Source: Fusobacterium ulcerans ATCC 49185
GTDB lineage: Bacteria; Fusobacteriota; Fusobacteriia; Fusobacteriales; Fusobacteriaceae
Length of the DNA stretch: 64,000 nucleotides
Direction: 5' to 3'
NCBI RefSeq assembly: GCF_900683735.1
Contig: NZ_LR215979.1
Span: forward strand, 1,550,001-1,614,000
Shown here: positions 1 to 64,000 of the stretch, one piece after another
How positions within the stretch are numbered: the stretch's first letter is position 1
Layout of the letters: each line of letters opens with the position of its first letter
Notes under the pieces: model-generated
The model's database searches: none
Seen by the model: only the letters and a program-made list of their open reading frames with translations
Told to the model about the DNA's origin: nothing
Made by a program: the position numbers and the translations under genes

Positions 1-1513
1 CTTCAAAAAGATCTTTTCCCTTAATCTCTTCCATTGCTATACCATAAGTTTCCATTATTCCCTTGCTTCTCTCTGTAAGAAACTTTCCATACTCTTCAGT
101 AGAAAGATTCCCTGGTGCTTCTTTCCCAAATTTTTCTGAATATGGAGCTATATCTATTCCTGAAAGCTGTTCAAGAGGTATTTCTACTCCCTCTTTAGTT
201 TGAGAAGATATCAAATGATATGCTATCATCAGATCCATATCCATATTTTTTATTTCTACTCCCTCATTTAGTAAAGGTTTGAAATTATATGTTATAAATT
301 TAGAGTCAGAGTTTCTGAAAAATTCTTTTATTTTGTTTAAATCAAGATTTTTATGAAATAATGGTGTATGTCCCAGAGGAAGATAAAAATCATCTTTCAC
401 AGAACTTACAGCAAACCCTGTTCCTGAATAGAAAAAGGCTAATCTCTTTTCTCCTGCTAATTTATCAGTGAATTGTTTAAATTTCTCTTCATCATCTATA
501 ACAATAAAACTTCTATCTTTTGATATTACTGCTGCAGGCTCGCTTTCTTGTACAGCAACAGTTGAAAACAATCCCATCTGTAGATTTGTACTTGTCACTT
601 CTGGAGCTTTTTCTGTCACTGATGGAGCTGCTTCTAATCCCATCTTCTTTACCAGCACTCTGAATTCAAGTGTTTTAAAAAGTTCTAAAAGTTTTTTATT
701 ATCTGCTGAATATTTTAAATCATCTATTGTACAGTCTATTGGAATATCCTTTTCAATAGTAGCAAGTTTTCTGCTCATAAAAGCTATCTCTTTATCTTCT
801 ATCATATTTGTTATAAGAGATTTTCCTATCCCTGGTATTTCAGTCAGTTTATCAATATTCTCGTAAATCCCTTCTAAATCTCCATATTTTTCAAGCATAG
901 GTGCAGCCTTTTTAGGTCCAATTTTTCTAACTCCTGGTATTCCATCACTGGAATCTCCAATCAGTCCAAAGAAATCTGGAATCATTTTAGAAGTTACTCC
1001 TAAATATTCTACAACATCTTCATCAGTTTCTAATATTTTAAATTTATCTCCACCTTCTCCTTTTCCAAGAAGAGCAATTTTAACATTTTTATCAAGTATT
1101 TGAGCTAAATCCTTATCTCCTGTAACTACAATTACTTCTATCCCTTCTTTTGAAAGTTTTTGAGAAAGTGTCCCCATTACATCATCAGCTTCATATCCTT
1201 CTATTTTAAATCTGTTTATATTGAAGCCATCTAATAGTTCTTCTATTCTTGGTATTTGTAAAAGAAGATCTTCAGGAACTGCATCTCTTTGAGCTTTATA
1301 TTCACTGTATATCTCACTTCTTTTCAGAGAAGCTCTCTTTACATCAAAAGCTGCTCCTATATAATCAGGGGAGAATTCTTTTATAATACTCAAAAGTGTA
1401 TTAGTAAAACCATATACTGCTCCTGTAGGTTCATTTTTAGTTCTAAAATTCATGTTGGCAAAATATGCTCTATACATTATTGCACTTACATCTAAAAGTA
1501 CAGCTTTCTTCAT
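1..1513 (-). CDS. polA: DNA polymerase I, N-terminal part (cut by window edge)
   Basis: Replication and repair polymerase; only the first 504 codons lie in the window and the frame stays open at base 1. Residues 1 to about 290 form the 5'-3' exonuclease domain: an early LLDVSAIMYRAYF strand, the acidic EGYEADDVMGTL and VTGDKDLAQ motifs, and a helix-hairpin-helix around GIPGVRKIGPKKA. The following part is the 3'-5' exonuclease-like domain, but where E. coli has the catalytic DTET strand this protein reads LAFFYSG, so proofreading is probably lost, as in Bacillus and Thermus Pol I. The ATG at 1513 follows a GGAGGAG ribosome site. It lies downstream of the HU pair, separated by a terminator. 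Confidence 0.95.
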   Translation of the reverse strand, partial: MKKAVLLDVSAIMYRAYFANMNFRTKNEPTGAVYGFTNTLLSIIKEFSPDYIGAAFDVKRASLKRSEIYSEYKAQRDAVPEDLLLQIPRIEELLDGFNINRFKIEGYEADDVMGTLSQKLSKEGIEVIVVTGDKDLAQILDKNVKIALLGKGEGGDKFKILETDEDVVEYLGVTSKMIPDFFGLIGDSSDGIPGVRKIGPKKAAPMLEKYGDLEGIYENIDKLTEIPGIGKSLITNMIEDKEIAFMSRKLATIEKDIPIDCTIDDLKYSADNKKLLELFKTLEFRVLVKKMGLEAAPSVTEKAPEVTSTNLQMGLFSTVAVQESEPAAVISKDRSFIVIDDEEKFKQFTDKLAGEKRLAFFYSGTGFAVSSVKDDFYLPLGHTPLFHKNLDLNKIKEFFRNSDSKFITYNFKPLLNEGVEIKNMDMDLMIAYHLISSQTKEGVEIPLEQLSGIDIAPYSEKFGKEAPGNLSTEEYGKFLTERSKGIMETYGIAMEEIKGKDLFE

Positions 1514-1616
1514 TTTTTCTCCTCCATAGGTTATTTATTTTCCATCTCATATTATATCATAAATCTATACAAAGTCTTATATAAAATTTTGGTGCATTTT
1601 TATATTTTTTAATATA

Positions 1617-1670
1617 AAAAAGTACACCTTCAAATATTGATTTTATCCAATATTTATAGTGTACTTTTAT
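1617..1670 (-). terminator. Hairpin between the HU genes and polA
   Basis: AGTACAC pairs with GTGTACT, extended inward by CAAATATTG/CAATATTT, with A/T runs on both sides. It sits just after the HU stop codon and before polA, so it probably ends the HU transcript; it could work on either strand. Confidence 0.7.
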
Positions 1671-1693
1671 CAAATGAAATAGTATTAAAAACT

Positions 1694-1966
1694 TTAATCC
1701 TTTTCTACCATTTTAGAAAGTCTGAACTTCACTGTCTTTTTAGGATATATTTCTATAAGCTCTCTTGTAGCAGGATTAGAAATTACTCTTGGTTTTCTTA
1801 CTAATATTTCAAATGTTGCCTTCTCATGAAATTTTACTTTTCCATCCATTACCAAAGCTTCATTTAATGTTTCTATAAAGTCATTAATTTCTTTCAAAGC
1901 TTTTGCTTTACTTATTTCTCCATTACTTTCTTTTCTATAGAATTCAGCTAATTGAATTTTATTCAT
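1694..1966 (-). CDS. HU/IHF-family DNA-binding protein (copy 1)
   Basis: Ninety residues, the usual HU length. An N-terminal helical dimerisation part (residues 1-40) is followed by the beta-arm region with RKPRVISNPATRELIEIYPKK, which keeps the Asn-Pro that HU-type proteins insert between base pairs, and a C-terminal KKTVKFRLSK strand. Expected role: nucleoid architecture as a dimer. The frame is open further upstream with GTG codons, but ATG 1966 gives the normal HU N-terminus (MNKIQLAEF) and follows a GGTGG stretch. It overlaps the stop of the upstream HU-like gene by 8 bases, so the two are translationally coupled and may form heterodimers (inference). Confidence 0.88.
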   Translation of the reverse strand: MNKIQLAEFYRKESNGEISKAKALKEINDFIETLNEALVMDGKVKFHEKATFEILVRKPRVISNPATRELIEIYPKKTVKFRLSKMVEKD

Positions 1967-2258
1967 CATCACCACCACTCTCGTTGTTTATCAAATCTAT
2001 TAATCCTTTTCCAGCTCTGAATTTTATAGTTTTCTTAGGTTTTGTATATATTACCTCAGTAGAAACTGGAACTATTATTTTTCTTGATCTCATTTCTTTA
2101 ATTTCAAATAGTCCCCAATCTTTAAATTTTACTTTATCTCCTTCTTCTAATGCTTTAAAAAGCATTCTCCAAAACCTGTCAACTTTCTCCTTAGATATTT
2201 TTTTATCTTTATCTCCACTTCTTTTTTTGTATAATTTTATAAAATCTGCCTCTCTCAT
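1959..2258 (-). CDS. HU/IHF-family DNA-binding protein (copy 2, divergent)
   Basis: Ninety-nine residues with the HU fold order: N-terminal helices, the KVKFKDWGLFEIKE strand, an arm segment, and PKKTIKFRAGKGL near the C-terminus. The arm tip reads IIVPVSTEV rather than the RNP-type motif, so the intercalating Pro environment has changed. The tail is acidic and Gly-rich (ESGGDDE), unlike typical HU. The ATG follows AGGAGAGG. First gene of a two-gene operon with copy 1. HU family membership is clear; the DNA preference is not predictable from the sequence. Confidence 0.85.
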   Translation of the reverse strand: MREADFIKLYKKRSGDKDKKISKEKVDRFWRMLFKALEEGDKVKFKDWGLFEIKEMRSRKIIVPVSTEVIYTKPKKTIKFRAGKGLIDLINNESGGDDE

Positions 2259-2352
2259 ATCATTCCTCTCCTAAAATTTAGAATTAAAGAAATTTTATCA
2301 TCTTGTTGAGGTTTTGTCAAGATAAGTGGATAAAAATAATTGATTTTAATAT

Positions 2353-2386
2353 AAAAAACAGAGCCTTATGCTAAGCTCTGTTTTTT
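2353..2386 (-). terminator. Intrinsic terminator after HU copy 3
   Basis: ACAGAGC pairs with GCTCTGT around a nine-base loop, flanked by A6 and T6, so it can act on both strands. It lies just past the stop of the HU-like gene at 2398, which makes that gene a separate transcription unit from the HU pair. Confidence 0.85.
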
Positions 2387-2397
2387 CATTCCATATA

Positions 2398-2691
2398 TTA
2401 GTTCGCTTTTTTTTCTTCATTAATCCTCAAAGAAAGATTACTTCCAGTTCTGAATCTAACTGTTTTTCTAGGTGTTGAATACTGTATTTTCTTAGTATTT
2501 ATATTCATTATTCTCCTAGCAGGAACTACTTTTTTTTCAAATACTCCCCACCCTCTGAAACTTACTGATTCATTTTCTTCCAATGCTTCAAATAATGTAT
2601 CCCAGAACATATTTACTTTCTCTTTAGCCTCATTTAAACTTTTTAATCCTCTTTTCTTTTGATATAAACTTAAAAATTCTTTTTCTGTCAT
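2398..2691 (-). CDS. HU/IHF-family DNA-binding protein (copy 3, divergent)
   Basis: Ninety-seven residues from ATG 2691, which lies 8 bases after AAGGAG; an in-frame GTG three codons upstream is too close to that site. HU pattern: helical N-terminus (FLSLYQKKRG...), the SVSFRGWGVFEKK strand, an arm with PARRIMNINTKK and the PRKTVRFRTGSNLSL C-terminus. As in copy 2, the RNP motif of the arm is missing (NINT instead). It resembles copy 2 (shared F-W-D/R-M-LF-ALEE helix pattern and GWGxFE strand) more than copy 1, so copies 2 and 3 probably arose by duplication. Confidence 0.85.
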   Translation of the reverse strand: MTEKEFLSLYQKKRGLKSLNEAKEKVNMFWDTLFEALEENESVSFRGWGVFEKKVVPARRIMNINTKKIQYSTPRKTVRFRTGSNLSLRINEEKKAN

Positions 2692-2928
2692 CGTGTTCAC
2701 TCCTTCTGTAATTAAAATTATTATAAACAGGTACGCCTGCTTCCCATCAAAATCTTTCGTTACGTTTTATACTCTAGGTATTCATAAAAAAAAGAGATTT
2801 CCTTTTATTTTTTCCCTCAAAGGTCAATAAAATTGGACATTCAATTATTTATTAATCTATAAAGCTAAAAAATATAGTCAGAATTTTTATTTTTAACTCT
2901 CTCTTAAAAAACTTATTTAAATATCAAA

Positions 2929-2957
2929 TTGTTTTTAGCACATTTTTCTGATATAAT
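2929..2957 (+). promoter_or_regulatory. Promoter of ssb
   Basis: TTGTTT, 17-base spacer, perfect TATAAT, ending 36 bases before the ssb start codon; AGGAGG precedes the ATG. Confidence 0.7.
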
Positions 2958-2993
2958 TACATTGTTATAGATAAAATATTAGGAGGTTATTAA

Positions 2994-3422
2994 ATGAACT
3001 TAGTTGTTTTAACTGGAAGATTAACTAGAGACCCTGAATTGAAATTTGGGCAAAGTGGAAAGGCATACTCTAGATTTTCACTTGCAGTAGATAGACCATT
3101 CCAAAAAGGTGAAGCTGATTTTATCAATTGCGTAGCTTTTGGAAAAACTGCTGAACTTATAGGAGAATATTTAAGAAAAGGAAGAAAAGTTGGAGTTACT
3201 GGAAGACTTCAAATGAATAGATATGAAGCAAATGGAGAAAAAAGAACAAGCTATGATGTACTTGTTGAAAATATTGAATTCTTAGAAGCTAAGAGTTCTG
3301 GAGATTCTGCTGGTTATGAGCCTCATGACTATGCAGCAGCTGCTCCTGCCTCAGCTCCTAAGCCATCTGTAAAAGAAGCTGATGAAGCTCCTTTTGATGA
3401 TGATGACGAATTTCCATTCTAA
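2994..3422 (+). CDS. ssb: Single-stranded DNA-binding protein
   Basis: Binds and protects single-stranded DNA as a tetramer. Residues 1-105 are the OB fold, starting MNLVVLTGRLTRDPELKF with the FINCVAFGKTAELIGEYLRKGRKVGVTGRL core. Residues 106-133 are a flexible Ala/Pro-rich linker and the protein ends in the acidic tip DDDDEFPF that recruits partner proteins. At 142 residues it is slightly short for SSB because of the linker. Monocistronic, with its own promoter and terminator. Confidence 0.97.
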   Translation: MNLVVLTGRLTRDPELKFGQSGKAYSRFSLAVDRPFQKGEADFINCVAFGKTAELIGEYLRKGRKVGVTGRLQMNRYEANGEKRTSYDVLVENIEFLEAKSSGDSAGYEPHDYAAAAPASAPKPSVKEADEAPFDDDDEFPF

Positions 3423-3438
3423 TCTCATATAAAGATTT

Positions 3439-3472
3439 AAGCTGTAGAAGATATTCTCCTGCAGCTTTTTTA
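3439..3472 (+). terminator. Intrinsic terminator of ssb
   Basis: AAGCTGTAG pairs with CTGCAGCTT (one G-U) and runs into T6. Confidence 0.85.
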
Positions 3473-3477
3473 TTTAT

Positions 3478-3513
3478 AAAAAAAGAAATAGGCATCCACC
3501 ATGTGAATGCCCA
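3478..3513 (-). terminator. Probable terminator of the DUF3298-type lipoprotein gene
   Basis: On the minus strand GGCAT and ATGCC enclose a CAC/GTG inner stem, followed by TATTTC and a T run. It lies 33 bases past the lipoprotein stop. Confidence 0.6.
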
Positions 3514-3545
3514 TTTTCATAAGAGTTTTTTAATATTATGTAATT

Positions 3546-4214
3546 CTATTTCAGTAAGAAACTTTGTATTTCTGTTTTTGGAAATCTAAATACTGGCTTC
3601 CCTTCTGAATTAGGTGTTAACTCATAAGTTTCAAAAAGGAAACATATGTCATCTAATTCAAAATACATAGAAGCATTTCTAATATTTATTTCAGGTTCAT
3701 CAAAAAATATTGTAACTTTATCTCCATTTGAATTTAAAACTACTCTATCACTATTTCCTTGAACTGCAGCTTTCACTTGTTCATTCAAATATGCTTCTCC
3801 CTCTTTTGTAAAAACATCATCAAAAGTAATAATTCTTCCATCTTTATTTCTTATATTAATACTTTGTGATGCTCCATATCCATGTGCATCTCCTTTTGAG
3901 ATTCCATATGATCCCATTAATATTGAAGTAACTTCAAATGAATTTTTAAAAGTTTCAAATCCTTCCTCATAGAATTCAGGTGTATCCTCTTCTCCTTTTT
4001 CTATTGAATCAATAAGTGCCTTTGCATCAGAAGCAAGCTCTTCATTTAATTCCTCTACATTTTTATTTCCTGAATCTTTTATTTGAGGAACAGTAATATT
4101 ATATGAGAAAGCGTCACTTTTCTTTTCAAAAGAAAGTTTGTCCACTGTTATATCTTTGGCACCTCCACAAGCAGCAAATAACACAACTAACATTGAGAAA
4201 AATATTTTTTTCAT
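3546..4214 (-). CDS. Lipoprotein with DUF4163/DUF3298 (RsiV-like) domain
   Basis: 222 residues. The N-terminus is a lipoprotein signal, MKKIFFSMLVVLFAACGG, with the lipobox Cys at residue 16. The mature part shows the DUF3298 signature: an N-terminal strand region (DAFSYNITVPQI), a GYGASQSINIRNKDGRIITFDDVF segment and a C-terminal ELTPNSEGKPVFRFPKTEI strand, the arrangement found in RsiV-like and PdaC-type extracytoplasmic proteins. RsiV binds lysozyme in Bacillus, but no sigma factor gene lies nearby, so no anti-sigma role is claimed. Probably anchored in the periplasm. Monogenic, flanked by terminators. Confidence 0.8.
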   Translation of the reverse strand: MKKIFFSMLVVLFAACGGAKDITVDKLSFEKKSDAFSYNITVPQIKDSGNKNVEELNEELASDAKALIDSIEKGEEDTPEFYEEGFETFKNSFEVTSILMGSYGISKGDAHGYGASQSINIRNKDGRIITFDDVFTKEGEAYLNEQVKAAVQGNSDRVVLNSNGDKVTIFFDEPEINIRNASMYFELDDICFLFETYELTPNSEGKPVFRFPKTEIQSFLLK

Positions 4215-4433
4215 TTTTACCTCCCTAAGTTTGAATATATGTTCTATTTTATATATTCAATCAGTATCTATCAACTCCTTTAAAAATTTCATAATTTTCT
4301 TCATAAAAAATACCTTAAATACTATATTTATTTAAAAACTATCTCTAAGATTAAAATTATTTCCTGATAATAATATTAAAATTTATATTATTGATAATAG
4401 AGTTCTATACTTAATAATCATATTTTTTGTTTA

Positions 4434-4466
4434 AACAAAAAACAGACCCAAATCTGAGTCTGTTTT
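4434..4466 (-). terminator. Intrinsic terminator of the DUF134/NifX-like operon
   Basis: Minus strand: AACAGAC pairs with GTCTGTT, then T6. It begins 19 bases after the stop of the NifX-like gene. Confidence 0.8.
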
Positions 4467-4484
4467 AAAAAATACTATTCAATA

Positions 4485-4871
4485 TTAGTGTTTACAGTTA
4501 TGTTCCTCATGATGATCATGATGGTGATGTGCACAAGCAACTCCATTTGAAACAAGAGTTCCTTCAAGATACGTTTTTAATATATCTTCTATTTTTCCAC
4601 TTGCTCCAAGTATAACTTCTGTTCCATTAGCTTTTAGCATATCAATAGCTTTTTGTCCCATTCCACCAGTAATAACTACATTAACTTTTTGTTCAGCTAT
4701 GAATTTAGGAAATACTCCTGGTGCATGTTCTGGCGTAGCTACAATTTCTTTTTTTACAGCTTTTCCATTTTCAATAGTATATATAACAAATTTCTCACAA
4801 TGTCCAAAATGCCCTTCCAACATTACCTCATCATTTGTTGAAAATCCTACTCTTAAAATTTCATTACTCAT
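4485..4871 (-). CDS. NifX/NifB-type dinitrogenase iron-molybdenum cofactor-like protein, His-rich tail
   Basis: 128 residues from ATG 4871. Residues 5-105 match the small NifX/NafY-like fold common in anaerobes: RVGFSTND..MLEGHFGHCEKFVIY, then VNVVITGGMGQKAIDMLKANG and VILGASGKIEDILKTYLEGTL. The C-terminus is very metal-binding in character (CAHHHHDHHEEHNCKH, eight His and two Cys). No nitrogenase genes are in view, so a role in iron-sulfur or other metal handling is likelier than nitrogen fixation (inference). The start overlaps the end of the upstream DUF134 gene by 8 bases, so the pair is co-translated. Confidence 0.85.
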   Translation of the reverse strand: MSNEILRVGFSTNDEVMLEGHFGHCEKFVIYTIENGKAVKKEIVATPEHAPGVFPKFIAEQKVNVVITGGMGQKAIDMLKANGTEVILGASGKIEDILKTYLEGTLVSNGVACAHHHHDHHEEHNCKH

Positions 4872-5193
4872 TTTCATCATCTCCATTTTCTATTTTTTCA
4901 TCTTTATAGTTTGAGTATGTATTTTTTAGCTTTATTGCTTTTGAGTGTAAAAATCCATCCATTATCTTTTTTCTTCCAGAAGCTAATAATCTTTGTACAG
5001 TTCCTCTTGATACACCCATTATCTCTCCTGTTTCAATTTGACTTTTTCCTTCATAATCAGATAATCTTACAGCTTCTAATTCATCTAGTTCTAATTCTAC
5101 TATTTTCATCTCTGATAATGGTATTCCTGTTGGCTTAAATATAGTTTCATTTTCTAATATTCTGCAGCATCTTCTTTTTTTACCTCTAGGCAT
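4864..5193 (-). CDS. DUF134 (UPF0251) family DNA-binding protein
   Basis: 109 residues. The frame is open for 66 more codons upstream, but ATG 5193 is preceded by a perfect AGGAGG and gives the standard family start MPRGKKRRCCR. The family has a Cys-containing basic N-terminus and a sigma70-region-4-like helix-turn-helix, here ELDELEAVRLSDYEG...GEIMGVSRGTVQRLLASGRKKI (about residues 38-80). DUF134 genes often neighbour NifX-like genes in anaerobes, and here the two overlap. A perfect 22-base palindrome lies directly upstream over the transcription start, suggesting autoregulation. The signal sensed is unknown; the Cys pair in the N-terminus could bind a metal (inference). Confidence 0.85.
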   Translation of the reverse strand: MPRGKKRRCCRILENETIFKPTGIPLSEMKIVELELDELEAVRLSDYEGKSQIETGEIMGVSRGTVQRLLASGRKKIMDGFLHSKAIKLKNTYSNYKDEKIENGDDENE

Positions 5194-5203
5194 ATTACCT
5201 CCT

Positions 5204-5255
5204 ATTTTGTGCATATGCACAAAATTATTGTAGCACCATCTCTTTATTATGTCAA
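5204..5255 (-). promoter_or_regulatory. Promoter and 22-base perfect palindrome upstream of DUF134
   Basis: Minus strand: TTGACA (5250-5255), 17-base spacer, TACAAT (5227-5232), then a perfect palindrome at 5204-5225 with half-site ATTTTGTGCAT. The palindrome starts immediately after the -10 box and ends three bases before the AGGAGG site, covering the predicted start of transcription. That is the position expected for a repressor site. DUF134 itself is the simplest candidate ligand (inference). Confidence 0.75.
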
Positions 5256-5475
5256 TATTTTTTATTTCGCAAATTAAATATTCCAAAATTTTATTATTTT
5301 CTATATTTGTTAGATATATTGAGTTTTTATTTGCACTACAAAATCTTTTAATTAAATTAATTGATAAATTTTTTAAAAACAAATAAAACATTTTTTTGTT
5401 TTGTTTAGAAATAGAAATTATCTAACTTTTATAAAACTTTTAAGTCATTTTTCAAATATATTGCTAAAAAAATTA

Positions 5476-5522
5476 TTGACTTTTACTACTTTTATATGTA
5501 TATTTGTAGTATGCACTACAAA
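5476..5522 (+). promoter_or_regulatory. Promoter with overlapping inverted repeat upstream of the AbgT-type transporter
   Basis: TTGACT (5476-5481), 17-base spacer, TATATT (5499-5504). An inverted repeat of arms TTTGTAGT/ACTACAAA around ATGC (5503-5522) overlaps the -10 box and the start of transcription. A second copy of its right part, GCACTACAAAAT, lies at 5333-5344. The arrangement suggests a repressor site; the outer TTTGT/ACAAA bases resemble the DUF134 palindrome 280 bases away. Confidence 0.65.
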
Positions 5523-5566
5523 ATAACTGTTGCATAAATCTTAAATTAATCAAAAGGAGAGATCTT

Positions 5567-7111
5567 ATGTCAGAAACAAATTTAAACAAAAAAGGACTTT
5601 TGGGAAAGATAGCTGTCATTGCAAATAAGCTTCCACATCCTGTAACTATTTTCATTATTTTTTCAATTACAATCGCGATTTTATCTGTCATTCTTTCAAA
5701 AATGGGAGTATCAGTAGAAATAGAAACGATTAACCGTTCTACTAAGGCAATAGAATTACAAAGATTTGCTGTAAAAAATCTTCTTAATTCAGAAGGAATT
5801 AGATGGATATTTGAATCTGCAGTTAAAAATTTCATATCTTTTGAACCTTTAGGAGTAGTACTTTTCTTTTCATTATTTTTCAATTTTTTAAATGAAGTTG
5901 GTTTATTCCCTAGTTTTCTAAAAAAAGCTATGAAAAAAATTAATGGAAAATATGTTTCTTTCTTTATAGCATTTTTAGGTGTAAATTCATCTTTTGCTGG
6001 AGATATTGGTTATGTTTTAGTAGTTCCAATAGCTGGTATTTTGTATAAACAATTAAAAAGAAATCCAATAGCTGGTGTTCTTTTAGGATTCAGTGCTACA
6101 TCAGCTGGATTTGCAGCTTGTCTTGTTTCCATTGATGCACTTTTAGGAGGACTTTCTACAGCAGCAATCAGCATAGTTGATTCTTCTTATGTTGTTACTC
6201 CTCTTGCTAACTCAATATTTATGTTTTTCTTCACATTCTTCATCACTTTCATAGTAGCCTTTGTAAATGACAAATTTATTGAGCCTAAATTAAATGAATT
6301 TTTACCTGAAGAAGAAGTTGAAGAAGATTTTGATACTTCTCTAAGCATTGAAGAAAATAAAGGGCTTAAATATGCTGGGATTGGATTTATAGTTTCATTT
6401 GCAATAATTGCACTTCTATCTGTTCCATCATGGGGACCATTAAGAAATCCAACTACTGGTCTTCTTCTACTAGGTTGGAGTCCTCTTCTGTCAGCAATAG
6501 TTCCTGTAATCTGTTTTATTTTCTTTATTCCAGGATTATTTTATGGAATTGCAGCTGGTAAAATTAGAAATGATAAGGATTTAATGTCTTTACTTTTTAA
6601 AGCTTTAGATGGTTTTGGTGCATTTATAGTTTTATGCTTCTTCTCTTCTATCTTTATATCTTGGTTTGCTTACAGTCAACTAGGAACTATCATTGCAGCT
6701 GAAGGAGGAAAATTTCTTTCTAGAATAGGTCTTACTGGAATGCCATTAGTTATTGCATTTATATTATTCTGTGCTTTTGCCAATCTATTTATTGGTTCTA
6801 TGACTAGCAAATACGTTCTTTTAGCTCCAATATTCCTTCCTATGCTTCATAAGATGGGAATATCTCCAGAATTGGCTCAGTTAGCTTATAGACTAGGAGA
6901 TTCATCTACAAATGTAATTTCTCCTCTGATGAGTTATTTTGCTCTTATATTGATTTACTGTAATAAATACAATAAAAAGTTTGGTCTTGGTGACCTCATT
7001 ACATACATGATCCCTCATGCCCTGGCTATTCTTGTTTCAAGTATTATCTTCTTTGGAATCTGGATAACTTTCAACCTCCCAATAGGGTTTGGGACAACAA
7101 ATTTCCTATAA
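5567..7111 (+). CDS. AbgT-family transporter (p-aminobenzoyl-glutamate/drug type)
   Basis: 514 residues with 11-12 hydrophobic segments over the whole length. Family marks include the N-terminal LLGKIAVIANKLPHPVTIFIIF, the hairpin region GVNSSFAGDIGYVLVVPIAG, FSATSAGFAACLVSIDALLGGL, and near the C-terminus LAYRLGDSSTNVISPLMSYFALIL. AbgT proteins take up p-aminobenzoyl-glutamate in E. coli (AbgT) and export antimetabolites in others (MtrF, YdaH); the sequence does not decide between these, and no abgA/abgB hydrolase genes flank it. It stands alone with a promoter-operator and terminator. GGAGAG precedes the ATG. Confidence 0.9.
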   Translation: MSETNLNKKGLLGKIAVIANKLPHPVTIFIIFSITIAILSVILSKMGVSVEIETINRSTKAIELQRFAVKNLLNSEGIRWIFESAVKNFISFEPLGVVLFFSLFFNFLNEVGLFPSFLKKAMKKINGKYVSFFIAFLGVNSSFAGDIGYVLVVPIAGILYKQLKRNPIAGVLLGFSATSAGFAACLVSIDALLGGLSTAAISIVDSSYVVTPLANSIFMFFFTFFITFIVAFVNDKFIEPKLNEFLPEEEVEEDFDTSLSIEENKGLKYAGIGFIVSFAIIALLSVPSWGPLRNPTTGLLLLGWSPLLSAIVPVICFIFFIPGLFYGIAAGKIRNDKDLMSLLFKALDGFGAFIVLCFFSSIFISWFAYSQLGTIIAAEGGKFLSRIGLTGMPLVIAFILFCAFANLFIGSMTSKYVLLAPIFLPMLHKMGISPELAQLAYRLGDSSTNVISPLMSYFALILIYCNKYNKKFGLGDLITYMIPHALAILVSSIIFFGIWITFNLPIGFGTTNFL

Positions 7112-7116
7112 TTAAC

Positions 7117-7150
7117 TAAGAGAGGAACTAGAAAATCTAGTTCCTCTTTT
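7117..7150. terminator. Bidirectional terminator between convergent transporter genes
   Basis: AGAGGAACTAG pairs perfectly with CTAGTTCCTCT, flanked by A-rich and T-rich runs. It serves the AbgT gene on plus and the MATE gene on minus. Confidence 0.9.
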
Positions 7151-7154
7151 AGTT

Positions 7155-8471
7155 TTATTTCTTAAATAATTTTCTATTGTTGAACATGAAATAAAGCACT
7201 AATATTGCAGCAAAAGTTTCTGCTGTTGGAAAAGACAACCATACCCCTGTCATTCCAAAAATATGTGCCAGTATCCATACTGATGGTATTATAGCAACAA
7301 ATCCTCTTACTATTGATATTAAAAAACCTGTTTTTGAATGCTCAATAGAACTGAAAAATACTGCTGATACTATATTTATTCCTGCAAATATAAAACCTGT
7401 AAAATATATATGAAGCCCATTTATTGCTAATAATGCAAGTTCTTTATTTTCTTTCTTATTAAATATTGAAACTAAAGTATCTGCTGATGATAATACCACT
7501 CCATAAATAACTACAGCTATGACCACAGAAAGAATCAATGAATATTTTAAAATATAATATAGCTGTTCTTTGTCTTTACTTCCATAGCTTTTACTTACCA
7601 GTGGCTGTATTCCTTGAGCTACACCTGTAAATACTGCTATTACTACTAGAGCAAGATTTGCAACTACTCCATATGCAGCTACACCTATATTCCCTTTCAA
7701 TTCCAAAATTACCATATTAAATATTATCAGTACTATTCCTGAAGAAATTTCTGTAATAAATGAGGAAGCTCCTGTTCCACATAGCTCTCTTATTTTCTCA
7801 AATTTTATTTTTATCTTTTTTAAATGAAATTTGTTTCTTTTTCTTAGTAAATGAATTGATAAAAACCCCATACTAATCACTGGAGCAAGCCCAGTAGCAA
7901 AAGCAGCTCCAAACATTCCCAAATCTAAAAGGAATATAAATACATAATCTAAAATTATGTTTGAAAGACTCCCAATAACCATTGCACCCATGGAAAGTTT
8001 AGGATCTCCATCATTACGCACAAAAGCTAAAAAGATATTATTCAATATAAATAAAGGAGCAAAGCTCATAATTGTTTTAAGATAAGTACTTGTCATATTG
8101 AATGTTACATTATCTGTACCAAGCATATGACTTATCCTGTCCCCTAAAAATATTCCTGCTAAAAAGAAAATAACTCCTGTTAAAATTCCACTTTTTATTG
8201 AATAGTTAAACATATTATCTGCTTCTTCATTATTTCCTTTAGCTTTCAGCACTGCGTATTTTGCTCCACCACCTATTCCTATCATCAATCCTGTTCCATT
8301 AATAAAAGTATAAACAGGAATAGCCAGATTCAAAGATGTAAGTCCATCTGCTCCCATTCCTTTGGATATAAAATAAGTATCTGCAAGAATATAGCAGGAG
8401 AATCCTATCATCCCCATTACATTTAAAGTCACATACTTGATAAAAGATTTAAGCACAACATTTTTTTCCAT
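7155..8471 (-). CDS. MATE-family efflux protein (MepA-like; possibly guanidinium export)
   Basis: 438 residues and 12 predicted membrane segments. Start is ATG 8471, directly after GGAGG; 12 more codons are open upstream but lie between the leader terminator and the ribosome site. Two MatE repeats are visible: YVTLNVMGMIGFSCYILADTYFISKGMGADGL at the N-terminus and the second half beginning near GTGASSFITEISSGIVLIIFNMVI. MATE proteins export cations by antiport with Na+ or H+. The leader resembles the guanidine-IV (mepA) riboswitch, so guanidinium is a candidate substrate (inference); otherwise a multidrug exporter. Confidence 0.9.
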   Translation of the reverse strand: MEKNVVLKSFIKYVTLNVMGMIGFSCYILADTYFISKGMGADGLTSLNLAIPVYTFINGTGLMIGIGGGAKYAVLKAKGNNEEADNMFNYSIKSGILTGVIFFLAGIFLGDRISHMLGTDNVTFNMTSTYLKTIMSFAPLFILNNIFLAFVRNDGDPKLSMGAMVIGSLSNIILDYVFIFLLDLGMFGAAFATGLAPVISMGFLSIHLLRKRNKFHLKKIKIKFEKIRELCGTGASSFITEISSGIVLIIFNMVILELKGNIGVAAYGVVANLALVVIAVFTGVAQGIQPLVSKSYGSKDKEQLYYILKYSLILSVVIAVVIYGVVLSSADTLVSIFNKKENKELALLAINGLHIYFTGFIFAGINIVSAVFFSSIEHSKTGFLISIVRGFVAIIPSVWILAHIFGMTGVWLSFPTAETFAAILVLYFMFNNRKLFKK

Positions 8472-8484
8472 TTCTACCTCCAAA

Positions 8485-8597
8485 TAAAAAAGCGTCCGAC
8501 TATCCACATCTACTAAGGCCTAAAGATGTGAAAATCGAACGCCTGATTCATTCTCTACCCGGCGGCAGAGTTACAGGTTTCCACTTATTCTTCTGCC
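8485..8597 (-). ncRNA. Riboswitch-like leader with terminator; candidate guanidine-IV (mepA motif)
   Basis: Minus strand, between a promoter and the MATE gene. The upstream part contains the pairings GGCAGA/TCTGCC (8592-8597 with 8564-8569) and CGCC/GGCG (8561-8564 with 8540-8543) around a GCCGCCGGGTAGAG core. Next comes a long terminator, GCGTTCGA/TCGGACGC plus CACATCT/AGATGTG, ending in T6 (8485-8542). Bases 8540-8542 are shared by the CGCC/GGCG stem and the terminator, so the two exclude each other: folding of the upstream domain would allow read-through, an ON switch. Position before a MATE gene and the core point to guanidine-IV from memory; no covariance search was possible. Confidence 0.6.
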
Positions 8598-8627
8598 ATT
8601 ATATCACATAATGGGTATTCTAATCAA
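8598..8627 (-). promoter_or_regulatory. Promoter of the MATE leader
   Basis: Minus strand: TTGATT, 18-base spacer, TATAAT preceded by TGA (extended -10). If this is the real promoter the RNA begins near 8591, inside the outermost GGCAGA pairing proposed for the leader, so either that pairing or this promoter is wrong. Confidence 0.5.
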
Positions 8628-8688
8628 TCTTTCTATATCCTTTTTAAAATAAAAAGTTTATGACTATACCTTTTAATAGTATGACTAC

Positions 8689-9032
8689 TTAATACATAAA
8701 CAATACAAGTATTAAAGAAAATATAATTATATCATTTTTAAGAAAAGAATGGAACGAACCTCTTATAACTTGAGTATTCTTTTCTACTACTAAATACCGT
8801 TCAAGATTTGATATATACTGCACAATTAAACAACTATATATTTTATTTTTTCCATACCAATAGATTTTGGCATTTGAGTACTCTGCAAAAATATCATATT
8901 TTATTTTAGAAAGTTTTTCAATTTTAAAAAGATTTACCATTTTTATCTGTCAAAAAAATATTTAAATCAAATTCATCTTCCAATACTTTTCTATAAGTAT
9001 TATAACTTATTGATTTTATTTCTAAAAAAGTC
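8689..9032 (-). pseudogene. Remnant of a membrane sensor (Cache-type) protein, frameshifted
   Basis: Two minus-strand frames join into one plausible protein. The first (about 9032-8950) reads FLEIKSISYNTYRKV then LEDEFDLNIFLTDKNGKSF. The second (8940-8689) continues LFKIEKLSKIKYDIFAEYSN ... LERYLVVEKNTQVIRGSF and a membrane helix. The break falls in a T5A4 run. LTDKNGK and YLVVEKNT are typical of the extracellular Cache part of chemoreceptors and cyclase sensors. No upstream start with a ribosome site and no cytoplasmic output domain exist, so this is a leftover. A sequencing slip could explain the frameshift but not the missing ends. Confidence 0.45.
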
Positions 9033-9098
9033 AATAAATATTATCAAACAAAATATTCCTCTCTTAAAATTAGATATTTTTCTTTTTATTAATTTCAA

Positions 9099-9123
9099 CA
9101 AAAAAGCTGCCTTTTGGCAGCTC
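9099..9123 (-). terminator. Intrinsic terminator of the tdcB-sstT-porCDAB operon
   Basis: AGCTGCC and GGCAGCT form a seven-pair stem with a four-base loop, followed by T6 on the minus strand, 44 bases past the porB stop. Confidence 0.9.
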
Positions 9124-9166
9124 CTTTGTATAGGTTCTATTGTTTGCAGACAATATTTTATTATTC

Positions 9167-10105
9167 TTAAATTTCTTCTCCACATCTCTTAAGAAGTCTT
9201 TCCCATTTCAAATCCACATCTTTTTGGATTCTATCTATGATATGTCTGTTTTGTGGTTTAAATAGATGCTTGAATCTTCCTTGTTTTTTCAAGAATTCTT
9301 CTACAGGCAGTTTTACTTTTGGTCTGTAGCTTAATTTCCATTCTCCATCTATTACTTCAAATAGTGGCCAGTAGCAAGTTTCTACTGCCAGTTTACACAT
9401 TTCCATCAGGTCTTCACCTTCATATCTCCATCCTCTTGGGCATGGTGCTAATATGTTTAGGAATGCTGCTCCCTCTGTATAGATTGCTTTTTCTGCTTTC
9501 TCATGAAGGTCTTTGAAGTTTCCTATAAATGTTGTTTGAGCAACATATGCCACATTGTGGGCTGATATTACATCTGTAAGATCTTTTCTTCCCTGTGGTT
9601 TTCCTGCGCTTTCTTTTCCTATTGGAGTTGTAGTTGTATCTGCTCCTATAGGTGTTGCTGATGATCTTTGGATACCTGTATTCATATATGCTTCATTGTC
9701 ATAACATACATAAACCATATCATGTCCTCTTTCCATTGCTCCTGAAAGTGATTGGAATCCTATATCATAAGTTCCTCCATCTCCTCCAAAAGCTATGAAT
9801 TTATATGATTCATCTATTTTTCCTTTTTTCTTTAATACTTTGTATGCTGTCTGGGCTCCACTTATTGTTGCTGCTGCATTTTCAAATGCTGAGTGAATAA
9901 ATGAATCTTTCCATGCTGTATATGGATAAAGGAAAGTTGATACTTCAAGACAGCTTGTTGCACTGCATATTACTGCCTCATCTTCCTCTTTTAATGCTCT
10001 TAATACTCCTCTTACTGCTACTGGTGCTCCACACCCTGCACACATTCTGTGTCCTCCAGTAAGTCTTTCAGGTTTTTCCATTTCTTTTTTGAAATTATAT
10101 GCCAT
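9167..10105 (-). CDS. porB: 2-oxoacid:ferredoxin oxidoreductase, beta subunit
   Basis: 312 residues. Thiamine-diphosphate subunit of a four-subunit 2-oxoacid oxidoreductase that splits pyruvate or 2-oxobutyrate to acyl-CoA, CO2 and reduced ferredoxin. The ThDP/Mg site is visible as FGGDGGTYDIGF followed by VCYDNEAYMNTGIQRSSATP. Conserved Cys for the proximal [4Fe-4S] cluster are in RMCAGCGAP, CSATSCLE and APCPRGW. Length and motifs match PorB/VorB. It is last in the operon, 12 bases after porA, which follows porC and porD in the usual gamma-delta-alpha-beta order. Confidence 0.93.
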   Translation of the reverse strand: MAYNFKKEMEKPERLTGGHRMCAGCGAPVAVRGVLRALKEEDEAVICSATSCLEVSTFLYPYTAWKDSFIHSAFENAAATISGAQTAYKVLKKKGKIDESYKFIAFGGDGGTYDIGFQSLSGAMERGHDMVYVCYDNEAYMNTGIQRSSATPIGADTTTTPIGKESAGKPQGRKDLTDVISAHNVAYVAQTTFIGNFKDLHEKAEKAIYTEGAAFLNILAPCPRGWRYEGEDLMEMCKLAVETCYWPLFEVIDGEWKLSYRPKVKLPVEEFLKKQGRFKHLFKPQNRHIIDRIQKDVDLKWERLLKRCGEEI

Positions 10106-10117
10106 ATTCCTTTCCTC

Positions 10118-11296
10118 CTACCCTCTTACACCAAAATGTCTATATGTATCTTTTACTTCTTGATCTTTCTCTGCCAATAGAGTATTAAAGATCTCTTTTA
10201 TATGATTTACAGTTATATCTCTTCCTCCAAGTCCATATACATAGTTGATCATTTTTGGTCTTGGGCTGCAGTCATAAAGAGCTGATCTTACCTCTGCAAA
10301 TACTGGTCCTCCAGCTGCTGAGAATCCTTCGCATTTATCCATTACTGCTACCATTTTTACATTTTTAAGCGCTTGTGCTATTTCCTCCATTGGGAATGGT
10401 CTGAATACTCTGATTTTTAGAAGTCCAACTTTTTTACCTTCTTTTCTCATTTCTTCTATAGCTGCTTTAGCTGTTCCAGCAGTTGAGTTGATAACCACTA
10501 TTGCAACTTCTGCATCATCTAATTTATATTCTTCAAACAGTCCATATTTTCTTCCAGTAAGTTTTTCATATTCTGCTGCTACTTCAAGAATTACTTTTTT
10601 AGCATTCATCATAGCATGAGCTTGGCTTACTTTATGTTCCATATAGTAAGAAACAATATCATATGGTCCTACTGCTGTAGGTCTTTTAGCATTTAGAAGA
10701 TAATCTTCTGGGTTGTATTCTCCAACAAAAGCTTTAGCTTTGTCGTCTTCTAATAATTCTATATTTTCAACAGCATGGCTTGTGATGAATCCATCCTGAC
10801 ATACCATAACAGGAAGTTGAACATCTGGATGTTCTCCTATTCTGTTAGCTTGAAGCATATTGTCATAAGCTTCTTGATTTGTTTCACTGTATAGCTGAAT
10901 CCATCCAGCATCTCTTGCACCCATAGAATCACTATGGTCTGCATTGATATTGATAGGTCCTGTAAGAGCTCTGTTAACACATGCTAAAGTTACAGGAAGT
11001 CTTGCAGAAGCTACAACATAAAGCATTTCCCACATCAATGCAAGTCCGCATGATGAAGTAGCAGTCATAGTTCTAGCTCCTGCTGCTTGTGATCCCATTG
11101 CAGCCGACATAGCGCTGTGCTCTGATTCTACTGGAATAAATTCACTGTCTACTGATCCATCAGCAACATATTGAGAGAAATATTGTGGTATCTCTGTTGA
11201 TGGAGTGATTGGAAAAGCAGGTACTACATCTGGATTTATTTGTCTCATTGCTATTGCAATAGCTTCGTTTCCTGACATTCTTTCTCTTATACTCAT
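10118..11296 (-). CDS. porA: 2-oxoacid:ferredoxin oxidoreductase, alpha subunit
   Basis: 392 residues. Carries the pyrimidine-binding domain: GNEAIAIAMRQINPDVVPAFPITPSTEIPQYF at the N-terminus, VESEHSAMSAAMGSQAAGART and TATSSCGLALMWEMLYVVA, then the transketolase C-terminal-like domain with AKAAIEEMRKEGKKVGLLKIRVFRPFP (about residues 270-310). It pairs with PorB to form the active site. Substrate cannot be read from the sequence; with threonine dehydratase in the operon, 2-oxobutyrate and pyruvate are the expected substrates. GGAGG precedes the ATG. Confidence 0.93.
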   Translation of the reverse strand: MSIRERMSGNEAIAIAMRQINPDVVPAFPITPSTEIPQYFSQYVADGSVDSEFIPVESEHSAMSAAMGSQAAGARTMTATSSCGLALMWEMLYVVASARLPVTLACVNRALTGPININADHSDSMGARDAGWIQLYSETNQEAYDNMLQANRIGEHPDVQLPVMVCQDGFITSHAVENIELLEDDKAKAFVGEYNPEDYLLNAKRPTAVGPYDIVSYYMEHKVSQAHAMMNAKKVILEVAAEYEKLTGRKYGLFEEYKLDDAEVAIVVINSTAGTAKAAIEEMRKEGKKVGLLKIRVFRPFPMEEIAQALKNVKMVAVMDKCEGFSAAGGPVFAEVRSALYDCSPRPKMINYVYGLGGRDITVNHIKEIFNTLLAEKDQEVKDTYRHFGVRG

Positions 11297-11312
11297 TAAT
11301 TCTACCTCCGAA

Positions 11313-11615
11313 CTACTCTTTTATCAATTCTATTGCTTTGAATGGACATGCTTTAACACAAATTCCACATCCTTTGCAATGATCCATATCAAACTCTAAT
11401 CTTTTTCCATCTTTTACAGGTATTGCTGAATCTGGGCAGCAAGGAACACATAGAAGACAGTCAATACATTTATCTCTCAAAAGAACTGGTTTCATTGATC
11501 TCCAGTCCCCTGTTCTGAAGTGCTGAGCACTTCCAGCTTCATAAACTACTCCACCAGGAGTTATATCTCTCCAGCTAATATCTTCAGTAATTGGTACACC
11601 AGCTTTATTTTTCAT
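11313..11615 (-). CDS. porD: 2-oxoacid:ferredoxin oxidoreductase, delta (ferredoxin-like) subunit
   Basis: 100 residues with two [4Fe-4S] motifs in the C-terminal half, CIDCLLCVPCCP and CKGCGICVKACP, the pattern of the PorD electron-transfer subunit. About 45 N-terminal residues (WRDITPGGVVYEAGSAQHFRTGDWRSM by region) resemble the usual docking extension of PorD. It passes electrons from the ThDP centre to external ferredoxin. Its ATG overlaps the stop of porC (TAATG), a sign of coupled translation. Confidence 0.93.
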   Translation of the reverse strand: MKNKAGVPITEDISWRDITPGGVVYEAGSAQHFRTGDWRSMKPVLLRDKCIDCLLCVPCCPDSAIPVKDGKRLEFDMDHCKGCGICVKACPFKAIELIKE

Positions 11616-12190
11616 TATTCTTTCACCTCATTCATAGAACGTACTAATGCAGCCATATTTCCTTTTAGTACTTCTGGTTTACTTGCAAATTTGTGCGCAA
11701 AAGAGTTTTCCATTGCTTCTAGGAAAGCTTTTTCTTCCATAACTCCACTTACTTTTACAACTGCTCCAAGCATAGGAGTGTTAGGGAAGTTTTTCCCAAG
11801 AGTTTCCTCAGAAATAGTTCTTGCATCACAAGTACATACTCTTCCTTTGTATCCTTTTAAAAGAGCTTTAAATTCAGAAGCAGGCTTAGAACTATTGATA
11901 ATGATAGCTCCATCCTCTTTAAGACCTTTAGTAACATCTACACTTTCAATAAGAGTTTCATCAACAACAACTACAAAATCAGGTTCATAGATATTAGAGT
12001 GAACAGTAACTCTATCTTTAGAGATACGATTGTAAGCAGTAATCGGAGCTCCCATTCTTTCAGGTCCATACTCTGGGAACCCTTGAACGAACATTCCACC
12101 ACTGAATGCTGCATCTGCCAAAAGTAAAGAAGCCGTTTTGGCTCCTTGCCCACCTCTTCCATGCCATCTTATTTCAAAAATTTCTTTCAT
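11615..12190 (-). CDS. porC: 2-oxoacid:ferredoxin oxidoreductase, gamma subunit
   Basis: 191 residues. Matches the POR gamma domain with the start IFEIRWHGRGGQGAKTASLLLADAA and the FPEYGPERMGAPITAYNRIS motif that helps bind CoA and stabilise the complex, then the VDETLIESVDVTKGL region. Length is normal. First of the four por genes and 43 bases after sstT, with no terminator between, so por expression probably follows tdcB and sstT. Confidence 0.93.
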   Translation of the reverse strand: MKEIFEIRWHGRGGQGAKTASLLLADAAFSGGMFVQGFPEYGPERMGAPITAYNRISKDRVTVHSNIYEPDFVVVVDETLIESVDVTKGLKEDGAIIINSSKPASEFKALLKGYKGRVCTCDARTISEETLGKNFPNTPMLGAVVKVSGVMEEKAFLEAMENSFAHKFASKPEVLKGNMAALVRSMNEVKE

Positions 12191-12236
12191 AATTACCTTC
12201 CTTTAAGTATTTATTGTAATATTAATAATTAATATT

Positions 12237-13433
12237 TTATGCTTCTACAGTTTCTTTTTTCTCTCTTTTTATTAATTTGAATCCAGCAATTTTATTAACC
12301 ATTATAGATATAGCCCCATCTCCAGTTACATTACAAGCAGTTCCAAAACTGTCTTGAGTTAAATATAGAGCAATCATTAAAGATGTAAGTTCTGGACCAA
12401 ATCCCAGCATACTTTCTAATAATCCAAGTGCTGCCATTACTGCTCCACCTGGTACTCCTGGTGCTGCTACCATTGTTACTCCCAGCATAAGAATAAATCC
12501 AAACATTCCTGAGAATGTGATAGGCATTCCGTTTAACATCATTACTGCCATTGAACAGCTTACAAGTGTTATTGTACTTCCTGATAGATGGATAGTAGCG
12601 CATAATGGGATTGTAAAGTCTGCAATTCCTTCATTTACTCCATTTTCTTTAGTTTGGTTAAGAGTAACTGGGATAGTTGCTGCTGATGACTGAGTTCCAA
12701 TTGCTGTGAAATATGCAGGAAGCATTTTTCTTATTAATAATAATGGATTAGCTCCTGCTAAAGTTCCAGCTATTGTATATTGAACCAATAGGATAACAAA
12801 GTGAAGAATTATAATTATTCCAAATACTTTTGCAAATACTGACATGATTTTCACTATTTCTCCAGCATAAGTCATATTTGCAAAGATACCTGCTATGTAT
12901 AGAGGCAAGAATGGAATAATAATATTTGTTATTATTTTTTCAACTATTGTCTGTACTTCATTCATAAGGTTTTTAAGAGTTGTTCCTTCAACTACTGCAA
13001 TTCCAATACCTATGATGAATGCCATTAACAATGCTGTCATAACTCCCATGATTGGAGGCATATCAACTGTTAAATAACCACTTAAAAGTCCTGCTTCTGG
13101 ATGGCTTCCTTCTGCTAAAGCAGCTCCACTTGGAAGTATCTTTTTAAGTAAAATAGAGTTTGTAAAGAATGCTAATGATCCAGACACAATTGTTGAACCA
13201 TATGCAAGAACTGTAGTAACTGCTAATAGTTTTCCAGCTTTTTTACCTAAATCTCCAATACCAGGTGCTACGAATCCTAAGATTATCAATGGAATTACAA
13301 ACTGTAAAAAGTTTCCAAATAATCCATTAAACGTCATCATTATTCTTAGTAATGGTACAAATCCAATTTTTCCGATTATAATACCTGCTATCAAACCTAT
13401 TATAAGCTTTGGTAATAATCCTAATTTTTTCAT
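12237..13433 (-). CDS. sstT: Na+:serine/threonine-type symporter (DAACS family)
   Basis: 398 residues from ATG 13433; an in-frame GTG three codons upstream abuts GGGAAG and is less likely. Dicarboxylate/amino acid:cation symporter family: N-terminal LLPKLIIGLIAGIIIGKIG, the re-entrant serine-rich loop FTAIGTQSSAATIPVTL, and the C-terminal substrate and Na+ motif IALYLTQDSFGTACNVTGDGAI. The family includes GltP, DctA and SstT; position between a threonine dehydratase and 2-oxoacid oxidase argues for serine/threonine rather than glutamate. Inner membrane. Confidence 0.85.
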   Translation of the reverse strand: MKKLGLLPKLIIGLIAGIIIGKIGFVPLLRIMMTFNGLFGNFLQFVIPLIILGFVAPGIGDLGKKAGKLLAVTTVLAYGSTIVSGSLAFFTNSILLKKILPSGAALAEGSHPEAGLLSGYLTVDMPPIMGVMTALLMAFIIGIGIAVVEGTTLKNLMNEVQTIVEKIITNIIIPFLPLYIAGIFANMTYAGEIVKIMSVFAKVFGIIIILHFVILLVQYTIAGTLAGANPLLLIRKMLPAYFTAIGTQSSAATIPVTLNQTKENGVNEGIADFTIPLCATIHLSGSTITLVSCSMAVMMLNGMPITFSGMFGFILMLGVTMVAAPGVPGGAVMAALGLLESMLGFGPELTSLMIALYLTQDSFGTACNVTGDGAISIMVNKIAGFKLIKREKKETVEA

Positions 13434-13512
13434 AAATTCCACTTCCCTTTTTAGTTTTTTATATACTTATTTTTATTAACCTGCTTTTTAATTCCTAATT
13501 AACCCTATTTTA

Positions 13513-14715
13513 TTAGTGAATTTCATATCCTGCTTCTATTATTTTAGCTCTTACTGCATCTCTATGTGTCATATCACTGCATTCTATTACCAATGTTACT
13601 TCCTGCATTGTTATTCCTAATTCGACATTATACATACTTTGTGTTATAAATAGAATATTGGCTCTGTTTTCTGTAATCAAACTTAATAATTTTTCTGTTT
13701 CTCCAAATCTGTCATGTACTTTTACTTTGAATTCATATCTTCTTCCTGCATTGATTAAAGCTCTGTTCAATACTCTTTCTATAAGATTTACATCTATATT
13801 TCCTCCAGACACTACTGCACATGTCTTTTTACCTTTACAGTCAACTTTTCCTGCCAAAATTGCTGCCAAAGGTGTTGCTCCTGCTCCTTCAGCTACTACT
13901 TTGCTTTTTTCCATTAAGAATAATATTGCTCTTGCTATTTCATCTTCTGTTACTGTTACTACTTCATCTACATATTGTTTTACAAGTTCAAGAGTTTTAC
14001 ATCCTACTTTTTTTACTGCTATTCCATCTGCTATTGTTGGTGTTGCGCATACTTCACAACATTCTCCCTTTGCCAAAGCTTCTGTCATTGATGCGGCATT
14101 TGCTGATTCTACTCCTATGATTCTTACTGATGGATTGATTGATTTTATTGCTGTTGCTATTCCTGCAAGAATTCCTCCCCCTCCAATTGGTACTAGTACT
14201 GTATCTATATCAATTGCATCTTCTAATATTTCTAATCCTATAGTCCCTTGTCCTGAAATTACATAGTCATCATCAAATGGATGTAGGAATATTGCTCCTG
14301 TTTCTTTTTGAATTTCACATGCTTTCGCAAAAGCGTCATCATATACAGTCCCACATAATACTACTTCCGCTCCATAGCCTTTTGTTGCTGCCACTTTTGC
14401 TATTGGTGCAGTTTCAGGCATTACTATTGTTGATTTTATTCCTTGTGCTGTTGCTCCCAAAGCTATTCCCTGTGCGTGATTTCCTGCTGATGATGCAATA
14501 ACACCTTTTTTCTTTTCTTCTTCTGTAAGGTTAGCTATTCTGTTTAGAGCCCCTCTCACTTTAAATGATCCTGTCTTTTGAAGGTTTTCCAATTTAAATA
14601 ATACTTTCCCTCCCAGTTCTTTTTCCAGTGTAGGGCATTCTATTAAAGGTGTTCTTTTGATTGAATGCTCAATGGTTTCCTTTGCTTTTTTGATTGTTTC
14701 TAATGTTACTGCCAT
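13513..14715 (-). CDS. tdcB: Threonine ammonia-lyase (catabolic threonine dehydratase) with ACT domain
   Basis: 400 residues. PLP enzyme converting threonine to 2-oxobutyrate and ammonia (and serine to pyruvate). The PLP lysine is in LENLQKTGSFKVRGALNRI (about residue 55), with ASSAGNHAQGIA and the phosphate-binding GGGGILAGIA loop near residue 180, and EGAGATPLAA further on. Residues about 325-400 form one ACT domain (FKVKVHDRFGETEKLLSLI), as in the 400-residue clostridial type rather than the 514-residue biosynthetic IlvA. No branched-chain synthesis genes are nearby. First gene of the operon; AGGAGG lies 7 bases before ATG. Confidence 0.92.
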   Translation of the reverse strand: MAVTLETIKKAKETIEHSIKRTPLIECPTLEKELGGKVLFKLENLQKTGSFKVRGALNRIANLTEEEKKKGVIASSAGNHAQGIALGATAQGIKSTIVMPETAPIAKVAATKGYGAEVVLCGTVYDDAFAKACEIQKETGAIFLHPFDDDYVISGQGTIGLEILEDAIDIDTVLVPIGGGGILAGIATAIKSINPSVRIIGVESANAASMTEALAKGECCEVCATPTIADGIAVKKVGCKTLELVKQYVDEVVTVTEDEIARAILFLMEKSKVVAEGAGATPLAAILAGKVDCKGKKTCAVVSGGNIDVNLIERVLNRALINAGRRYEFKVKVHDRFGETEKLLSLITENRANILFITQSMYNVELGITMQEVTLVIECSDMTHRDAVRAKIIEAGYEIH

Positions 14716-15177
14716 GACTTTCCTCCTCGGTATTAACCTGATTTAATAAATCATTTCTTTTGTTAATCTTTCTGATTCATATTTTATTAAAATTAACCTT
14801 TTTATAATTTCTTTTTTTAATTCTAATATAATATAAAACAGTTCCTTATGTTTTAAATTAATATATTAAGTCCTGAAACTTTATCCCTTAATACGACTCA
14901 AGTATAATACTATGGTTATATTTAGTCAACTCTTTTTTATTGATGAAAGTAATATATTATATATGATTATTATATTTAATTTAAATTACAGAATAGTCAA
15001 AGTTCATTTTTTTTTACTACACTTTTTTTAAAATTATAAATAATTCTATTTAAAATATTAATAAACCCATTGATAAATATACTTTAGTAATAACATTACA
15101 TTACAAAAATTTAAAAAATTGTTTTGTTCATTTATTTAGTACACTAGTAATTTTTGACCTTTTTTTGGCAACAAAAA
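14716..15177. other. Long AT-rich intergenic region upstream of tdcB
   Basis: No ORF of note. It holds the tdcB promoter at 14901-14929 and therefore an untranslated leader of about 180 bases, in which no convincing riboswitch or leader peptide was found. A second TTGACT/TATAAT pair on the minus strand near 14970-15003 has a 20-base spacer and is doubtful. Confidence 0.6.
14901..14929 (-). promoter_or_regulatory. Promoter of the tdcB-sstT-porCDAB operon
   Basis: Minus strand: TTGACT, exactly 17 bases, TATACT. The nearest convincing sigma70-type promoter upstream of tdcB. Confidence 0.75.
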
Positions 15178-15198
15178 AATAGGAGAATTTCTCCTATT
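15178..15198 (-). terminator. Terminator downstream of the acyl-CoA dehydrogenase gene
   Basis: AATAGGAGAA and TTCTCCTATT form a ten-pair stem with a one-base gap as drawn (in practice a 3-5 base loop), followed on the minus strand by T7. Confidence 0.8.
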
Positions 15199-15312
15199 TC
15201 TTATAAATATTTTTTTTAAATAAATTCTATCAATATATTTTTTTTAAATCTCAATAAATTTTTACAGTTTTTTACATATCAATTTCTATATTTTTCTATC
15301 ATTTATTTTTTA

Positions 15313-16440
15313 TTATTTAATTCCCATCCAATTTGCTATGACAATTTTTTGAACTTCTGAAGTTCCTTCATATATTTCAGTAACTTTAGCATCTCTCATC
15401 ATTCTTTCAACAGGGTATTTCTTTAAATATCCATTACCACCAAGAAGCTGTACTGCTTTTTCTGTTACTTGCATTGCTGTTTCTGAAGCAAGGAACTTTG
15501 CCATCGAAGCCATATACCCATAATCTTCTCCTCTGTCTTTCATATCAGCTGCCTGATAAGCCAAAAGTCTAACCGCATTTATTCTAGTTTGTAAATCAGC
15601 TATTAAAAATTGTGTATTTTGAAATTGAGATACTTTTTTTCCATTAACTTCTCTTTCTTTTACATATTTTATTGCTTCATCTAAAGCACCCTGAGCTAGT
15701 CCCACAGCTTGTGCTGCTACTCCTATTCTCCCACCATTCAGTGTACTCATAGCTATTTTGAATCCTTCTCCCTCTTTTCCCAATAAATTTTCTTTAGGCA
15801 CTGCACAGTTTTCAAATATAAGCTTGCAAGTAGACGAACCTCTTACTCCCATCTTATCTTCTGGTTCTCCTATTGAAAAACCTTTTGTTCCTTTTTCTAC
15901 TATAAACGCAGATAAATTGTTTTCAGCTTTTTCCATATCTGTTTTAGCAAATACTACATATGTTTCTGCTTCAAGAGCATTAGTTATCAAAACTTTTTCT
16001 CCATTCAATATGTATTTATCTCCATCTAATACTGCTGTCACTCTTGTTCCTGCCTGAGTTTCTGTCCATCCAAATGCTCCAAGCTTTTCTCCCTTTGCCA
16101 ATGGTGCTAAAAATTCTCCTTTTTGTTTTTCGTTTCCATATTGATATATAGGCCATGCACATAGAGATGTGTGAGCTGACATTATTACACCTGTTGCTGC
16201 ACATCCTTTTGAAATTTCCTCTACAGCTGCTATATATATTTTATTATTGAGTCCAGCTCCGCCATATTTCTTATCAAAAGGTATTCCCATAAATCCTTTT
16301 TTACCCATTTTTATTAAATTTTCTATTGGTGCTTTTGCTTTTCTATCTACCTCTGCTGCTGCTGGTTTTACATATTTTTCTGTAAACTCCTTTACTTTCA
16401 AAATAAAATCCTCATGTTCTTTGTCAATTCTGAAATCCAT
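15313..16440 (-). CDS. Acyl-CoA dehydrogenase (butyryl-CoA dehydrogenase type) with altered signature
   Basis: 375 residues; FAD enzyme of the short-chain ACAD family, all three domains present: N-terminal helices, central beta domain (about 120-230) and C-terminal helices. The catalytic base is the Glu in AKVTEIYEGTSEVQKIVIANWMG. The first family signature normally reads TEPNAGSD/TDxxG; here it is GWTETQAGTRVTAVLDG, which lacks the Asp and about four to six following residues, matching the slight shortness of the protein. No etfAB, crt or thl genes flank it, so the electron acceptor is not evident. Own ribosome site (GGAGG). Confidence 0.88.
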   Translation of the reverse strand: MDFRIDKEHEDFILKVKEFTEKYVKPAAAEVDRKAKAPIENLIKMGKKGFMGIPFDKKYGGAGLNNKIYIAAVEEISKGCAATGVIMSAHTSLCAWPIYQYGNEKQKGEFLAPLAKGEKLGAFGWTETQAGTRVTAVLDGDKYILNGEKVLITNALEAETYVVFAKTDMEKAENNLSAFIVEKGTKGFSIGEPEDKMGVRGSSTCKLIFENCAVPKENLLGKEGEGFKIAMSTLNGGRIGVAAQAVGLAQGALDEAIKYVKEREVNGKKVSQFQNTQFLIADLQTRINAVRLLAYQAADMKDRGEDYGYMASMAKFLASETAMQVTEKAVQLLGGNGYLKKYPVERMMRDAKVTEIYEGTSEVQKIVIANWMGIK

Positions 16441-16682
16441 ATTATTCCTCCATCTATATTATTTACTTAATTACTTATTTTCAAGTTAATTTTAGCACAA
16501 AACATTAATAAAATAAAATTATATATTTTTATATTTAAATAATATTTTTTTATATATTTTCAGATAACTTTTATCTATGATGTTGCTGCTTTTTTAAATA
16601 CTCTTGATCTTATAGAAAATATGGGAGCTAATATTATTTTTAAAAATAATATGCTTTTATGGAAAATTATTTAAAATTTAAA

Positions 16683-16732
16683 AGTGGATGACCAAGTTTC
16701 TAAAATTTAATCTAGCTTTTTGGTCATCCACT
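16683..16732 (-). terminator. Long hairpin after the exported nucleosidase gene
   Basis: AGTGGATGACCAA pairs perfectly with TTGGTCATCCACT around a 24-base loop. It starts 15 bases past the nucleosidase stop; the minus-strand T run after it is interrupted, so termination may be moderate. Confidence 0.7.
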
Positions 16733-16746
16733 CTATATTAATAATA

Positions 16747-17610
16747 TTATTTTTCAAGCATTTTTATATATTCTTTAACTATTTTTTCTACATAATCCTG
16801 ACAATCTTTTGCTGTACTGGGATCATATTTTCCACCATTTGTTTTATTATTTGATAAAACTCTGATTGTAAGAAATGGTACTTTATATGCTTCACAAATC
16901 AAAGCAGCACTGGCAGCTTCCATTTCCTCTACACTTGATCCAAATTCTTCATGAAGCCAATTTATTCTATCAATTTCATTATTCCAGAAGTTAGCTGATG
17001 CCACAGTTCCTTCTACAACTTTTCCTCTTTTATATTGACTTTTTACTGCATTTGCAGCTTTTAAAAGCATAGGATTTCCTTCATAATAACGAACTTTTTC
17101 TGCATCTGTTCCTTCTCCAGCGCTTCCTTCAGAAGCCATTACATCCATAGGCAGCCATTCAAAAGGATTACTTCCTTCTTTTTCATTTCTAGTTAGAGTT
17201 TTAAAGTTTCCAGCATTGAATGTTCTCTTTCCTAGAACAATATCTCCAACATTTAAAGACTTGTCATGTCCTCCAGAAGTTCCCTGATTTATTATAGCTG
17301 CTGGCTTGAATCTTTCTATTGCAATAGCAGTTGCAGCAGCAGTATTTTCCATTCCCTTGCTTGTTTTAGTAACAATTACAGGATATCCTTCTAATGTCCC
17401 TATGTAGAAAATATAGTTTCCTGTTCTTTCCTCTCTTACATTTTCAAGTCTTGCAGCTAAATTTTGAGCTTCAATAGGCATAGGTCCTTGAATTATTATA
17501 GGCTGCTTTGGTACTGAATGTGATGGTACAGTTACACTTTTAACTTGTGCATAAACTGTCGAAACTGAAAGCACCATCAGCAATAAAACTTTTTTGAATA
17601 AATTTTTCAT
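16747..17610 (-). CDS. Exported nucleoside phosphorylase/nucleosidase (MTAN/PNP fold)
   Basis: 287 residues from the second of two adjacent ATGs, which is better spaced from AGGAGG. A clear signal peptide (KKVLLLMVLSVSTVYA, cleaved before Gln) places it in the periplasm. The rest has the PNP_UDP fold of methylthioadenosine/adenosylhomocysteine nucleosidase: GPMPIEAQNLAARL, INQGTSGG, and the ribose-binding EEMEAASAALICEA. The catalytic Asp that follows in MTAN (ISD) is Asn here (VLSNN). In the wider superfamily Asp suits 6-aminopurines and Asn 6-oxopurines, so inosine or guanosine may be the substrate (inference). Monogenic. Confidence 0.82.
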   Translation of the reverse strand: MKNLFKKVLLLMVLSVSTVYAQVKSVTVPSHSVPKQPIIIQGPMPIEAQNLAARLENVREERTGNYIFYIGTLEGYPVIVTKTSKGMENTAAATAIAIERFKPAAIINQGTSGGHDKSLNVGDIVLGKRTFNAGNFKTLTRNEKEGSNPFEWLPMDVMASEGSAGEGTDAEKVRYYEGNPMLLKAANAVKSQYKRGKVVEGTVASANFWNNEIDRINWLHEEFGSSVEEMEAASAALICEAYKVPFLTIRVLSNNKTNGGKYDPSTAKDCQDYVEKIVKEYIKMLEK

Positions 17611-17649
17611 CATTTCCTCCTTAGATATTTTAATATATTAGATTCTAGT

Positions 17650-17678
17650 ATAATATAATATTAATTGAACTTTGACAA
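17650..17678 (-). promoter_or_regulatory. Promoter of the exported nucleosidase gene
   Basis: Minus strand: TTGTCA, 17-base spacer, TATTAT, ending 40 bases before the start codon; back to back with the pyruvate kinase promoter. Confidence 0.6.
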
Positions 17679-17696
17679 GGTATTTTCATATATATT

Positions 17697-17725
17697 TTGT
17701 AAAATTTCAAGATTAAGGGTATAAT
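17697..17725 (+). promoter_or_regulatory. Promoter of pyruvate kinase
   Basis: TTGTAA, 17-base spacer, TATAAT; AGGAGG lies at 17782-17787 before a GTG start. Confidence 0.6.
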
Positions 17726-17794
17726 ATAATAGTATTTTAAATTCATCATAAAAGTAACTTTTTAGAAGAAAAGATATATTCAGGAGGTATTATT

Positions 17795-19204
17795 GTGAAA
17801 AAAACAAAAATAATATGTACCATTGGACCAAGCTCTGAAACAAAAGAAACTTTGAAAGAACTTCTTAAATCAGGAATGAATATGATGAGACTAAACTTCT
17901 CTCATGGTAACTATGAAGAACACAAAGAAAAAATAGATAATTTCAGGGCAGCACAAATAGAAACTGGTATCAGAGCAGCTCTTATGCTTGATATTAAAGG
18001 TCCTAAAATAAGAACTACTAAACTTAAAGATGGAAAAAATGTAAATATAGTATCTGGACAGGAATTCATTATCACTACTGACAAATCTGTAATTGGTGAT
18101 GAAAAAATGGTAGCTGTTACTTATGAAGATATTATACAGGATGTTAAAATTGGAGAAAAACTTCTTATTGATGATGGACTTTTACAATTCAGTATAAAAG
18201 AAATCATTGGAAATAAAATAATATGTATAGCTTTGAATAATGGAGAACTTGGAGAAAATAAAGGTGTCAATCTCCCAAAAGCTAAAGTAAGCCTTCCTGC
18301 TATATCTGAAAAAGATAAAAATGATCTTATTTTTGGTTGCCAGCAAGGTGTTGATTATGTCGCTGCTTCATTTATCAGAAAAGCTGATGATGTAAAAGAT
18401 GTAAGAAAAGTATTAAATGAAAATGGTGGAAAAGATATTCTTATAATATCTAAAATAGAAACTCAAGAAGGAATAGATAATTTTGATGAAATATTAAAAG
18501 TGTCTGATGGTATCATGGTAGCAAGAGGAGATCTTGGAGTAGAAATACCTATTGAAGATGTGCCTATTGCTCAAAAGATGATGATAGAAAAATGCAATGC
18601 TGTTGGAAAAGTAGTTATTACAGCTACTCAAATGCTTGATTCTATGATTAAAAATCCTAGACCTACAAGGGCAGAAGTAAATGATGTGGCTAATGCAATC
18701 CTTGATGGTACAGACTGTATTATGCTTTCTGGTGAATCTGCTAATGGTAAATATCCAGTGGAGGCAGTTAGAGTAATGACTAGAATATCAGAAAAAATTG
18801 ATCCTCTTGTTTCTAAGAAAAATTATTTTACAGAGGATATGACAATCACTACTGCTGTCACTAAAGGTACTGCTGAAATAAGTGAATCTCTTGATACAAA
18901 AGTTATAGTTGTTGCAACTCAGTCAGGTAGAGCAGCTAGAGATATGAGAAGATATTTCCCTAAAGCTGAAATTGTAGCAATTACTAATAATGAAAAAACT
19001 GCTAATCAGCTTCTTATTGTAAGAGGAATTACTCCTTTTATTGATGGACAGCCTGAAAGTCTGGATTCATTCTTCCAATTGGCAGAAAAAGTCTCTGTAG
19101 ACCTGAAACTGGCTACAAAAGATGATATTATAATAGCAAACTGTGGAGAATCTATATTTAAAGTTGGAACTACCAACTCTATAAAATTAATAAAAATAAG
19201 TTAG
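17795..19204 (+). CDS. pyk: Pyruvate kinase
   Basis: 469 residues, starting with GTG 7 bases after AGGAGG. Last step of glycolysis: phosphoenolpyruvate and ADP to pyruvate and ATP. Motifs in order: KIICTIGPSSETKETL, MNMMRLNFSHGNYEEH, the B-domain around residues 70-165, the active-site lysine motif IISKIETQEGIDNFDEIL, MVARGDLGVEIP, and VVITATQMLDSMIKNPRPTRAEVNDVANAILDG. The C-domain (about 345-469) ends without the extra PEP-utiliser domain of the Bacillus type. Monogenic with its own promoter and terminator. Confidence 0.97.
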   Translation: MKKTKIICTIGPSSETKETLKELLKSGMNMMRLNFSHGNYEEHKEKIDNFRAAQIETGIRAALMLDIKGPKIRTTKLKDGKNVNIVSGQEFIITTDKSVIGDEKMVAVTYEDIIQDVKIGEKLLIDDGLLQFSIKEIIGNKIICIALNNGELGENKGVNLPKAKVSLPAISEKDKNDLIFGCQQGVDYVAASFIRKADDVKDVRKVLNENGGKDILIISKIETQEGIDNFDEILKVSDGIMVARGDLGVEIPIEDVPIAQKMMIEKCNAVGKVVITATQMLDSMIKNPRPTRAEVNDVANAILDGTDCIMLSGESANGKYPVEAVRVMTRISEKIDPLVSKKNYFTEDMTITTAVTKGTAEISESLDTKVIVVATQSGRAARDMRRYFPKAEIVAITNNEKTANQLLIVRGITPFIDGQPESLDSFFQLAEKVSVDLKLATKDDIIIANCGESIFKVGTTNSIKLIKIS

Positions 19205-19228
19205 ATAATTTTAATAGTATATGAAAAT

Positions 19229-19282
19229 GAGAATGTTTAAGAGCAGAGTTATTTTTTCTGCTTAAAAAACATTCTCATTTTT
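19229..19282 (+). terminator. Intrinsic terminator of pyruvate kinase
   Basis: GAGAATGTTT pairs with AAACATTCTC, with an inner GCAGA/TCTGC stem, followed by T6. The symmetric A run on the other side could also stop minus-strand transcripts from the RND operon. Confidence 0.85.
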
Positions 19283-19332
19283 TAATTTTTCTTTGGATAT
19301 TTTATAATTAGAAATATAATTTTAGAAATTCT

Positions 19333-22300
19333 CTATTTTTTACTTTCTATCTCTAATTTTTTTCCATCATACACATAATCATTAAAATCTACTTTAAAGA
19401 ATAGTGCATATATTACAGGAATTATTCCAAGAGCCAGTACGGTATCAGTTGCCAGCCCAAATATCAATACTACTGCCAATGGCTGAAACAAAGGTCCTCC
19501 AAAGAAATATAGGGGCATAAGTCCCATAAGTGTAGTGGCAACTGTTAAAAATATTGGTCTTAGTCTTGACTGACACCCAAATACTATTGCATCTTGATCA
19601 TTTCTTCCTATATCATCTTTTTCTATAGTCATTTTATCCACAAGAATAATAGCGTGATTCAAAACTACCCCTGCCAGTGAAATTATTCCTATAATAGCCA
19701 TAAATCCAAGCTGAGTATTTGTACATAAAAGTCCTACTGCTATTCCTGGTATAGATAAAGGAATTACAAGCATTATTGATAATCCTTTTTTTATAGAATT
19801 AAACTGTCCTATTACCAGTAAAAACATAACCAATAATGCTGTTGGAACAGCCTGAAACAATGCTCCCTCATTTTCAGAAGAAGTTTTCATTATACCTGCT
19901 GGATAGTATTTAATTTCTGGTCCCCATTCTTTTAATTTCTCAGTAAGCCAAGGAATTATTTCATCATTCACTTCTGGGGGCGTATATCCATCTTGTATTC
20001 CTGCATCTACTTCTATTCCATATGACATATCTCTTGTATATACAAAATCTGGCACATATTCCACTTTAATATCTGCTATTTGATTAAGTGGCACTGATAC
20101 TCCTGATGGAGTCATAAACTGTATAGTTTCTATATTCGTAATATCATCTTTATATGATCTTCTTCCTTTAAGCATTATAGGAATAGTAGTACTTTTTGGC
20201 GGTGCTTCAAAATTTCTATATACAGTAGCATTTGTTCCCTGTAATATAAATTGAAGTGTTTTTCCAACTACACTATTTGATAATCCTGCTTTTTTAGCTT
20301 TTTCCTGATTTATATTTATTGTTATTCTAGGAACATCATTTCCCCAGTTATTACTTACTGCTCTTATTCCTTTTACTGTTTTTATCTTTTCTTCAAACTC
20401 TTTTGATACTTTTTTCAAAAGTTCTATATTATCAGAAACAAATACATATCCTAAATCTTTCTCTAAAGATACTCCACTTCCCATCCCTTTAGTGGTTATA
20501 TCTATTCCTGGATATTTACTCTGCATATACAGGTTAATTTCAGAACTTAGTTTTTTTATTATTCTATAATCTGTGACATTATACATTACATAGGCATATT
20601 CTGGAAGCCTTGTTTCAGGCTGATAACTTGTAGAATATTTAGGAGCTCCTCCACCTATAAATATTCCCCAGCTCAATATTCCTTGTTTCCTATATTTTTT
20701 ATCTGTACCTCCAGTAGTTATATAGTTCCACAAAGAAGGCGAAAGAGGTTCCTGTTCTCCAGTACTGTAATTTTTCTTTACAAATTCATTTAAATCCTTT
20801 ACCACTTCCGCTGTACGATTAATATCTGTTCCTTTTGGCATTCTTATATATGTAGACATTACAGGGTCTGTAGAATCAGGCATAAAGTTTTTTGGTACTA
20901 TTCCCAAAAGTACAAGTCCAAGGCAGAAAGCTCCTATTGTTATACATATGGATATCTTTTTATTCTTTAACAATGTTGTAAGAATTTTTCTGTAAATAAG
21001 GTAAGGTTTAGAATCCATATTCTGCTTGCTTCCAGATTTCACTTTCAGAAAATCATAACATAATAAAGGAATCAATGTCTGATTGATAAGCCAAGAACCA
21101 AGAAGTGCAAGTAATACAACAATTGTAAGAGGTCCTACATATTCTCCCATGTTTTCTTTATTTAATATAATGGGAGAAAAGGCTACTATTGTAGTAAGCG
21201 AACTTACAAGAAGGGGTACAGCTAATGTTTTCCCAGATTCCAGACAAGCATCCATTCTGCTTCTTCCTTCCTGCATCAGCACCATTATATTTTCTGACAT
21301 TACTACTGCATTATCTACCAGCATTCCCAAAGCAATTATTAATCCTGCCAATGTTATCTGATTTATTCCATAGCCTAGATAATATAATCCTATTATAGTA
21401 AATGCTATAGATGTTGGTGTCAGTGCTGCCACTATTAATCCAGAACGAAGCCCAAGGCACAGAAGCATTACAATTACTATTGTCACTATTGCTTGTACTA
21501 AGTTAGCTATAAAAGATGTTACTTTATCCTGTACCAGATCTGGCTGATAGTAAATCTGTCCAACTTCTATTCCAATAGGAAGTTTACTCTTAAAGTCTTT
21601 CAAGACACTTTTTATTCCTTTACTCATTACCAAAACATCTTCTTTATCTCCAAGAGATACTCCCAATGTTATAGCTTTATCTCCATTGTATGAAATCATG
21701 TAGTCTGAAGGTTCTTTATATGTCTTTTCCACTGTTGCTATCTCTTTTAAATATATAGCATTTTTTCCATTTGAATCTGTTATTATAGTATTTTCTATAT
21801 CTTTTATATTTTTAAAATTTCCTGTTGGAGATATTTTTATTCTGTAATCATCAGATACTACATCTCCTCCATTTTCTATTACATTGACATTTTGAAGCGT
21901 TTCTATTATATTGCTCATGGATATTTTAGATTGTGAAAGTCTTTCATTATCCACCTTTACATAAATAACTTCACTCTGCACCCCGCTTATATCTATTCTT
22001 CCTATCTGAGGCACTGAAAACAGAAGCTTCGCTTTCAGATTTTCAGCTGTCTTATATAATTCTTCATAGGAATAACTATCTCCACTGATTGTAAGAAGGG
22101 TTCCATATATATCTCCAAAATATGTATTAATTATTGGTGTCTGTACTCCTTCTGGCAGAGCAGGAACAACAAAGGTATTTATTCTGTTTCTCAGCTCCTG
22201 CCAGATTGGAACTAAATCTCTGTTCCCACTTTTAATATTTACATAAACATTTGATTGTCCAGGTATATTCTTTGAGTCTACATAATCTAAAGTTTCTATA

Positions 22301-22518
22301 TTCTGGATCTGATCTGCTATTTTTTTACTTACTAAATCAGCCATCTGCTTAGAAGTTGCCCCTGGCCAGTTAGTTGTTATCTGAGCTACTTTTACAGTGA
22401 ATCCTGGATCTTCTGATTTTTCTGATTTCTCATATGACATATATCCCACAAAAAGAAGAGTTATAAATATCAAATAAGTAGTTACTTTGTTTTTTAAAGC
22501 GACATCTGTAAGTTTCAT
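19333..22518 (-). CDS. RND-family efflux transporter, inner-membrane pump subunit
   Basis: 1061 residues with the RND plan: TM1 at residues 11-30, a large periplasmic loop, TM2-6 (about 330-540), a second periplasmic loop and TM7-12 (about 860-1040). The proton-relay motif in TM4 is present as IIALGMLVDNAVVMSENI. A second half begins near KKISICITIGAFCLGLVLLG. The loop lengths fit drug/hydrophobe exporters (AcrB-like) rather than heavy-metal pumps. Its ATG immediately follows the TAG of the adaptor gene, with AAGGAG inside the adaptor's end. Third gene of TolC-adaptor-pump. Confidence 0.94.
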   Translation of the reverse strand: MKLTDVALKNKVTTYLIFITLLFVGYMSYEKSEKSEDPGFTVKVAQITTNWPGATSKQMADLVSKKIADQIQNIETLDYVDSKNIPGQSNVYVNIKSGNRDLVPIWQELRNRINTFVVPALPEGVQTPIINTYFGDIYGTLLTISGDSYSYEELYKTAENLKAKLLFSVPQIGRIDISGVQSEVIYVKVDNERLSQSKISMSNIIETLQNVNVIENGGDVVSDDYRIKISPTGNFKNIKDIENTIITDSNGKNAIYLKEIATVEKTYKEPSDYMISYNGDKAITLGVSLGDKEDVLVMSKGIKSVLKDFKSKLPIGIEVGQIYYQPDLVQDKVTSFIANLVQAIVTIVIVMLLCLGLRSGLIVAALTPTSIAFTIIGLYYLGYGINQITLAGLIIALGMLVDNAVVMSENIMVLMQEGRSRMDACLESGKTLAVPLLVSSLTTIVAFSPIILNKENMGEYVGPLTIVVLLALLGSWLINQTLIPLLCYDFLKVKSGSKQNMDSKPYLIYRKILTTLLKNKKISICITIGAFCLGLVLLGIVPKNFMPDSTDPVMSTYIRMPKGTDINRTAEVVKDLNEFVKKNYSTGEQEPLSPSLWNYITTGGTDKKYRKQGILSWGIFIGGGAPKYSTSYQPETRLPEYAYVMYNVTDYRIIKKLSSEINLYMQSKYPGIDITTKGMGSGVSLEKDLGYVFVSDNIELLKKVSKEFEEKIKTVKGIRAVSNNWGNDVPRITININQEKAKKAGLSNSVVGKTLQFILQGTNATVYRNFEAPPKSTTIPIMLKGRRSYKDDITNIETIQFMTPSGVSVPLNQIADIKVEYVPDFVYTRDMSYGIEVDAGIQDGYTPPEVNDEIIPWLTEKLKEWGPEIKYYPAGIMKTSSENEGALFQAVPTALLVMFLLVIGQFNSIKKGLSIMLVIPLSIPGIAVGLLCTNTQLGFMAIIGIISLAGVVLNHAIILVDKMTIEKDDIGRNDQDAIVFGCQSRLRPIFLTVATTLMGLMPLYFFGGPLFQPLAVVLIFGLATDTVLALGIIPVIYALFFKVDFNDYVYDGKKLEIESKK

Positions 22519-23613
22519 CTAATTTTTCACTCCTTCCACCAGAGAAACTTCCTGACCATTTTGAATCTGTGAAACTCCTTTTATAACTATATATTCTCCA
22601 GATTGTATTCCATCAAGTATCTCTATTCCATTTTGATTTATCTCTCCAGTTTTTATCAATCTTCTTGCAGTATGTCCTATTCCATCATTTATATCAGTTA
22701 TTATATAGACATAGGGTCTGTTCTCTGAATCTTTTAGTATTGCTTCAAATGGAACTGTTATATTCTCTTTCTCTTTTGATTCTAAAAGTACATTGGCAGT
22801 CATTCCAACTCTTACATTTTCTGGAACATCTTCCAATTTTGCCTTTACAGGATAAGTATTCCCAAATTCATTTGACACAGTTCCTATATTAGTTATTTTC
22901 CCAGTAATAAGAGCTCCTGGAATAAAATCTATAGTCACTAATACCTTTTCTCCCTCTTTCAAAGTAGGCACTGCTGATTCAGAAACATTAAATTCCACTG
23001 TCTTATCTCCAGAAGTATTTAGTATAAATACTGGTGTCTGTGGATTTACTGATTGATTGACTTCACTTTTTACCTCTCCTATAGTTCCTTCAGCTGGTGC
23101 TTTAAGTTCTGTATATCCCAATTGAATTTTTGCTAAATCAACACTATTCTTTAAAGCATTCATTGTTGCAGCTGCTGATCTATATGAAGCTACTGCATTA
23201 TCATAACTGGCTTTTGATATACTGTTTTCGAGATACAGAGCCTGTGCTCTTTCATAACTTGATCTTGCTTCTGTATATCCTGCTTTTCCTTTTTCCAGCT
23301 CTGCCAGAGCTTTTTGATAATTTACTTTATATTCTGTAGGGTCAAGTTCTGCTAATATATCTCCTTTTTTCACATGATCTCCAAGTTGTGCCATTCTTTT
23401 TTCAATAGTTCCAGATACTCTAAAGCTAAGACTGGATAATGCTTGAGATTTTATTACTCCTACATAATTTTTAGGAATATTCTCATCTGTTTTCTTTGCA
23501 ATTTTATACACAACAGGTCTTACAGCCATATCGTATTTATATTCCTGTTCCTTTTTTCCACAAGCACTTATTACTAATGTTAAAATTGATATTATTAATA
23601 TTTTTCTTTTCAT
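22519..23613 (-). CDS. RND efflux periplasmic adaptor (MFP) lipoprotein
   Basis: 364 residues. Signal with lipobox (ILIISILTLVISACGKK, Cys 18) anchors it to the inner membrane. The barrel-sandwich (lipoyl-like) halves flank a helical hairpin of about residues 100-165: LAELDPTEYKVNYQKALAEL into the hairpin and VDLAKIQLGYTELKAPAEGTIGEV out of it. Then come the beta-barrel domain (VEFNVSESAVPTLKEGEKV) and the membrane-proximal domain (RRLIKTGEINQNGIEILDGIQSGEYIVIKG). It bridges the pump and the TolC channel. Start codon overlaps the TolC stop (TAATG). Confidence 0.93.
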   Translation of the reverse strand: MKRKILIISILTLVISACGKKEQEYKYDMAVRPVVYKIAKKTDENIPKNYVGVIKSQALSSLSFRVSGTIEKRMAQLGDHVKKGDILAELDPTEYKVNYQKALAELEKGKAGYTEARSSYERAQALYLENSISKASYDNAVASYRSAAATMNALKNSVDLAKIQLGYTELKAPAEGTIGEVKSEVNQSVNPQTPVFILNTSGDKTVEFNVSESAVPTLKEGEKVLVTIDFIPGALITGKITNIGTVSNEFGNTYPVKAKLEDVPENVRVGMTANVLLESKEKENITVPFEAILKDSENRPYVYIITDINDGIGHTARRLIKTGEINQNGIEILDGIQSGEYIVIKGVSQIQNGQEVSLVEGVKN

Positions 23614-25814
23614 TATTTATACTCCTTTAAAATACTGGATAATTGATTTCTCAACTGCTCTTTTTCATTCTGACTCATTGTCAAAGACGATTTTCCATAT
23701 AGATTTTCCAATTTTAATATAGAATTAAAAAGACTGTAATTTTTTATTGTATTTTCTAAAGATTGAGATAGTGCATTATTTTGAGCATCTAAAAAATCTG
23801 TAATAGTTATACTTCCATTTGAATAAAGATTTTTTACTATCTTCATATTTTTAGCTGCTGCTTCTGCTGCCTGCTTGGAAGCATAAGTTTGTATATAGTT
23901 AGTGAGAAATTCATTGAAAGATTGAGATACTGCTTGTGACAATTGAGATTCTGTCATCTTTTTGCTGTAATTTAATGACTCTATCTCACTTTGAAGAGAT
24001 TTTCTCTTATAATGAATCTCACCACCAGAAATGAGAGGAAGAGTTATTTTAATTCCAGCCTGCCAGTACTCATCTTCTCCATTAGGTGGATAATTTCTAT
24101 TTTTCCCCCATGGTTCTATCATGTTATCTTTGTTATATTGAGCAAAGGCTTCTATAGTAGGAATTACTCTCTCTCTTCCTGCTGCTGAATATTCTCTTTT
24201 CTTTCCTTTTATCTCATTTTCTATGATATTCAGATTATTTGAATTTTTTAATGCTCCCTCAAAAAGAAACTGTTCAATAGCATCATTTTTTTCACTGTTT
24301 ACAAAAAAGCTACTAAAATTTCTATTAAATACAAAATATCTTGATATATTTTCCAACTCCTCAAAACTATATTGTTGATTTTTAGGTAAATCAAGATAAG
24401 TATTTAATTGAATAGTTGATTGCTTTATCTGATTTTTTACTGAAACAATATTTGAATAAGCTTCAGAAACACTTGATTCCAATCTGTAGATATCCTGTAC
24501 TCCCCCTGCTCCTACTTTATAATTTATATTTGCTATTTTCAGACTTTCTTTAAGGAGATCATAGTTGCTCTCCTGTATTTTCAACTGTGCATTTAATTGC
24601 AGAATATTCAGATAGGTAGAAGACACATAATAGATAACATCCAATTTCTGCTGTTCCAAGTTTGATCTTTTACTTTCCATAGCTAATTTTGAAAGATATA
24701 CATTTGTATTCAACTGCTCGCTATAAATCACTTGAGATAGCTGCAAATATGATTTTGCTGAGTTCTGTTGAGCCTTATTAAATACAACATCATTACTCTT
24801 TTTATCTAGGAATGTCCCATCTATATTTGCTGATAACTGAGGTAATCTATATGAATTGCTAACATTTACATCATATTTGCTTGTAGTTAAATCCTGATTC
24901 TTTTTCAGAATTTCAAGATTGTTTTTCAATCCAATTTCTACAGCACTTTTTAAATCTAATTTCTTTAATTCCACTTTCTTTTTATTTATAACAGAAACTT
25001 CCTGTATTACACTTAAAGGAAGGCTATATCCTATTTGAATTCCAACATCTTCATTGTAAAATAGTTCTCCCTCTGGAGAAGTTATTTTTTCTATCTTATT
25101 GATTCCCTCTCCTGTTTTGAAATAAATATAATTAAGTACAGAAGCTTTAATTCTCTTTCCAAGTTCGTCATTCATGTCATATCCAATAAAAGCATACTTA
25201 TCTAAAGACTTTTCATAGTCAGCAAGGAAAGTCGGAATATCCTCTCTTTCAGATTTCTCTAAAAATTCCCTACTTGCCTTTTGAATATTTATTTTGATAA
25301 AATTATTTTGATATTTTTCTTCAAGTTTTTTCATATCATTATCAGATAGATTAGATACAGCTATGTTTATTTCAGAAACTCCTGGTATTTCCTTTATTAT
25401 TCCTATTCCTTTATCCAGATTTAATTCTCCATATATATAGCTCACATTTTTAGGTACAACTTTTTGACTTTTCTCAAAATTCAATGGAAAAAAATACAGT
25501 TTATTTCTATTCAGCACTTTATAATTTTCAAGCTTTGAACTACTGAATATAAAAATAGAATCAAGCTCCTTATTCTTGCCCATTTCTTTTAATGCCTGTT
25601 CCAAATTATTCTTACCAAGATAATCTACCTTGGATATTTTAGGAATATATCCAGTCTTCGAAAAATTTTTAGCCAGCTCTTTCTGCAAGACTTCCACTGT
25701 ATTTCTAGAAAAATTTGAATTGCTGTCAAATATAATACCAACATTCAAATCTTTTGCAAAAATGCACAAATTCCAGAGAAATACTCCAAATAAGATTAAA
25801 ATCTTCTTTTTCAT
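23613..25814 (-). CDS. TolC-type outer membrane efflux protein with large N-terminal periplasmic-binding-like extension
   Basis: 733 residues, far longer than ordinary TolC proteins (about 420-500). After a signal peptide (LILFGVFLWNLCIFAK) comes a 250-residue segment with alternating strands and helices: LNVGIIFDSNSNFSRNTVEVL, LDSIFIFSSSKLENYKV, SEINIAVSNLSDNDMKKLEE, and DIPTFLADYEKSLDKYAFIGY. This looks like a type-I periplasmic-binding fold of the ABC_sub_bind kind (inference). From about residue 285 (LKSAVEIGLKNNLEILKKN) two OEP repeats follow, including SSTYLNILQLNAQLKIQE and the NGSITITDFLDAQNNALSQSLE end. First gene of the operon, so it is fused at the level of the gene, not by read-through. 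Confidence 0.9.
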   Translation of the reverse strand: MKKKILILFGVFLWNLCIFAKDLNVGIIFDSNSNFSRNTVEVLQKELAKNFSKTGYIPKISKVDYLGKNNLEQALKEMGKNKELDSIFIFSSSKLENYKVLNRNKLYFFPLNFEKSQKVVPKNVSYIYGELNLDKGIGIIKEIPGVSEINIAVSNLSDNDMKKLEEKYQNNFIKINIQKASREFLEKSEREDIPTFLADYEKSLDKYAFIGYDMNDELGKRIKASVLNYIYFKTGEGINKIEKITSPEGELFYNEDVGIQIGYSLPLSVIQEVSVINKKKVELKKLDLKSAVEIGLKNNLEILKKNQDLTTSKYDVNVSNSYRLPQLSANIDGTFLDKKSNDVVFNKAQQNSAKSYLQLSQVIYSEQLNTNVYLSKLAMESKRSNLEQQKLDVIYYVSSTYLNILQLNAQLKIQESNYDLLKESLKIANINYKVGAGGVQDIYRLESSVSEAYSNIVSVKNQIKQSTIQLNTYLDLPKNQQYSFEELENISRYFVFNRNFSSFFVNSEKNDAIEQFLFEGALKNSNNLNIIENEIKGKKREYSAAGRERVIPTIEAFAQYNKDNMIEPWGKNRNYPPNGEDEYWQAGIKITLPLISGGEIHYKRKSLQSEIESLNYSKKMTESQLSQAVSQSFNEFLTNYIQTYASKQAAEAAAKNMKIVKNLYSNGSITITDFLDAQNNALSQSLENTIKNYSLFNSILKLENLYGKSSLTMSQNEKEQLRNQLSSILKEYK

Positions 25815-26284
25815 AAAAAATTTTTACCTCCATTATTTAAATTTTATTTTTTTATCAATTCAAAAATAGTTATCAAATACCCTGATTTTATTTTCTGTTT
25901 TTATTTTACTTACAACATCTTTTCATTGTGAACAAACAGGGATTGATATTTAGGTCATTAGAAATAAAAAAAACTTTCCTTTTTTATTTTTTAGATTTTA
26001 TCTTTTTACAATAAAAAAAGAAGCCATTTTTACAATAGCTTCTCTTTTTTCTAAACTATATTTTTTCTCAGAAGTAAGAATGTAGTTTCTGGAGTAAACA
26101 CATTCATATAAGTCATTTTATTTTGTTCATTTTTTCACAAAATAAACATTTAATTAACAACTTGAGTAAATAATACTACATTTAACGTGGTATTACAAGC
26201 TTTTTCTTTCACTCAAATTTTTCTTTAATCGGTTTCTTTCTTTAAACTAAATAATTTCTCTCTAAAATTTTTTTGTTTGTCTAT
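25815..26284. other. Intergenic region upstream of the RND operon
   Basis: No credible gene. The only clear element is the hairpin at 26019-26043. A TTGATA near 25870-25875 on the minus strand could be part of the RND promoter, but no good -10 box follows at the right distance. Confidence 0.4.
26012..26050. terminator. Hairpin with A and T runs
   Basis: AGAAGC (26019-26024) pairs with GCTTCT (26038-26043), with A7 before and CTTTTTT after. On the minus strand it could end transcripts from the 26.5-kb genes. Confidence 0.6.
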
Positions 26285-26496
26285 TTAATTTCTTCCTAAA
26301 GATAAAGATAACTCCAAGCCATTCTCTTCCAGCAGTTTTTTGTCTGACAATATATTTTCTATTTTTCCATCTTTTATTATCTTTCCCCTTTAATATGAAA
26401 ATTCCTCTGTCACAAGGATCAATATCTGCAGAAGACTCATCAAGCAATATCATCTCTGACTCTATTGAAAGAATGGTACAAGCTTTTTCTGTCTAG
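26285..26496 (-). pseudogene. Remnant of an ECF/CbiO-type ABC ATPase
   Basis: In one minus frame TEKACTILSIESEMILLDE then SSADIDPCDRGIFI is preserved, the segment between signature motif and D-loop of cobalt/ECF-type ATPases, including the Walker B LLDE. About 60 bases later a second frame reads IIKDGKIENILSDKKLLEEN then GLELSLSLGRN and stops at 26285, the usual C-terminal tail of these ATPases. The Walker A half is gone, the switch-region histidine part is deleted and the frame has shifted. A stop codon lies directly before the first piece. The 63-residue frame at 26262-26453 is an artefact of this decay. Confidence 0.65.
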
Positions 26497-26507
26497 ATGA
26501 ATATTAC

Positions 26508-26954
26508 TTAAAAACTCCATAAATTCATTTCAAGACGTTTTCTCATAGTAAAAGCTGTAACAAGCATAAGAAAAACTCCTCCAATAAGCATTATTCCCCC
26601 ATATGACAAACTTGTCATCTCCATTCCTAAGCTTTTTAATAGAGGCATAGGATCACTTTGAAAACTCATAAATAATCCATTATCTATATTTTTTGCATAT
26701 CCAACAATAAATATCAAATCTCTCAAAGCTAATAATCCTGTAATAGCTGAAAATATCCTTACAATAATTATATATTCCTTATAGAAAAGATAACATAACA
26801 GCACTCCCAATAGAACTAAAATTATTCCATTTAATTCTCTTGCATTCATTGAATAGAAATTTATTTTTTCTAATGATGGAACTTTTACTAAAGGACAGAA
26901 TGTAGCTAATGCTATCATAACTGCTCCTAACATCCCTATAATTTTTCTTTCCAC
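26508..26954 (-). CDS. Small four-helix membrane protein of unknown function
   Basis: 148 residues starting with GTG, 7 bases after GGGGAG. Four hydrophobic segments: residues 5-22, 41-60, 64-86 and about 118-138. The loop after TM1 contains PLVKVPSLEKINFYSMNARELNGI. Not recognised as a named family; the pattern recalls small DoxX- or DUF-type membrane proteins but no diagnostic motif is visible. It sits next to the decayed ECF ATPase, with which it may once have been linked (inference). Confidence 0.6.
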   Translation of the reverse strand: MERKIIGMLGAVMIALATFCPLVKVPSLEKINFYSMNARELNGIILVLLGVLLCYLFYKEYIIIVRIFSAITGLLALRDLIFIVGYAKNIDNGLFMSFQSDPMPLLKSLGMEMTSLSYGGIMLIGGVFLMLVTAFTMRKRLEMNLWSF

Positions 26955-27293
26955 AAAATCACTCCCCTGTTTTGTTTTTTATATATACATGTATATTACC
27001 TCACATTCTAAAAAAAATCAATATTCTTATGCAAAGAAAAACTTTTTTAGAAGTCATTTAAGTTCTATAATCCAATTTTTCTTCCTTACTATTTTTTTAA
27101 AAAAATATTATTATTTATATCTTTTTAATATTGGAGTGAAAAGTTTTCTATAGTTTAAATTAATTTTTATATAGAAGAGAACTTTTTTCTTTATTATTTA
27201 TATCTATAAAATTTTAATTTTTCCATCCTTTATAGAAAATATCACAAAAAATTATCTTAAGAGAATTATCTGAAAAATATTTCAGCAAAAATA
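26955..27293. other. Intergenic region with an inverted repeat
   Basis: No gene seen. AAAAGTTTTCTATA at 27139-27152 can pair with TATAGAA...AACTTTT at 27170-27187, followed by a T run on the plus strand; it looks like a terminator but no plus-strand gene precedes it. Confidence 0.4.
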
Positions 27294-27330
27294 AAAGAAC
27301 ACCAGAATTTCTTCCAATGTTCTTTCTTTT
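27294..27330 (-). terminator. Terminator after the 172-residue secreted protein gene
   Basis: AAAGAAC and GTTCTTT around an 18-base loop, with A/T runs on both sides, 14 bases beyond the stop codon. Confidence 0.65.
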
Positions 27331-27343
27331 ATCTAATATACTT

Positions 27344-27862
27344 TTACTTAATTACCTCTTCATTTATTTTTATTTCACTTTCATATATTTTTATTATTCC
27401 TGGTTTTCCATCAATAGGAAATCTAAAAGTACTTTTTATTGCTGCTTTTCCTGGTATGTTGATATCTCCAAATGGACCAGAAGAAAAAACTGCAAATCCA
27501 TCAGTATCTAAAAGTTGTAATGATTTTTGCTCATGAAGATTAGTTAATCTTATCATTTGTTCAGTATCATTTTTTAATCCAACAGTTACCTTGTATTCTG
27601 TTTCATCTTTTGTTACTGACAATACAGAACTCTTTATATATTTTTCAAAAGCTTCCTTATCATAAATTATTACAGCTTCATCTAAGCTTCCACCTTCTTT
27701 TCTTCCTGTATCCACTCCATCTTTTACCCCTTTCAAGATATTTTTTCCAGTAGATACTGCTCCTGATACTACAGATGACACTGCATCAGTCACAGAAGAT
27801 TTTTCCTCTGAATAAGATACAATACATATTAATAATCCTAAAACTAAAACCAATTTTTTCAT
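27344..27862 (-). CDS. Secreted protein of unknown function
   Basis: 172 residues with a typical signal peptide (KLVLVLGLLICIVSYS, cut near residue 18). The mature N-terminus is a low-complexity amphipathic stretch rich in Ser, Val and Gly (VTDAVSSVVSGAVSTGKNIL), then GVDTGRKEGGSLDE. The C-terminal 110 residues look like a single beta-sandwich: YKVTVGLKNDTEQMIRLTNL, LLDTDGFAV, GKAAIKSTFRFPIDG, IIKIYESEIKI. The second part recalls DUF4352-type or telomeric-repeat-like immunoglobulin folds but no family is certain. Ribosome site GGGAGGAAG precedes ATG. Probably periplasmic. Confidence 0.7.
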   Translation of the reverse strand: MKKLVLVLGLLICIVSYSEEKSSVTDAVSSVVSGAVSTGKNILKGVKDGVDTGRKEGGSLDEAVIIYDKEAFEKYIKSSVLSVTKDETEYKVTVGLKNDTEQMIRLTNLHEQKSLQLLDTDGFAVFSSGPFGDINIPGKAAIKSTFRFPIDGKPGIIKIYESEIKINEEVIK

Positions 27863-28070
27863 TTCTTCCTCCCAAATCTACATTGTTTCAAATTTTAATT
27901 CTTAACTTCTTATATCATATTTATTCTTTTATTTCAATGAATATTATATTTTTGAAGATCATTACAGTTAATCTTTCCAATCTTTAAGAAGGTTTATTGA
28001 TAAAAAATTATATATAGAAAATCAGGTGGAAATTAATCTTCCTGACAATTATTTTATATTATTGTATTTT

Positions 28071-28133
28071 TTAAAAATTAAATTTATATCCAAAAGTTAA
28101 AGTTATTATAGGATAATCTAAATATTTTTTACT
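28071..28133 (-). pseudogene. C-terminal scrap of an outer-membrane beta-barrel protein
   Basis: A minus-strand frame reads YLDYPIITLTFGYKFNF followed by a stop: an amphipathic last strand ending in Phe, the signal recognised by the outer-membrane insertion machinery. Just upstream the neighbouring frame reads AGSTRVKN, so the frame has also shifted. Nothing more of the barrel remains. Confidence 0.4.
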
Positions 28134-28154
28134 CTAGTTGAGCCAGCAGAAAAA

Positions 28155-28955
28155 CTAATTTATATCATATTTCATAAAATTATTTTTAGCCATTGTAGTT
28201 CTTATCTTTCTGATATATTCCTCTCCCTCTTCTGAATATTTTATTAATCCATAAGCTATTTCAGGAGCTGGTTTTTCATTATTTATTGATTCTCTGACTT
28301 TTTTATAAGCATCATTTCTGGAAATAGTTAACACTATATCTGCTACTGAGTCCTTTATTGTATCATATTTTTTTAAATGAGGTACAAATCCATTATCCCT
28401 TACTCCTTTGGCTGCCATTCTTGGTTCATTAGGATTACTTGACCACATACCAAATATATTATTTCCCTCTCTGAAGAATCTTGATGTTCCCCAAGCACTT
28501 TCCAATGCTCCTTGAGTCAAAATAAGAGAAGCTGGATATATTATCATCTTTGATTCTAATTCCTGCCAGTTGCCATATTTTACTTTATATCTACTGAAAA
28601 TGTTCTCACTATATTCTTTCTCTTCTTCAGTAAGCTCAGGTTTCTCCTTCAGCTTTTTTATTATCTCTTTATCATTTCTTATTTCTTCATGAACAACAGT
28701 TATCGCTGGAAGAAGAAGCTGTACAAAAGCATCCTTTCTCTCTTCTGAGGAAAGCTCTCTTAAATCTAAATCAGAATTAGAATAAACATACAATCCTTCA
28801 TTATCTCTCTCTTCATACAATTCAGCTACATCATTTACTTCAATCTTTTTATACTCTACTTTTTTCAGAATATTATCATCAACTTTTTTATCACTATATT
28901 TAAATAGTATAGCCATAATAAACAATCCTAAAAACAAATATTTTTTAATCTTCAT
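28155..28955 (-). CDS. Bax-like glucosaminidase-domain protein
   Basis: 266 residues from ATG 28955, which follows AAGGAAG; nine more codons upstream have no ribosome site. The N-terminus (KKYLFLGLFIMAILF) is a signal anchor. Residues about 130-255 are the GH73-like glucosaminidase domain of Bax/FlgJ type: PASLILTQGALESAWGTSRFFREGNNIFGMWS has the catalytic Glu after the Q-A-L-E pattern, followed by RMAAKGVRDNGFVPHLKKYDTIKDSVADI. Expected role: cleaving peptidoglycan glycan strands in the periplasm. Between them the helical LPAITVVHEEIRNDKEI segment is typical of Bax. Confidence 0.87.
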   Translation of the reverse strand: MKIKKYLFLGLFIMAILFKYSDKKVDDNILKKVEYKKIEVNDVAELYEERDNEGLYVYSNSDLDLRELSSEERKDAFVQLLLPAITVVHEEIRNDKEIIKKLKEKPELTEEEKEYSENIFSRYKVKYGNWQELESKMIIYPASLILTQGALESAWGTSRFFREGNNIFGMWSSNPNEPRMAAKGVRDNGFVPHLKKYDTIKDSVADIVLTISRNDAYKKVRESINNEKPAPEIAYGLIKYSEEGEEYIRKIRTTMAKNNFMKYDIN

Positions 28956-29033
28956 CAACACTTCCTTTCTATTGTCAAACATTATAAAAATTATTTGGTA
29001 TAGTATACTTGATTTTTCAAAAAAAGTAAATAA

Positions 29034-30887
29034 TTATTTTTTTCTTGAAGTTCTTGCATAGCTTTTTTTTCCATCATACTGAAGAATACTCTCTTCTCCA
29101 GTTACTCTAGAAACTACTTTTAAGTCATGAAGATAATATGTTTTTGTATTTAATTTTGAAACAGTAACATTTTTATCTCCTGCTAATTCAGGAAGAAAAA
29201 CTTCCTGGTATTTTCCATTTATTACTATTATTCCCATCACTGCTTTTTTCCCACTCTTGTTTTCTAAAGTTACTAAGTAGTCCTTTTCTCCATCTCTATT
29301 TAAATCTACTTTTGAATATTCTATCTTAGCCTTCTCTTTTGTTGATAATATTTCCTTCAATGCAAGATAATTTTTTTCCAGATACTGCCCTCTTGAATAA
29401 ATCTCAACCAACATATCATCAGTTGAAATATCCATTTTATCATTAAATACATCCTTCTTCAAAACTTCATTTATATAATCCCATCTATTCAATTTTTCAA
29501 TTGAATAGACTACTTTAGTATTAGGAAGATAGTGAACCAGATAATCTGTATTTTTTTCAAGTTTTAAATTTCTTGATAAAGCTATAGGACAAACTAGAAA
29601 GAAATTCTTTCCTGCTCTCCACCCTTGATGTGGATATTCCACACCAGTAAGAGATTTTGTAAACTGGCTGTACTTTCCAGTATAATATATTCCTTCCATT
29701 CTTCTATAAGATTTTCCCAATTGAAGAGTTCCATAATATTCAGCACTCTTTCCTGATTTGTATATTTTCAGATCTTTTCTATTTCTTGAAATTATATCAA
29801 ATATTTCTTCTGTACCTAACAGAGCAATGCTGAAACCAATTGAGAATACTACACTTATTATTCCCAAAATAGCTAAGGCAAAAATACTTTGTCCATTAAA
29901 TCCAAGTTTCTCTGATTGATTATCCTTCTTTGCAATTTTGATTAACTTCCTAAACCATTTTATATTACCAATAAGAACTCCTATCGATCCAAGAATAAGT
30001 CCTCCTGCTAAAGCCCCGTTACAGATAATAGTAGGATATAATATTGATTCCACATAACCTACTTTTGAGCTTTTAAAAAATCCAGGTACAATATTAGGCA
30101 GTTTCATTATTCCAAGCATTATTGCAAAAAAAGCCATCAGATAAAGTATCGGAGCTAAAATTAGAAGCATTCTACCTTTAAAACCTAGTTTTGGGCTGTC
30201 AGTTGTTTTGTTTTTTTCATAATGTCCATTTATTTCATAACCATCACTTTCTTCTTCCTCATCTTCGTCCTCTATATATCCAGCCTCTTTATCATAATAA
30301 TCTCCATCTATATAATAATTTAAAAGTGATGGAAGATTTTTCATAATGCTGTAATCCTCTATCAGTTCATTGTCTTCAAAGTCTGCCTCTTCAAGTTTAT
30401 TCAAATATTCCATTGGTGATATATCTCTCACACTTGTTCCCTCTAAAGATAAATATTTAAGTGATGGAAGATTTCTTAAAAATCCAATATCCTTTACACT
30501 TGTTCCTGCTAAAATCAAATCCGTTAATTTAGGCATTCCTTTCAAAAAATAAAAATCATCTATCTCTGTATCATAAAAATCTAATTCTTCTAAATTTTGA
30601 AAATAATTAATAGGCATATAAAAAGATTTACACTTAGAAAGCATTAATGATTTTAACTTTCCACATTTATATATAACATCTAAATCATTTATCTCATAAG
30701 TTCCATCATATTTATCTATATATAAATCTTCTAAATTAGGCAGCATCTCTAAATCTTTTAATGAAATACTGTCTTCAGTAACCCAAATAGTTAAACTTTT
30801 TATATTGTTTAAGGATCTTTCATTTATAAAAAATGAAACTTTTTTCCTACATGCTTTTTTGATATCTTTTTCAATAAATTTTGTCAT
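29034..30887 (-). CDS. Leucine-rich-repeat membrane protein with external C-terminal domain
   Basis: 617 residues from ATG 30887, after GGGGGAG. No signal peptide: residues 1-205 are cytoplasmic-looking LRRs of about 22 residues (LEMLPNLEDLYID, YFQNLEELDFYDTEIDDFYFL, LPSLKYLSLEGTSVRDISPM). An acidic linker DEDEEEESD follows. Three or four hydrophobic segments fall at about 237-257, 280-305 and 335-360. The last 240 residues have no helix and carry a calcium-loop-like DLNRDGEKDY motif. No family match for the whole architecture is known to me. If the first part is inside and the tail outside, the protein joins internal recognition to an external domain (inference). Confidence 0.75.
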   Translation of the reverse strand: MTKFIEKDIKKACRKKVSFFINERSLNNIKSLTIWVTEDSISLKDLEMLPNLEDLYIDKYDGTYEINDLDVIYKCGKLKSLMLSKCKSFYMPINYFQNLEELDFYDTEIDDFYFLKGMPKLTDLILAGTSVKDIGFLRNLPSLKYLSLEGTSVRDISPMEYLNKLEEADFEDNELIEDYSIMKNLPSLLNYYIDGDYYDKEAGYIEDEDEEEESDGYEINGHYEKNKTTDSPKLGFKGRMLLILAPILYLMAFFAIMLGIMKLPNIVPGFFKSSKVGYVESILYPTIICNGALAGGLILGSIGVLIGNIKWFRKLIKIAKKDNQSEKLGFNGQSIFALAILGIISVVFSIGFSIALLGTEEIFDIISRNRKDLKIYKSGKSAEYYGTLQLGKSYRRMEGIYYTGKYSQFTKSLTGVEYPHQGWRAGKNFFLVCPIALSRNLKLEKNTDYLVHYLPNTKVVYSIEKLNRWDYINEVLKKDVFNDKMDISTDDMLVEIYSRGQYLEKNYLALKEILSTKEKAKIEYSKVDLNRDGEKDYLVTLENKSGKKAVMGIIVINGKYQEVFLPELAGDKNVTVSKLNTKTYYLHDLKVVSRVTGEESILQYDGKKSYARTSRKK

Positions 30888-31144
30888 AATCTCCCCCAAC
30901 AATTAAAAATTTCTAATTCCCTTATATCATATTTTATATACTTTTTCAATTAAGTTTTCTCTTTCCTCTCTAGCTCTCATGCTATATATTCCATTTTAAA
31001 GGCACTGTCTCTCCAGATATAAATATTTTTTATTTTCTATGGAAAAAGGAATCCTGTCAACATACCGAATAATATAATATAAGAAAATATAAATAAAAAA
31101 TATGTTTTCTATAATTTAGTGAAAAATCACAGGAGATGATATAT

Positions 31145-31855
31145 ATGATAAGAAGATTACCAGTAGAAAAAATGGGGGAATCTAATCTTGGTTGGTTGAG
31201 AAGTAAATTTCACTTCTCTTTTGCAGAATATTTTAATGAAAATAATATAAACTTTGGTGTACTAAGAGTAATTAATGATGACCACATTTCAGCAGGTACA
31301 GGTTTTGATACTCACCCTCACAGAGATATGGAAATAATTACTTATGTAGTTCATGGATATCTTACTCATAAAGACAGTATGGGAAATGAATCTACACTTT
31401 CAAGAGGACAGGTACAGTACATGAGTGCTGGAACTGGAGTTAGACATTCTGAGTACAATAATCATTCTGAAGAACTTAGATTGCTTCAAATATGGGTACT
31501 TCCTGATAGAAAAGGACATACTCCTAACTATGGAGAATATAAATTTGGATGGGATGAAAGAAAAAATAAATTTTTACATTTTGTTTCAAGTAAATCTGGA
31601 GATGCTCCAATAAAAATTAATCAAGATATTAATTTCTATGCCTTGGAACTTGATGATGGAAAAGAGGAAAAATTTGAAGTAAAACCTAAAAGACAGGCTT
31701 ATGTTGTACAGATAGAGGGTAAATCTTCAATAAATGGTTTGGAACTCAACACAAAAGATGGGCTGGAAACTATTGGAGAAAGCTTGAAAATAAAAGCTCT
31801 TGGAAAATCTCATATACTTATTATTGAAATGCAGGAGAGAGAAGATTTAAAATAA
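31145..31855 (+). CDS. Pirin-family bicupin protein
   Basis: 236 residues from ATG 31145, 9 bases after AGGAG; an ATG three codons earlier overlaps that site. Pirin/YhhW type: the metal ligands are visible in FDTHPHRDMEI (two His) and GVRHSEYN (His and Glu), inside the first cupin, with LLQIWVLPDRKGHTPNYGEYKF linking to the second. E. coli YhhW degrades quercetin; other pirins interact with metabolic enzymes such as PFOR, so the physiological role here stays open. Cytoplasmic, monogenic. Confidence 0.92.
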   Translation: MIRRLPVEKMGESNLGWLRSKFHFSFAEYFNENNINFGVLRVINDDHISAGTGFDTHPHRDMEIITYVVHGYLTHKDSMGNESTLSRGQVQYMSAGTGVRHSEYNNHSEELRLLQIWVLPDRKGHTPNYGEYKFGWDERKNKFLHFVSSKSGDAPIKINQDINFYALELDDGKEEKFEVKPKRQAYVVQIEGKSSINGLELNTKDGLETIGESLKIKALGKSHILIIEMQEREDLK

Positions 31856-31870
31856 TATATTCCTTATTTG

Positions 31871-31897
31871 AAGGCAGTTGAAAGACTGCCTTTTTTG
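31871..31897 (+). terminator. Intrinsic terminator of the pirin gene
   Basis: AAGGCAGT and ACTGCCTT with a six-base loop, then T6. Confidence 0.9.
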
Positions 31898-31954
31898 ATG
31901 TATAATGATATTTAAGATTTATTGATCATCATATTTACAAAGGGGGAGGATTTG

Positions 31955-33361
31955 ATGTTTCAATTATTAAAAAAACTTTTTTGGGTAGAGTATATGCTCA
32001 ATCCTGAACAAGTGCTTGGGGATATACCTACTACAAAAGAAGTTTATAAGACTTCTTTTAATATTTCATGGCCATGTGCACTGGAAACTGTTCTGGTCAG
32101 CCTTGTTGGATCTATCGATATAATGATGGTAGGAGGACTTGGAGCTCATGCTATTGCTGCTGTAGGACTTACTAATCAACCTAAGTTTATACTTCTTGCT
32201 ATGATTTTTTCATTAAATGTAGGAGTTACTGCTATTGTTGCAAGGAGAAAGGGAGAACAGGACTATTATGGCGCTAACAGCTGCCTTAGACAGTCAATTG
32301 TCTTATCTTTAAGTATTTCAATGATAATGGCTTTTCTTGGTTACTTTTTTGCTTATGAAATATTGGAATTTGCTGGAGCTGGAGATGATGTAATTTTAGA
32401 ATCTGTAGCTTATTATAAAATTCTCATGGTAAGTATAGTTTTTACATCTTTAAGCCTTACTATAAATGCTGCTCAAAGAGGAGTAGGAAATACTAGGATA
32501 TCTATGAAAACTAATGTTACAGCTAATATCTTTAATCTTATATTCAATTACCTTCTTATCAATGGAATATGGATATTTCCCAGATTAGAAGTCAGAGGAG
32601 CTGCTATTGCAACTACCATTGGAAGTATAGTTGGATGCCTTATGTCTATCTTTTCTCTTTACTACAATACTAATTTTCTTGAAATGAAAGCTAAAGCCAG
32701 TTGGAAATTTGATAAAAAAACAATGAAAGCTTTTTTAAATATCAGTGGAAGTTCTGTTGTTGAGCAGGTATTTATGCGTATTGGATTCTTCTCTTTTGCT
32801 AAAATAGTCGCAGCACTTGGAACTATTGCCTTTGCCACTCATCAGATATGTATGAATATTATAAATCTTTCTTTCTGTTTTGGAGATGGATTAGGAGTTG
32901 CAGCATCTTCTCTAGTAGGACAGAATCTAGGTGCAAAAAGACCAGATAAAGCTATAATATATGGAAAAACTGGGCAGAGGATGTCATTTATAGTTTCGAC
33001 AGCATTATTCCTGTTTTTCTTTTTTGGAAGAAGATTTTTAATCACTCTATTCAATTCTGAAGAACATATAGTTTCTCTTGGAGCTATGATTATGATAATA
33101 ATTGCTTTTACTACTCATGTTCAGACTTCACAGACTGTTTATCTTGGATGTCTTCGTGGAGCTGGAGATACTAAATTTGTGGCTTTAATATCATTTATAA
33201 GTGTAGCTGCTGTAAGACCTATCTTAGCATGGATATTGTGTTTTCCTATGAATATGGGCTTGATGGGAGCATGGGTAGCTCTCTTTGCAGATCAGACAAT
33301 AAGATATATTTTAAGTAAAATGCGTTTTAACAGTGGTTACTGGACAAAAATTGAAATATAG
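31955..33361 (+). CDS. MATE-family efflux protein (NorM/DinF type)
   Basis: 468 residues from ATG 31955, which follows GGGGGAGGA; the frame is open 11 codons further from a TTG that precedes the ribosome site. Twelve membrane segments in two MatE halves: SWPCALETVLVSLVGSIDIMMVGGLGAHAIAAVG then NVGVTAIVARRKGEQ in the first, and GSSVVEQVFMRIGFFSFAKIVAALG in the second, with CFGDGLGVAASSLVGQNLGAKRPDKA. A 35-residue hydrophilic N-terminal extension precedes TM1. It is only distantly like the riboswitch-linked MATE gene at 7.2-8.5 kb. Substrate unknown. Confidence 0.92.
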   Translation: MFQLLKKLFWVEYMLNPEQVLGDIPTTKEVYKTSFNISWPCALETVLVSLVGSIDIMMVGGLGAHAIAAVGLTNQPKFILLAMIFSLNVGVTAIVARRKGEQDYYGANSCLRQSIVLSLSISMIMAFLGYFFAYEILEFAGAGDDVILESVAYYKILMVSIVFTSLSLTINAAQRGVGNTRISMKTNVTANIFNLIFNYLLINGIWIFPRLEVRGAAIATTIGSIVGCLMSIFSLYYNTNFLEMKAKASWKFDKKTMKAFLNISGSSVVEQVFMRIGFFSFAKIVAALGTIAFATHQICMNIINLSFCFGDGLGVAASSLVGQNLGAKRPDKAIIYGKTGQRMSFIVSTALFLFFFFGRRFLITLFNSEEHIVSLGAMIMIIIAFTTHVQTSQTVYLGCLRGAGDTKFVALISFISVAAVRPILAWILCFPMNMGLMGAWVALFADQTIRYILSKMRFNSGYWTKIEI

Positions 33362-33408
33362 TTTATTTGAAATAGAAATTTCTAATATATATAATATTCA
33401 TAAATGAA

Positions 33409-33465
33409 AAAGGGAAACTAAAAGACTAAAATTAATTTTAGAAGTTTAGCTATCCCTTTTTACTT
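33409..33465 (+). terminator. Terminator of the second MATE gene
   Basis: AAAAGGGA and TCCCTTTT close a stem that also contains CTAAAA/TTTTAG, followed by a T run. Confidence 0.75.
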
Positions 33466-33536
33466 TGATCTTTATAATAAATATCTAAATAAATTACTGT
33501 ATAAATCAATACATCTCTGTATAGTTTTCAATATAA

Positions 33537-34226
33537 TCAATTTTCTTCTTCCATTTTATATTCTTTAATCAGTGTTCCTGACCAATTAAAAAGTTCCTCA
33601 GAAAAATTTAAAAATTTCTCTTTAGAAGTATTTTCAAGTTCTTTAATCTCCATGTATATTTCCAAAATTTTTCCATCTTGTTCTGGTAATTTAGGTAATA
33701 AATCTGCTTTTTTCTTAATATATCTTCCTGTTTCATAATAATATTTTGCCTGCAATACAAAAGAGGCTGCTTTATATAGAGAAAATAATATATTCAAGTC
33801 TTTTTCATGAATAATATTATGCCCACACATATGATATATATTACAGCATCCAACTAATATTGCTCTTCTTACATCACTCTTTTTTATTGTTGGTAAAATA
33901 AAATCTAAATTTCCAACTAAAGGTTCTGTATCATAGTAAAATTGAAATACATCAGCTTTTTCCCAACAGCTCAATTCCTCTTTTCCTGAAATGAAACCAC
34001 ATATTTTTTCTCTATCTTCCATTTTAGAAATAATTTCATCATATTTTTCCAAATCTTTCATTTCTACTTTATCCAAAATTACAACTATATCTATGTCACT
34101 CTCTTTTGAAGCTTCCCCTCTTCCGTGACTTCCCTGCAATCCTATAAATTCAATTCTATTTTCAAATCCCTTTTTTATCTCTACTACAAAATTTTCCAAC
34201 CACCCTTTTTTTATCAAAAATGTCAT
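33537..34226 (-). CDS. Nucleotidyltransferase-domain protein
   Basis: 229 residues. The catalytic motif of the polymerase-beta-like superfamily is clear near residues 30-50: GLQGSHGRGEASKESDIDIVVIL (Gly-Ser, then Asp-x-Asp). The remaining 170 residues, with CCNIYHMCGHNIIHEKDLN and an all-helical C-terminus, resemble the C-terminal part of aminoglycoside adenylyltransferases and kanamycin-type nucleotidyltransferases. It may modify a small molecule; a HEPN partner for a MNT/HEPN toxin system is not present, which argues against that reading. GGGGAAG lies before the ATG. Flanked by thiD on the same strand, 39 bases upstream. Confidence 0.78.
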   Translation of the reverse strand: MTFLIKKGWLENFVVEIKKGFENRIEFIGLQGSHGRGEASKESDIDIVVILDKVEMKDLEKYDEIISKMEDREKICGFISGKEELSCWEKADVFQFYYDTEPLVGNLDFILPTIKKSDVRRAILVGCCNIYHMCGHNIIHEKDLNILFSLYKAASFVLQAKYYYETGRYIKKKADLLPKLPEQDGKILEIYMEIKELENTSKEKFLNFSEELFNWSGTLIKEYKMEEEN

Positions 34227-34265
34227 ATTACTCTTCCCCTTTCTAATTATTTTAAAAAGATTTTA

Positions 34266-35069
34266 TTAAAAGTCTATCCCAGATTTTTTGTATATTTCTA
34301 TAAAATGTCCTAATGGACCTATTCCTTTCCCTATGGAAAAGGAATCTTTTATTACCTGTGTTATATATTCTTTTCCAATCTTTACACTTTCCTCAATAGA
34401 ATTCCCTTTAGCCAGTTGAGAAGCTATTGCTGAAGAAAGAGTACACCCTGTACCATGAGTATTTACTGCATCAATTCTTGTTCCAAAAAATCTGATTATT
34501 TTCCCATTCTCCAAAAGGAGAATATCAGTACAATTGTCTTCCCTATGTCCTCCTTTTACAAGAACATTTTTTACTCCAAACTTCTGTATTTTCTTTGCAG
34601 CCTCTATTATATCCTCTTCATTTTTTATTTTCATAGAAGCCAGCACCTCTGCTTCTGGAATATTAGGAGTTACCAGCGTTCCTATTCCTATAAATCTTTG
34701 CATCTCTGTAAAAGCTTCTTCTTTTAATAGTTTATACTTATTTTTTGACAGCATTACTGGGTCAATAACTATATTTTTTGCCTTATATTTTTTTAGAGAG
34801 CCTGTAACAATTTTTATTATCTCTATACCTGAAAGCATTCCTACCTTTACACTATCTACTTCTATATCTTCAAATATAGCTTTGAGCTGCTCTTCAACTA
34901 TATCCTTTGACATTTCAAGTACTTTAGATACTCCCATCGTATTCTGAGCTGTTACAGCAGTTATTACACTCATTCCATAGACTCCCATGGCACTCATAGT
35001 TTTAATATCAGCCTGTATCCCAGCTCCGCCACTGCTGTCTGACCCTGCTATCGTCAATACTTTTTTCAT
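34266..35069 (-). CDS. thiD: Hydroxymethylpyrimidine/phosphomethylpyrimidine kinase
   Basis: 267 residues, standard length. Phosphorylates HMP and HMP-P in thiamine synthesis or salvage. Ribokinase-like motifs: TIAGSDSSGGAGIQADIKTM at the N-terminus, VDSVKVGMLSG, IVIDPVML, TPNIPEAEVL and the anion-hole/catalytic motif DAVNTHGTGCTLSSAIA (catalytic Asp or equivalent in NTHGTGC) near residue 210. No TPP riboswitch or other thi gene is in view. GGAGGAAG precedes the ATG. An imperfect TGGTCAG/CTGACCA repeat 60 bases apart flanks the upstream gap, of unknown meaning. Confidence 0.93.
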   Translation of the reverse strand: MKKVLTIAGSDSSGGAGIQADIKTMSAMGVYGMSVITAVTAQNTMGVSKVLEMSKDIVEEQLKAIFEDIEVDSVKVGMLSGIEIIKIVTGSLKKYKAKNIVIDPVMLSKNKYKLLKEEAFTEMQRFIGIGTLVTPNIPEAEVLASMKIKNEEDIIEAAKKIQKFGVKNVLVKGGHREDNCTDILLLENGKIIRFFGTRIDAVNTHGTGCTLSSAIASQLAKGNSIEESVKIGKEYITQVIKDSFSIGKGIGPLGHFIEIYKKSGIDF

Positions 35070-35172
35070 TCTTCCTCCAAAGGCAATAAAAAATGGTCAG
35101 TACTATATAAGTATAACAAAAGAAATTAAAATATAATTTACTTTTAAGTTAACCTTGTCTGACCACCTTCTT

Positions 35173-35424
35173 TTATTCACCTATTTTTATCATATAATTT
35201 CCATTATAATGAATTTCATCTACAACTATTTCTTCATGTATAGGTCTTTTCTCATCAAAACTTCCATTTTTCCTGAAAAACTCATTAATATTTTTTACAT
35301 CTTCTGGTGTTAAAAAAAATATCATAACACAATTCATTATTTCAAAAAATCTATATCTATCTTCTGGTACAGGTTGTTCCCTATCCCATACTTCACAAAA
35401 TTTTGTAAAATTCTCTGATGCCAT
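35173..35424 (-). CDS. Small protein of unknown function downstream of xthA
   Basis: 83 residues, cytoplasmic, no signal or membrane segment. Sequence pattern: FTKFCEVWDREQPVPEDRY, RFFEIMNCVMIFFLTPEDVKNI, and a C-terminal beta-rich HEEIVVDEIHYNGNYMIKIGE. It is not recognised. AGGAGGACAA precedes ATG, and only 8 bases separate it from xthA, so the two are co-transcribed. That suggests, but does not show, a link to DNA repair. Confidence 0.7.
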   Translation of the reverse strand: MASENFTKFCEVWDREQPVPEDRYRFFEIMNCVMIFFLTPEDVKNINEFFRKNGSFDEKRPIHEEIVVDEIHYNGNYMIKIGE

Positions 35425-35432
35425 TTGTCCTC

Positions 35433-36194
35433 CTAAAACTCTTTCTTTAATTTTAAAACTACAGGGCAGTGATCTGAACCTAAAATTTCATTATGAATCT
35501 CTGCTCCCTCCATAATATCTTTTAATCTTTCTGAAACAACAAAATAGTCAATTCTCCATCCAGCATTATTTTTTCTGGCATTAAATCTATATGACCACCA
35601 AGAGTATGCTCCAGTTAATTCAGGGTAAAAGTGTCTAAAACTATCCACAAACCCATTTTTTAACAATTCTGTAAATTTTGCTCTCTCTTCATCAGAAAAT
35701 CCAGCATTCTTTCTATTTGATTTTGGATTCTTTAAATCTATTTCTTCATGAGCTACATTTAAATCACCACATATAATAACAGGTTTTGTTTTATCTAATT
35801 TCATCACATAATCTCTGAATTCATCTTCCCAGCTCATTCTGTAATTAAGTCTGGCTAATTCTTCTTGAGAGTTGGGAGTATAAACAGTTATCATATAGAA
35901 ATCATCATATTCAAGAGTTATCATTCTTCCCTCTTTGTCATGCTCGTCTATTCCTAACCCATAAGATACTTCTATTGGTTTTTTCTTTGTGAATATAGCA
36001 GTTCCTGAATACCCTTTTTTTTCAGCATAATTCCAATATTGATAATACCCTTCTAAATCAAGGTCTATCTGTCCCTCTTGTAATTTTGTTTCCTGAACAC
36101 AAAAAATATCTGCATTTTCATTTTTAAAATAATCTAAGAAACCTTTCTGTACAGCTGCTCTTAAACCATTTACATTCCATGAAATTAATTTCAT
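35433..36194 (-). CDS. xthA: Exodeoxyribonuclease III
   Basis: 253 residues. AP endonuclease and 3'-5' exonuclease of base-excision repair. Exo-endo-phosphatase motifs: LISWNVNGLRA at the start, VQETKLQ (Mg-binding Glu), VYTPNS, ICGDLNVAHEEIDL (Asp and Asn), GAYSWWSYRFNARKNNAGWRIDYF and the terminal GSDHCPVVLKL (catalytic Asp-His). ATG follows AAGGAG. First of a two-gene unit with the 83-residue ORF, divergent from the 215-residue gene. Confidence 0.95.
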   Translation of the reverse strand: MKLISWNVNGLRAAVQKGFLDYFKNENADIFCVQETKLQEGQIDLDLEGYYQYWNYAEKKGYSGTAIFTKKKPIEVSYGLGIDEHDKEGRMITLEYDDFYMITVYTPNSQEELARLNYRMSWEDEFRDYVMKLDKTKPVIICGDLNVAHEEIDLKNPKSNRKNAGFSDEERAKFTELLKNGFVDSFRHFYPELTGAYSWWSYRFNARKNNAGWRIDYFVVSERLKDIMEGAEIHNEILGSDHCPVVLKLKKEF

Positions 36195-36289
36195 ATCAGT
36201 CTCCTTCCAACTTTTTTGCTCTATTTAATTATATCATAAAGTCCGTTTATTTTTCAATTTATTAATTTAAGTTGATATAAAATGCCCTA

Positions 36290-36318
36290 TTGACAAACAA
36301 AGAAGTATATTGTAATAA
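36290..36318 (+). promoter_or_regulatory. Promoter of the 215-residue gene
   Basis: TTGACA, 17-base spacer, TAATAA; the start codon follows at 36356 after GGAGG. Confidence 0.5.
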
Positions 36319-36355
36319 ATTACTATCTTTAATTTCATACTTGTGGAGGATTCTT

Positions 36356-37003
36356 ATGAAAAATTTAAAAAGTATTATTGATGATTTAAACTCAGCAGAT
36401 GAAAATGATGAGGCAATTAAAGAAGCTCTTGAACTTCTTTTAGACTTTTCCAATTTAAAAATGTCTATTATGAAAAAAGAGATTGAGAAAAATTTAATCT
36501 CTGGAAATTTTGTAGGTTCAAATTTTAAAGTTCCTATTTCACATATTATCTCAGAAAATTCCAGACAAATAATTAAAAATTCAGAAAATGAAAATGCTAT
36601 TATTAATGATGTTCTTACCTCTTTAAATGACATATTTTATTGTAATAAGGATATCTCTGGCAGTATAGTAAAAGAAGTAGGAGAAGCTTTAATTAAACTC
36701 ATACAGGAAAATGATAAAGAAATTGTATTTTCTTTTCTGGTTTTAGAAAGTATGAGCATCATCAAATATGATTTAATATTTTACAATAAATCTTTAAATT
36801 CTAAAAAAATCAGAAATAAGGTTCAAAGTAATTTATCATATATTGTTACGAAATCAGTTGTTAATGTAAGACAGATGCCATTTAACGACTATTCTTCTTT
36901 ATGCTTAGAACTATCATTAAAATATTTTGATAAAGATATAAATAAAGTTAAAAATAATTTAAATGAAATGAGAGATGCTTATTCTATTAATAATTTATCC
37001 TAA
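36356..37003 (+). CDS. Conserved-looking helical protein of unknown function
   Basis: 215 residues from ATG 36356, 6-7 bases after GTGGAGG; the frame runs 22 codons further but that part overlaps the promoter. Predicted almost all helical, no signal peptide. Recurrent acidic-hydrophobic heptad-like helices: DDLNSADENDEAIKEALELLLD, ISENSRQIIKNSENENAIIND, VKEVGEALIKLIQENDKEIV. It lies upstream of dinB with its own spacing but no terminator between, and diverges from xthA. No family recognised. Confidence 0.6.
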   Translation: MKNLKSIIDDLNSADENDEAIKEALELLLDFSNLKMSIMKKEIEKNLISGNFVGSNFKVPISHIISENSRQIIKNSENENAIINDVLTSLNDIFYCNKDISGSIVKEVGEALIKLIQENDKEIVFSFLVLESMSIIKYDLIFYNKSLNSKKIRNKVQSNLSYIVTKSVVNVRQMPFNDYSSLCLELSLKYFDKDINKVKNNLNEMRDAYSINNLS

Positions 37004-37061
37004 AAATATTATCATTAATTTCTTGATATTTTTAGCTATCTTTAAAAAAAGATAACTAGAT

Positions 37062-37090
37062 TTTACTATCTTCATAAAACATGATATAAT
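37062..37090 (+). promoter_or_regulatory. Promoter of dinB
   Basis: TTTACT, 17-base spacer, TATAAT, ending 30 bases before the dinB ATG. No LexA-type box was recognised. Confidence 0.6.
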
Positions 37091-37120
37091 AAAGTCAAAT
37101 ACAGTTTTAAGAGGTTATAT

Positions 37121-38173
37121 ATGAAGAAAGATAAAGTTATTCTACATTATGATATGGACTCTTACTATGCTTCAATTGAAATAAGAGATAATCCCAGATT
37201 GCTTAATAAACCTTTAGTTGTTGCTGGAAGTATAGTAACCACTGCCAGCTATGAGGCAAGGAAGTTTGGCATACATTCTGCCATGAAAGTTTCTGATGCA
37301 AAAAAACTTTGTCCTTCTTTATTAGTTGTCCCAGTAAACAAAGAAAAATACAGTGAAATATCAAGAAAAATACAGAGCCTTGTTCTTAGGCTCACACATA
37401 AAATAGAATTTATAGCTCTAGATGAAGGATATATAGATATATCAGAAATCATAGACTTATATCCATCTAAAGAGTTTTTTGCTAAAAAATTCAGAGAAAG
37501 AATCAAATATCATACTGGACTTACCTGTTCTGTTGGAATAGGCTTTAATAAACTCAGTGCAAAAATGGCAAGTAATATAAATAAGCCTTATGGGCAGTTT
37601 ATTTTTCTTTCTCCTTTAGATTTTACAAAATATATTTCAGATAAAAATATTGGAATAATTCCTGGAGTTGGAAAAAAACTTTCAGCTCTATTGGCAAAGA
37701 ATTCTATTTTGAAAGTAAAGGATATTTATTCCTATTCTTTATCTTCACTTTGTTCTTCATATGGAAAATCTCGTGGAGAACTTCTATACTCTTTTTCTAG
37801 AGGAATAGACTACAGAGAAGTGGAATATAAGAAACCTACTCATTCTATAGGAAATGAAAATACATTTAAATATCCTCTGAATACTGATTTAGAAATAAGA
37901 AGAGAACTTGATGATCTTTTTGAACATTCATATAAACGACTTTTAAAAGAAGACTTTATAAGCAAAACAGTTATACTGAAAATTCGTTTCTCTTCTAATG
38001 AAACTATCACAAGATCAAAAACTTTAGAAATTCCAACTGATTCTTATGAAAAATTAAAAAAAATTTCAGATGATCTTTTAGAAAATGTTAATCTGACAAA
38101 TAGTATAAGGCTTTTAGGTATCTCTTTTGGAAATTTAACAAAAAAATCTGTTAGACAACTAGCTTTTTTCTAA
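37121..38173 (+). CDS. dinB: DNA polymerase IV (Y family)
   Basis: 350 residues. Error-prone translesion polymerase. Palm motifs: ILHYDMDSYYASIEI with the first catalytic Asp, steric and finger region TTASYEARKFGIHSAMKVSDAKKLCP, and IALDEGYIDIS with the Asp-Glu pair; the usual SIDEAY is ALDEGY here. Thumb helix-hairpin-helix at IGIIPGVGKKLSALLA, little-finger domain from about residue 230. The last residues, VRQLAFF, form a clamp-binding motif of the QLxFF type. AAGAGG precedes the ATG. Confidence 0.95.
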   Translation: MKKDKVILHYDMDSYYASIEIRDNPRLLNKPLVVAGSIVTTASYEARKFGIHSAMKVSDAKKLCPSLLVVPVNKEKYSEISRKIQSLVLRLTHKIEFIALDEGYIDISEIIDLYPSKEFFAKKFRERIKYHTGLTCSVGIGFNKLSAKMASNINKPYGQFIFLSPLDFTKYISDKNIGIIPGVGKKLSALLAKNSILKVKDIYSYSLSSLCSSYGKSRGELLYSFSRGIDYREVEYKKPTHSIGNENTFKYPLNTDLEIRRELDDLFEHSYKRLLKEDFISKTVILKIRFSSNETITRSKTLEIPTDSYEKLKKISDDLLENVNLTNSIRLLGISFGNLTKKSVRQLAFF

Positions 38174-38224
38174 AAAAATAAGGTATAATAAAACCATATA
38201 ATAAATTATTTCTATGGAGGTCTC

Positions 38225-38581
38225 ATGAACATTAACTTTAAACTAGGAAGTACTACAGGTAAGGCTGGTATTTTAAGTATAGAATGTCAAAAATTAAATA
38301 TTCCTTATGTGGTGGTTGTTTTTAGAAATGTGCTTAACTACCCTAATTCTGTTCAAATCTTTAAGTTAAAATCAAAACCTAAAGACGAAGCTGCTGAAGT
38401 TAAAGCTGTTGAGGAAATCTGTAAGGTTGCTGACAAATATGCAATAACATTAGTTATGAAATTAGCTCTGAGAAATAGAAAACATCTCATAGAAACTTTT
38501 TCTAAATTTGGTTTTAAAACTAAAAAATCTTGGCTTGGAAATTGCCCAGAGATAATAAGAGAATATACTCCTTTAAATTAA
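38225..38581 (+). CDS. Small protein, probable GNAT-like fold
   Basis: 118 residues. The sequence reads like a compact acyltransferase-type alpha/beta protein without a clear acetyl-CoA loop: a central VADKYAITLVMKLALRNRKHLIETFSKFGF stretch ends in the FxxFGF pattern seen at the C-terminus of GNAT enzymes, preceded by KAVEEICKVADK. The Q/RxxGxG/A motif for CoA binding is not visible, so activity is doubtful. GGAGG lies before the ATG. It follows dinB by 51 bases, with a TATAAT at 38185-38190 that could give it its own promoter. Confidence 0.6.
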   Translation: MNINFKLGSTTGKAGILSIECQKLNIPYVVVVFRNVLNYPNSVQIFKLKSKPKDEAAEVKAVEEICKVADKYAITLVMKLALRNRKHLIETFSKFGFKTKKSWLGNCPEIIREYTPLN

Positions 38582-38721
38582 TTTTTTAAATTTTATAACC
38601 AATATTTTAAATTCAATCTTTTTTTATCTTTTACATAGATATTAATTTTTATTTCAGTTATTTTTTTAACATCACAACTATTCTTTAAATCTTTTTTTTA
38701 ATCATATCAGGAAATAAAAGG

Positions 38722-38751
38722 TTGCATTTTAGGGCAATTTTTAGTTATAAT
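38722..38751 (+). promoter_or_regulatory. Promoter of the 87-residue membrane protein gene
   Basis: TTGCAT, 18-base spacer, TATAAT; start codon at 38780. Confidence 0.55.
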
Positions 38752-38779
38752 TAGTTAAACTTAGTTGAGGTGATTAAAA

Positions 38780-39043
38780 ATGTTTAGAAGTCTTATAATT
38801 TTTGCTTTGACATTTTTACTTGTTGTTTTTGGTTTGGAATATCTAATGCCTCCTTTTGGAACGATAGTATATCTTAATCCAATAGAAATAGTTGGGTCTA
38901 TTGCTTATTCCATAGCTTATGTAACAGGAATGCATGTAAAGCTCTCAATATTTTTAGCTATAGCTTCTATCTCTATTATTCCTTTAATTTTAGTAATAAT
39001 AGTTAATAGAATCTGTAAGAAAAAGAAAAAAAGAATATTTTAG
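38780..39043 (+). CDS. Small two-helix membrane protein
   Basis: 87 residues. Hydrophobic segments at 3-20 and 58-80, a conserved-looking loop YLMPPFGTIVYLNPIEIVG between them, and a basic tail CKKKKKRIF that should stay inside. No family recognised. Own promoter and terminator, so it is an independent gene; GAGGTG precedes the ATG. Confidence 0.6.
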   Translation: MFRSLIIFALTFLLVVFGLEYLMPPFGTIVYLNPIEIVGSIAYSIAYVTGMHVKLSIFLAIASISIIPLILVIIVNRICKKKKKRIF

Positions 39044-39055
39044 TAAGTTTTTTCC

Positions 39056-39085
39056 GCCTTTCATCACTTGAAAGGCTATTTTTTT
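39056..39085 (+). terminator. Intrinsic terminator after the small membrane protein gene
   Basis: GCCTTTCA pairs with TGAAAGGC around a five-base loop, then T7 after CTA. Confidence 0.85.
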
Positions 39086-39196
39086 GCATAAAAAAAGAGC
39101 AACTAAAAAGCTGATATGCGAACAAAATCAATAATAAATATTTTTATTGAAAAGTTCTGAAATCATATTTACTTAATAAATTGCTCTCTTCAATTT

Positions 39197-40261
39197 TTAT
39201 AGTATATGTATTGATTCAACATCTAAAGAAAAATCAAGTTCTGAATCTAAGGCATAACTTTTTTTACCTCTTGGATTACTTACTGATATCTCTACTTTTA
39301 AATCCTGAAACATTACTTCATATTCATGATAAGCTCCCATGAACATACTTTTAGTTACCTTTCCTTTAAAATCATCTTTAGATATGATAATACTTTCAGG
39401 CCTTGCTACTATTTTTATTTCATCACCTATATTATGAGTTACCTTCTGTGGGACTTCATATCTAACTCCATACACATCTATTGTACATTTACTGTCAGTC
39501 TTATATACCAATTTTCCAGTAAATATGTTTGCTCTTCCTATAAAGTTAGCAACAAATTCATTTACAGGATTTTGATATACTTCAATAGGTGATCCTGCCT
39601 GCTGTATTCTTCCTTCTTTCATTATTATAACTTTATCTGCAAGCCCCATAGCTTCTGCCTGATCATGTGTTACATAGATTGAAGTTATTCCTACCTGCTG
39701 CTGAATCTTTCTGATTTCATCTCTCATATGTATTCTTAGCTTTGCATCCAGGTTAGATAGAGGCTCATCAAATAAAAGAACTCCTGGCTCCATTACCAAC
39801 GCTCTAGCAAGAGATACCCTTTGCTGTTGTCCTCCAGACATCTGTGAAGGAACTCTTTCAGCAAAATCCTCCATATTCATCATTTTTAATATTCTATGAA
39901 CTCTTTCATCTACCTCGCTCTTTGGCAGTTTTTGAAGTTTCAATCCATAAGCAATATTATCATATACATTCATATGAGGAAACAGAGCGTAATTCTGGAA
40001 AACCATTGCTGTATCTCTCTTATCTGGTGTGATTCTTTCTACATTTTCATCTCCTATATAGATATGTCCCTCAGTAGGAACTTCAAATCCTGCCAGCATT
40101 CTCAATATAGTAGTTTTTCCACATCCACTTGGTCCTAAAAGGCAAACGAATTCTCCAGCCTTTATATCAAGATTAAGATCAGCTACTGCCTGAACCCTTC
40201 TATTATCTCCTGTTAAAAATGTTTTATTTATATTTTCAAATTTTACTCTTTTAGCTCCCAT
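39197..40261 (-). CDS. fbpC: ABC importer ATPase, ferric/spermidine-putrescine (FbpC/PotA) type
   Basis: 354 residues. Walker A GPSGCGKTT, Q-loop VFQNYALFPHMNVYDNIAYGL, signature MSGGQQQR, Walker B VLLFDEPLSNLD and H-loop VTHDQAEAM, then a C-terminal TOBE domain from about residue 240 (ANIFTGKLVY..., IVARPESIII). This is the MOI-type ATPase with regulatory TOBE. Third gene after binding protein and permease, 14 bases downstream of the permease. A large loop closed by AGAGCAA/TTGCTCT and a T run at 39095-39190 may end the transcript. Confidence 0.9.
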   Translation of the reverse strand: MGAKRVKFENINKTFLTGDNRRVQAVADLNLDIKAGEFVCLLGPSGCGKTTILRMLAGFEVPTEGHIYIGDENVERITPDKRDTAMVFQNYALFPHMNVYDNIAYGLKLQKLPKSEVDERVHRILKMMNMEDFAERVPSQMSGGQQQRVSLARALVMEPGVLLFDEPLSNLDAKLRIHMRDEIRKIQQQVGITSIYVTHDQAEAMGLADKVIIMKEGRIQQAGSPIEVYQNPVNEFVANFIGRANIFTGKLVYKTDSKCTIDVYGVRYEVPQKVTHNIGDEIKIVARPESIIISKDDFKGKVTKSMFMGAYHEYEVMFQDLKVEISVSNPRGKKSYALDSELDFSLDVESIHIL

Positions 40262-40274
40262 AACTCTCTCCTTA

Positions 40275-41957
40275 CTATTCTGAAATACTATCTATTCCCA
40301 TTTTTTTCAATATGTATGTCATTATTCCTATTACGAAAAATACTATGATGATAAGAATAGTACAATATGCTGAAGCTACTCCTATCTTACCAACATCTAT
40401 CTGATTCATGATAGCAACTGTCAATAGATTATACTTAGCAGAAACTAAGAAGATAATCGTACTTACCAAAGTCATGCTTCTAACAAAAGCATAAACCAAA
40501 CCACTGAAAAAAGCAGGTTTTATCATTGGAAGAGTTACAGAAGTAAATACCTTTTTACTATTTGCTCCTAATACAGTGGCAGCTTCTTCAATAGATGGAT
40601 CTATCTGCTGAAGAGCAGCTATTCCTGATCTTATTCCTATAGGCATATTTCTCATTATGAATGCTATTATCAAAATAGTTGCTGTACCTGTGAGAACTAA
40701 AGGTTTTGTATTAAATGTAATAATATATCCAAGTCCTACAATTGTTCCTGGTATAGCAATAGCCATCATAGTAATAAATTCAATAAATCCTTTTCCTAAG
40801 AATTTTTTTCTAACTATAAGGAAGGCTATTATCATGGCTAATATTCCCGTAATAGGTGTAGATATTATAGAAAGGAATGTTGTATCCCATATTGGCTTCA
40901 TTCCTAAAGCAAATACATATTTATAGTGTTCCAGAGAAAAATCATATTTTACTCCCCAAAGTCTTACAAATGAACCTATTGGTATCATTACATACATAAG
41001 AAATACCCAGAAAGTAAGGAATGCCATGACAATAAAAATCGGCATTGTTATATTTTTTTCACTGATTTTTTCTCTTTCCCTTGAAACTTTTCCTGTAACT
41101 GTAACATAAGATTTTTTACTGATATAATATTTCTGTGTTACAAATATTGAAATAGACATAAGTATTAAAACAACTGCAAGAGCTGTTGCACTTCCCATAT
41201 CATAATTTCCTATCCCTTGAAGATATATCTGAACTGCTACTGTTGTAAAGTTTCCTCCTATTACCATTGGATTTCCAAAATCAGCTATTGCTTGTATAAA
41301 TATTACAAGAACAGCATTTGCCAATCCTGGTATCATTAAAGGAAATGTTATAGTTCTGAAAACATCCCATCTTGAAGCTCCTAAATCTCTTGAAGCTTCC
41401 TCAACAGAAGGGTCTATTTTCTGCAGCAGTCCTACCAGCATCAGATATGCAACTGGGAAGAATGTCAATACCTGTACTAAAACTAGTCCATGAAATCCAT
41501 ATATTTCAGCATTTCTTATTCCTAGCAAATTTCTAGTTATAAAGCCTCTTCTTCCTAACAAAAGTATAGCCGATAAAGCTATAACAAATGGAGGAGATAC
41601 TATTGGAAGTATAGCAATAGAGCTGAAAAATTTTCTGAATGGCAGCTTTACATAAGTCATTCCATATGCAAAGAAAAATCCAATAGCTGTAGATATTACA
41701 GAAGTCACTACTCCTAATTTTAAGGTATTCAATATTATGATAAAATTTTCCTGCATTGCTTTTATATTCTTATAATGAATTAATGAGAATTCCCCTTTAT
41801 ATGTAAAACTTTCCTTCAAAATATTATACATAGGGAAAAGTATAAACATTATAAGAATAACTAGTATAAATGTTATTGTTGAAAATAGTATTGGATCATT
41901 GAATATCTTTTTCATATTCTTTAATTCCGTATTAATTTTAAGTTGTAAATTCGACAT
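40275..41957 (-). CDS. fbpB: ABC importer permease, two fused domains (FbpB type)
   Basis: 560 residues containing two tandem permease domains, as usual for ferric-type importers. Each has the EAA loop that contacts the ATPase: EEASRDLGASRWDVFRTITFPLMIPG (about residue 200) and EEAATVLGANSKKVFTSVTLPMIKPA (about 465). About 12 membrane segments; the N-terminal 20 residues are hydrophilic. Start ATG 41957 follows GGTGG. It forms the transmembrane channel for the substrate bound by the upstream periplasmic protein. Confidence 0.9.
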   Translation of the reverse strand: MSNLQLKINTELKNMKKIFNDPILFSTITFILVILIMFILFPMYNILKESFTYKGEFSLIHYKNIKAMQENFIIILNTLKLGVVTSVISTAIGFFFAYGMTYVKLPFRKFFSSIAILPIVSPPFVIALSAILLLGRRGFITRNLLGIRNAEIYGFHGLVLVQVLTFFPVAYLMLVGLLQKIDPSVEEASRDLGASRWDVFRTITFPLMIPGLANAVLVIFIQAIADFGNPMVIGGNFTTVAVQIYLQGIGNYDMGSATALAVVLILMSISIFVTQKYYISKKSYVTVTGKVSREREKISEKNITMPIFIVMAFLTFWVFLMYVMIPIGSFVRLWGVKYDFSLEHYKYVFALGMKPIWDTTFLSIISTPITGILAMIIAFLIVRKKFLGKGFIEFITMMAIAIPGTIVGLGYIITFNTKPLVLTGTATILIIAFIMRNMPIGIRSGIAALQQIDPSIEEAATVLGANSKKVFTSVTLPMIKPAFFSGLVYAFVRSMTLVSTIIFLVSAKYNLLTVAIMNQIDVGKIGVASAYCTILIIIVFFVIGIMTYILKKMGIDSISE

Positions 41958-41972
41958 ATGATTCCACCTTTA

Positions 41973-42995
41973 CTATTTTGTAGGTGCTGTTGTTTTTGTT
42001 GCAGTACTGAATTTATCTAGTAAATCTTTTCTGTTTTTTCCAGCCCAGTCAAAATTATAGTCTATTAGTTTTGTTCCAGCAATCTCTTTTACATCTTCTG
42101 GAGCATTTGCAGTTTGATTAGTCAAGAATTGGTAAGAACCAACTGTTTGTCCTAATTCCTGTGCTTTTTTAGAAAGTGCCCAGTCTACAAATTTCTTAGC
42201 TGATGCCTGATCTGGACCATTTTTAAGAATTGCAACTCCACCTATTTCAAATCCTGTTCCCTCTTCTGGAGCAGAGATTATAATATCTTCATATCCTTCT
42301 TTTCTATATTTTATAGCATCATGAAGGAATGTAATTCCAATAGCTGTTTCTCCTAATCCTACCATTCTTCCAGGTGCAGTTCCTGATTTAGTATATTGTC
42401 TTACTTGTTCATTTAATTTTTGCATATAAGCCATTCCATCTTTTTCACCTTTTAATTGAATGATAGTTGCAAGCATTGTAAATGCAGTTCCAGATGACCC
42501 TGGGTGAGCTGTAACTATTTCTCCTTTATATTCAGGTTTTAAAAGATCAGCCCAAGATTTAGGCATTTCCGCTCCTATTTCTTCTAATACTTCTTTATTA
42601 CCTACAAATCCAAGATATCCTACATATATTCCTGTCCAGATTCCATTTGGATCTTTAAATTTATCAGGAATGTCTTTAGCTACTGGCGATATATATGGTT
42701 CAATAAGGTTTTCCTCATTAGCTGCAACAAAGGCATCTATTGGACCTCCAAACCATACAGAAGCTGTCATATTAGCCTTTTCTGCTCTTATTCTAGCTAA
42801 TGTTTCCCCACTACTCATTCTTACAAATTCAGTTTTTATTCCAGTTTCTTTTTCAAATTCTTTTACTGCTGCTATTGCATGGTCTTCCATCAATCCAGCA
42901 TAAATAAGAAGATGACCTGTTTCCTTTTCTCCTGCTGCAAAAATTGTTGTTAAAGAAAGTAAGAAAGTGGCTACTATTGTTGATAATCTTTTCAT
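41973..42995 (-). CDS. fbpA: ABC importer periplasmic binding protein, iron(III)-type
   Basis: 340 residues. Signal peptide KRLSTIVATFLLSLTTIFA, cut near residue 20. Mature protein has the class-2 binding fold of the AfuA/FbpA group: LLIYAGLMEDHAIAAVKEFEKETGIKTEFVRMSSGE at the N-terminus, SVWFGGPIDAFVAANEE, PGSSGTAFTMLATIIQ, and LIDYNFDWAGKNRKDLLDKF at the end. Clear Tyr-Tyr iron ligands of FbpA are not obvious, so iron is likely but phosphonate or a similar anion cannot be excluded. AGGAGG precedes the ATG; first gene of the operon. Confidence 0.85.
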   Translation of the reverse strand: MKRLSTIVATFLLSLTTIFAAGEKETGHLLIYAGLMEDHAIAAVKEFEKETGIKTEFVRMSSGETLARIRAEKANMTASVWFGGPIDAFVAANEENLIEPYISPVAKDIPDKFKDPNGIWTGIYVGYLGFVGNKEVLEEIGAEMPKSWADLLKPEYKGEIVTAHPGSSGTAFTMLATIIQLKGEKDGMAYMQKLNEQVRQYTKSGTAPGRMVGLGETAIGITFLHDAIKYRKEGYEDIIISAPEEGTGFEIGGVAILKNGPDQASAKKFVDWALSKKAQELGQTVGSYQFLTNQTANAPEDVKEIAGTKLIDYNFDWAGKNRKDLLDKFSTATKTTAPTK

Positions 42996-43031
42996 AAATT
43001 AAACCTCCTCAATAATTTTAATCTGTTTTAT

Positions 43032-43071
43032 AGTATATTTTCACTTAATTCCTTTCTGATATTATCAGAAA
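43032..43071 (-). promoter_or_regulatory. Candidate operator and -10 box upstream of the binding protein gene
   Basis: TATACT on the minus strand (43032-43037). A perfect inverted repeat TTTCTGATA-T-TATCAGAAA (43053-43071) lies where the -35 box would be, which itself is poor. The TGATA/TATCA halves are shared with Fur boxes but the spacing is four bases shorter than a 7-1-7 site. Confidence 0.5.
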
Positions 43072-43149
43072 TAAATTAAAATTTATTTTGAAGTGAATTT
43101 TCTATAATTTTCAATTTATCTAAGGGCTTTCCTTTAAAATAATTTCTTT

Positions 43150-43875
43150 CTATTTTTCTTTTGCTCTATCTACCAGCAGTTTAAAGATCCCTAAAAACTC
43201 ATTATATCTATTTACAAGGTTCTCTGGATGCCATTGTATTCCCAATACAAATCTTTCATTCATATCTACAGTTTCAAATGCTTCCACTATTCCTTCACAA
43301 GAAAAAGCAGTAGCTTTTAGTCCTTTACCTAATTTTTTTACTGCCTGATGGTGAAAAGAGTTAACATATATTTTTTCATCTCCAAAAATATCATGAAGAA
43401 CACTTTCTTTCTTTATATTTACACTATGAAATAATTCATCTCTATTAATATGAGTTGGGTGGTGACCCATAGCTGATTGAACCTGAGTATCTATATCCTG
43501 ATAAAGAGTTCCATCAAAAGCTACATTTATTAATTGATGCCCTCTGCATATTCCTAATACTGGTATTTTTCTTTTAACTGCTTCTTCTAATAATTCAAAT
43601 TCCATTATGTCTCTTTTAGTATCTATTCCAGGAATTTGAAGCCCAGGATCTTCTCCATAAAATCTAGGAGCCACATCTGCCCCACCACTAAATATTATTC
43701 CATCTAAACGGTAATCTTCTAAATATTCCTTTGCTATTCCTTCAGAAACTATTGGAATAAAAAGTGGAAGTCCTCCAGCTGCAAGTACTGCTTCAGCATA
43801 TCCATAATTTATAGAGTTATATTCCCCTTTTTCTCTCATCTCTCTAAAAGTAGTTATTCCTATTATTGGTTTCAA
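43150..43875 (-). CDS. Class-I amidotransferase-like gamma-glutamyl hydrolase (PuuD/C26 type)
   Basis: 241 residues; TTG start, 8 bases after GAGGAGG, and no closer ATG. The nucleophile elbow is GICRGHQLINVAF (Cys), and the His-Glu of the triad is in GIQWHPENL. Further family marks: KPIIGIT at the start, DGIIFSGGADVAPRFYGEDP and NSFHHQAVKKLG. Family members hydrolyse gamma-glutamyl-GABA (PuuD) or other gamma-glutamyl amides. No putrescine genes are nearby, so the substrate is open. Upstream of the fbp operon on the same strand, 154 bases apart. Confidence 0.88.
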   Translation of the reverse strand: MKPIIGITTFREMREKGEYNSINYGYAEAVLAAGGLPLFIPIVSEGIAKEYLEDYRLDGIIFSGGADVAPRFYGEDPGLQIPGIDTKRDIMEFELLEEAVKRKIPVLGICRGHQLINVAFDGTLYQDIDTQVQSAMGHHPTHINRDELFHSVNIKKESVLHDIFGDEKIYVNSFHHQAVKKLGKGLKATAFSCEGIVEAFETVDMNERFVLGIQWHPENLVNRYNEFLGIFKLLVDRAKEK

Positions 43876-44232
43876 TTAATTTTCCTCCTCAACATCTCTT
43901 TGTTCTATTACATTCTACTATATAATATACTCTTTAGCGAAAGTTTTTACAACCTACAATTATAAATTATTCTAAATCCATCTTTTTCAAATATCCTGTA
44001 TTTTTAAAATACTATATTTTTCTTAAAAAAACAAACAAATTTTTTAAAACTTTTTAAAATTTCCCTGTCATAGTTTGGTAATTACAGCACAACTATTCTG
44101 ACATATAAAAAATAAATTAATTATATATTCTAGTAATATATCATTTTATTTTCCAAGTTAAAAATTGTATTTTATCAATAATATCCTTTAATAGGCGATG
44201 CTTCATACATATAGCTTTTTATACATACTTGG
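43876..44232. other. AT-rich gap between the hydrolase gene and the CRISPR leader
   Basis: No gene or clear signal seen. It includes the likely promoter region of the hydrolase on the minus strand and the outer part of the CRISPR leader. Confidence 0.4.
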
Positions 44233-44262
44233 TTGGAAAAAATCTATCAAATATGCTATAAT
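44233..44262 (+). promoter_or_regulatory. Leader promoter of the CRISPR array
   Basis: TTGGAA, 18-base spacer, TATAAT preceded by TGC (extended -10), 49 bases before the first repeat. It supports transcription of the array on the plus strand. Confidence 0.6.
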
Positions 44263-44311
44263 TAGAATGTTAGAAAAGAATAAGGAATTATTAAAGTCTG
44301 AATTTATGACC

Positions 44312-44791
44312 ATTGAATATCAACTGATAAGTTTTTAAATTTTCCTCCTAAAAATATAATCTCTTCTGGTTTTTCTATTGAATATCAACTGATAAGTTTT
44401 TAAATGCATGTTTTTTTCCTATACTTCCAGCTTTATGACACATTGAATATCAACTGATAAGTTTTTAAATGAAAAATTAAATAATATAGTGGAAAAAACT
44501 AGAAAAATTGAATATCAACTGATAAGTTTTTAAATAAAAGTTTATGAAGAATTTAACGAGCTTGATAACATTGAATATCAACTGATAAGTTTTTAAATGA
44601 AAAAGATATGATGATTATGCATGGAATAATGATGGATTGAATATCAACTGATAAGTTTTTAAATTGCATTAAGTAACAGATTAATCTCTCAAGAAGAGAA
44701 ATTGAATATCAACTGATAAGTTTTTAAATTAAGTTTGAAGCCTTTTTTTACAAGAACAATAGATTGAATATCAACTGATAAGTTTTTAAAT
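44312..44791 (+). CRISPR. CRISPR array, 8 identical repeats and 7 spacers, no cas genes in the window
   Basis: The repeat is 29 bases, beginning ATTGAATATC and ending GTTTTTAAAT. Repeats start at 44312, 44377, 44442, 44507, 44570, 44636, 44701 and 44763, and all eight are identical. Spacers are 36, 36, 36, 34, 37, 36 and 33 bases, all different. The 29-base length and the 3' end TTAAAT are like type I-B repeats of Fusobacterium and Clostridium, whose crRNA handles end in AAAT; that makes plus the likely direction, in line with the upstream promoter. Identical repeats suggest the array is recent or maintained. A cas operon must be elsewhere or absent. Confidence 0.93.
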
Positions 44792-44845
44792 TTTATTATA
44801 AAAGAATATTTATTATGGAAAATTATATTCTGTTTTTTAAATTTC

Positions 44846-44874
44846 TTGTATTTAATCTTTCAAAAAGTTATAAT
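44846..44874 (+). promoter_or_regulatory. Promoter of the 68-residue gene
   Basis: TTGTAT, 17-base spacer, TATAAT, ending 37 bases before the start codon. It begins 55 bases after the last CRISPR repeat, so the gene is not dependent on array transcription. Confidence 0.7.
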
Positions 44875-44911
44875 ATCTTTACAGCAATACATCATCAAAG
44901 GAGGAATTAAT

Positions 44912-45118
44912 ATGACTTTATTAAAAAAATTTAAAGATAAAAAAGTTCATATAATCTTAAATACAACTGACAAAATTAGTTTTGATGGAAAAATAATTGA
45001 TGAATTTGATAATTTTATTGAAATCATTACTGATTATTCTCAATATGCTAATCATCAACAGCATATTTTAAATAAAAACCTTATTCTTCAAATTTATGAA
45101 TACAAAGAAGAATATTAA
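44912..45118 (+). CDS. Small protein with a possible Sm-like fold
   Basis: 68 residues from ATG 44912, after AAGGAGG; an open frame 22 codons longer overlaps the promoter. One short helix (TLLKKFKDK) then a run of strands: KVHIILNTTDKISFDGKIID, FDNFIEIITDY, KNLILQIYEYKEEY. The order helix, VxxxLxxxxxxxGxIxxFDxFxxI, then a final IxxI strand is that of Sm/Hfq-like barrels. The RNA-binding residues of Hfq (YKHA) are missing, so it is at most a distant relative. Own promoter and terminator. Confidence 0.6.
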   Translation: MTLLKKFKDKKVHIILNTTDKISFDGKIIDEFDNFIEIITDYSQYANHQQHILNKNLILQIYEYKEEY

Positions 45119-45122
45119 TTTT

Positions 45123-45147
45123 AAGGCGATTTATTCGCCTTTTTTAT
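45123..45147 (+). terminator. Intrinsic terminator of the 68-residue gene
   Basis: AAGGCGA pairs with TCGCCTT around a five-base loop, followed by T5. Confidence 0.9.
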
Positions 45148-45313
45148 ATATTCTTAAACCCTTTATCTAAAATAACTATACTGCCTATATGTCAATTTAT
45201 TTATCCTACAGATAGTTATTTTTTAGTTGGAAGCAAGAAAAAATTTTTATAAAACACAAATATGATATTAAACACACATTCCCGCTTTTACTCATATGCA
45301 GGTAAAAAAATTG
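45148..45313. other. Gap upstream of the purine-riboswitch promoter
   Basis: No gene or structured element recognised. Confidence 0.4.
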
Positions 45314-45342
45314 TTGAAATGTTGCAGAAATTATGATATTAT
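45314..45342 (+). promoter_or_regulatory. Promoter of the riboswitch-NCS2 unit
   Basis: TTGAAA, 17-base spacer, TATTAT, about 105 bases ahead of the aptamer. Confidence 0.55.
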
Positions 45343-45450
45343 TTCTATGCAGATTTTTTAAGAAACATAGAGGGAATATTACAAAATATTTCAAATGCAT
45401 AATGAATGCATATATCTCATAAAGTCATTAAATTAATTAAAAATAAATTA

Positions 45451-45514
45451 CTCATATATCCCTGTAATATGGTCAGGAGTCTCTACGGGTTGCCACTTAA
45501 CAAGCCGCTATGAG
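45451..45514 (+). ncRNA. Purine riboswitch, guanine/xanthine-type aptamer
   Basis: P1 is CTCATA/TATGAG. P2 is CCTG/CAGG with the conserved ATATGG loop, J2/3 has the TCTCTAC core (TTTCTAC in xpt; the changed base is the exposed one), and P3 pairs CGGGTTG with CAAGCCG. The specificity base before TATGAG is C, as in guanine/hypoxanthine sensors, not T as in adenine sensors. It precedes a xanthine/uracil-type permease. Guanine-type aptamers normally switch expression off. Confidence 0.93.
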
Positions 45515-45521
45515 TGAATTT

Positions 45522-45562
45522 AATAGTCCTTCTTTAGTATTATTATAGGATTATTTTCTTTC
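45522..45562 (+). terminator. Expression-platform terminator of the purine riboswitch
   Basis: AATAGTCC pairs with GGATTATT (one G-U) and runs into TTTTCTTT. A second hairpin, GGAAATA/TATTTCC (45583-45605), follows. The stem begins 8 bases after P1, so P1 3' bases are available for an antiterminator when no purine is bound. Confidence 0.65.
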
Positions 45563-45664
45563 ACATTATAGTTTTTGAGAAAGGAAATAGTCTTTTTTTA
45601 TTTCCCTGCCCTTCTTTCCTATTCCAAAGATCTATGAAGTAAAATCTTGGAGGTATTTAAAAAA

Positions 45665-46996
45665 ATGAGAAACACATCACCATACGATCTTGATGGTATC
45701 CCAGTTCTAAGGGAAGCAATTCCTCTTGGGCTTCAACACATTCTTGCTATGTTTGTAAGTAACATCACTCCATTAATTATTGTAGCTGGGGCTATGAAAA
45801 TGCCAAGTGAAACTAAAACTTTCCTTATTCAATGTACTATGCTTGTAGCTGGAGTAAATACTTTGATTCAGGCATATCGTATTGGACCTATAGGAGCAAG
45901 ACTTCCTATTGTTGTTGGTACAAGCTTTGCTTTTGTCCCTGTTGCATTGTCTATTGGAAGTAAATATGGATATGAAGGTATCCTTGGGGCTGCTCTGATA
46001 GGTGCTATATTTGAGATATTTATTGGTGCTATTATAAAGAAAATAAGAAGATATTTTCCACCAGTAGTAACTGGAGTAATAGTTCTTTCTATTGGTCTTT
46101 CTCTTTTACCAGTTGGAGTAAGTAACTTTGCTGGTGGAGTTGGATCTCCTGAGTTTGGTTCTTTCCCAAATCTTTTTATAGGTATGGTAGTTCTTATAAC
46201 AGTAATATTCTTTAAACAATTTACTAAAGGTATTACAAGTACAGGTTCTATATTTGTAGGAACAGTTGTTGGATTTATTGTTGCTTTCTTTATGGGAAAA
46301 GTTGATCTTACTCCTGTAAAAAATGCTGCTTTTATAAGTTTCCCAACACCTTTCACTTATGGAGTAACTTTTCATGCAGATGCATGTTTAGCTATGATAA
46401 TGATGTTTATTGTTTCTGCTGTTGAAACTGTTGGAGATATGTCTGGAGTCACAATGGGAGGAGCTAACAGAGAAGTTACTGATAAAGAACTTTCTGGTGG
46501 TATTTTAGCTGATGGATTTGGAAGTGCACTTGCTTCTATATTCTCTGTTCTGCCTACTACATCTTTCAGTCAAAATACTGGTATAGTTGCAATGACTGGT
46601 ATTATGAGCAGATTTGTTGTTGGTACTGGAGCGGCTTTCCTAGTAGCTGGGGCTTTTTTTCCAAAAATAGGTGCTATTCTTTCAATAGTTCCTGCTAGTG
46701 TTCTTGGTGGAAGTTTAGTAATGATTTTTGCTATGATTTCTATAAGTGGTATAAATCTTATCACTAAAGAACCTCTTGTAGGCAGAAATGCAGTTATTTT
46801 ATCTGTATCTTTAGGTTTAGGTTATGGACTTGGAAGTGTTCCTGCTGCCCTTAAATATTTTCCTGAAAGTATTCAGCTTATATTTGGTGGTTCTGGAATA
46901 GTTGTTTCTGGTTCTATTGCTGTTCTTCTTAATATCATTCTGCCTTTAGATGAAAAGATAAAAAAATCATTAAAGACTGAAAAAGTTTCTCAATAA
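45665..46996 (+). CDS. NCS2-family nucleobase permease (xanthine/uric acid type)
   Basis: 443 residues from ATG 45665, 11 bases after GGAGG (a TTG six codons upstream overlaps that site). About 13-14 membrane segments. NCS2 marks: QHILAMFVSNITPLIIVAGAM, QAYRIGPIGARLPIVVGTSFAFVP, and the signature helix with SAVETVGDMSGVTMGG, then ILADGFGSALASIFSVLPTTSFSQNTG. The Q-N of the last motif and E in AVETVGD are the substrate and proton ligands of xanthine permeases. Position between the purine riboswitch and xanthine dehydrogenase fits xanthine or urate import. Confidence 0.92.
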   Translation: MRNTSPYDLDGIPVLREAIPLGLQHILAMFVSNITPLIIVAGAMKMPSETKTFLIQCTMLVAGVNTLIQAYRIGPIGARLPIVVGTSFAFVPVALSIGSKYGYEGILGAALIGAIFEIFIGAIIKKIRRYFPPVVTGVIVLSIGLSLLPVGVSNFAGGVGSPEFGSFPNLFIGMVVLITVIFFKQFTKGITSTGSIFVGTVVGFIVAFFMGKVDLTPVKNAAFISFPTPFTYGVTFHADACLAMIMMFIVSAVETVGDMSGVTMGGANREVTDKELSGGILADGFGSALASIFSVLPTTSFSQNTGIVAMTGIMSRFVVGTGAAFLVAGAFFPKIGAILSIVPASVLGGSLVMIFAMISISGINLITKEPLVGRNAVILSVSLGLGYGLGSVPAALKYFPESIQLIFGGSGIVVSGSIAVLLNIILPLDEKIKKSLKTEKVSQ

Positions 46997-47013
46997 AATT
47001 AATAAATTACCAC

Positions 47014-47089
47014 ACAGCAGAGCAGGTATATAAGCAGTCTTCTTTTGAGGATTTCTTATTAATACTCTGCTGTCTTTTCGTGGTATAAT
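47014..47089 (+). promoter_or_regulatory. NCS2 terminator and promoter of the xanthine dehydrogenase operon
   Basis: ACAGCAGAG (47014-47022) pairs with CTCTGCTGT (47065-47073), followed by CTTTTCG. Directly after it lies an extended -10, TGGTATAAT (47081-47089), with AATACT 17 bases upstream as a weak -35. The dehydrogenase genes may therefore be expressed partly without the riboswitch. Confidence 0.6.
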
Positions 47090-47120
47090 ATAAATAATAC
47101 AATAACACAGGAGGTAAAAC

Positions 47121-47915
47121 TTGTTTAGTTTTTCTAAATATTTTCCTGCTCAATCTTTGCAGGAAGCCTATGACGAACTTTTAAAAAGTAAAAAAAATAT
47201 TATACTTGGAGGAACTTCTTATCTTAGAATGGAAAATACTTCATATAATACTGCTATAGATCTTTCTTCTCTTTCCCTTGATTACATCAAAGAAGATGAA
47301 GAATATATTCACATTGGAGCTATGGCTTCATTTAGAGAAATAGAAACTAACTCTATTATTTTAAATTTATTTAATGGAATTCTTTCAAAATCTGTAGAAA
47401 ATATAATAGGAGTTCAATTCAGAAATAATGTTACTGTTGGAGCTACTGTTTTTTCTAAATATGGTTTTTCTGACCTTATCCCTACACTTTTATCTCTTGA
47501 TACTACTGTTGTTCTTTTCAATGGAGGAGCAATTTCTCTGGAAGAATATTTGTCTACAGAAGGAAAGACAAAAGATATCCTTGTTGAAATAAAAATAAGA
47601 AAAGCTATTGGAAAAGGATCTTTTCAAAGTATCAGAAAAAGTAAAACTGACTATGCTATAACTAATACAGCTGTTACAAATGAAAAAGGAAACTTCAGAA
47701 TTGCCATTGGTGTAAGACCAGGAAAAGCTAAGCTAGCTTGTAAAGCAATGGAGTTATTAAATCATTCTGACAATATCACTGATGAAGTTATTGATAAAGC
47801 ATGCAGCATTATAACTGAAGAAATTACTTTTGGTTCTAATATGAGAGGAAGCAGTGAATATAGGGCTGCAATATCTAAAGTTATGACTAAGAGAGCTATA
47901 AAGGAGGTATTATAA
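47121..47915 (+). CDS. xdhB: Xanthine dehydrogenase family, FAD-binding subunit
   Basis: 264 residues. It starts with TTG, 6 bases after AGGAGG; there is no ATG near. FAD-binding PCMH-type fold: KNIILGGTSYLRM in the first subdomain, YIHIGAMASFREIE, the second FAD loop VQFRNNVTVGATVF (the usual RNxxTxGG is FRNNVTVGA), and the C-terminal CO-dehydrogenase-flavoprotein domain from about residue 160. It receives electrons from the iron-sulfur subunit and passes them to NAD+ or another acceptor. Stop codon overlaps the next ATG (TAATG). Confidence 0.9.
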   Translation: MFSFSKYFPAQSLQEAYDELLKSKKNIILGGTSYLRMENTSYNTAIDLSSLSLDYIKEDEEYIHIGAMASFREIETNSIILNLFNGILSKSVENIIGVQFRNNVTVGATVFSKYGFSDLIPTLLSLDTTVVLFNGGAISLEEYLSTEGKTKDILVEIKIRKAIGKGSFQSIRKSKTDYAITNTAVTNEKGNFRIAIGVRPGKAKLACKAMELLNHSDNITDEVIDKACSIITEEITFGSNMRGSSEYRAAISKVMTKRAIKEVL

Positions 47916-48385
47916 TGCTTTTAACTTTAACTGTAAATGGACTAAAAAGAGAGTTATTAATATCAGAGGACGAATACCTTCTTGATACATTGAGAAAAGC
48001 TGGATATTTAAGTGTAAAAAGAGGATGTGACACTGGGTCTTGCGGACTTTGTACTGTCCTTGTTGATGATAAGCCCGTTCTTTCATGTAGTACACTAGCT
48101 GCCAGAATGAATAATAAAAAAATAACTACTATCGAAGGATGTCAGGAAGAAGCTGCAAAATTTGCCAATTTTATGGCTGATGAAGGAGCAGAGCAATGTG
48201 GTTACTGTGCTCCTGGATTTACTTTGACAGTTCTTGCTATGATGAAGGAATATAAAAATCCAACAGATGAAGAGATACTTCATTATCTAAATGGAAACCT
48301 ATGCAGATGCAGTGGATATGTTTCACAGCTTAGAGCAATAAAAAACTTTATGGAGGCTGAAAAATCTAATGAAAATAGTAAATAA
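47915..48385 (+). CDS. xdhC: Xanthine dehydrogenase family, 2x[2Fe-2S] subunit
   Basis: 156 residues, standard for the small subunit of molybdenum hydroxylases. Plant-type [2Fe-2S] motif KRGCDTGSCGLCTVLVDDKPVLSC at residues about 35-58, then the four-helix cluster domain with EQCGYCAPGFTLTVLAM and LNGNLCRCSGY. It relays electrons from the molybdenum site to the FAD subunit. Overlaps both neighbours: 1 base with the FAD gene and 17 with the molybdenum subunit. Confidence 0.95.
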   Translation: MLLTLTVNGLKRELLISEDEYLLDTLRKAGYLSVKRGCDTGSCGLCTVLVDDKPVLSCSTLAARMNNKKITTIEGCQEEAAKFANFMADEGAEQCGYCAPGFTLTVLAMMKEYKNPTDEEILHYLNGNLCRCSGYVSQLRAIKNFMEAEKSNENSK

Positions 48386-50612
48386 ATCTATAAAAAAAAT
48401 AGATAGTATTGGAATAATAACAGGAAGACCTCTATATACAGATGATTTAGTTATAAACAACAACTCTCTTATTGTAAAGCTTTTAAGATCACCTCATGCC
48501 TATGCAAAAATATTAGATATAGATACAAGCATTGCCAAAAGAGTTCCTGGGGTAGAAGCTGTTTATACACACCATGATGTGCCAAAAACTATGTTTACTC
48601 TTGCTGGGCAATCTTATCCTGAACCATCTCCATATGATAGGAAAATATTATCTGAGTATGTAAGATATGTGGGAGATCCTGTTGCAATTATTGCTGCTGT
48701 TGATGAAAAAACTGCTGAAAAAGCAATGAAACTTATAAAAGTAAAATATGAAGTCCTTGAAGCTGTCATTGATTATGAAAAAGCTTTAGACTCAGATATA
48801 TTAGTTCATCCTGAAGATATACATATAAACTTCCCAATAGGATTTGACAATAAAAGAAACCTTGCTTCTTCATATCTTGAAACTAAGGGAGATGTAGAAA
48901 AAGGATTTGAAGAAAGTGATGTAATCATAGAAAAAACTTACTATACTCAGCCTCAAATACATGCAATGATGGAAACTTACAGGACTGCATGCTATTTAGA
49001 TGCTCATGGAAGATTAACTGTAGTTTCATCTACTCAAATTCCTTTCCATGTGAGAAGACATCTGGCTAGAGCTCTTGAAATGCCAAGCAGCAGAATAAGA
49101 GTTATCAAGCCTAAAATAGGTGGAGGTTTTGGAGGAAAGCAGACTTCTGTTTGTGAAATATACCCAGCTTTTGTTACTATGAAAACTGGAAAACCTTCTA
49201 AGATAATTTATTCAAGAAAAGAAACTCAAGCATACTCTAATACAAGACATGCTATGAGACTAAAAGTAAAAATCGGTTCAGATAAAGAAGGAAATATAAA
49301 AGCTATTGATATAAATGTTTTATCTAATACAGGAGCTTATGGAGAACATGCTCCAACTGTTACTTCTCTTGTAGTGTACAAGACTTTTCCTTTATATGCT
49401 AAAGTTCCTATGAGATGTAAAGCTGATATAGTTTACTCTAATACTATGGTAGGTGCTGCATTTAGAGGATATGGAGCTACTCAGGGAACTTTTGCTGTGG
49501 AGTCTGCTGTCAATGAACTTGCTCACAAACTAGGAATAGATCCAACAGAAATCAGAATGAAAAATCTTGTAGACCAATCTGACAAAGTCAGTGGAGATAT
49601 TAAAAAATGTATCTCTATTGGTAAAGAAGCTTTTGATTGGGAAAACAGAACTGTAAAAGATATGGGAAATGGAAAAGTAAGAGCCAGCGGAATGGCTGTT
49701 ACAATGCAGGGATCAGGTATTGCCAATGTAGATACTGCCTCTGCCACTCTAAAACTTCATGATAGTGGAGATTACACACTTTATTTAGGAGTTACAGATA
49801 TGGGACAAGGATGTGATACTGTTCTTGCTCAAATGGCTTCTGAGATACTTGAAGTACCTGTAGAAAAAATTATAGTAAATACTGCTGATACTGATACTTC
49901 GCCATATGATCCAGGTGCTTATGCTTCAAGTGGTACTTATGTTACTGGAAATGCTGTAATTTTAGCTGCTGAAAAAATGAAAAAAGAAGTTCTTGACATA
50001 GCTTCTAAGTTAATGAATACTTCTGTTGAAGAATTAGAATATCTTGGAGAATCAGTACAGGATAAAAATGGAAATAAACTTTCTTTAAGAGATATTGGTG
50101 AAAGAGCTGTATCTTTTGAAGGTAAAAATCAGATTATTACAAGTGCAACTTGGGGTGGATCTACATCACCTCCTCCATTTATTGCAAGTTTTGCTGAAGT
50201 GGAAGTAGATACTCTCACTGGAAATACTGAAGTTATAGATTTCCTTTCTGTAGTGGACTGTGGTACTCCTATCAATCCTGCTCTGGCTCAGGTACAGGTA
50301 GAAGGAGGAATTGCTCAGGGTATTGGCCTTGCTCTTTATGAAGATATTCAATTTGATGATAGAGGTAAAGTTAAGCATGACACACTTATGCAGTATAAGA
50401 TTCCTTCTAGAAAAGATTTAGGAAATATAAATGTTATATTCAGTTATTCAAATGAACCTACTGGACCATTTGGAGCTAAATCTATTGGTGAAGTAGTTAT
50501 CAACACAGCTTCTCCAGCTATTGCTGATGCTATCTATAATGCAACAAAAGCTAGAGTAAGAAGTCTTCCAATTACAAGTGAAAAATTATTTTGGGAAATT
50601 CACTCAAAATAA
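48369..50612 (+). CDS. xdhA: Xanthine dehydrogenase family, molybdenum-binding subunit
   Basis: 747 residues. The molybdopterin-cytosine-dinucleotide subunit of the hydroxylase family. N-terminal domain with DSIGIITGRPLYTDDL, AHARI-like SPHAYAKILDID, then binding regions IKPKIGGGFGGKQTSV, AAFRGYGATQGTFAVES, DMGQGCDTVLAQMASEI, VVDCGTPINPALAQVQVEGGIAQGIG and finally PFGAKSIGEVVINTASPAIADAI, which holds the catalytic Glu (GE). Substrate range cannot be read, but the permease and xpt argue for xanthine or hypoxanthine. No maturation genes (xdhC-type chaperone) are in the window. Confidence 0.93.
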   Translation: MKIVNKSIKKIDSIGIITGRPLYTDDLVINNNSLIVKLLRSPHAYAKILDIDTSIAKRVPGVEAVYTHHDVPKTMFTLAGQSYPEPSPYDRKILSEYVRYVGDPVAIIAAVDEKTAEKAMKLIKVKYEVLEAVIDYEKALDSDILVHPEDIHINFPIGFDNKRNLASSYLETKGDVEKGFEESDVIIEKTYYTQPQIHAMMETYRTACYLDAHGRLTVVSSTQIPFHVRRHLARALEMPSSRIRVIKPKIGGGFGGKQTSVCEIYPAFVTMKTGKPSKIIYSRKETQAYSNTRHAMRLKVKIGSDKEGNIKAIDINVLSNTGAYGEHAPTVTSLVVYKTFPLYAKVPMRCKADIVYSNTMVGAAFRGYGATQGTFAVESAVNELAHKLGIDPTEIRMKNLVDQSDKVSGDIKKCISIGKEAFDWENRTVKDMGNGKVRASGMAVTMQGSGIANVDTASATLKLHDSGDYTLYLGVTDMGQGCDTVLAQMASEILEVPVEKIIVNTADTDTSPYDPGAYASSGTYVTGNAVILAAEKMKKEVLDIASKLMNTSVEELEYLGESVQDKNGNKLSLRDIGERAVSFEGKNQIITSATWGGSTSPPPFIASFAEVEVDTLTGNTEVIDFLSVVDCGTPINPALAQVQVEGGIAQGIGLALYEDIQFDDRGKVKHDTLMQYKIPSRKDLGNINVIFSYSNEPTGPFGAKSIGEVVINTASPAIADAIYNATKARVRSLPITSEKLFWEIHSK

Positions 50613-50705
50613 TTAAAATTTTGCTGGTTTTTTCTTGAAAATATGCTATTATATATGTTACTTACTATTAAATAAGCAATCATAATTTGTTGGAGGAATT
50701 TTTAT

Positions 50706-51272
50706 ATGAAATTATTAAAAGAATATATAGAGAAAAATGGTAAAGCCATTGGAACGAATATTCTAAAAGTAGATAGTTTTTTAAACCATCAAATAGACCC
50801 TAACCTAATGATGGCTATGGGAGAAGAGTTTAAAAGAAGATTTGAAGATCAGGGAGTTAATAAAATACTTACTATAGAAGCTTCTGGAATTGCAATAGGT
50901 TTAGCTGCTGCTTATGCCTTTAATGTACCTCTTGTTTTTGCTAAAAAGAAAATTCCTTCTACTATGGGAGATTTTTACACAGCTAATGTATTTTCATTTA
51001 CTAAGAATAAAGATTACACTATTTGTGTAGCTAAAGAATTTTTATCACCTAATGATAGAGTCCTTATTGTAGATGACTTCCTTGCTATGGGAAATGCTGT
51101 ATTAGGTCTTAAATCATTAGTTGAATCTGCTGGAGCTGAAGTTATTGGAGCTGGTATTGCAGTAGAAAAAGGATTTCAGCAAGGTGAAAAACTATTAGTT
51201 GATAATGGTGTTAAAGTTGAGGCTCTTGCTGTTGTTGATTCACTTGAAAATGGTATTATTAAATTTAGATAA
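50706..51272 (+). CDS. xpt: Xanthine phosphoribosyltransferase
   Basis: 188 residues. Converts xanthine and PRPP to XMP for salvage. N-terminal MKLLKEYIEKNGKAIGTNILKVDSFLNHQIDPNLM is typical of Xpt. The base region IEASGIAIGLAAAYAFNVPLVFAKKK and the PRPP-binding loop VLIVDDFLAMGNAVLGL (DD plus GN) are present. GGAGG precedes the ATG; it is 93 bases downstream of the molybdenum subunit gene with no terminator, so it could be part of the same transcript. Confidence 0.93.
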   Translation: MKLLKEYIEKNGKAIGTNILKVDSFLNHQIDPNLMMAMGEEFKRRFEDQGVNKILTIEASGIAIGLAAAYAFNVPLVFAKKKIPSTMGDFYTANVFSFTKNKDYTICVAKEFLSPNDRVLIVDDFLAMGNAVLGLKSLVESAGAEVIGAGIAVEKGFQQGEKLLVDNGVKVEALAVVDSLENGIIKFR

Positions 51273-51305
51273 TTTAATCAAAAAAAAATTTTATAAAAAA
51301 AAGTA

Positions 51306-51334
51306 TTGACATTTTCTTTTTATGAGAGTATTAT
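51306..51334 (+). promoter_or_regulatory. Promoter of the His-leader/amino-acid ABC operon
   Basis: TTGACA, exactly 17 bases, TATTAT; AGGAG and the leader ATG follow 26-37 bases later. Confidence 0.8.
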
Positions 51335-51370
51335 AAGTTCATAATAAATTTTAGTTAAGAGGAGATAATT

Positions 51371-51424
51371 ATGAAAGTCATTAGCGTTCTTAAAAACACA
51401 TTACATCACCATCATCATAGATAA
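51371..51424 (+). CDS. Histidine leader peptide (17 residues, five consecutive His codons)
   Basis: ATG 51371, 6 bases after AGGAG, encodes MKVISVLKNTLHHHHHR and a TAA stop. Codons at 51404-51418 are five His in a row, next to Arg, the classical form of an amino-acid-sensing attenuator (compare the seven His of enteric hisL). Downstream are a long hairpin, a terminator and the genes of a polar amino acid importer. Expected role: a ribosome stalled at His codons when charged tRNA-His is scarce lets transcription continue into the importer. Too short for ordinary gene finding. Confidence 0.9.
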   Translation: MKVISVLKNTLHHHHHR

Positions 51425-51449
51425 GAGTTTGTTTTTGTGAATTTTATTC

Positions 51450-51493
51450 ATAGATGCAGACTCATGTTGTAATTCAAACGAGTCTGTATCTAT
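51450..51493 (+). promoter_or_regulatory. Attenuator hairpin downstream of the His leader
   Basis: ATAGATGCAGACTC (51450-51463) pairs with GAGTCTGTATCTAT (51480-51493), 14 pairs with one G-U. Its right arm, TATCTATG (51487-51494), can instead pair with CATAGATA (51416-51423) at the last His codon, Arg codon and stop of the leader peptide, so ribosome position decides which fold forms. How this hairpin reaches the terminator is not resolved. Confidence 0.7.
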
Positions 51494-51522
51494 GGTGGAA
51501 CTTAATGCTTTCTAATTTAGTT

Positions 51523-51558
51523 AAGCCATCTGGATACTTATGTCAGATGGCTTTTTTA
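51523..51558 (+). terminator. Attenuator terminator before the amino acid ABC genes
   Basis: AAGCCATCTG pairs perfectly with CAGATGGCTT around an 11-base loop and runs into T6, 32 bases before the first structural gene. Confidence 0.9.
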
Positions 51559-51589
51559 TTTTAATTTAATAATACGGAGGGAGATCTTT

Positions 51590-52360
51590 ATGAAAAAATT
51601 ATTTATGGCGGTTTTAGTTATTACGGTATTAGCTTCTATTAGTTTATTTGCAGCTGATGGTTCTTTAGAAAAAGTAAAAAAAGATGGATATTTTATAGTT
51701 GGATTAGATGCTACATTTGCTCCAATGGGATTCAGAGATGAAAACGAAGAAATAGTTGGATTCGATATTGACCTTGCTAAAGAAGTTGCTAAGAGAATGG
51801 GTGTTGAAGCTAGATTCAAACCTTGTGAATGGGATGGAATCATCTTTGATCTTAGAAGTAAAAATATTGACATGGTATGGAATGGAATGACAATCACAGA
51901 ACAAAGAAGCAAACAGGCAGCTTTTACTACTCCATATCTTGTAGATGGGCAAATCATTTTCTCTAGAAAAGGTAATGAAATAAATAAAGTCAGTGAACTT
52001 GCTGGAAAAGTAGTAGGTGTTCAATTAGGAAGCTCTGGATCACAAGCAGTTGAAAGAAATGCTATTGCTCCAAAACTTAAAGAAATAAAAAAATATGCAA
52101 CAAATGTAGAAGCACTTCTTGATCTTGAAGCTGGAAGAACAGATGCAGTAGTTATGGATGCTATCTCTGGAAAATACTACAATGCTAAGAAAAATACTTT
52201 AAGCTTCTCTGAAGAATCTTTATCAGATGAATACTTTGCCGTAGCTTTAAGAAAAGATGACAAAGCTCTATTAGATGAAATTAACAGATTATTAGATGAA
52301 ATGAAAAAAGATGGAACATTCGATCAAATTTCATTAAAATGGCTAGGAACAACTAAATAA
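51590..52360 (+). CDS. Polar amino acid ABC importer, binding protein (probably histidine)
   Basis: 256 residues. Signal peptide KKLFMAVLVITVLASISLFA, cut after residue 21. SBP_bac_3 fold: KKDGYFIVGLDATFAPMGFRDENEEIVGFDIDLAKEVAKRMG, FDLRSKNIDMVWNGMTIT with EQRSK, VVGVQLGSSGSQAVE and TDAVVMDAISGKYY, then DGTFDQISLKWLG. The first aromatic/Asp residues suit an amino acid head group. The His-codon leader suggests histidine; lysine/arginine binders share the fold, so this rests on regulation. ATG after GGAGGGAG. Confidence 0.9.
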   Translation: MKKLFMAVLVITVLASISLFAADGSLEKVKKDGYFIVGLDATFAPMGFRDENEEIVGFDIDLAKEVAKRMGVEARFKPCEWDGIIFDLRSKNIDMVWNGMTITEQRSKQAAFTTPYLVDGQIIFSRKGNEINKVSELAGKVVGVQLGSSGSQAVERNAIAPKLKEIKKYATNVEALLDLEAGRTDAVVMDAISGKYYNAKKNTLSFSEESLSDEYFAVALRKDDKALLDEINRLLDEMKKDGTFDQISLKWLGTTK

Positions 52361-52377
52361 TAAGGAGAATAAACTTT

Positions 52378-53004
52378 ATGGATGGAAATATAATATTTAT
52401 TTTAAAAGGTATGAAATTAACAGTTAATTTATATGTTGTAACTATGCTTTTCTCTCTTCCTCTAGGGATATTATTATCCCTAGGGAGAGTTTCAAAAAAT
52501 ACAACATTAAGTAATATGATTCAAATATACACATGGATATTCAGAGGGACCCCCCTTTTACTTCAACTTTTCTTTGTGTACTATGGTCTTCCAGTAGTTG
52601 GTATTACTTTAACACCTTTTGCTGCTGCTTCTCTTACATTTGTTATAAATTATACAGCTTATTTCTGTGAAATATTTAGAGGAAGCATTCTGGGAATTGA
52701 TCCAGGACAATATGAAGCTGCAAAAGTACTTGGTATGAAGTACTGGCAGACTATGATTAGAATAATAATTCCACAAGCTCTTATTACAGCACTTCCACCA
52801 TTATCAAATGAGGCCATCTCTCTTATTAAAGATACTTCATTAGTTTCTGCTATTGGAATGGCTGAGATATTAAGAAATTCAAGAGAAATTGTTACTCGTG
52901 ATTTCTCAATAGCACCATTTTTTATATGTGCAGTAGTATATTTAGGACTTTCTACAATAGTTGTTTTATTCTTTAAAAGAATGGAAAAAAAGGTGATGAT
53001 ATAA
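52378..53004 (+). CDS. Polar amino acid ABC importer, permease
   Basis: 208 residues with five membrane segments, the His/Glu/Gln/Arg permease type. The EAA loop reads YEAAKVLGMKYWQTMIRIIIPQALITALPPL; the start GMKLTVNLYVVTMLFSLPLGILLSLGR is typical. Works as a homodimer because only one permease gene is present. AAGGAG precedes ATG; 17 bases after the binding protein gene, one base before the ATPase. Confidence 0.92.
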   Translation: MDGNIIFILKGMKLTVNLYVVTMLFSLPLGILLSLGRVSKNTTLSNMIQIYTWIFRGTPLLLQLFFVYYGLPVVGITLTPFAAASLTFVINYTAYFCEIFRGSILGIDPGQYEAAKVLGMKYWQTMIRIIIPQALITALPPLSNEAISLIKDTSLVSAIGMAEILRNSREIVTRDFSIAPFFICAVVYLGLSTIVVLFFKRMEKKVMI

Positions 53005-53005
53005 T

Positions 53006-53659
53006 ATGATTATTAAAGTTAATAATTTATCTAAACAATATTTAGAAGGAGATGTTATACTTAAAGGTGTCAATCTTGATATAGAAAAAGGAGAAGTAGT
53101 TTCTATAATAGGTCCATCTGGAGGTGGAAAATCTACTCTTCTCAGATGTCTTATCGGCTTAGAAGAAATAGATTCTGGAGATATAAAAGTCCCTGATAAA
53201 AAGAAAATGGGAATGGTTTTTCAAGCTTTTAATCTTTTTCCTCATAAAACAGCTATTCAAAATATAATGGAATCACTGATAGTTGTAGATAAAATGGATA
53301 AATCTGAAGCAAAAAAAATAGCTTATGATCTTTTAGAAAAAGTTGGGCTTAAAGACAGAGCTGACTTTTATCCTAAAGCTCTTTCTGGAGGTCAAAAACA
53401 GAGGGTAGCTATTGCCAGAGCTTTAGCAAGAAATCCAGAAGTTTTGCTTTTTGATGAACCTACATCTGCTCTCGATCCTGATATGGTAAAGGAAGTATTG
53501 AACGTTATTGAACAGCTTAGAGAATCAAGTAATATTACTATGGTAATAGTAAGCCATGAAATAGATTTTGTTAATCAAATTTCTGACAGAATTGTTGTAA
53601 TGGAAAATGGTAATATAAAAGACATAATTGTTAATAAGAAAAAAAGACAGGTTTCCTAA
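53006..53659 (+). CDS. Polar amino acid ABC importer, ATPase
   Basis: 217 residues, about 20 shorter than GlnQ/HisP because the region after Walker A and the C-terminus are trimmed. Walker A GPSGGGKST, Q-loop VFQAFNLFPHKTAIQNI, signature LSGGQKQR, Walker B VLLFDEPTSALDP and H-loop VSHEIDFV are all intact, so it should be active. It powers import with the two genes before it. It ends in a basic tail KKKKRQVS that overlaps the terminator. Confidence 0.93.
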   Translation: MIIKVNNLSKQYLEGDVILKGVNLDIEKGEVVSIIGPSGGGKSTLLRCLIGLEEIDSGDIKVPDKKKMGMVFQAFNLFPHKTAIQNIMESLIVVDKMDKSEAKKIAYDLLEKVGLKDRADFYPKALSGGQKQRVAIARALARNPEVLLFDEPTSALDPDMVKEVLNVIEQLRESSNITMVIVSHEIDFVNQISDRIVVMENGNIKDIIVNKKKRQVS

Positions 53660-53680
53660 GAAGGAGTCCTGTCCTTTTTT
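53641..53680. terminator. Bidirectional terminator between convergent ABC operons
   Basis: GACAGG (53646-53651) and CCTGTC (53668-53673), with an inner TCCT/AGGA pairing, A5 before and T6 after. It serves the importer on plus and the exporter on minus; the importer stop codon lies in the loop. Confidence 0.75.
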
Positions 53681-53685
53681 AATAC

Positions 53686-54687
53686 TTATTTTTTCCAGCT
53701 GTTATATAAATCAGCTATGATATCTTCTATTGGAGCTTTTATTATTTCTATATCAACAATCTCTGTATATTGAGAAAGCTTTTTAAAAATATCATTTATT
53801 TTAATTTTTTCTTTATCAAACTTATAACTATATTTTCCCTCTTCTGAACCTGTAAATTCCATTTCATCTAAGGCTGGTGCTTCTCCAGTTGAAGTTATAA
53901 TCAATCTAGAGGAATTATTCTGTACTTTTCTCAACTCTTCAAAATTTCCATCAAAAGCTATCTGTCCCTTAGAGAGTAATATTATTCTTTCAGCCATCTC
54001 TTCCAAATCATCCATGTCATGACTTGTTACAACTATTGTTGTCCCTTTCTCCCTATTTAATTTCTTTAGGAAGTTTATCATCTTTTTCTTAGCAAGAACA
54101 TCAAGTCCTAATGTTGGTTCATCTAAAAATATTATCTGTGGGTTATGGAGAAGAAGCATTCCTAAATCAGCTCTCATACGTTGACCTAGACTAAGCTCTC
54201 TGGCAAATGTTTTCAATATATCAGATAAGTCTAAAAGCTCAGTCACCATAGCTAGATTTTCATCAAAAACCTCCTGTGGTATATTCCAAACTGATTTTTT
54301 CCATTCATAACTTGTAATTACAGGATGATCCCACCATAATTCTGTTCTTTGCCCAAATAATACTCCTATATTTTCCATAAGTTTTATACGTTCTTTTCCA
54401 GGAAACATTCCTAACACAGAAATATTCCCGCTTGATGGCTGTAAAATTCCTGAAAGTATTTTTATAGTTGTACTTTTTCCAGCTCCATTAGCTCCTGCAT
54501 AAGCTAAAAATTCCCCTTTGGATACTTTAAAAGATACCCCATCCAAAGCTTTTATCTCTCTTTTCTCTGGTGAAAAAAGATTTTTTACTATATCTTTTAT
54601 TTTTCCACTTCTCTGCCATTGCACATATATTTTACTTACATCATCTATGACCAAAGCTGGAATATCTTGGTGAACCATATTTTGCAT
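53686..54687 (-). CDS. ABC-2 exporter ATPase (DrrA/viologen-exporter type)
   Basis: 333 residues. Walker A GANGAGKST, Q-loop VLFGQRTELWWDHPVITS, signature ELSLGQRMRADLG, Walker B IIFLDEPTLGLD, H-loop VTSHDMDDL. The LSLGQRMR signature and the QRTELWWDHPVI sequence are typical of the subgroup paired with DUF990-type permeases. About 85 C-terminal residues form an extra domain (NNSSRLIITSTGE..., YTEIVDIEIIKAPIEDIIADLY). Its start overlaps the upstream permease gene by 47 bases. Substrate unknown: peptide, lipid or drug. Confidence 0.9.
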   Translation of the reverse strand: MQNMVHQDIPALVIDDVSKIYVQWQRSGKIKDIVKNLFSPEKREIKALDGVSFKVSKGEFLAYAGANGAGKSTTIKILSGILQPSSGNISVLGMFPGKERIKLMENIGVLFGQRTELWWDHPVITSYEWKKSVWNIPQEVFDENLAMVTELLDLSDILKTFARELSLGQRMRADLGMLLLHNPQIIFLDEPTLGLDVLAKKKMINFLKKLNREKGTTIVVTSHDMDDLEEMAERIILLSKGQIAFDGNFEELRKVQNNSSRLIITSTGEAPALDEMEFTGSEEGKYSYKFDKEKIKINDIFKKLSQYTEIVDIEIIKAPIEDIIADLYNSWKK

Positions 54688-55474
54688 AATATCTCATCCC
54701 CTTTTTAAAAATTAATGCAGCTAAAACAAGAAATATTGTTGCTGTCATCATCATAAATATCATAATATCAAATTTGCCTAAAAGTATTCTGCTTGGAAAC
54801 CATGCTATCATCCCAACTGGTATCAATGAACAAAAGAAAATCTGTGTTGATTTATTCATTCCCCCAAGTGGATAGTTTTTTAATGATTCAAACATCCCTA
54901 TTCCAACTGAAGCTATCTCTTCAGCTGCTGCTGGAGCATAAAATGCTGTACATGATAATATATATATTGTACATATCATTATAGTGCATGATGCTGCTAA
55001 GTTTATTAAAAGCATCACTAGCCATATTCCAGAAAAATTTATTCCAGAAGAGGAAACTGAATAATATATCAGTCCTATTCCACATAGAAGCACTCCATTT
55101 CCCGATACTGGAGAAAATCCCTCTGCTGCTAACTGCATCCACACAGGAACTGGCTGTATCATCTTATGATCCATTTGTCCTCTTCCTATTGTTCTGCTTA
55201 TCTGCCCTGCATTATTACTTATGAAAAACAATGCAAACACCCCTTCCACCAAGACAGAATATCCCAGCATAAATATTATTTCTTTTTCAGTCATTCCTCC
55301 AATACCATCAAATTTTACTGCTAAAAGAAATACTCCCACTACAACTGCCAGTGTAGATATCATATCTGAAAATATATACATTAGGCAGTATTTAGTATCT
55401 CTCAAAAACCATAACAAATCCATTTTTCCATATATTTTAAACATTCTTATTAAAGTTCTTATTTTATCCACCAA
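54641..55474 (-). CDS. ABC-2 exporter permease (ABC2_membrane_6/DUF990 type), subunit 2
   Basis: 277 residues with six membrane segments. MDLLWFLRDTKYCLMYIFSDMISTLAVVVGVFLLAVKFDGIGG and GRGQMDHKMIQPVPVWMQLAAEGFSP match the permease family found in pairs with a DrrA-like ATPase. The first codon is uncertain: TTG 55474, GTG 55471 and ATG 55444 are all in frame, near the GGTGG of the upstream gene's end. It overlaps the first permease gene by 11 bases if the long start is used. Confidence 0.82.
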   Translation of the reverse strand: MVDKIRTLIRMFKIYGKMDLLWFLRDTKYCLMYIFSDMISTLAVVVGVFLLAVKFDGIGGMTEKEIIFMLGYSVLVEGVFALFFISNNAGQISRTIGRGQMDHKMIQPVPVWMQLAAEGFSPVSGNGVLLCGIGLIYYSVSSSGINFSGIWLVMLLINLAASCTIMICTIYILSCTAFYAPAAAEEIASVGIGMFESLKNYPLGGMNKSTQIFFCSLIPVGMIAWFPSRILLGKFDIMIFMMMTATIFLVLAALIFKKGMRYYAKYGSPRYSSFGHR

Positions 55475-56267
55475 ATGAAATCATCCTCTCTTCACTTTTT
55501 ATAAAAATTTTTATTCCAACTATCCATAAGACAATATTCCAAAAGATTTGTATTCCTATTATTTTCATAATTTCACTTTCCATTCCTGTATAAATAGTCA
55601 ATGGAGCATTTCCCACAGAACCAAATGGAAGGAGGGCAAATATCTTTCCAAGCCCCCAAGGAAAGAATATAAAGGGAATAAGAGCTCCTGAGAGCAAAGA
55701 ATATATACTTTCTCTAGCTCTGGTAGCAGCCCAGCATCCATTTTTCAATCTTATTGCAAAAGAAGCAAATAATAAATCTAAAGCAAATCCCAATGACACA
55801 CTTAAGAGTAGGCTTATAAATGCTGATACTCCATTAATGATTGAAGCAGGAAATGGATTTATTCCCAACAACGGAGATAATACCCATAAAGGCAGTCCAT
55901 AAAATAAAAATACTGGTATCCAATATCTTCCAATTGTTTCAGCTGCAAGACTCCCTATGACAGATACTGGTCTTGTATATCTTCCTATAATTGATCCCTC
56001 CCAAAGAGCAGAAGTAGCTGGTGTTACAATATCCAGCTGCGGCTTTAAAATAGAAGCCATCAATGAGTATGTAAGTATCTGTGATAGTTCTACTCCATCA
56101 AAACTTTTTCCAGCTTTTATCAAAGATTTCCAGATTAAAGTAAGCATAATAAACTGCACAAATTTTATAAAATATTCTCCTCCTATTGTTAATATATTTC
56201 CATCAAATACCTGCTTTGCACTCATCATCATAGTTGCACTGTAGGATTTTAAAAATTTATATTTCAT
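55464..56267 (-). CDS. ABC-2 exporter permease, subunit 1
   Basis: 267 residues from ATG 56267, which follows AAAGGAATT; the 25-codon upward extension runs into a terminator and is not translated. Six membrane segments: FVQFIMLTLIWKSLIKAGKSFDG, ILTYSLMASILKP..., GRYTRPVSVIGSLAAETIGRYWIPVFLFY, then VSAFISLLLSVSLGFALDLLFASFAIRLKNGCW. The RPV(S/P) motif in the loop is shared with subunit 2, so the two form a heterodimer. First structural gene of the exporter, downstream of a terminator-containing leader. Confidence 0.85.
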   Translation of the reverse strand: MKYKFLKSYSATMMMSAKQVFDGNILTIGGEYFIKFVQFIMLTLIWKSLIKAGKSFDGVELSQILTYSLMASILKPQLDIVTPATSALWEGSIIGRYTRPVSVIGSLAAETIGRYWIPVFLFYGLPLWVLSPLLGINPFPASIINGVSAFISLLLSVSLGFALDLLFASFAIRLKNGCWAATRARESIYSLLSGALIPFIFFPWGLGKIFALLPFGSVGNAPLTIYTGMESEIMKIIGIQIFWNIVLWIVGIKIFIKSEERMISFGG

Positions 56268-56298
56268 AAATTCAATTCCTTTCTTAAAATTTAGACAT

Positions 56299-56330
56299 AA
56301 AAAAACCGGGATACGACAATGCGCTCCCGG
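56299..56330 (-). terminator. Leader terminator before the ABC-2 exporter genes
   Basis: Minus strand: CCGGGA pairs with TCCCGG around a 13-base loop, followed by T7. It lies between the 50-residue ORF (stop at 56366) and the first permease gene (start 56267) and so decides how much exporter is made from the upstream promoter. Confidence 0.85.
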
Positions 56331-56365
56331 ATTTAGATACAAACTTTAAAAATGCCATAAAATTT

Positions 56366-56518
56366 TTATGACTTCTCTATCTTTTTCCTTGGTAAAAACA
56401 CATTATTTGCCGTAAACTGGACAGACTTATACATGTAAAGTGCCATTTTACCGTCTTGAGCTGTGACTTCACCAATATTTTTCCATGTTGAACTATTTTT
56501 AAATATTGAATTTATCAT
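56366..56518 (-). CDS. Unannotated small ORF (50 residues) in the leader of the ABC-2 exporter
   Basis: ATG 56518 is preceded by GGAGGTGAAACAC and a near-consensus promoter. It encodes MINSIFKNSSTWKNIGEV, then TAQDGKMALYMYKSVQF, then TANNVFLPRKKIEKS. No Cys, one Trp, no signal peptide, basic C-terminus (net positive). Codon use is richer in G/C-ending codons (GTC, GAC, GGT) than the neighbours. Three readings are possible: a regulatory leader peptide for the exporter, a peptide substrate of the exporter, or a separate small protein. It is shorter than the usual gene-calling cutoff. Confidence 0.7.
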   Translation of the reverse strand: MINSIFKNSSTWKNIGEVTAQDGKMALYMYKSVQFTANNVFLPRKKIEKS

Positions 56519-56550
56519 GTGTTTCACCTCCATCATTAAATTTTATTTTT

Positions 56551-56579
56551 ATATTATCATTAAAGAACCTATATGTCAA
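56551..56579 (-). promoter_or_regulatory. Promoter of the 50-residue ORF and ABC-2 exporter
   Basis: Minus strand: perfect TTGACA, exactly 17 bases, TAATAT. One of the best promoters in the window. Confidence 0.8.
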
Positions 56580-56589
56580 TATTTATATT

Positions 56590-56798
56590 TTAAGAAAATA
56601 TTATTAGCTTAGCATTTATTAGGTATTTTACTATATTATAATCCTCTTTGACAGCATCAAAATTTATATCTAAATATTTCTCTATATTTTTAAGATACTC
56701 TTTTGCCACTTCTTTCTCATCTATTTTAATAAATTTTTTATATGCTTCATAATCTCAACTTTAAAAATGTCAATATCAAAAATTATATCTCCTAAAGG
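56590..56798 (-). pseudogene. Frameshifted remnant of an unidentified gene
   Basis: One minus frame reads NPLGDIIFDIDIFKVE from about 56798. After a shift the neighbouring frame continues DYEAYKKFIKIDEKEVAKE and KYLDINFDAVKEDYN, ending IINAKLIIFS-like before a stop at 56590. Well-ordered amphipathic sequence in both parts suggests a former C-terminus of a longer cytoplasmic protein. There is no start codon with a ribosome site, and the 5' part would overlap the end of the AraC gene. Confidence 0.4.
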
Positions 56799-56799
56799 A

Positions 56800-59040
56800 T
56801 TATTCTTCTATTATTCCAAAATATTTTCCTGGAGAAATTCCCTCATATTTTCTAAATGTTCTTATAAAAGTATTTGAACTATTGTATCCTACAAGCTCTG
56901 CTAAGTCTTTTATTCTTAAACCATTATTTTCTTGCATAATTTCTTTAGATTTTTCTATTCTATAAATACTTAGATAATTTTTAAAATTATCCCCTATTAC
57001 TTTTTTAAATAATACACTTGTATATTTAAAAGAGTGTCCTAAATGATCTGCTAAATTTTCTAATGAAATATCAATCATGTAGTTTTCTTCAAGATATCTC
57101 TCAATTTTCATTTTTACAGATTCTATATCATTTTCTTCTTCTAATTTTGTAAGTTTGCATATGGCTAATATTTTTTCTTGAAACACTCTTTTTAGCTCAA
57201 CTGCATTATTAATCTCCAATATTTCATTTATTTTATAATCCTTTATATCAATATTTTCATTTACTTCTTTTAATTGAATAAAAACTCTATTTAAAGTATT
57301 ATATAATAGTATTCCAAATTCTTGAATATACTTTTTATCTATTACTTGTCCAGATTTCTGATTAAACATTTCATCTATTATTCTTTTAACACTTATTTCA
57401 TTAGAGCTCAAAGTTCTTAATATAAGTTTAGATTCAATTTCAATTGGATAATAATATTTATTAAAGCTATTTTCTTTTATCTTATCTTGAAAAATAACAC
57501 TATTTTGTTTGTAAATATATTTATAATCAAGCATTTTTTTTGCCATTCTATATGCTTTTGGCATTTGTAAGACATCATTATAAATATTTGTAACCACTAA
57601 AGTAAATTTTAAATTAAAATTTCTATCTATGTGAAAAACAAGACATTTTAAAACTTCTTCTAGTTCATCTTTTGATAGGCACTCTTCCAATATAAAAGTG
57701 ATACTTTTATAATCAATTCCTACAACTTCACATTTTACTTCTTCTGAAAAATATTTTAAAATGTGCTCTTTTGATAAATTAAATTTATCAAATATATTCT
57801 CTACAGATTCTATATCAAAAACTTCCATTATTATTACTCTATATCTATCTACCTTAAAAATTTCTGAAATTTCATTTAAAAGCGAAATATCTAAGTGTTC
57901 TGTTATTCCTGTTATAAACTCTTTTATTCTTTTTTGCTTTTGATAATTTCTCAAACTTAAAATTTTATTTTGTAAAGTTAAATTTATATTTTGAATCTCT
58001 TCTATTTTATTTTCAATATACTCTAACTCTTTTTCATCTTTATTCTTTATATATCCCATTTTTTCTGCTAATTGCTTTATTGGATTTATTATGAAATATC
58101 TGCTGATTAAAATTAAAATATAAACCATTCCTAAAACAAGTAAAAGCTTAGCGCTCTCATAAAAAATTATCTGAAGTATATTTATTGATGGTTGAACATA
58201 CAATAGAGTCAAATCAAAAGATGGTAAGTAGAATATATGAAATTTTTTTCCTAATTCCTTTTGAATATATCCATCCCTATTTATAGTATTTCTTTTCTTA
58301 CTTTGTAATATCTCTATTAATTGAGCCTCTATTTTAGAAAATTTTTTATTATTATTTCCTAAATTTATTAATTTTTCATTACTAAAAATATACCATTTAT
58401 CTGCTTCAGACATAATTTCAGAGAAAAAATTATTTTTTTCTAAAGAAATTATATAACTTACTATAATATTATTTTGTGTTTTTACATCATTTAAATATAT
58501 ATTAATATCTTCTTCAAAACAATTAATATACTTTTCTTTACTTTCTATATCCTTTGGAAAACCAACAGAATTATAGAAATCCTTTTTATTTGTAGTTCCA
58601 TTCAATGTTGTTATTGAATCAGAAATATTATCTGCTACACTTACAAGATATCCTAATTTTCCATAAACACTATTTCTTTTTTTCAATTCCAAAAAAAGTT
58701 GTGTTTTACTATATGGAATATTTTGATTACTAGCTAAGCTTATAACATAATTTTTATATTTATCACTTGATTTAAAGTCATATAAAGTCATAGTAACAAC
58801 TTCAGCTTTTCTTTCTAAATCATTATATAGCCTTTGACTCTTTATTTTTTCTCCTAAATTTATATTTACAATTTCTTTATAGGAAGTAATTGCTATAATT
58901 ATACAAGAAATTAAAAATATAATTATTACTTTTATTTTTGGAGATTTTTTTCCCAATATTTTTTTCATTTTTAATTTTAATATATCCAACAATTTTCTTC
59001 CCTTCTCAAATAGATTCAACAATTTAAACACTAAATACAT
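56800..59040 (-). CDS. AraC-family membrane-bound transcription regulator of the oligosaccharide operon
   Basis: 746 residues. TM1 at about 38-55, an extracytoplasmic sensor part to about residue 290, TM2 (LLLVLGMVYILILISRYF), then a cytoplasmic linker with a coiled-coil ELEYIENKIEEIQNINLTLQNKI and a degenerate GGDEF-like stretch. The last 100 residues are two AraC helix-turn-helices: ISLENLADHLGHSFKYTSVLFKK and IKDLAELVGYNSSNTFIRTFRKYEGISPGKYF. This architecture is common next to glycan genes in anaerobes. Last gene of the operon. The first codon is uncertain: starts near residues 17-25 also have weak ribosome sites. Confidence 0.88.
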   Translation of the reverse strand: MYLVFKLLNLFEKGRKLLDILKLKMKKILGKKSPKIKVIIIFLISCIIIAITSYKEIVNINLGEKIKSQRLYNDLERKAEVVTMTLYDFKSSDKYKNYVISLASNQNIPYSKTQLFLELKKRNSVYGKLGYLVSVADNISDSITTLNGTTNKKDFYNSVGFPKDIESKEKYINCFEEDINIYLNDVKTQNNIIVSYIISLEKNNFFSEIMSEADKWYIFSNEKLINLGNNNKKFSKIEAQLIEILQSKKRNTINRDGYIQKELGKKFHIFYLPSFDLTLLYVQPSINILQIIFYESAKLLLVLGMVYILILISRYFIINPIKQLAEKMGYIKNKDEKELEYIENKIEEIQNINLTLQNKILSLRNYQKQKRIKEFITGITEHLDISLLNEISEIFKVDRYRVIIMEVFDIESVENIFDKFNLSKEHILKYFSEEVKCEVVGIDYKSITFILEECLSKDELEEVLKCLVFHIDRNFNLKFTLVVTNIYNDVLQMPKAYRMAKKMLDYKYIYKQNSVIFQDKIKENSFNKYYYPIEIESKLILRTLSSNEISVKRIIDEMFNQKSGQVIDKKYIQEFGILLYNTLNRVFIQLKEVNENIDIKDYKINEILEINNAVELKRVFQEKILAICKLTKLEEENDIESVKMKIERYLEENYMIDISLENLADHLGHSFKYTSVLFKKVIGDNFKNYLSIYRIEKSKEIMQENNGLRIKDLAELVGYNSSNTFIRTFRKYEGISPGKYFGIIEE

Positions 59041-59099
59041 TATATCAATTTTTATAGTTTTTATAAAGCAAAGTTAAAGTTTTATCTTTTTATAAATAT

Positions 59100-59678
59100 T
59101 TATCTTAGACCTGTATCTTCTGTTGATATTACAATCGATATTTTCTTACTGAATTTCTTTCCATTTTCTATTATTCCTATACTAAGTCCATCATTTTTAT
59201 TCTTTAATTTTTCTGTTCTCATTCTATAGTATTTTTCATAATCTGATATTCTTTTAAAAGCACTATCTATATCCTTAAGAACTTTATTTTCTGATATCAA
59301 TACAATAATCTTCTCTGCTCCAAATAGTGATAAACTGGTATTGTAATCTCCTACCACTAAAATTTGTCCATCTTCTGTAACAAGCTCTCCTTCTATTATA
59401 GCTATTTGTGCTAAAAGAGAAGCTCTTTTTGCTTCTTCAGAAGTTTCTTTAAATCTATTATAAAATTTATATTCCTTCAATTCATTAATAAATTCCTCAT
59501 TTGTAAGTTCCCACGAATCTCCAAGAGCTATAGTTTTCTTTTTATTTAGAAGTTTTAGTATTTTTTCTTTTGCTTCTTTCACAGAAAAAACTCTATGGAT
59601 AAGATAGCCTTTATCTAAGAGAATTTTACATAATCTATCTAATTTTTTTTCTTTATACCATCTTAAATTTTCTTCCAT
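59100..59678 (-). CDS. LUD-domain protein (LutC-like)
   Basis: 192 residues. LUD (DUF162) fold: LCKILLDKGYLIHRVFSVKEAKEKIL, KKTIALGDSWELTNEEFINEL and the NPT-like loop EGELVTEDGQILVVGDYNTSLSLFGAEKIIVLISENKV. In LutABC the homologue takes part in lactate oxidation; others act in sugar-acid pathways. No iron-sulfur partner (LutB) or LutA gene lies in this operon, and it stands with a paralogue, so a role in handling a sugar-derived acid is a guess. AGGAGA precedes the ATG. Confidence 0.8.
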   Translation of the reverse strand: MEENLRWYKEKKLDRLCKILLDKGYLIHRVFSVKEAKEKILKLLNKKKTIALGDSWELTNEEFINELKEYKFYNRFKETSEEAKRASLLAQIAIIEGELVTEDGQILVVGDYNTSLSLFGAEKIIVLISENKVLKDIDSAFKRISDYEKYYRMRTEKLKNKNDGLSIGIIENGKKFSKKISIVISTEDTGLR

Positions 59679-59688
59679 TTTTAGTCTC

Positions 59689-60327
59689 CTAATATCCTAA
59701 ATTATCATTGATTAATATAACTCTTATCTTTCCACATACTCTTTTCCCATTTTTGATTACTGAAATAAAATTACACATTCTCATTTCAGTAGTACAATTT
59801 TCACATTTTCCACTGAAATTACAAGGAGTCTTATGGTTGAGCCTCTTAGAATTTAAAGGTCCTGCATAGTAAAGCCTTTTATATCCTTCATTTATATTTT
59901 TCACTATCTTATTGACTCCTGTTATTACTATAACATTGTGAGGACCATATGCCATTCCAGCTACACGATTTCCCCCTGAGTCTATTTGTATAAGAAATCC
60001 TTCTTCTGTAACAGCATTTGTCCCTGTTACAAGAAAATCACTTAATAGTGATTCCCTCATAACTCTAACTGTTCTTTCCCAAGTTGGCTGCTTAAATCTT
60101 TCAAAAAATTTATACTTTTCACTTCTAAATTTTTCAAGAAGACCTGTCATATTTAATGTGATAGAGCCTCCCATGCTTATTGAGCTACCTTCTGGAATAA
60201 TATCTATAGTTATTTTTTCAGCTTCTTTGAGTGTGTCAACACATATTACTTCAAAATCATTATTCTTCAAATTTTTAATTGTTCTTTCTAATCTATCTTT
60301 TGCTAATAAATACTTTATATTTTCCAT
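59689..60327 (-). CDS. LUD-domain protein with Cys-rich segment
   Basis: 212 residues. DUF162/LUD: LAKDRLERTIKNLKNNDFEVICVDTLKEAE, IIPEGSSISMGGSITLNMTGLLEKF, LVTGTNAVTEEGFLIQIDSGGNRVAGMAYGPHNVIVITGVNKIV. Near residue 175 it has TPCNFSGKCENCTTEMRMCNF, the four-Cys motif of one LUD subgroup which may bind a metal or cluster. Starts after GGAGG; 10 bases upstream of the shorter LUD gene. The two are paralogues with different C-termini. Confidence 0.85.
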   Translation of the reverse strand: MENIKYLLAKDRLERTIKNLKNNDFEVICVDTLKEAEKITIDIIPEGSSISMGGSITLNMTGLLEKFRSEKYKFFERFKQPTWERTVRVMRESLLSDFLVTGTNAVTEEGFLIQIDSGGNRVAGMAYGPHNVIVITGVNKIVKNINEGYKRLYYAGPLNSKRLNHKTPCNFSGKCENCTTEMRMCNFISVIKNGKRVCGKIRVILINDNLGY

Positions 60328-60352
60328 AACTCCTCCAAAAAGAATTATCTTA

Positions 60353-61774
60353 TCATTTTATTTCCTTTTCTTCTCTTCTTAGTCTTAAAGTTTCAGCATT
60401 AGCATCAACTTTTTTCTTAGATAGTGGATACACCAACATAAATATAATTACAACTAATGTAAATAGTGTAGCAGGTGCCACTGTTGCAAGTTTATAAATG
60501 CCATTTAAAACTTCTTGAGTCTGTTCTTTAGTTCCTGCCTGGAATCCAATTATTGCAAGTGAATACCCTACTAAACTACTTCCAAGAGCTTGCCCCACTT
60601 TTCTTGAGAATGAGTAAATAGCATAAAGTGTTCCATCTTCTCTCCTTCCAGTTTTAATTTCAGAATCATCAATAACATCAATAATTGCTCCCCAAATTAC
60701 ATACCCAAAAAATGTTACTCCTGAAAATCCAATTGAAGCAATGGAAACATAAACCCATGGATTCTTAATATTTAAAAAACTTAATGTGGCAAATACTAAT
60801 GCTGCAAATCCTACTGCTAAACTAATTGATTCTCTTTTTCCTAATTTTTTAACAACTAGGGTTACTAACGTTGCCATTCCTAATGCAATTACCAATTTGA
60901 TAGCATTATAAGTTGATAGAGCTGCTGGCATTTTAAAATAGTAAGCATATAGGTAAGCATTAACTCCTCCAGTTAATAGATTACCAAATATCAAACAAAC
61001 AGTTCCCCCTAAAATTCCAATCATAGCACGATTACTGAAAATCATTTTTACTGATTTAGTAAATGAAAGTCCTTCTTTTGATAGAGCTGGAACTTTAATA
61101 CGCTCAGTTGTGCATTGATAACAAATATAATAGCAAAGAATAGCAACTAATGAAATTGCTCCAGCTGCAATTGGAAAAATATCTCCATTATTTCTAATTA
61201 GTACATGTGTTGTTCCATTTTTTATTACACGCTCATAAATGATGATAGGGCCAAAAAATCCAATTATAAATTCACCAATATAAGCTCCCATCGCTCTAAA
61301 TGTGATAAGAGATTGTCTTTCATCTGGTTTATCAGTAATAGCAGAAGCCATAGCTCCATATGGAATATTTACTCCAGTAAAACAGATACTTCCATATAAC
61401 AAATAAGTTATATACATATAGATAATCTTAAATGTCATTGGTTGATCTTTTAAAACTGATTGATACATTAAAAAACTTGCTATTGCAACTGGTGCAGCCA
61501 TTATTCTGATCCATTTTTTGAATTTACCGTCCTTCCCTTGAGGAGTAATATCAATAATTCTTCCCATTGTAACATCTGTAAATGCATCTATTAATCTTGC
61601 TACAAGGAACATTGTTCCAACTACTGTTGGTTTCATTCCCCATACTTGTGTGTAAAATACCATTAGAAATTGACTTACAAATACTAGCATAACATCGTTT
61701 CCAAAATCTCCAAATAAATATCCAATTTTATCTCTTATACCAAAAGGTCTTATCTCTTTTCCTTGCCCCATCAC
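60353..61774 (-). CDS. GPH-family sugar:cation symporter (MelB-like)
   Basis: 473 residues (GTG 61774 is nearest to AGGAGG; ATG 61771 is the alternative). Glycoside-pentoside-hexuronide family: RDKIGYLFGDFGNDVMLVFVSQFLMVFYTQ, the cation-site motif VARLIDAFTDVTMGRIIDITPQGKDGKFKKWI, and INIPYGAMASAITDKPDERQSLITFRAMGAYIG. Twelve membrane segments, hydrophilic loop in the middle. With GH88 and sulfatase beside it, it probably imports the unsaturated uronic-acid disaccharides (inference). Confidence 0.9.
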   Translation of the reverse strand: MMGQGKEIRPFGIRDKIGYLFGDFGNDVMLVFVSQFLMVFYTQVWGMKPTVVGTMFLVARLIDAFTDVTMGRIIDITPQGKDGKFKKWIRIMAAPVAIASFLMYQSVLKDQPMTFKIIYMYITYLLYGSICFTGVNIPYGAMASAITDKPDERQSLITFRAMGAYIGEFIIGFFGPIIIYERVIKNGTTHVLIRNNGDIFPIAAGAISLVAILCYYICYQCTTERIKVPALSKEGLSFTKSVKMIFSNRAMIGILGGTVCLIFGNLLTGGVNAYLYAYYFKMPAALSTYNAIKLVIALGMATLVTLVVKKLGKRESISLAVGFAALVFATLSFLNIKNPWVYVSIASIGFSGVTFFGYVIWGAIIDVIDDSEIKTGRREDGTLYAIYSFSRKVGQALGSSLVGYSLAIIGFQAGTKEQTQEVLNGIYKLATVAPATLFTLVVIIFMLVYPLSKKKVDANAETLRLRREEKEIK

Positions 61775-61817
61775 TTTTTTCTTTCCTCCTAAAATTTATT
61801 TAATTATAAAATGTTTC

Positions 61818-63008
61818 TTACCAATATTTTCTCCACTCAGGTTTCATAATTCTAACAAGTGCTTCCATATAGAAGTAATCTCCCCACATACAACATTCAT
61901 TTACACCTGAACCATTTGGTTTACTATATACCGAATCTGTCAATAACCCATTAGAACTATCTATATCTTTTGTAGTATAATTTTTTATTAAAGATTTTAT
62001 TATTGCTTTCACAGCATTTAAGTAAATCTTTTTATCTGGATCAGAATCTGGAAGGTATTTTACCATTTCGAGAATTCCACATACTGCAATTACAGCTGAT
62101 GATGTATCTCTTTCTTCCCCAGAAGCTTCATCAAAAATCAAATCCCAGCAACAAATATTATCTTCTGGTAAATGATTTAAAAAATAGTTAGTAACGCTTT
62201 TAAATAAATCTATAAATTTTTCATCTTTTAAGTAGCTATATGCCAGCGGAAATCCATATATTCCCCAAGCTTGCCCTCTTGCCCAAGCTGAATTATCCGA
62301 AGCTCCTTGTGCTGTAATCCCTTTTACTGGCTTTCCTGTTTCTGGATCAAAATAGAAAGTGTGATGTGTTGAACTGTCTTCTCTTACTACAACACTTGCT
62401 GCTGTATAAAGATGTTTTGTTGCTATCTCTCTATATTTAAGATCTCCTGTTACTTCTGTTGCCCAAAATAATAAAGGTACATTTAAGTTACAGTCTATTA
62501 TTAATCTATATGCTGTTGGGTCATCTAAGTCCCCCCAAGCTTGGATGAACTCTCCTTTTTCTTTATATCTTTTAATTAAATGATCTGCTGCTTTTAATCC
62601 TATATTTTTAGCTCTTTCATTTCCTGTAATTTTATATCCTGCCACTACTGAAGGAGTATATAAAAATCCTAAATCATGATGGTTAACTGCTACTTTATTT
62701 GTTATTCTTTCATCATAGCTTTTTATCTGAAAAAACGCTGTCTTTCTATACCTTTCCTCTCCAGTTATTTCATACGCAAGCCATAACATTCCTGTCCAGA
62801 ATCCACTTGTCCAATCATCCCATTCTCCACCATTAAGTACTCCTGGATATATATAATTTGTACTACATGCTCTTGGAAAAGTATTTATAAAAGTCCTTGT
62901 ATTAGCGTCTATTTTCTTTAATGCTTCATGTAATGCTCCATATAATATTTCTTTAGGAAGATCTATTTTTTGTGAAAATCTTTCTCTAATTTCTTTTTTT
63001 AATTCCAT
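61818..63008 (-). CDS. GH88 unsaturated glucuronyl hydrolase
   Basis: 396 residues. (Alpha/alpha)6-barrel enzyme that hydrates the 4,5-unsaturated uronic acid left by polysaccharide lyases. Catalytic Asp candidates are in VNHHDLGFLYTPS and YRLIIDCNLNVPLLFWA; WDDWTSGFWTGMLWLAYEITG and DNSAWARGQAWGIYGFPLAYSY are other family marks. No signal peptide, so it acts in the cytoplasm on imported disaccharides from chondroitin, heparin or hyaluronan. GGAG precedes ATG; 30 bases after the sulfatase. Confidence 0.93.
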   Translation of the reverse strand: MELKKEIRERFSQKIDLPKEILYGALHEALKKIDANTRTFINTFPRACSTNYIYPGVLNGGEWDDWTSGFWTGMLWLAYEITGEERYRKTAFFQIKSYDERITNKVAVNHHDLGFLYTPSVVAGYKITGNERAKNIGLKAADHLIKRYKEKGEFIQAWGDLDDPTAYRLIIDCNLNVPLLFWATEVTGDLKYREIATKHLYTAASVVVREDSSTHHTFYFDPETGKPVKGITAQGASDNSAWARGQAWGIYGFPLAYSYLKDEKFIDLFKSVTNYFLNHLPEDNICCWDLIFDEASGEERDTSSAVIAVCGILEMVKYLPDSDPDKKIYLNAVKAIIKSLIKNYTTKDIDSSNGLLTDSVYSKPNGSGVNECCMWGDYFYMEALVRIMKPEWRKYW

Positions 63009-63038
63009 TTTTTCTCCTTATCAATTTATTTTATATTC

Positions 63039-64000
63039 TTAAAATTCAAACTTATCTTTATATTTAATAGCCCATTCTTTTAATTTAGCTTCTAGTTCTG
63101 TTGCTATTTCATTTTCTGAACAATTATTTAATTTTATAGGATTCATTTGATATGGGTCATTTATATTGTCATATAATAATCTCTCTATTCCATGAGCTAT
63201 TGTATATCCTCTATTTATTACATAAGTATGTTGTTTCGTTCTAATAGCTCTCCATCCAAAAGCTGTATTATCTTTACCATAGCTTTTAAATTCTTCTATT
63301 GCTCTTATTTGCCCTGGATATCCAGCCATAATAGCATAGTTTTCTATATCATTTCCATTTAAGATAACTTCTTTTAAATCTATTCCCTGTATGCTTTCTG
63401 GAATAGGAAGATTCATAAGGGATAAAATTGTTGGCATAATATCAACACCATTTAATACTACATTTGTATTTCCTCTTATGAATCTATCTCCATATTTAAT
63501 CAAGAATGGTATTCCTACTGATTCTTCAAACCATACATGTTTACTCCAAAGTCTGTGACTACATAACATTTCTCCATGATCTGCTGTCAATACAATTATA
63601 GTGTCATCATATATTCCATTATCTTTTAAGTTTTGTAAAAGTCTTCCAAAATTTTCATCTATTCCAGTTACAGCAGCAAAATATTTTCTCATTACATCCT
63701 GATATTGCTCATCTGTAAAATTAAGTTTAGGATTTACACATTCTGTATGATCTGTTACATCTGTCAATAGTACATTTGGATTAATTTTAAATTTTTTATT
63801 TTTATACATATCTACATATTTTTGTGGAACCAGATCTAAAGGTGTATGTGGTGGATTCCATGATAAAATTAATGAAAAAACTTCATCTTTATTATTATTA
63901 ATAAATTCTATTGCTTTATCTGTTTCATGTTCAACTGACCATTGTTCTATATTTATCATTTTATTGTCATTATGCCAATAATGTGGTTTTAGATGTTGAT
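63039..64000 (-). CDS. Sulfatase, C-terminal part (N-terminus beyond the window)
   Basis: The frame is open to the window edge: 13 codons before the internal ATG at 63959 continue without a stop (HLKPHYWHNDNK), so the listed ATG is not the real start. Formylglycine-dependent type-I sulfatase: the metal-site motif VLTADHGEMLCSHRLWSKHVWFEESVGIPFLIKYG is present, with GVDIMPTILSLMNLP. The Cys/Ser-x-Pro-Ser-Arg maturation motif would be in the missing N-terminus. Probably removes sulfate groups from the sugar substrate of GH88. First gene visible in the operon. Confidence 0.92.
   Translation of the reverse strand, partial: QHLKPHYWHNDNKMINIEQWSVEHETDKAIEFINNNKDEVFSLILSWNPPHTPLDLVPQKYVDMYKNKKFKINPNVLLTDVTDHTECVNPKLNFTDEQYQDVMRKYFAAVTGIDENFGRLLQNLKDNGIYDDTIIVLTADHGEMLCSHRLWSKHVWFEESVGIPFLIKYGDRFIRGNTNVVLNGVDIMPTILSLMNLPIPESIQGIDLKEVILNGNDIENYAIMAGYPGQIRAIEEFKSYGKDNTAFGWRAIRTKQHTYVINRGYTIAHGIERLLYDNINDPYQMNPIKLNNCSENEIATELEAKLKEWAIKYKDKFEF

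What the first reader, a model, noticed from the sequence alone, without database searches (positions are those of the whole stretch)
51306..51590. Five-His leader peptide and attenuator control an amino acid importer
A strong promoter (TTGACA-17-TATTAT), an AGGAG site, a 17-residue ORF with five consecutive His codons, a 14-pair hairpin and a terminator with T6 stand in this order before an ABC importer. The leader end (51416-51423) can pair with the right arm of the hairpin (51487-51494). Peptide attenuators are known mainly for biosynthesis operons of enterics; here one seems to regulate uptake, and in a Fusobacterium-like genome.
Basis: partly seen in the sequence, partly recalled or inferred. 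Interest (0 to 1): 0.75.

Follow-up and report, generated by a model that had tools for sequence, protein, structure and literature searches.

The report
Histidine-sensing leader controls an importer
A tiny gene with five histidine codons and a set of alternative RNA hairpins very probably turn a histidine importer on when the cell runs short of histidine, and the same RNA design recurs across the Fusobacteria with runs of proline, threonine, tyrosine, tryptophan, methionine, cysteine or asparagine codons in front of genes that supply or use those amino acids.

Summary
A promoter, a Shine-Dalgarno site, the 17-codon ORF MKVISVLKNTLHHHHHR*, a 16-pair hairpin and a T6 terminator precede a polar amino acid ABC importer. 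In 22 of 30 related loci the His run (3-6 codons) is kept while the flanking residues change. The RNA behind the ORF holds five segments that pair as a chain: 1:2, 2:3, 3:4 (antiterminator) and 4:5 (terminator). Each pairing coevolves (0 of 5000 permutations reach it); control pairings do not. Stalling on His leaves segment 1 free, giving 1:2 then 3:4 and read-through. A ribosome at the stop codon covers segment 1, giving 2:3 then 4:5 and termination. All 12 genomes of the genus lack HisG, so uptake is presumably the histidine supply. A peptide-blind model of the RNA finds the same scaffold in 64 of 98 Fusobacteriota genomes behind leaders with Pro, Thr, Tyr, Trp/Phe, Met, Cys or Asn codons, before matching genes. 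It resembles, below Rfam's cut-off, the orphan "trpB motif" riboswitch candidate (RF04312). No expression data exist here. Verdict: a new phylum-wide variant of a known mechanism.

The parts
51306..51334 (+). promoter, TTGACA-17-TATTAT
   Evidence: TTGAC(A/T) lies at a similar place upstream of most homologous leaders
51360..51364 (+). Shine-Dalgarno AGGAG of the leader ORF
   Evidence: present in nearly all homologues
51371..51424 (+). leader peptide ORF MKVISVLKNTLHHHHHR*
51404..51418 (+). five tandem His codons (regulatory codons)
   Evidence: His run conserved with changing flanks; first nt of each codon lies 8-20 nt before segment 1 on the covariance model's numbering, as in 59 leaders of all classes
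51416..51423 (+). segment 0, CATAGATA (last His, Arg, part of stop), complementary to 51487-51494 in segment 3
   Evidence: mean duplex energy -12.2 kcal/mol over homologues, weak coevolution z -1.9
51425..51441 (+). segment 1: pairs with segment 2 (15 pairs, 51425-51440 with 51448-51463); covered by a ribosome on the stop codon
   Evidence: (one search's printed window coordinates are 1 too high)
51447..51463 (+). segment 2: left arm of the central hairpin; pairs with 1 or 3
51473..51473 (+). possible RNA polymerase pause end: U at +10 after the 1:2 hairpin, T in 60 of 63 attenuators; U at +4 in 63 of 63
   Evidence: pausing role inferred from spacing only
51480..51498 (+). segment 3: right arm; pairs with 2 (16 pairs) or with 4 (antiterminator, 12 pairs, 51486-51498 with 51526-51537)
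51523..51537 (+). segment 4: left arm of the terminator, or partner of segment 3
51542..51557 (+). segment 5 and T6: right arm of the intrinsic terminator and U tract
51590..52360 (+). substrate-binding protein of a polar amino acid ABC importer (proposed histidine-binding)
   Evidence: (cystine and lysine/arginine/ornithine family models, below equivalog cut-offs)
52378..53004 (+). permease of the importer
   Evidence: TIGR01726 above its cut-off
53006..53659 (+). ATP-binding protein of the importer

Best explanation
This is a ribosome-mediated (leader-peptide) transcription attenuator that senses charged tRNA-His and controls a histidine importer. RNA polymerase transcribes the leader, perhaps pausing just after hairpin 1:2, while a ribosome translates the 17-codon ORF. 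With ample His-tRNA the ribosome reaches the stop codon and covers segment 1; segment 2 then pairs with 3, segment 4 pairs with 5, and transcription ends at the T6 tract. When His-tRNA is scarce the ribosome stalls on the His run; segment 1 stays free and pairs with 2, segment 3 captures 4 (antiterminator), the terminator cannot form, and the importer is transcribed. If the leader is not translated at all, segment 3 is taken by segment 2 or by the leader end (segment 0), so the default is termination. Shown by sequence and comparison: anatomy, His-run conservation, the four coevolving pairings, constant codon-to-segment spacing, gene context. Inferred: ribosome positions, pausing, the response to histidine, and histidine as the transported substrate.
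For: His run kept with changing flanks in 22 of 30 loci. Coevolution of 1:2, 2:3, 3:4 and 4:5 at z -7.0, -6.2, -4.4 and -9.6, 0 of 5000 permutations each, eight control pairings null. Repeated over 63 attenuators and over 43 non-His ones. Compensatory changes in the terminator conformation: 10 pairs changed on both sides, 0 of 500 shuffles as high; RNAalifold unaided picks 1:2 plus 4:5. With a ribosome placed at the stop codon, 24 of 25 homologues fold as 2:3 + 4:5 (L048 does not); with a stall on the second His codon, this RNA and most homologues fold as 1:2 + 3:4 once segment 4 is out; without a ribosome 3:4 is absent in 23 of 25. HisG is absent from the own genome and all 12 genomes of the genus. 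The same RNA precedes hisZ in relatives that keep his biosynthesis. No T-box and no Rfam His_leader in the own genome. The same scaffold serves other amino acids with matching genes.
Against: No transcript, read-through or starvation data. In about 10 of 25 homologues the equilibrium fold with a stalled ribosome does not show the full 1:2 + 3:4 state, so cotranscriptional kinetics must be assumed. Column-wise compensatory counts for the antitermination conformation alone are weak (3 pairs with both sides changed, not above shuffles); the stronger support for 3:4 is the duplex-energy test. The substrate is inferred from the codons; the protein families do not name it.
Confidence: 0.93

Rival explanations
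1. A metabolite-binding riboswitch, as proposed for the related trpB motif (RF04312): the central hairpin binds a ligand and the ORF is incidental.
For: Sub-threshold RF04312 match at 51447-51562, 45.2 bits, E 1.8e-5; Narunsky et al. 2024 class that motif as a strong riboswitch candidate.
Against: The amino acid run in the leader changes together with the downstream gene on one shared scaffold, which a fixed aptamer cannot explain; codon-to-segment spacing is constant; conserved bases outside helices are few (UU and U in the 2-3 loop).
Confidence: 0.03
2. The leader RNA is only the terminator of the upstream xpt transcript plus a chance His-rich ORF; the importer is constitutive.
For: xpt ends at 51272, about 250 nt before the terminator.
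Against: A promoter lies between xpt and the leader; the His run and four mutually exclusive pairings are conserved and the module also stands before hisZ in relatives.
Confidence: 0.02
3. The leader works as described, but the importer carries another substrate (for example arginine, glutamine or cystine) and histidine codons are a proxy.
For: The binding protein is nearest cystine and Lys/Arg/ornithine models and matches no equivalog cut-off; the best solved relative is named AncQR, a reconstructed ancestor.
Against: In every other class read here with an assignable function, leader amino acid and gene agree (PutP with Pro, TyrS with Tyr, AsnA with Asn, MetN/MetG/MetY with Met); genomes with hisG carry the same His leader before hisZ.
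Confidence: 0.1
4. A protein (repressor or TRAP-like factor) rather than the ribosome selects the RNA fold.
For: Alternative terminator/antiterminator folds alone do not prove ribosome control.
Against: Conserved SD, start, stop and amino acid runs at fixed distance from segment 1 in 59 leaders of several amino acids.
Confidence: 0.02

Closest known systems
his operon leader attenuator of enterobacteria (Rfam RF00514, hisL)
   Same: Short leader peptide with a His run; chain of competing RNA pairings; stall gives read-through; intrinsic terminator
   Different: No sequence match to RF00514; controls an importer here; the ribosome at the stop codon masks segment 1, and the fail-safe is segment 0:3 or 2:3 rather than an upstream A:B pairing (enteric details from general knowledge)
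trpB motif (Rfam RF04312, SRC-39-1, Narunsky et al. 2024, PMC11109978)
   Same: Two hairpins, the second a terminator, antiterminator in the right shoulder of the first; before amino acid ABC transporters in Firmicutes and Fusobacteria; sub-threshold hits in 39 of 61 Fusobacteriaceae genomes lie almost all on these attenuators
   Different: Score below the curated cut-off (45.2 against 59 bits; 0 of 96 genomes above it); published as a riboswitch candidate without a leader peptide
His attenuators of Firmicutes (Ashniev et al. 2022, PMC9413887; Naville and Gautheret 2010, PMC2965389)
   Same: Leader peptides with 3-5 His codons before his genes, in some cases hisZYX transporters
   Different: Other phylum; a scaffold shared across several amino acids is not described in the passages read; their alignments were not available for comparison
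T-box riboswitch (RF00230)
   Same: Phylum-level modular control of amino acid genes by tRNA charging
   Different: Senses tRNA directly; none in this genome, 1-3 copies in 14 of 61 family genomes

Membership tests
Ribosome-mediated transcription attenuator (leader-peptide type) | Short translatable ORF with SD upstream of the structural gene | tested here: met
Ribosome-mediated transcription attenuator (leader-peptide type) | Tandem codons for one amino acid, conserved while the rest of the peptide varies | tested here: met
Ribosome-mediated transcription attenuator (leader-peptide type) | Mutually exclusive terminator and antiterminator supported by coevolution | tested here: met
   column-wise counts for the antiterminator alone are weak
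Ribosome-mediated transcription attenuator (leader-peptide type) | Amino acid sensed matches the function of the controlled gene | tested here: inconclusive
   Met for hisZ operons and the other classes; for this importer the substrate is not proven
Ribosome-mediated transcription attenuator (leader-peptide type) | Read-through rises when the cognate tRNA is uncharged | not testable with these tools
   needs an expression experiment
Rfam RF00514 His_leader | Score over the gathering cut-off of the covariance model | tested here: not met
   (no match at E 0.001 or better in own genome; E. coli control rings)
T-box (RF00230) | Covariance model match | tested here: not met
trpB motif (RF04312) | Score over the gathering cut-off (59 bits) | tested here: not met
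   45.2 bits at 51447-51562; 0 of 96 genomes over the cut-off
trpB motif (RF04312) | Two hairpins, the second a terminator, antiterminator in the right shoulder of the first, in the 5' UTR of an amino acid gene | tested here: met
   description

The most novel reading that the evidence does not exclude
Fusobacteriota run a phylum-wide modular attenuation code: one RNA scaffold (segments 1-5 with a pause-like element) is fitted with leader peptides for at least nine amino acids (His, Pro, Thr, Ile, Tyr, Trp/Phe, Met, Cys, Asn) and takes the place that T-boxes hold in Firmicutes; and the orphan trpB motif riboswitch candidate (RF04312) is, in Firmicutes too, the downstream half of such peptide attenuators rather than a metabolite aptamer.
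Probability: 0.55. Interest if true: 0.85.

Novelty: new variant of a known kind. Interest (0 to 1): 0.72.

Why it matters
It brings a classical mechanism into a phylum where I found no description of it, and gives substrate predictions for orphan transporters (His for this ABC importer; Pro, Tyr, Trp and Cys for the symporters read in relatives). It shows one RNA scaffold re-fitted with different codon runs, which makes the evolution of attenuators directly readable. It offers a testable answer to what the trpB motif, published in 2024 as a strong riboswitch candidate with variable genes and an unknown ligand, may be.

Tried and rejected
Pairing of the ORF's 5' half with segments 1-4: no coevolution. 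My first by-eye antiterminator for L001 (spacer CTTAA with TTAAG): spacer:4 pairing not supported. A second R2 hit in the own genome (E 0.026): its sequence is a terminator just past a gene with no leader ORF, rejected. Two RF04312 hits without a leader (L198, L199) set aside. First reading of '-' strand loci forgot that they are not reoriented; redone. A viral contig scan for an RF04312-like pattern found nothing. I had no way to reach Firmicutes genomes, so the trpB-motif prediction there is untested. Supplements of PMC9413887 and PMC11109978 were not available. Vitreschak et al. 2004 and Lopatovskaya et al. 2010 are not held; I recall that the former predicts histidine transporters under attenuators (memory, not checked).

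Full report
WHAT IS THERE. The window lies in a 3.84 Mb Fusobacteriaceae genome (contig 1, 1550001-1614000). Between xpt (50706-51272) and a three-gene ABC importer (51590-53659) stand, in order: a near-consensus promoter (51306-51334), AGGAG (51360-51364), the ORF 51371-51424 MKVISVLKNTLHHHHHR*, a strong hairpin, a spacer and a terminator with T6 (51552-51557). The importer's proteins belong to the polar amino acid family; no equivalog model names the substrate.

CONSERVATION. Reading the DNA upstream of 30 relatives of the substrate-binding protein, 22 have an SD-led ORF of 11-23 codons ending in 3-6 His codons, usually plus Arg and stop, with quite different N-terminal parts, for example MEQFLDLSINKKTIHHHHHR, MFSKSFANFITVHHHHHR, MYIIFNHHHHR. 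One more is degenerate (HYHRY, L022). The pattern CAYCAYCAYCAYMGNTAR is found in 27 of 61 Fusobacteriaceae genomes; its reversed control in none. In two of the pattern loci (L050, L060) the same architecture stands not before the importer but before hisZ.

THE RNA SWITCH. From 23 homologous leaders I marked five segments behind the stop codon: 1 (51425-51441), 2 (51447-51463), 3 (51480-51498), 4 (51523-51537), 5 (51542-51553). Pairings in the window: 1:2, 15 pairs, -16.8 kcal/mol; 2:3, 16 pairs, -24.4; 3:4, 12 pairs, -12.8; 4:5, 11 pairs, -16.7 (whose printed window coordinates are one too high). Coevolution test: duplex energy of each sequence's own partners against permuted partners, 25 sequences. 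Results: z -7.0, -6.2, -4.4 and -9.6, each 0 of 5000; the controls 1:3, 1:4, 2:4, 2:5, 3:5, loop:4, spacer:4 and 1:5 are null. On the MAFFT alignment, the terminator conformation has 10 pairs with compensatory changes against 3.9 in shuffles; the antitermination conformation has 85% of cells paired but few compensatory changes. RNAalifold alone chooses 1:2 plus 4:5. Permutations ignore phylogeny; the null controls on the same sequences, and the slid controls, argue that relatedness is not the cause.

RIBOSOME LOGIC. Folding with the ribosome placed at the stop codon gives 2:3 + 4:5 in 24 of 25 homologues; with a stall on the second His codon and RNA out to segment 4, the window's RNA and most homologues give 1:2 + 3:4; without a ribosome, 3:4 is missing in 23 of 25 because segment 3 is held by 2 or by the leader end.

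PHYSIOLOGY. HisG is absent from this genome and all others of its genus searched (12 of 12), and present in 16 of 61 family genomes. In 12 of those 16 genomes a match to the attenuator model lies about 1.4-1.6 kb upstream of hisG. Histidine ammonia-lyase is present in the own genome. So in these presumed auxotrophs the same control sits on uptake.

A PHYLUM-WIDE FAMILY. A covariance model of the RNA behind the stop codon, blind to the peptide (R1), hits 60 of 98 Fusobacteriota genomes; a wider model (R2) hits 64, up to 8 copies per genome, but only this one in the own genome. Reading the leaders: Pro (QPIPPR, PIVP) before PutP; Thr (TTTT) before a protein that reads as threonyl-tRNA synthetase (judged by eye, no family hit at the strict cut-off); Thr/Ile before Asd; Tyr (YYYYY) before TyrS and a Na/Ala-type symporter; Trp/Tyr/Phe before DAHP synthase; Trp (WWWSF, WQSHWI) before an SNF symporter and a PF04392 binding protein; Met (MMMM) before MetN, MetG, MetY and Hom; Met/Cys before a sulfite reductase; Cys (MCCC) before an SDF symporter; Asn (NNNNNN) before AsnA; His before the importer in Leptotrichiaceae and before HisZ. 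Families were checked on the first 260 residues, except HisZ (whole). Over 63 such attenuators the four pairings coevolve (z -10.4, -11.1, -9.6, -24.2), and over the 43 non-His ones as well (z -9.1, -10.0, -7.3, -19.8), with all controls null; 2:3 and 3:4 are not part of the model's structure. The regulatory codons begin about 8-20 nt before segment 1 in most of 59 leaders, although the stop codon floats from -4 to +19 (one leader, L126, has its stop at -16). This is what a ribosome footprint would demand. After hairpin 1:2 there is a T at +4 (63 of 63), +5 (60 of 63) and +10 (60 of 63); the distance to +10 recalls hairpin-stabilised pausing in trp and his leaders (general knowledge; inference).

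KNOWN OR NEW. Leader-peptide attenuation is classical. His attenuators outside enterics are proposed in Firmicutes, including a transporter (PMC9413887) and bacilli (PMC2965389). None of the papers found that treat Fusobacteria or structured RNAs describes these elements in the passages found. RF00514 and T-box models do not match. The closest library entry is RF04312, the trpB motif (45.2 bits, cut-off 59, E 1.8e-5); its hits in Fusobacteriaceae (48 in 39 genomes, none over the cut-off) fall on peptide-led attenuators in 45 cases by my count. Its authors call it a strong riboswitch candidate in Firmicutes and Fusobacteria with variable genes, and say they cannot rule out a classic attenuator (PMC11109978). 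My data support the attenuator reading for the Fusobacterial relatives. By the curated cut-off these are not members of RF04312, and the Firmicutes members could not be read here.

SHOWN AND INFERRED. Shown: anatomy, conservation, coevolution, spacing, gene context. Inferred: ribosome coverage, pausing, the response to histidine, and the substrate.

Noticed in passing
window 45432-45530 (+): Purine riboswitch aptamer (RF00167, 57.3 bits) upstream of the molybdopterin dehydrogenase-like genes and xpt.
   Followed up: no
L104, L105, L107, L111, L120, L125, L129, L158, L179, L183, L187, L196: Same attenuator scaffold with Pro, Thr, Thr/Ile, Tyr, Met, Asn, aromatic, Trp and Cys leaders before matching genes.
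   Followed up: yes
window 51464-51474 and 63 homologues: U at +4, +5 and +10 after hairpin 1:2 is nearly invariant and not explained by pairing; possibly an RNA polymerase pause element.
   Followed up: partly
L014, L015, L026, L027, L030: Orthologous or related binding-protein genes without a His leader; L014 and L026 keep a terminator-like hairpin, so control was lost or replaced.
   Followed up: no
L022 (G027): Leader MSQLFVNLNTLHYHRY keeps the RNA scaffold but only two His codons, mixed with Tyr.
   Followed up: no
L184, L193: Aromatic leader (MFWFMYYF) before an iron-containing alcohol dehydrogenase, and WQSWYFED before a protein that looks like an oligopeptide-binding protein: substrates unclear.
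   Followed up: no
G007 contig 53, 5272-5519: A T-box over the cut-off in an incomplete genome (71%) whose genus-mates have none: possible contamination or transfer.
   Followed up: no
L104 2610-2788, L107 787-935: Cobalamin riboswitch and glycine riboswitch-like match close to Pro and Thr/Ile attenuators.
   Followed up: no
G000:C1:244926-246311: Histidine ammonia-lyase family gene in a genome without HisG: histidine may be both required and catabolised.
   Followed up: no
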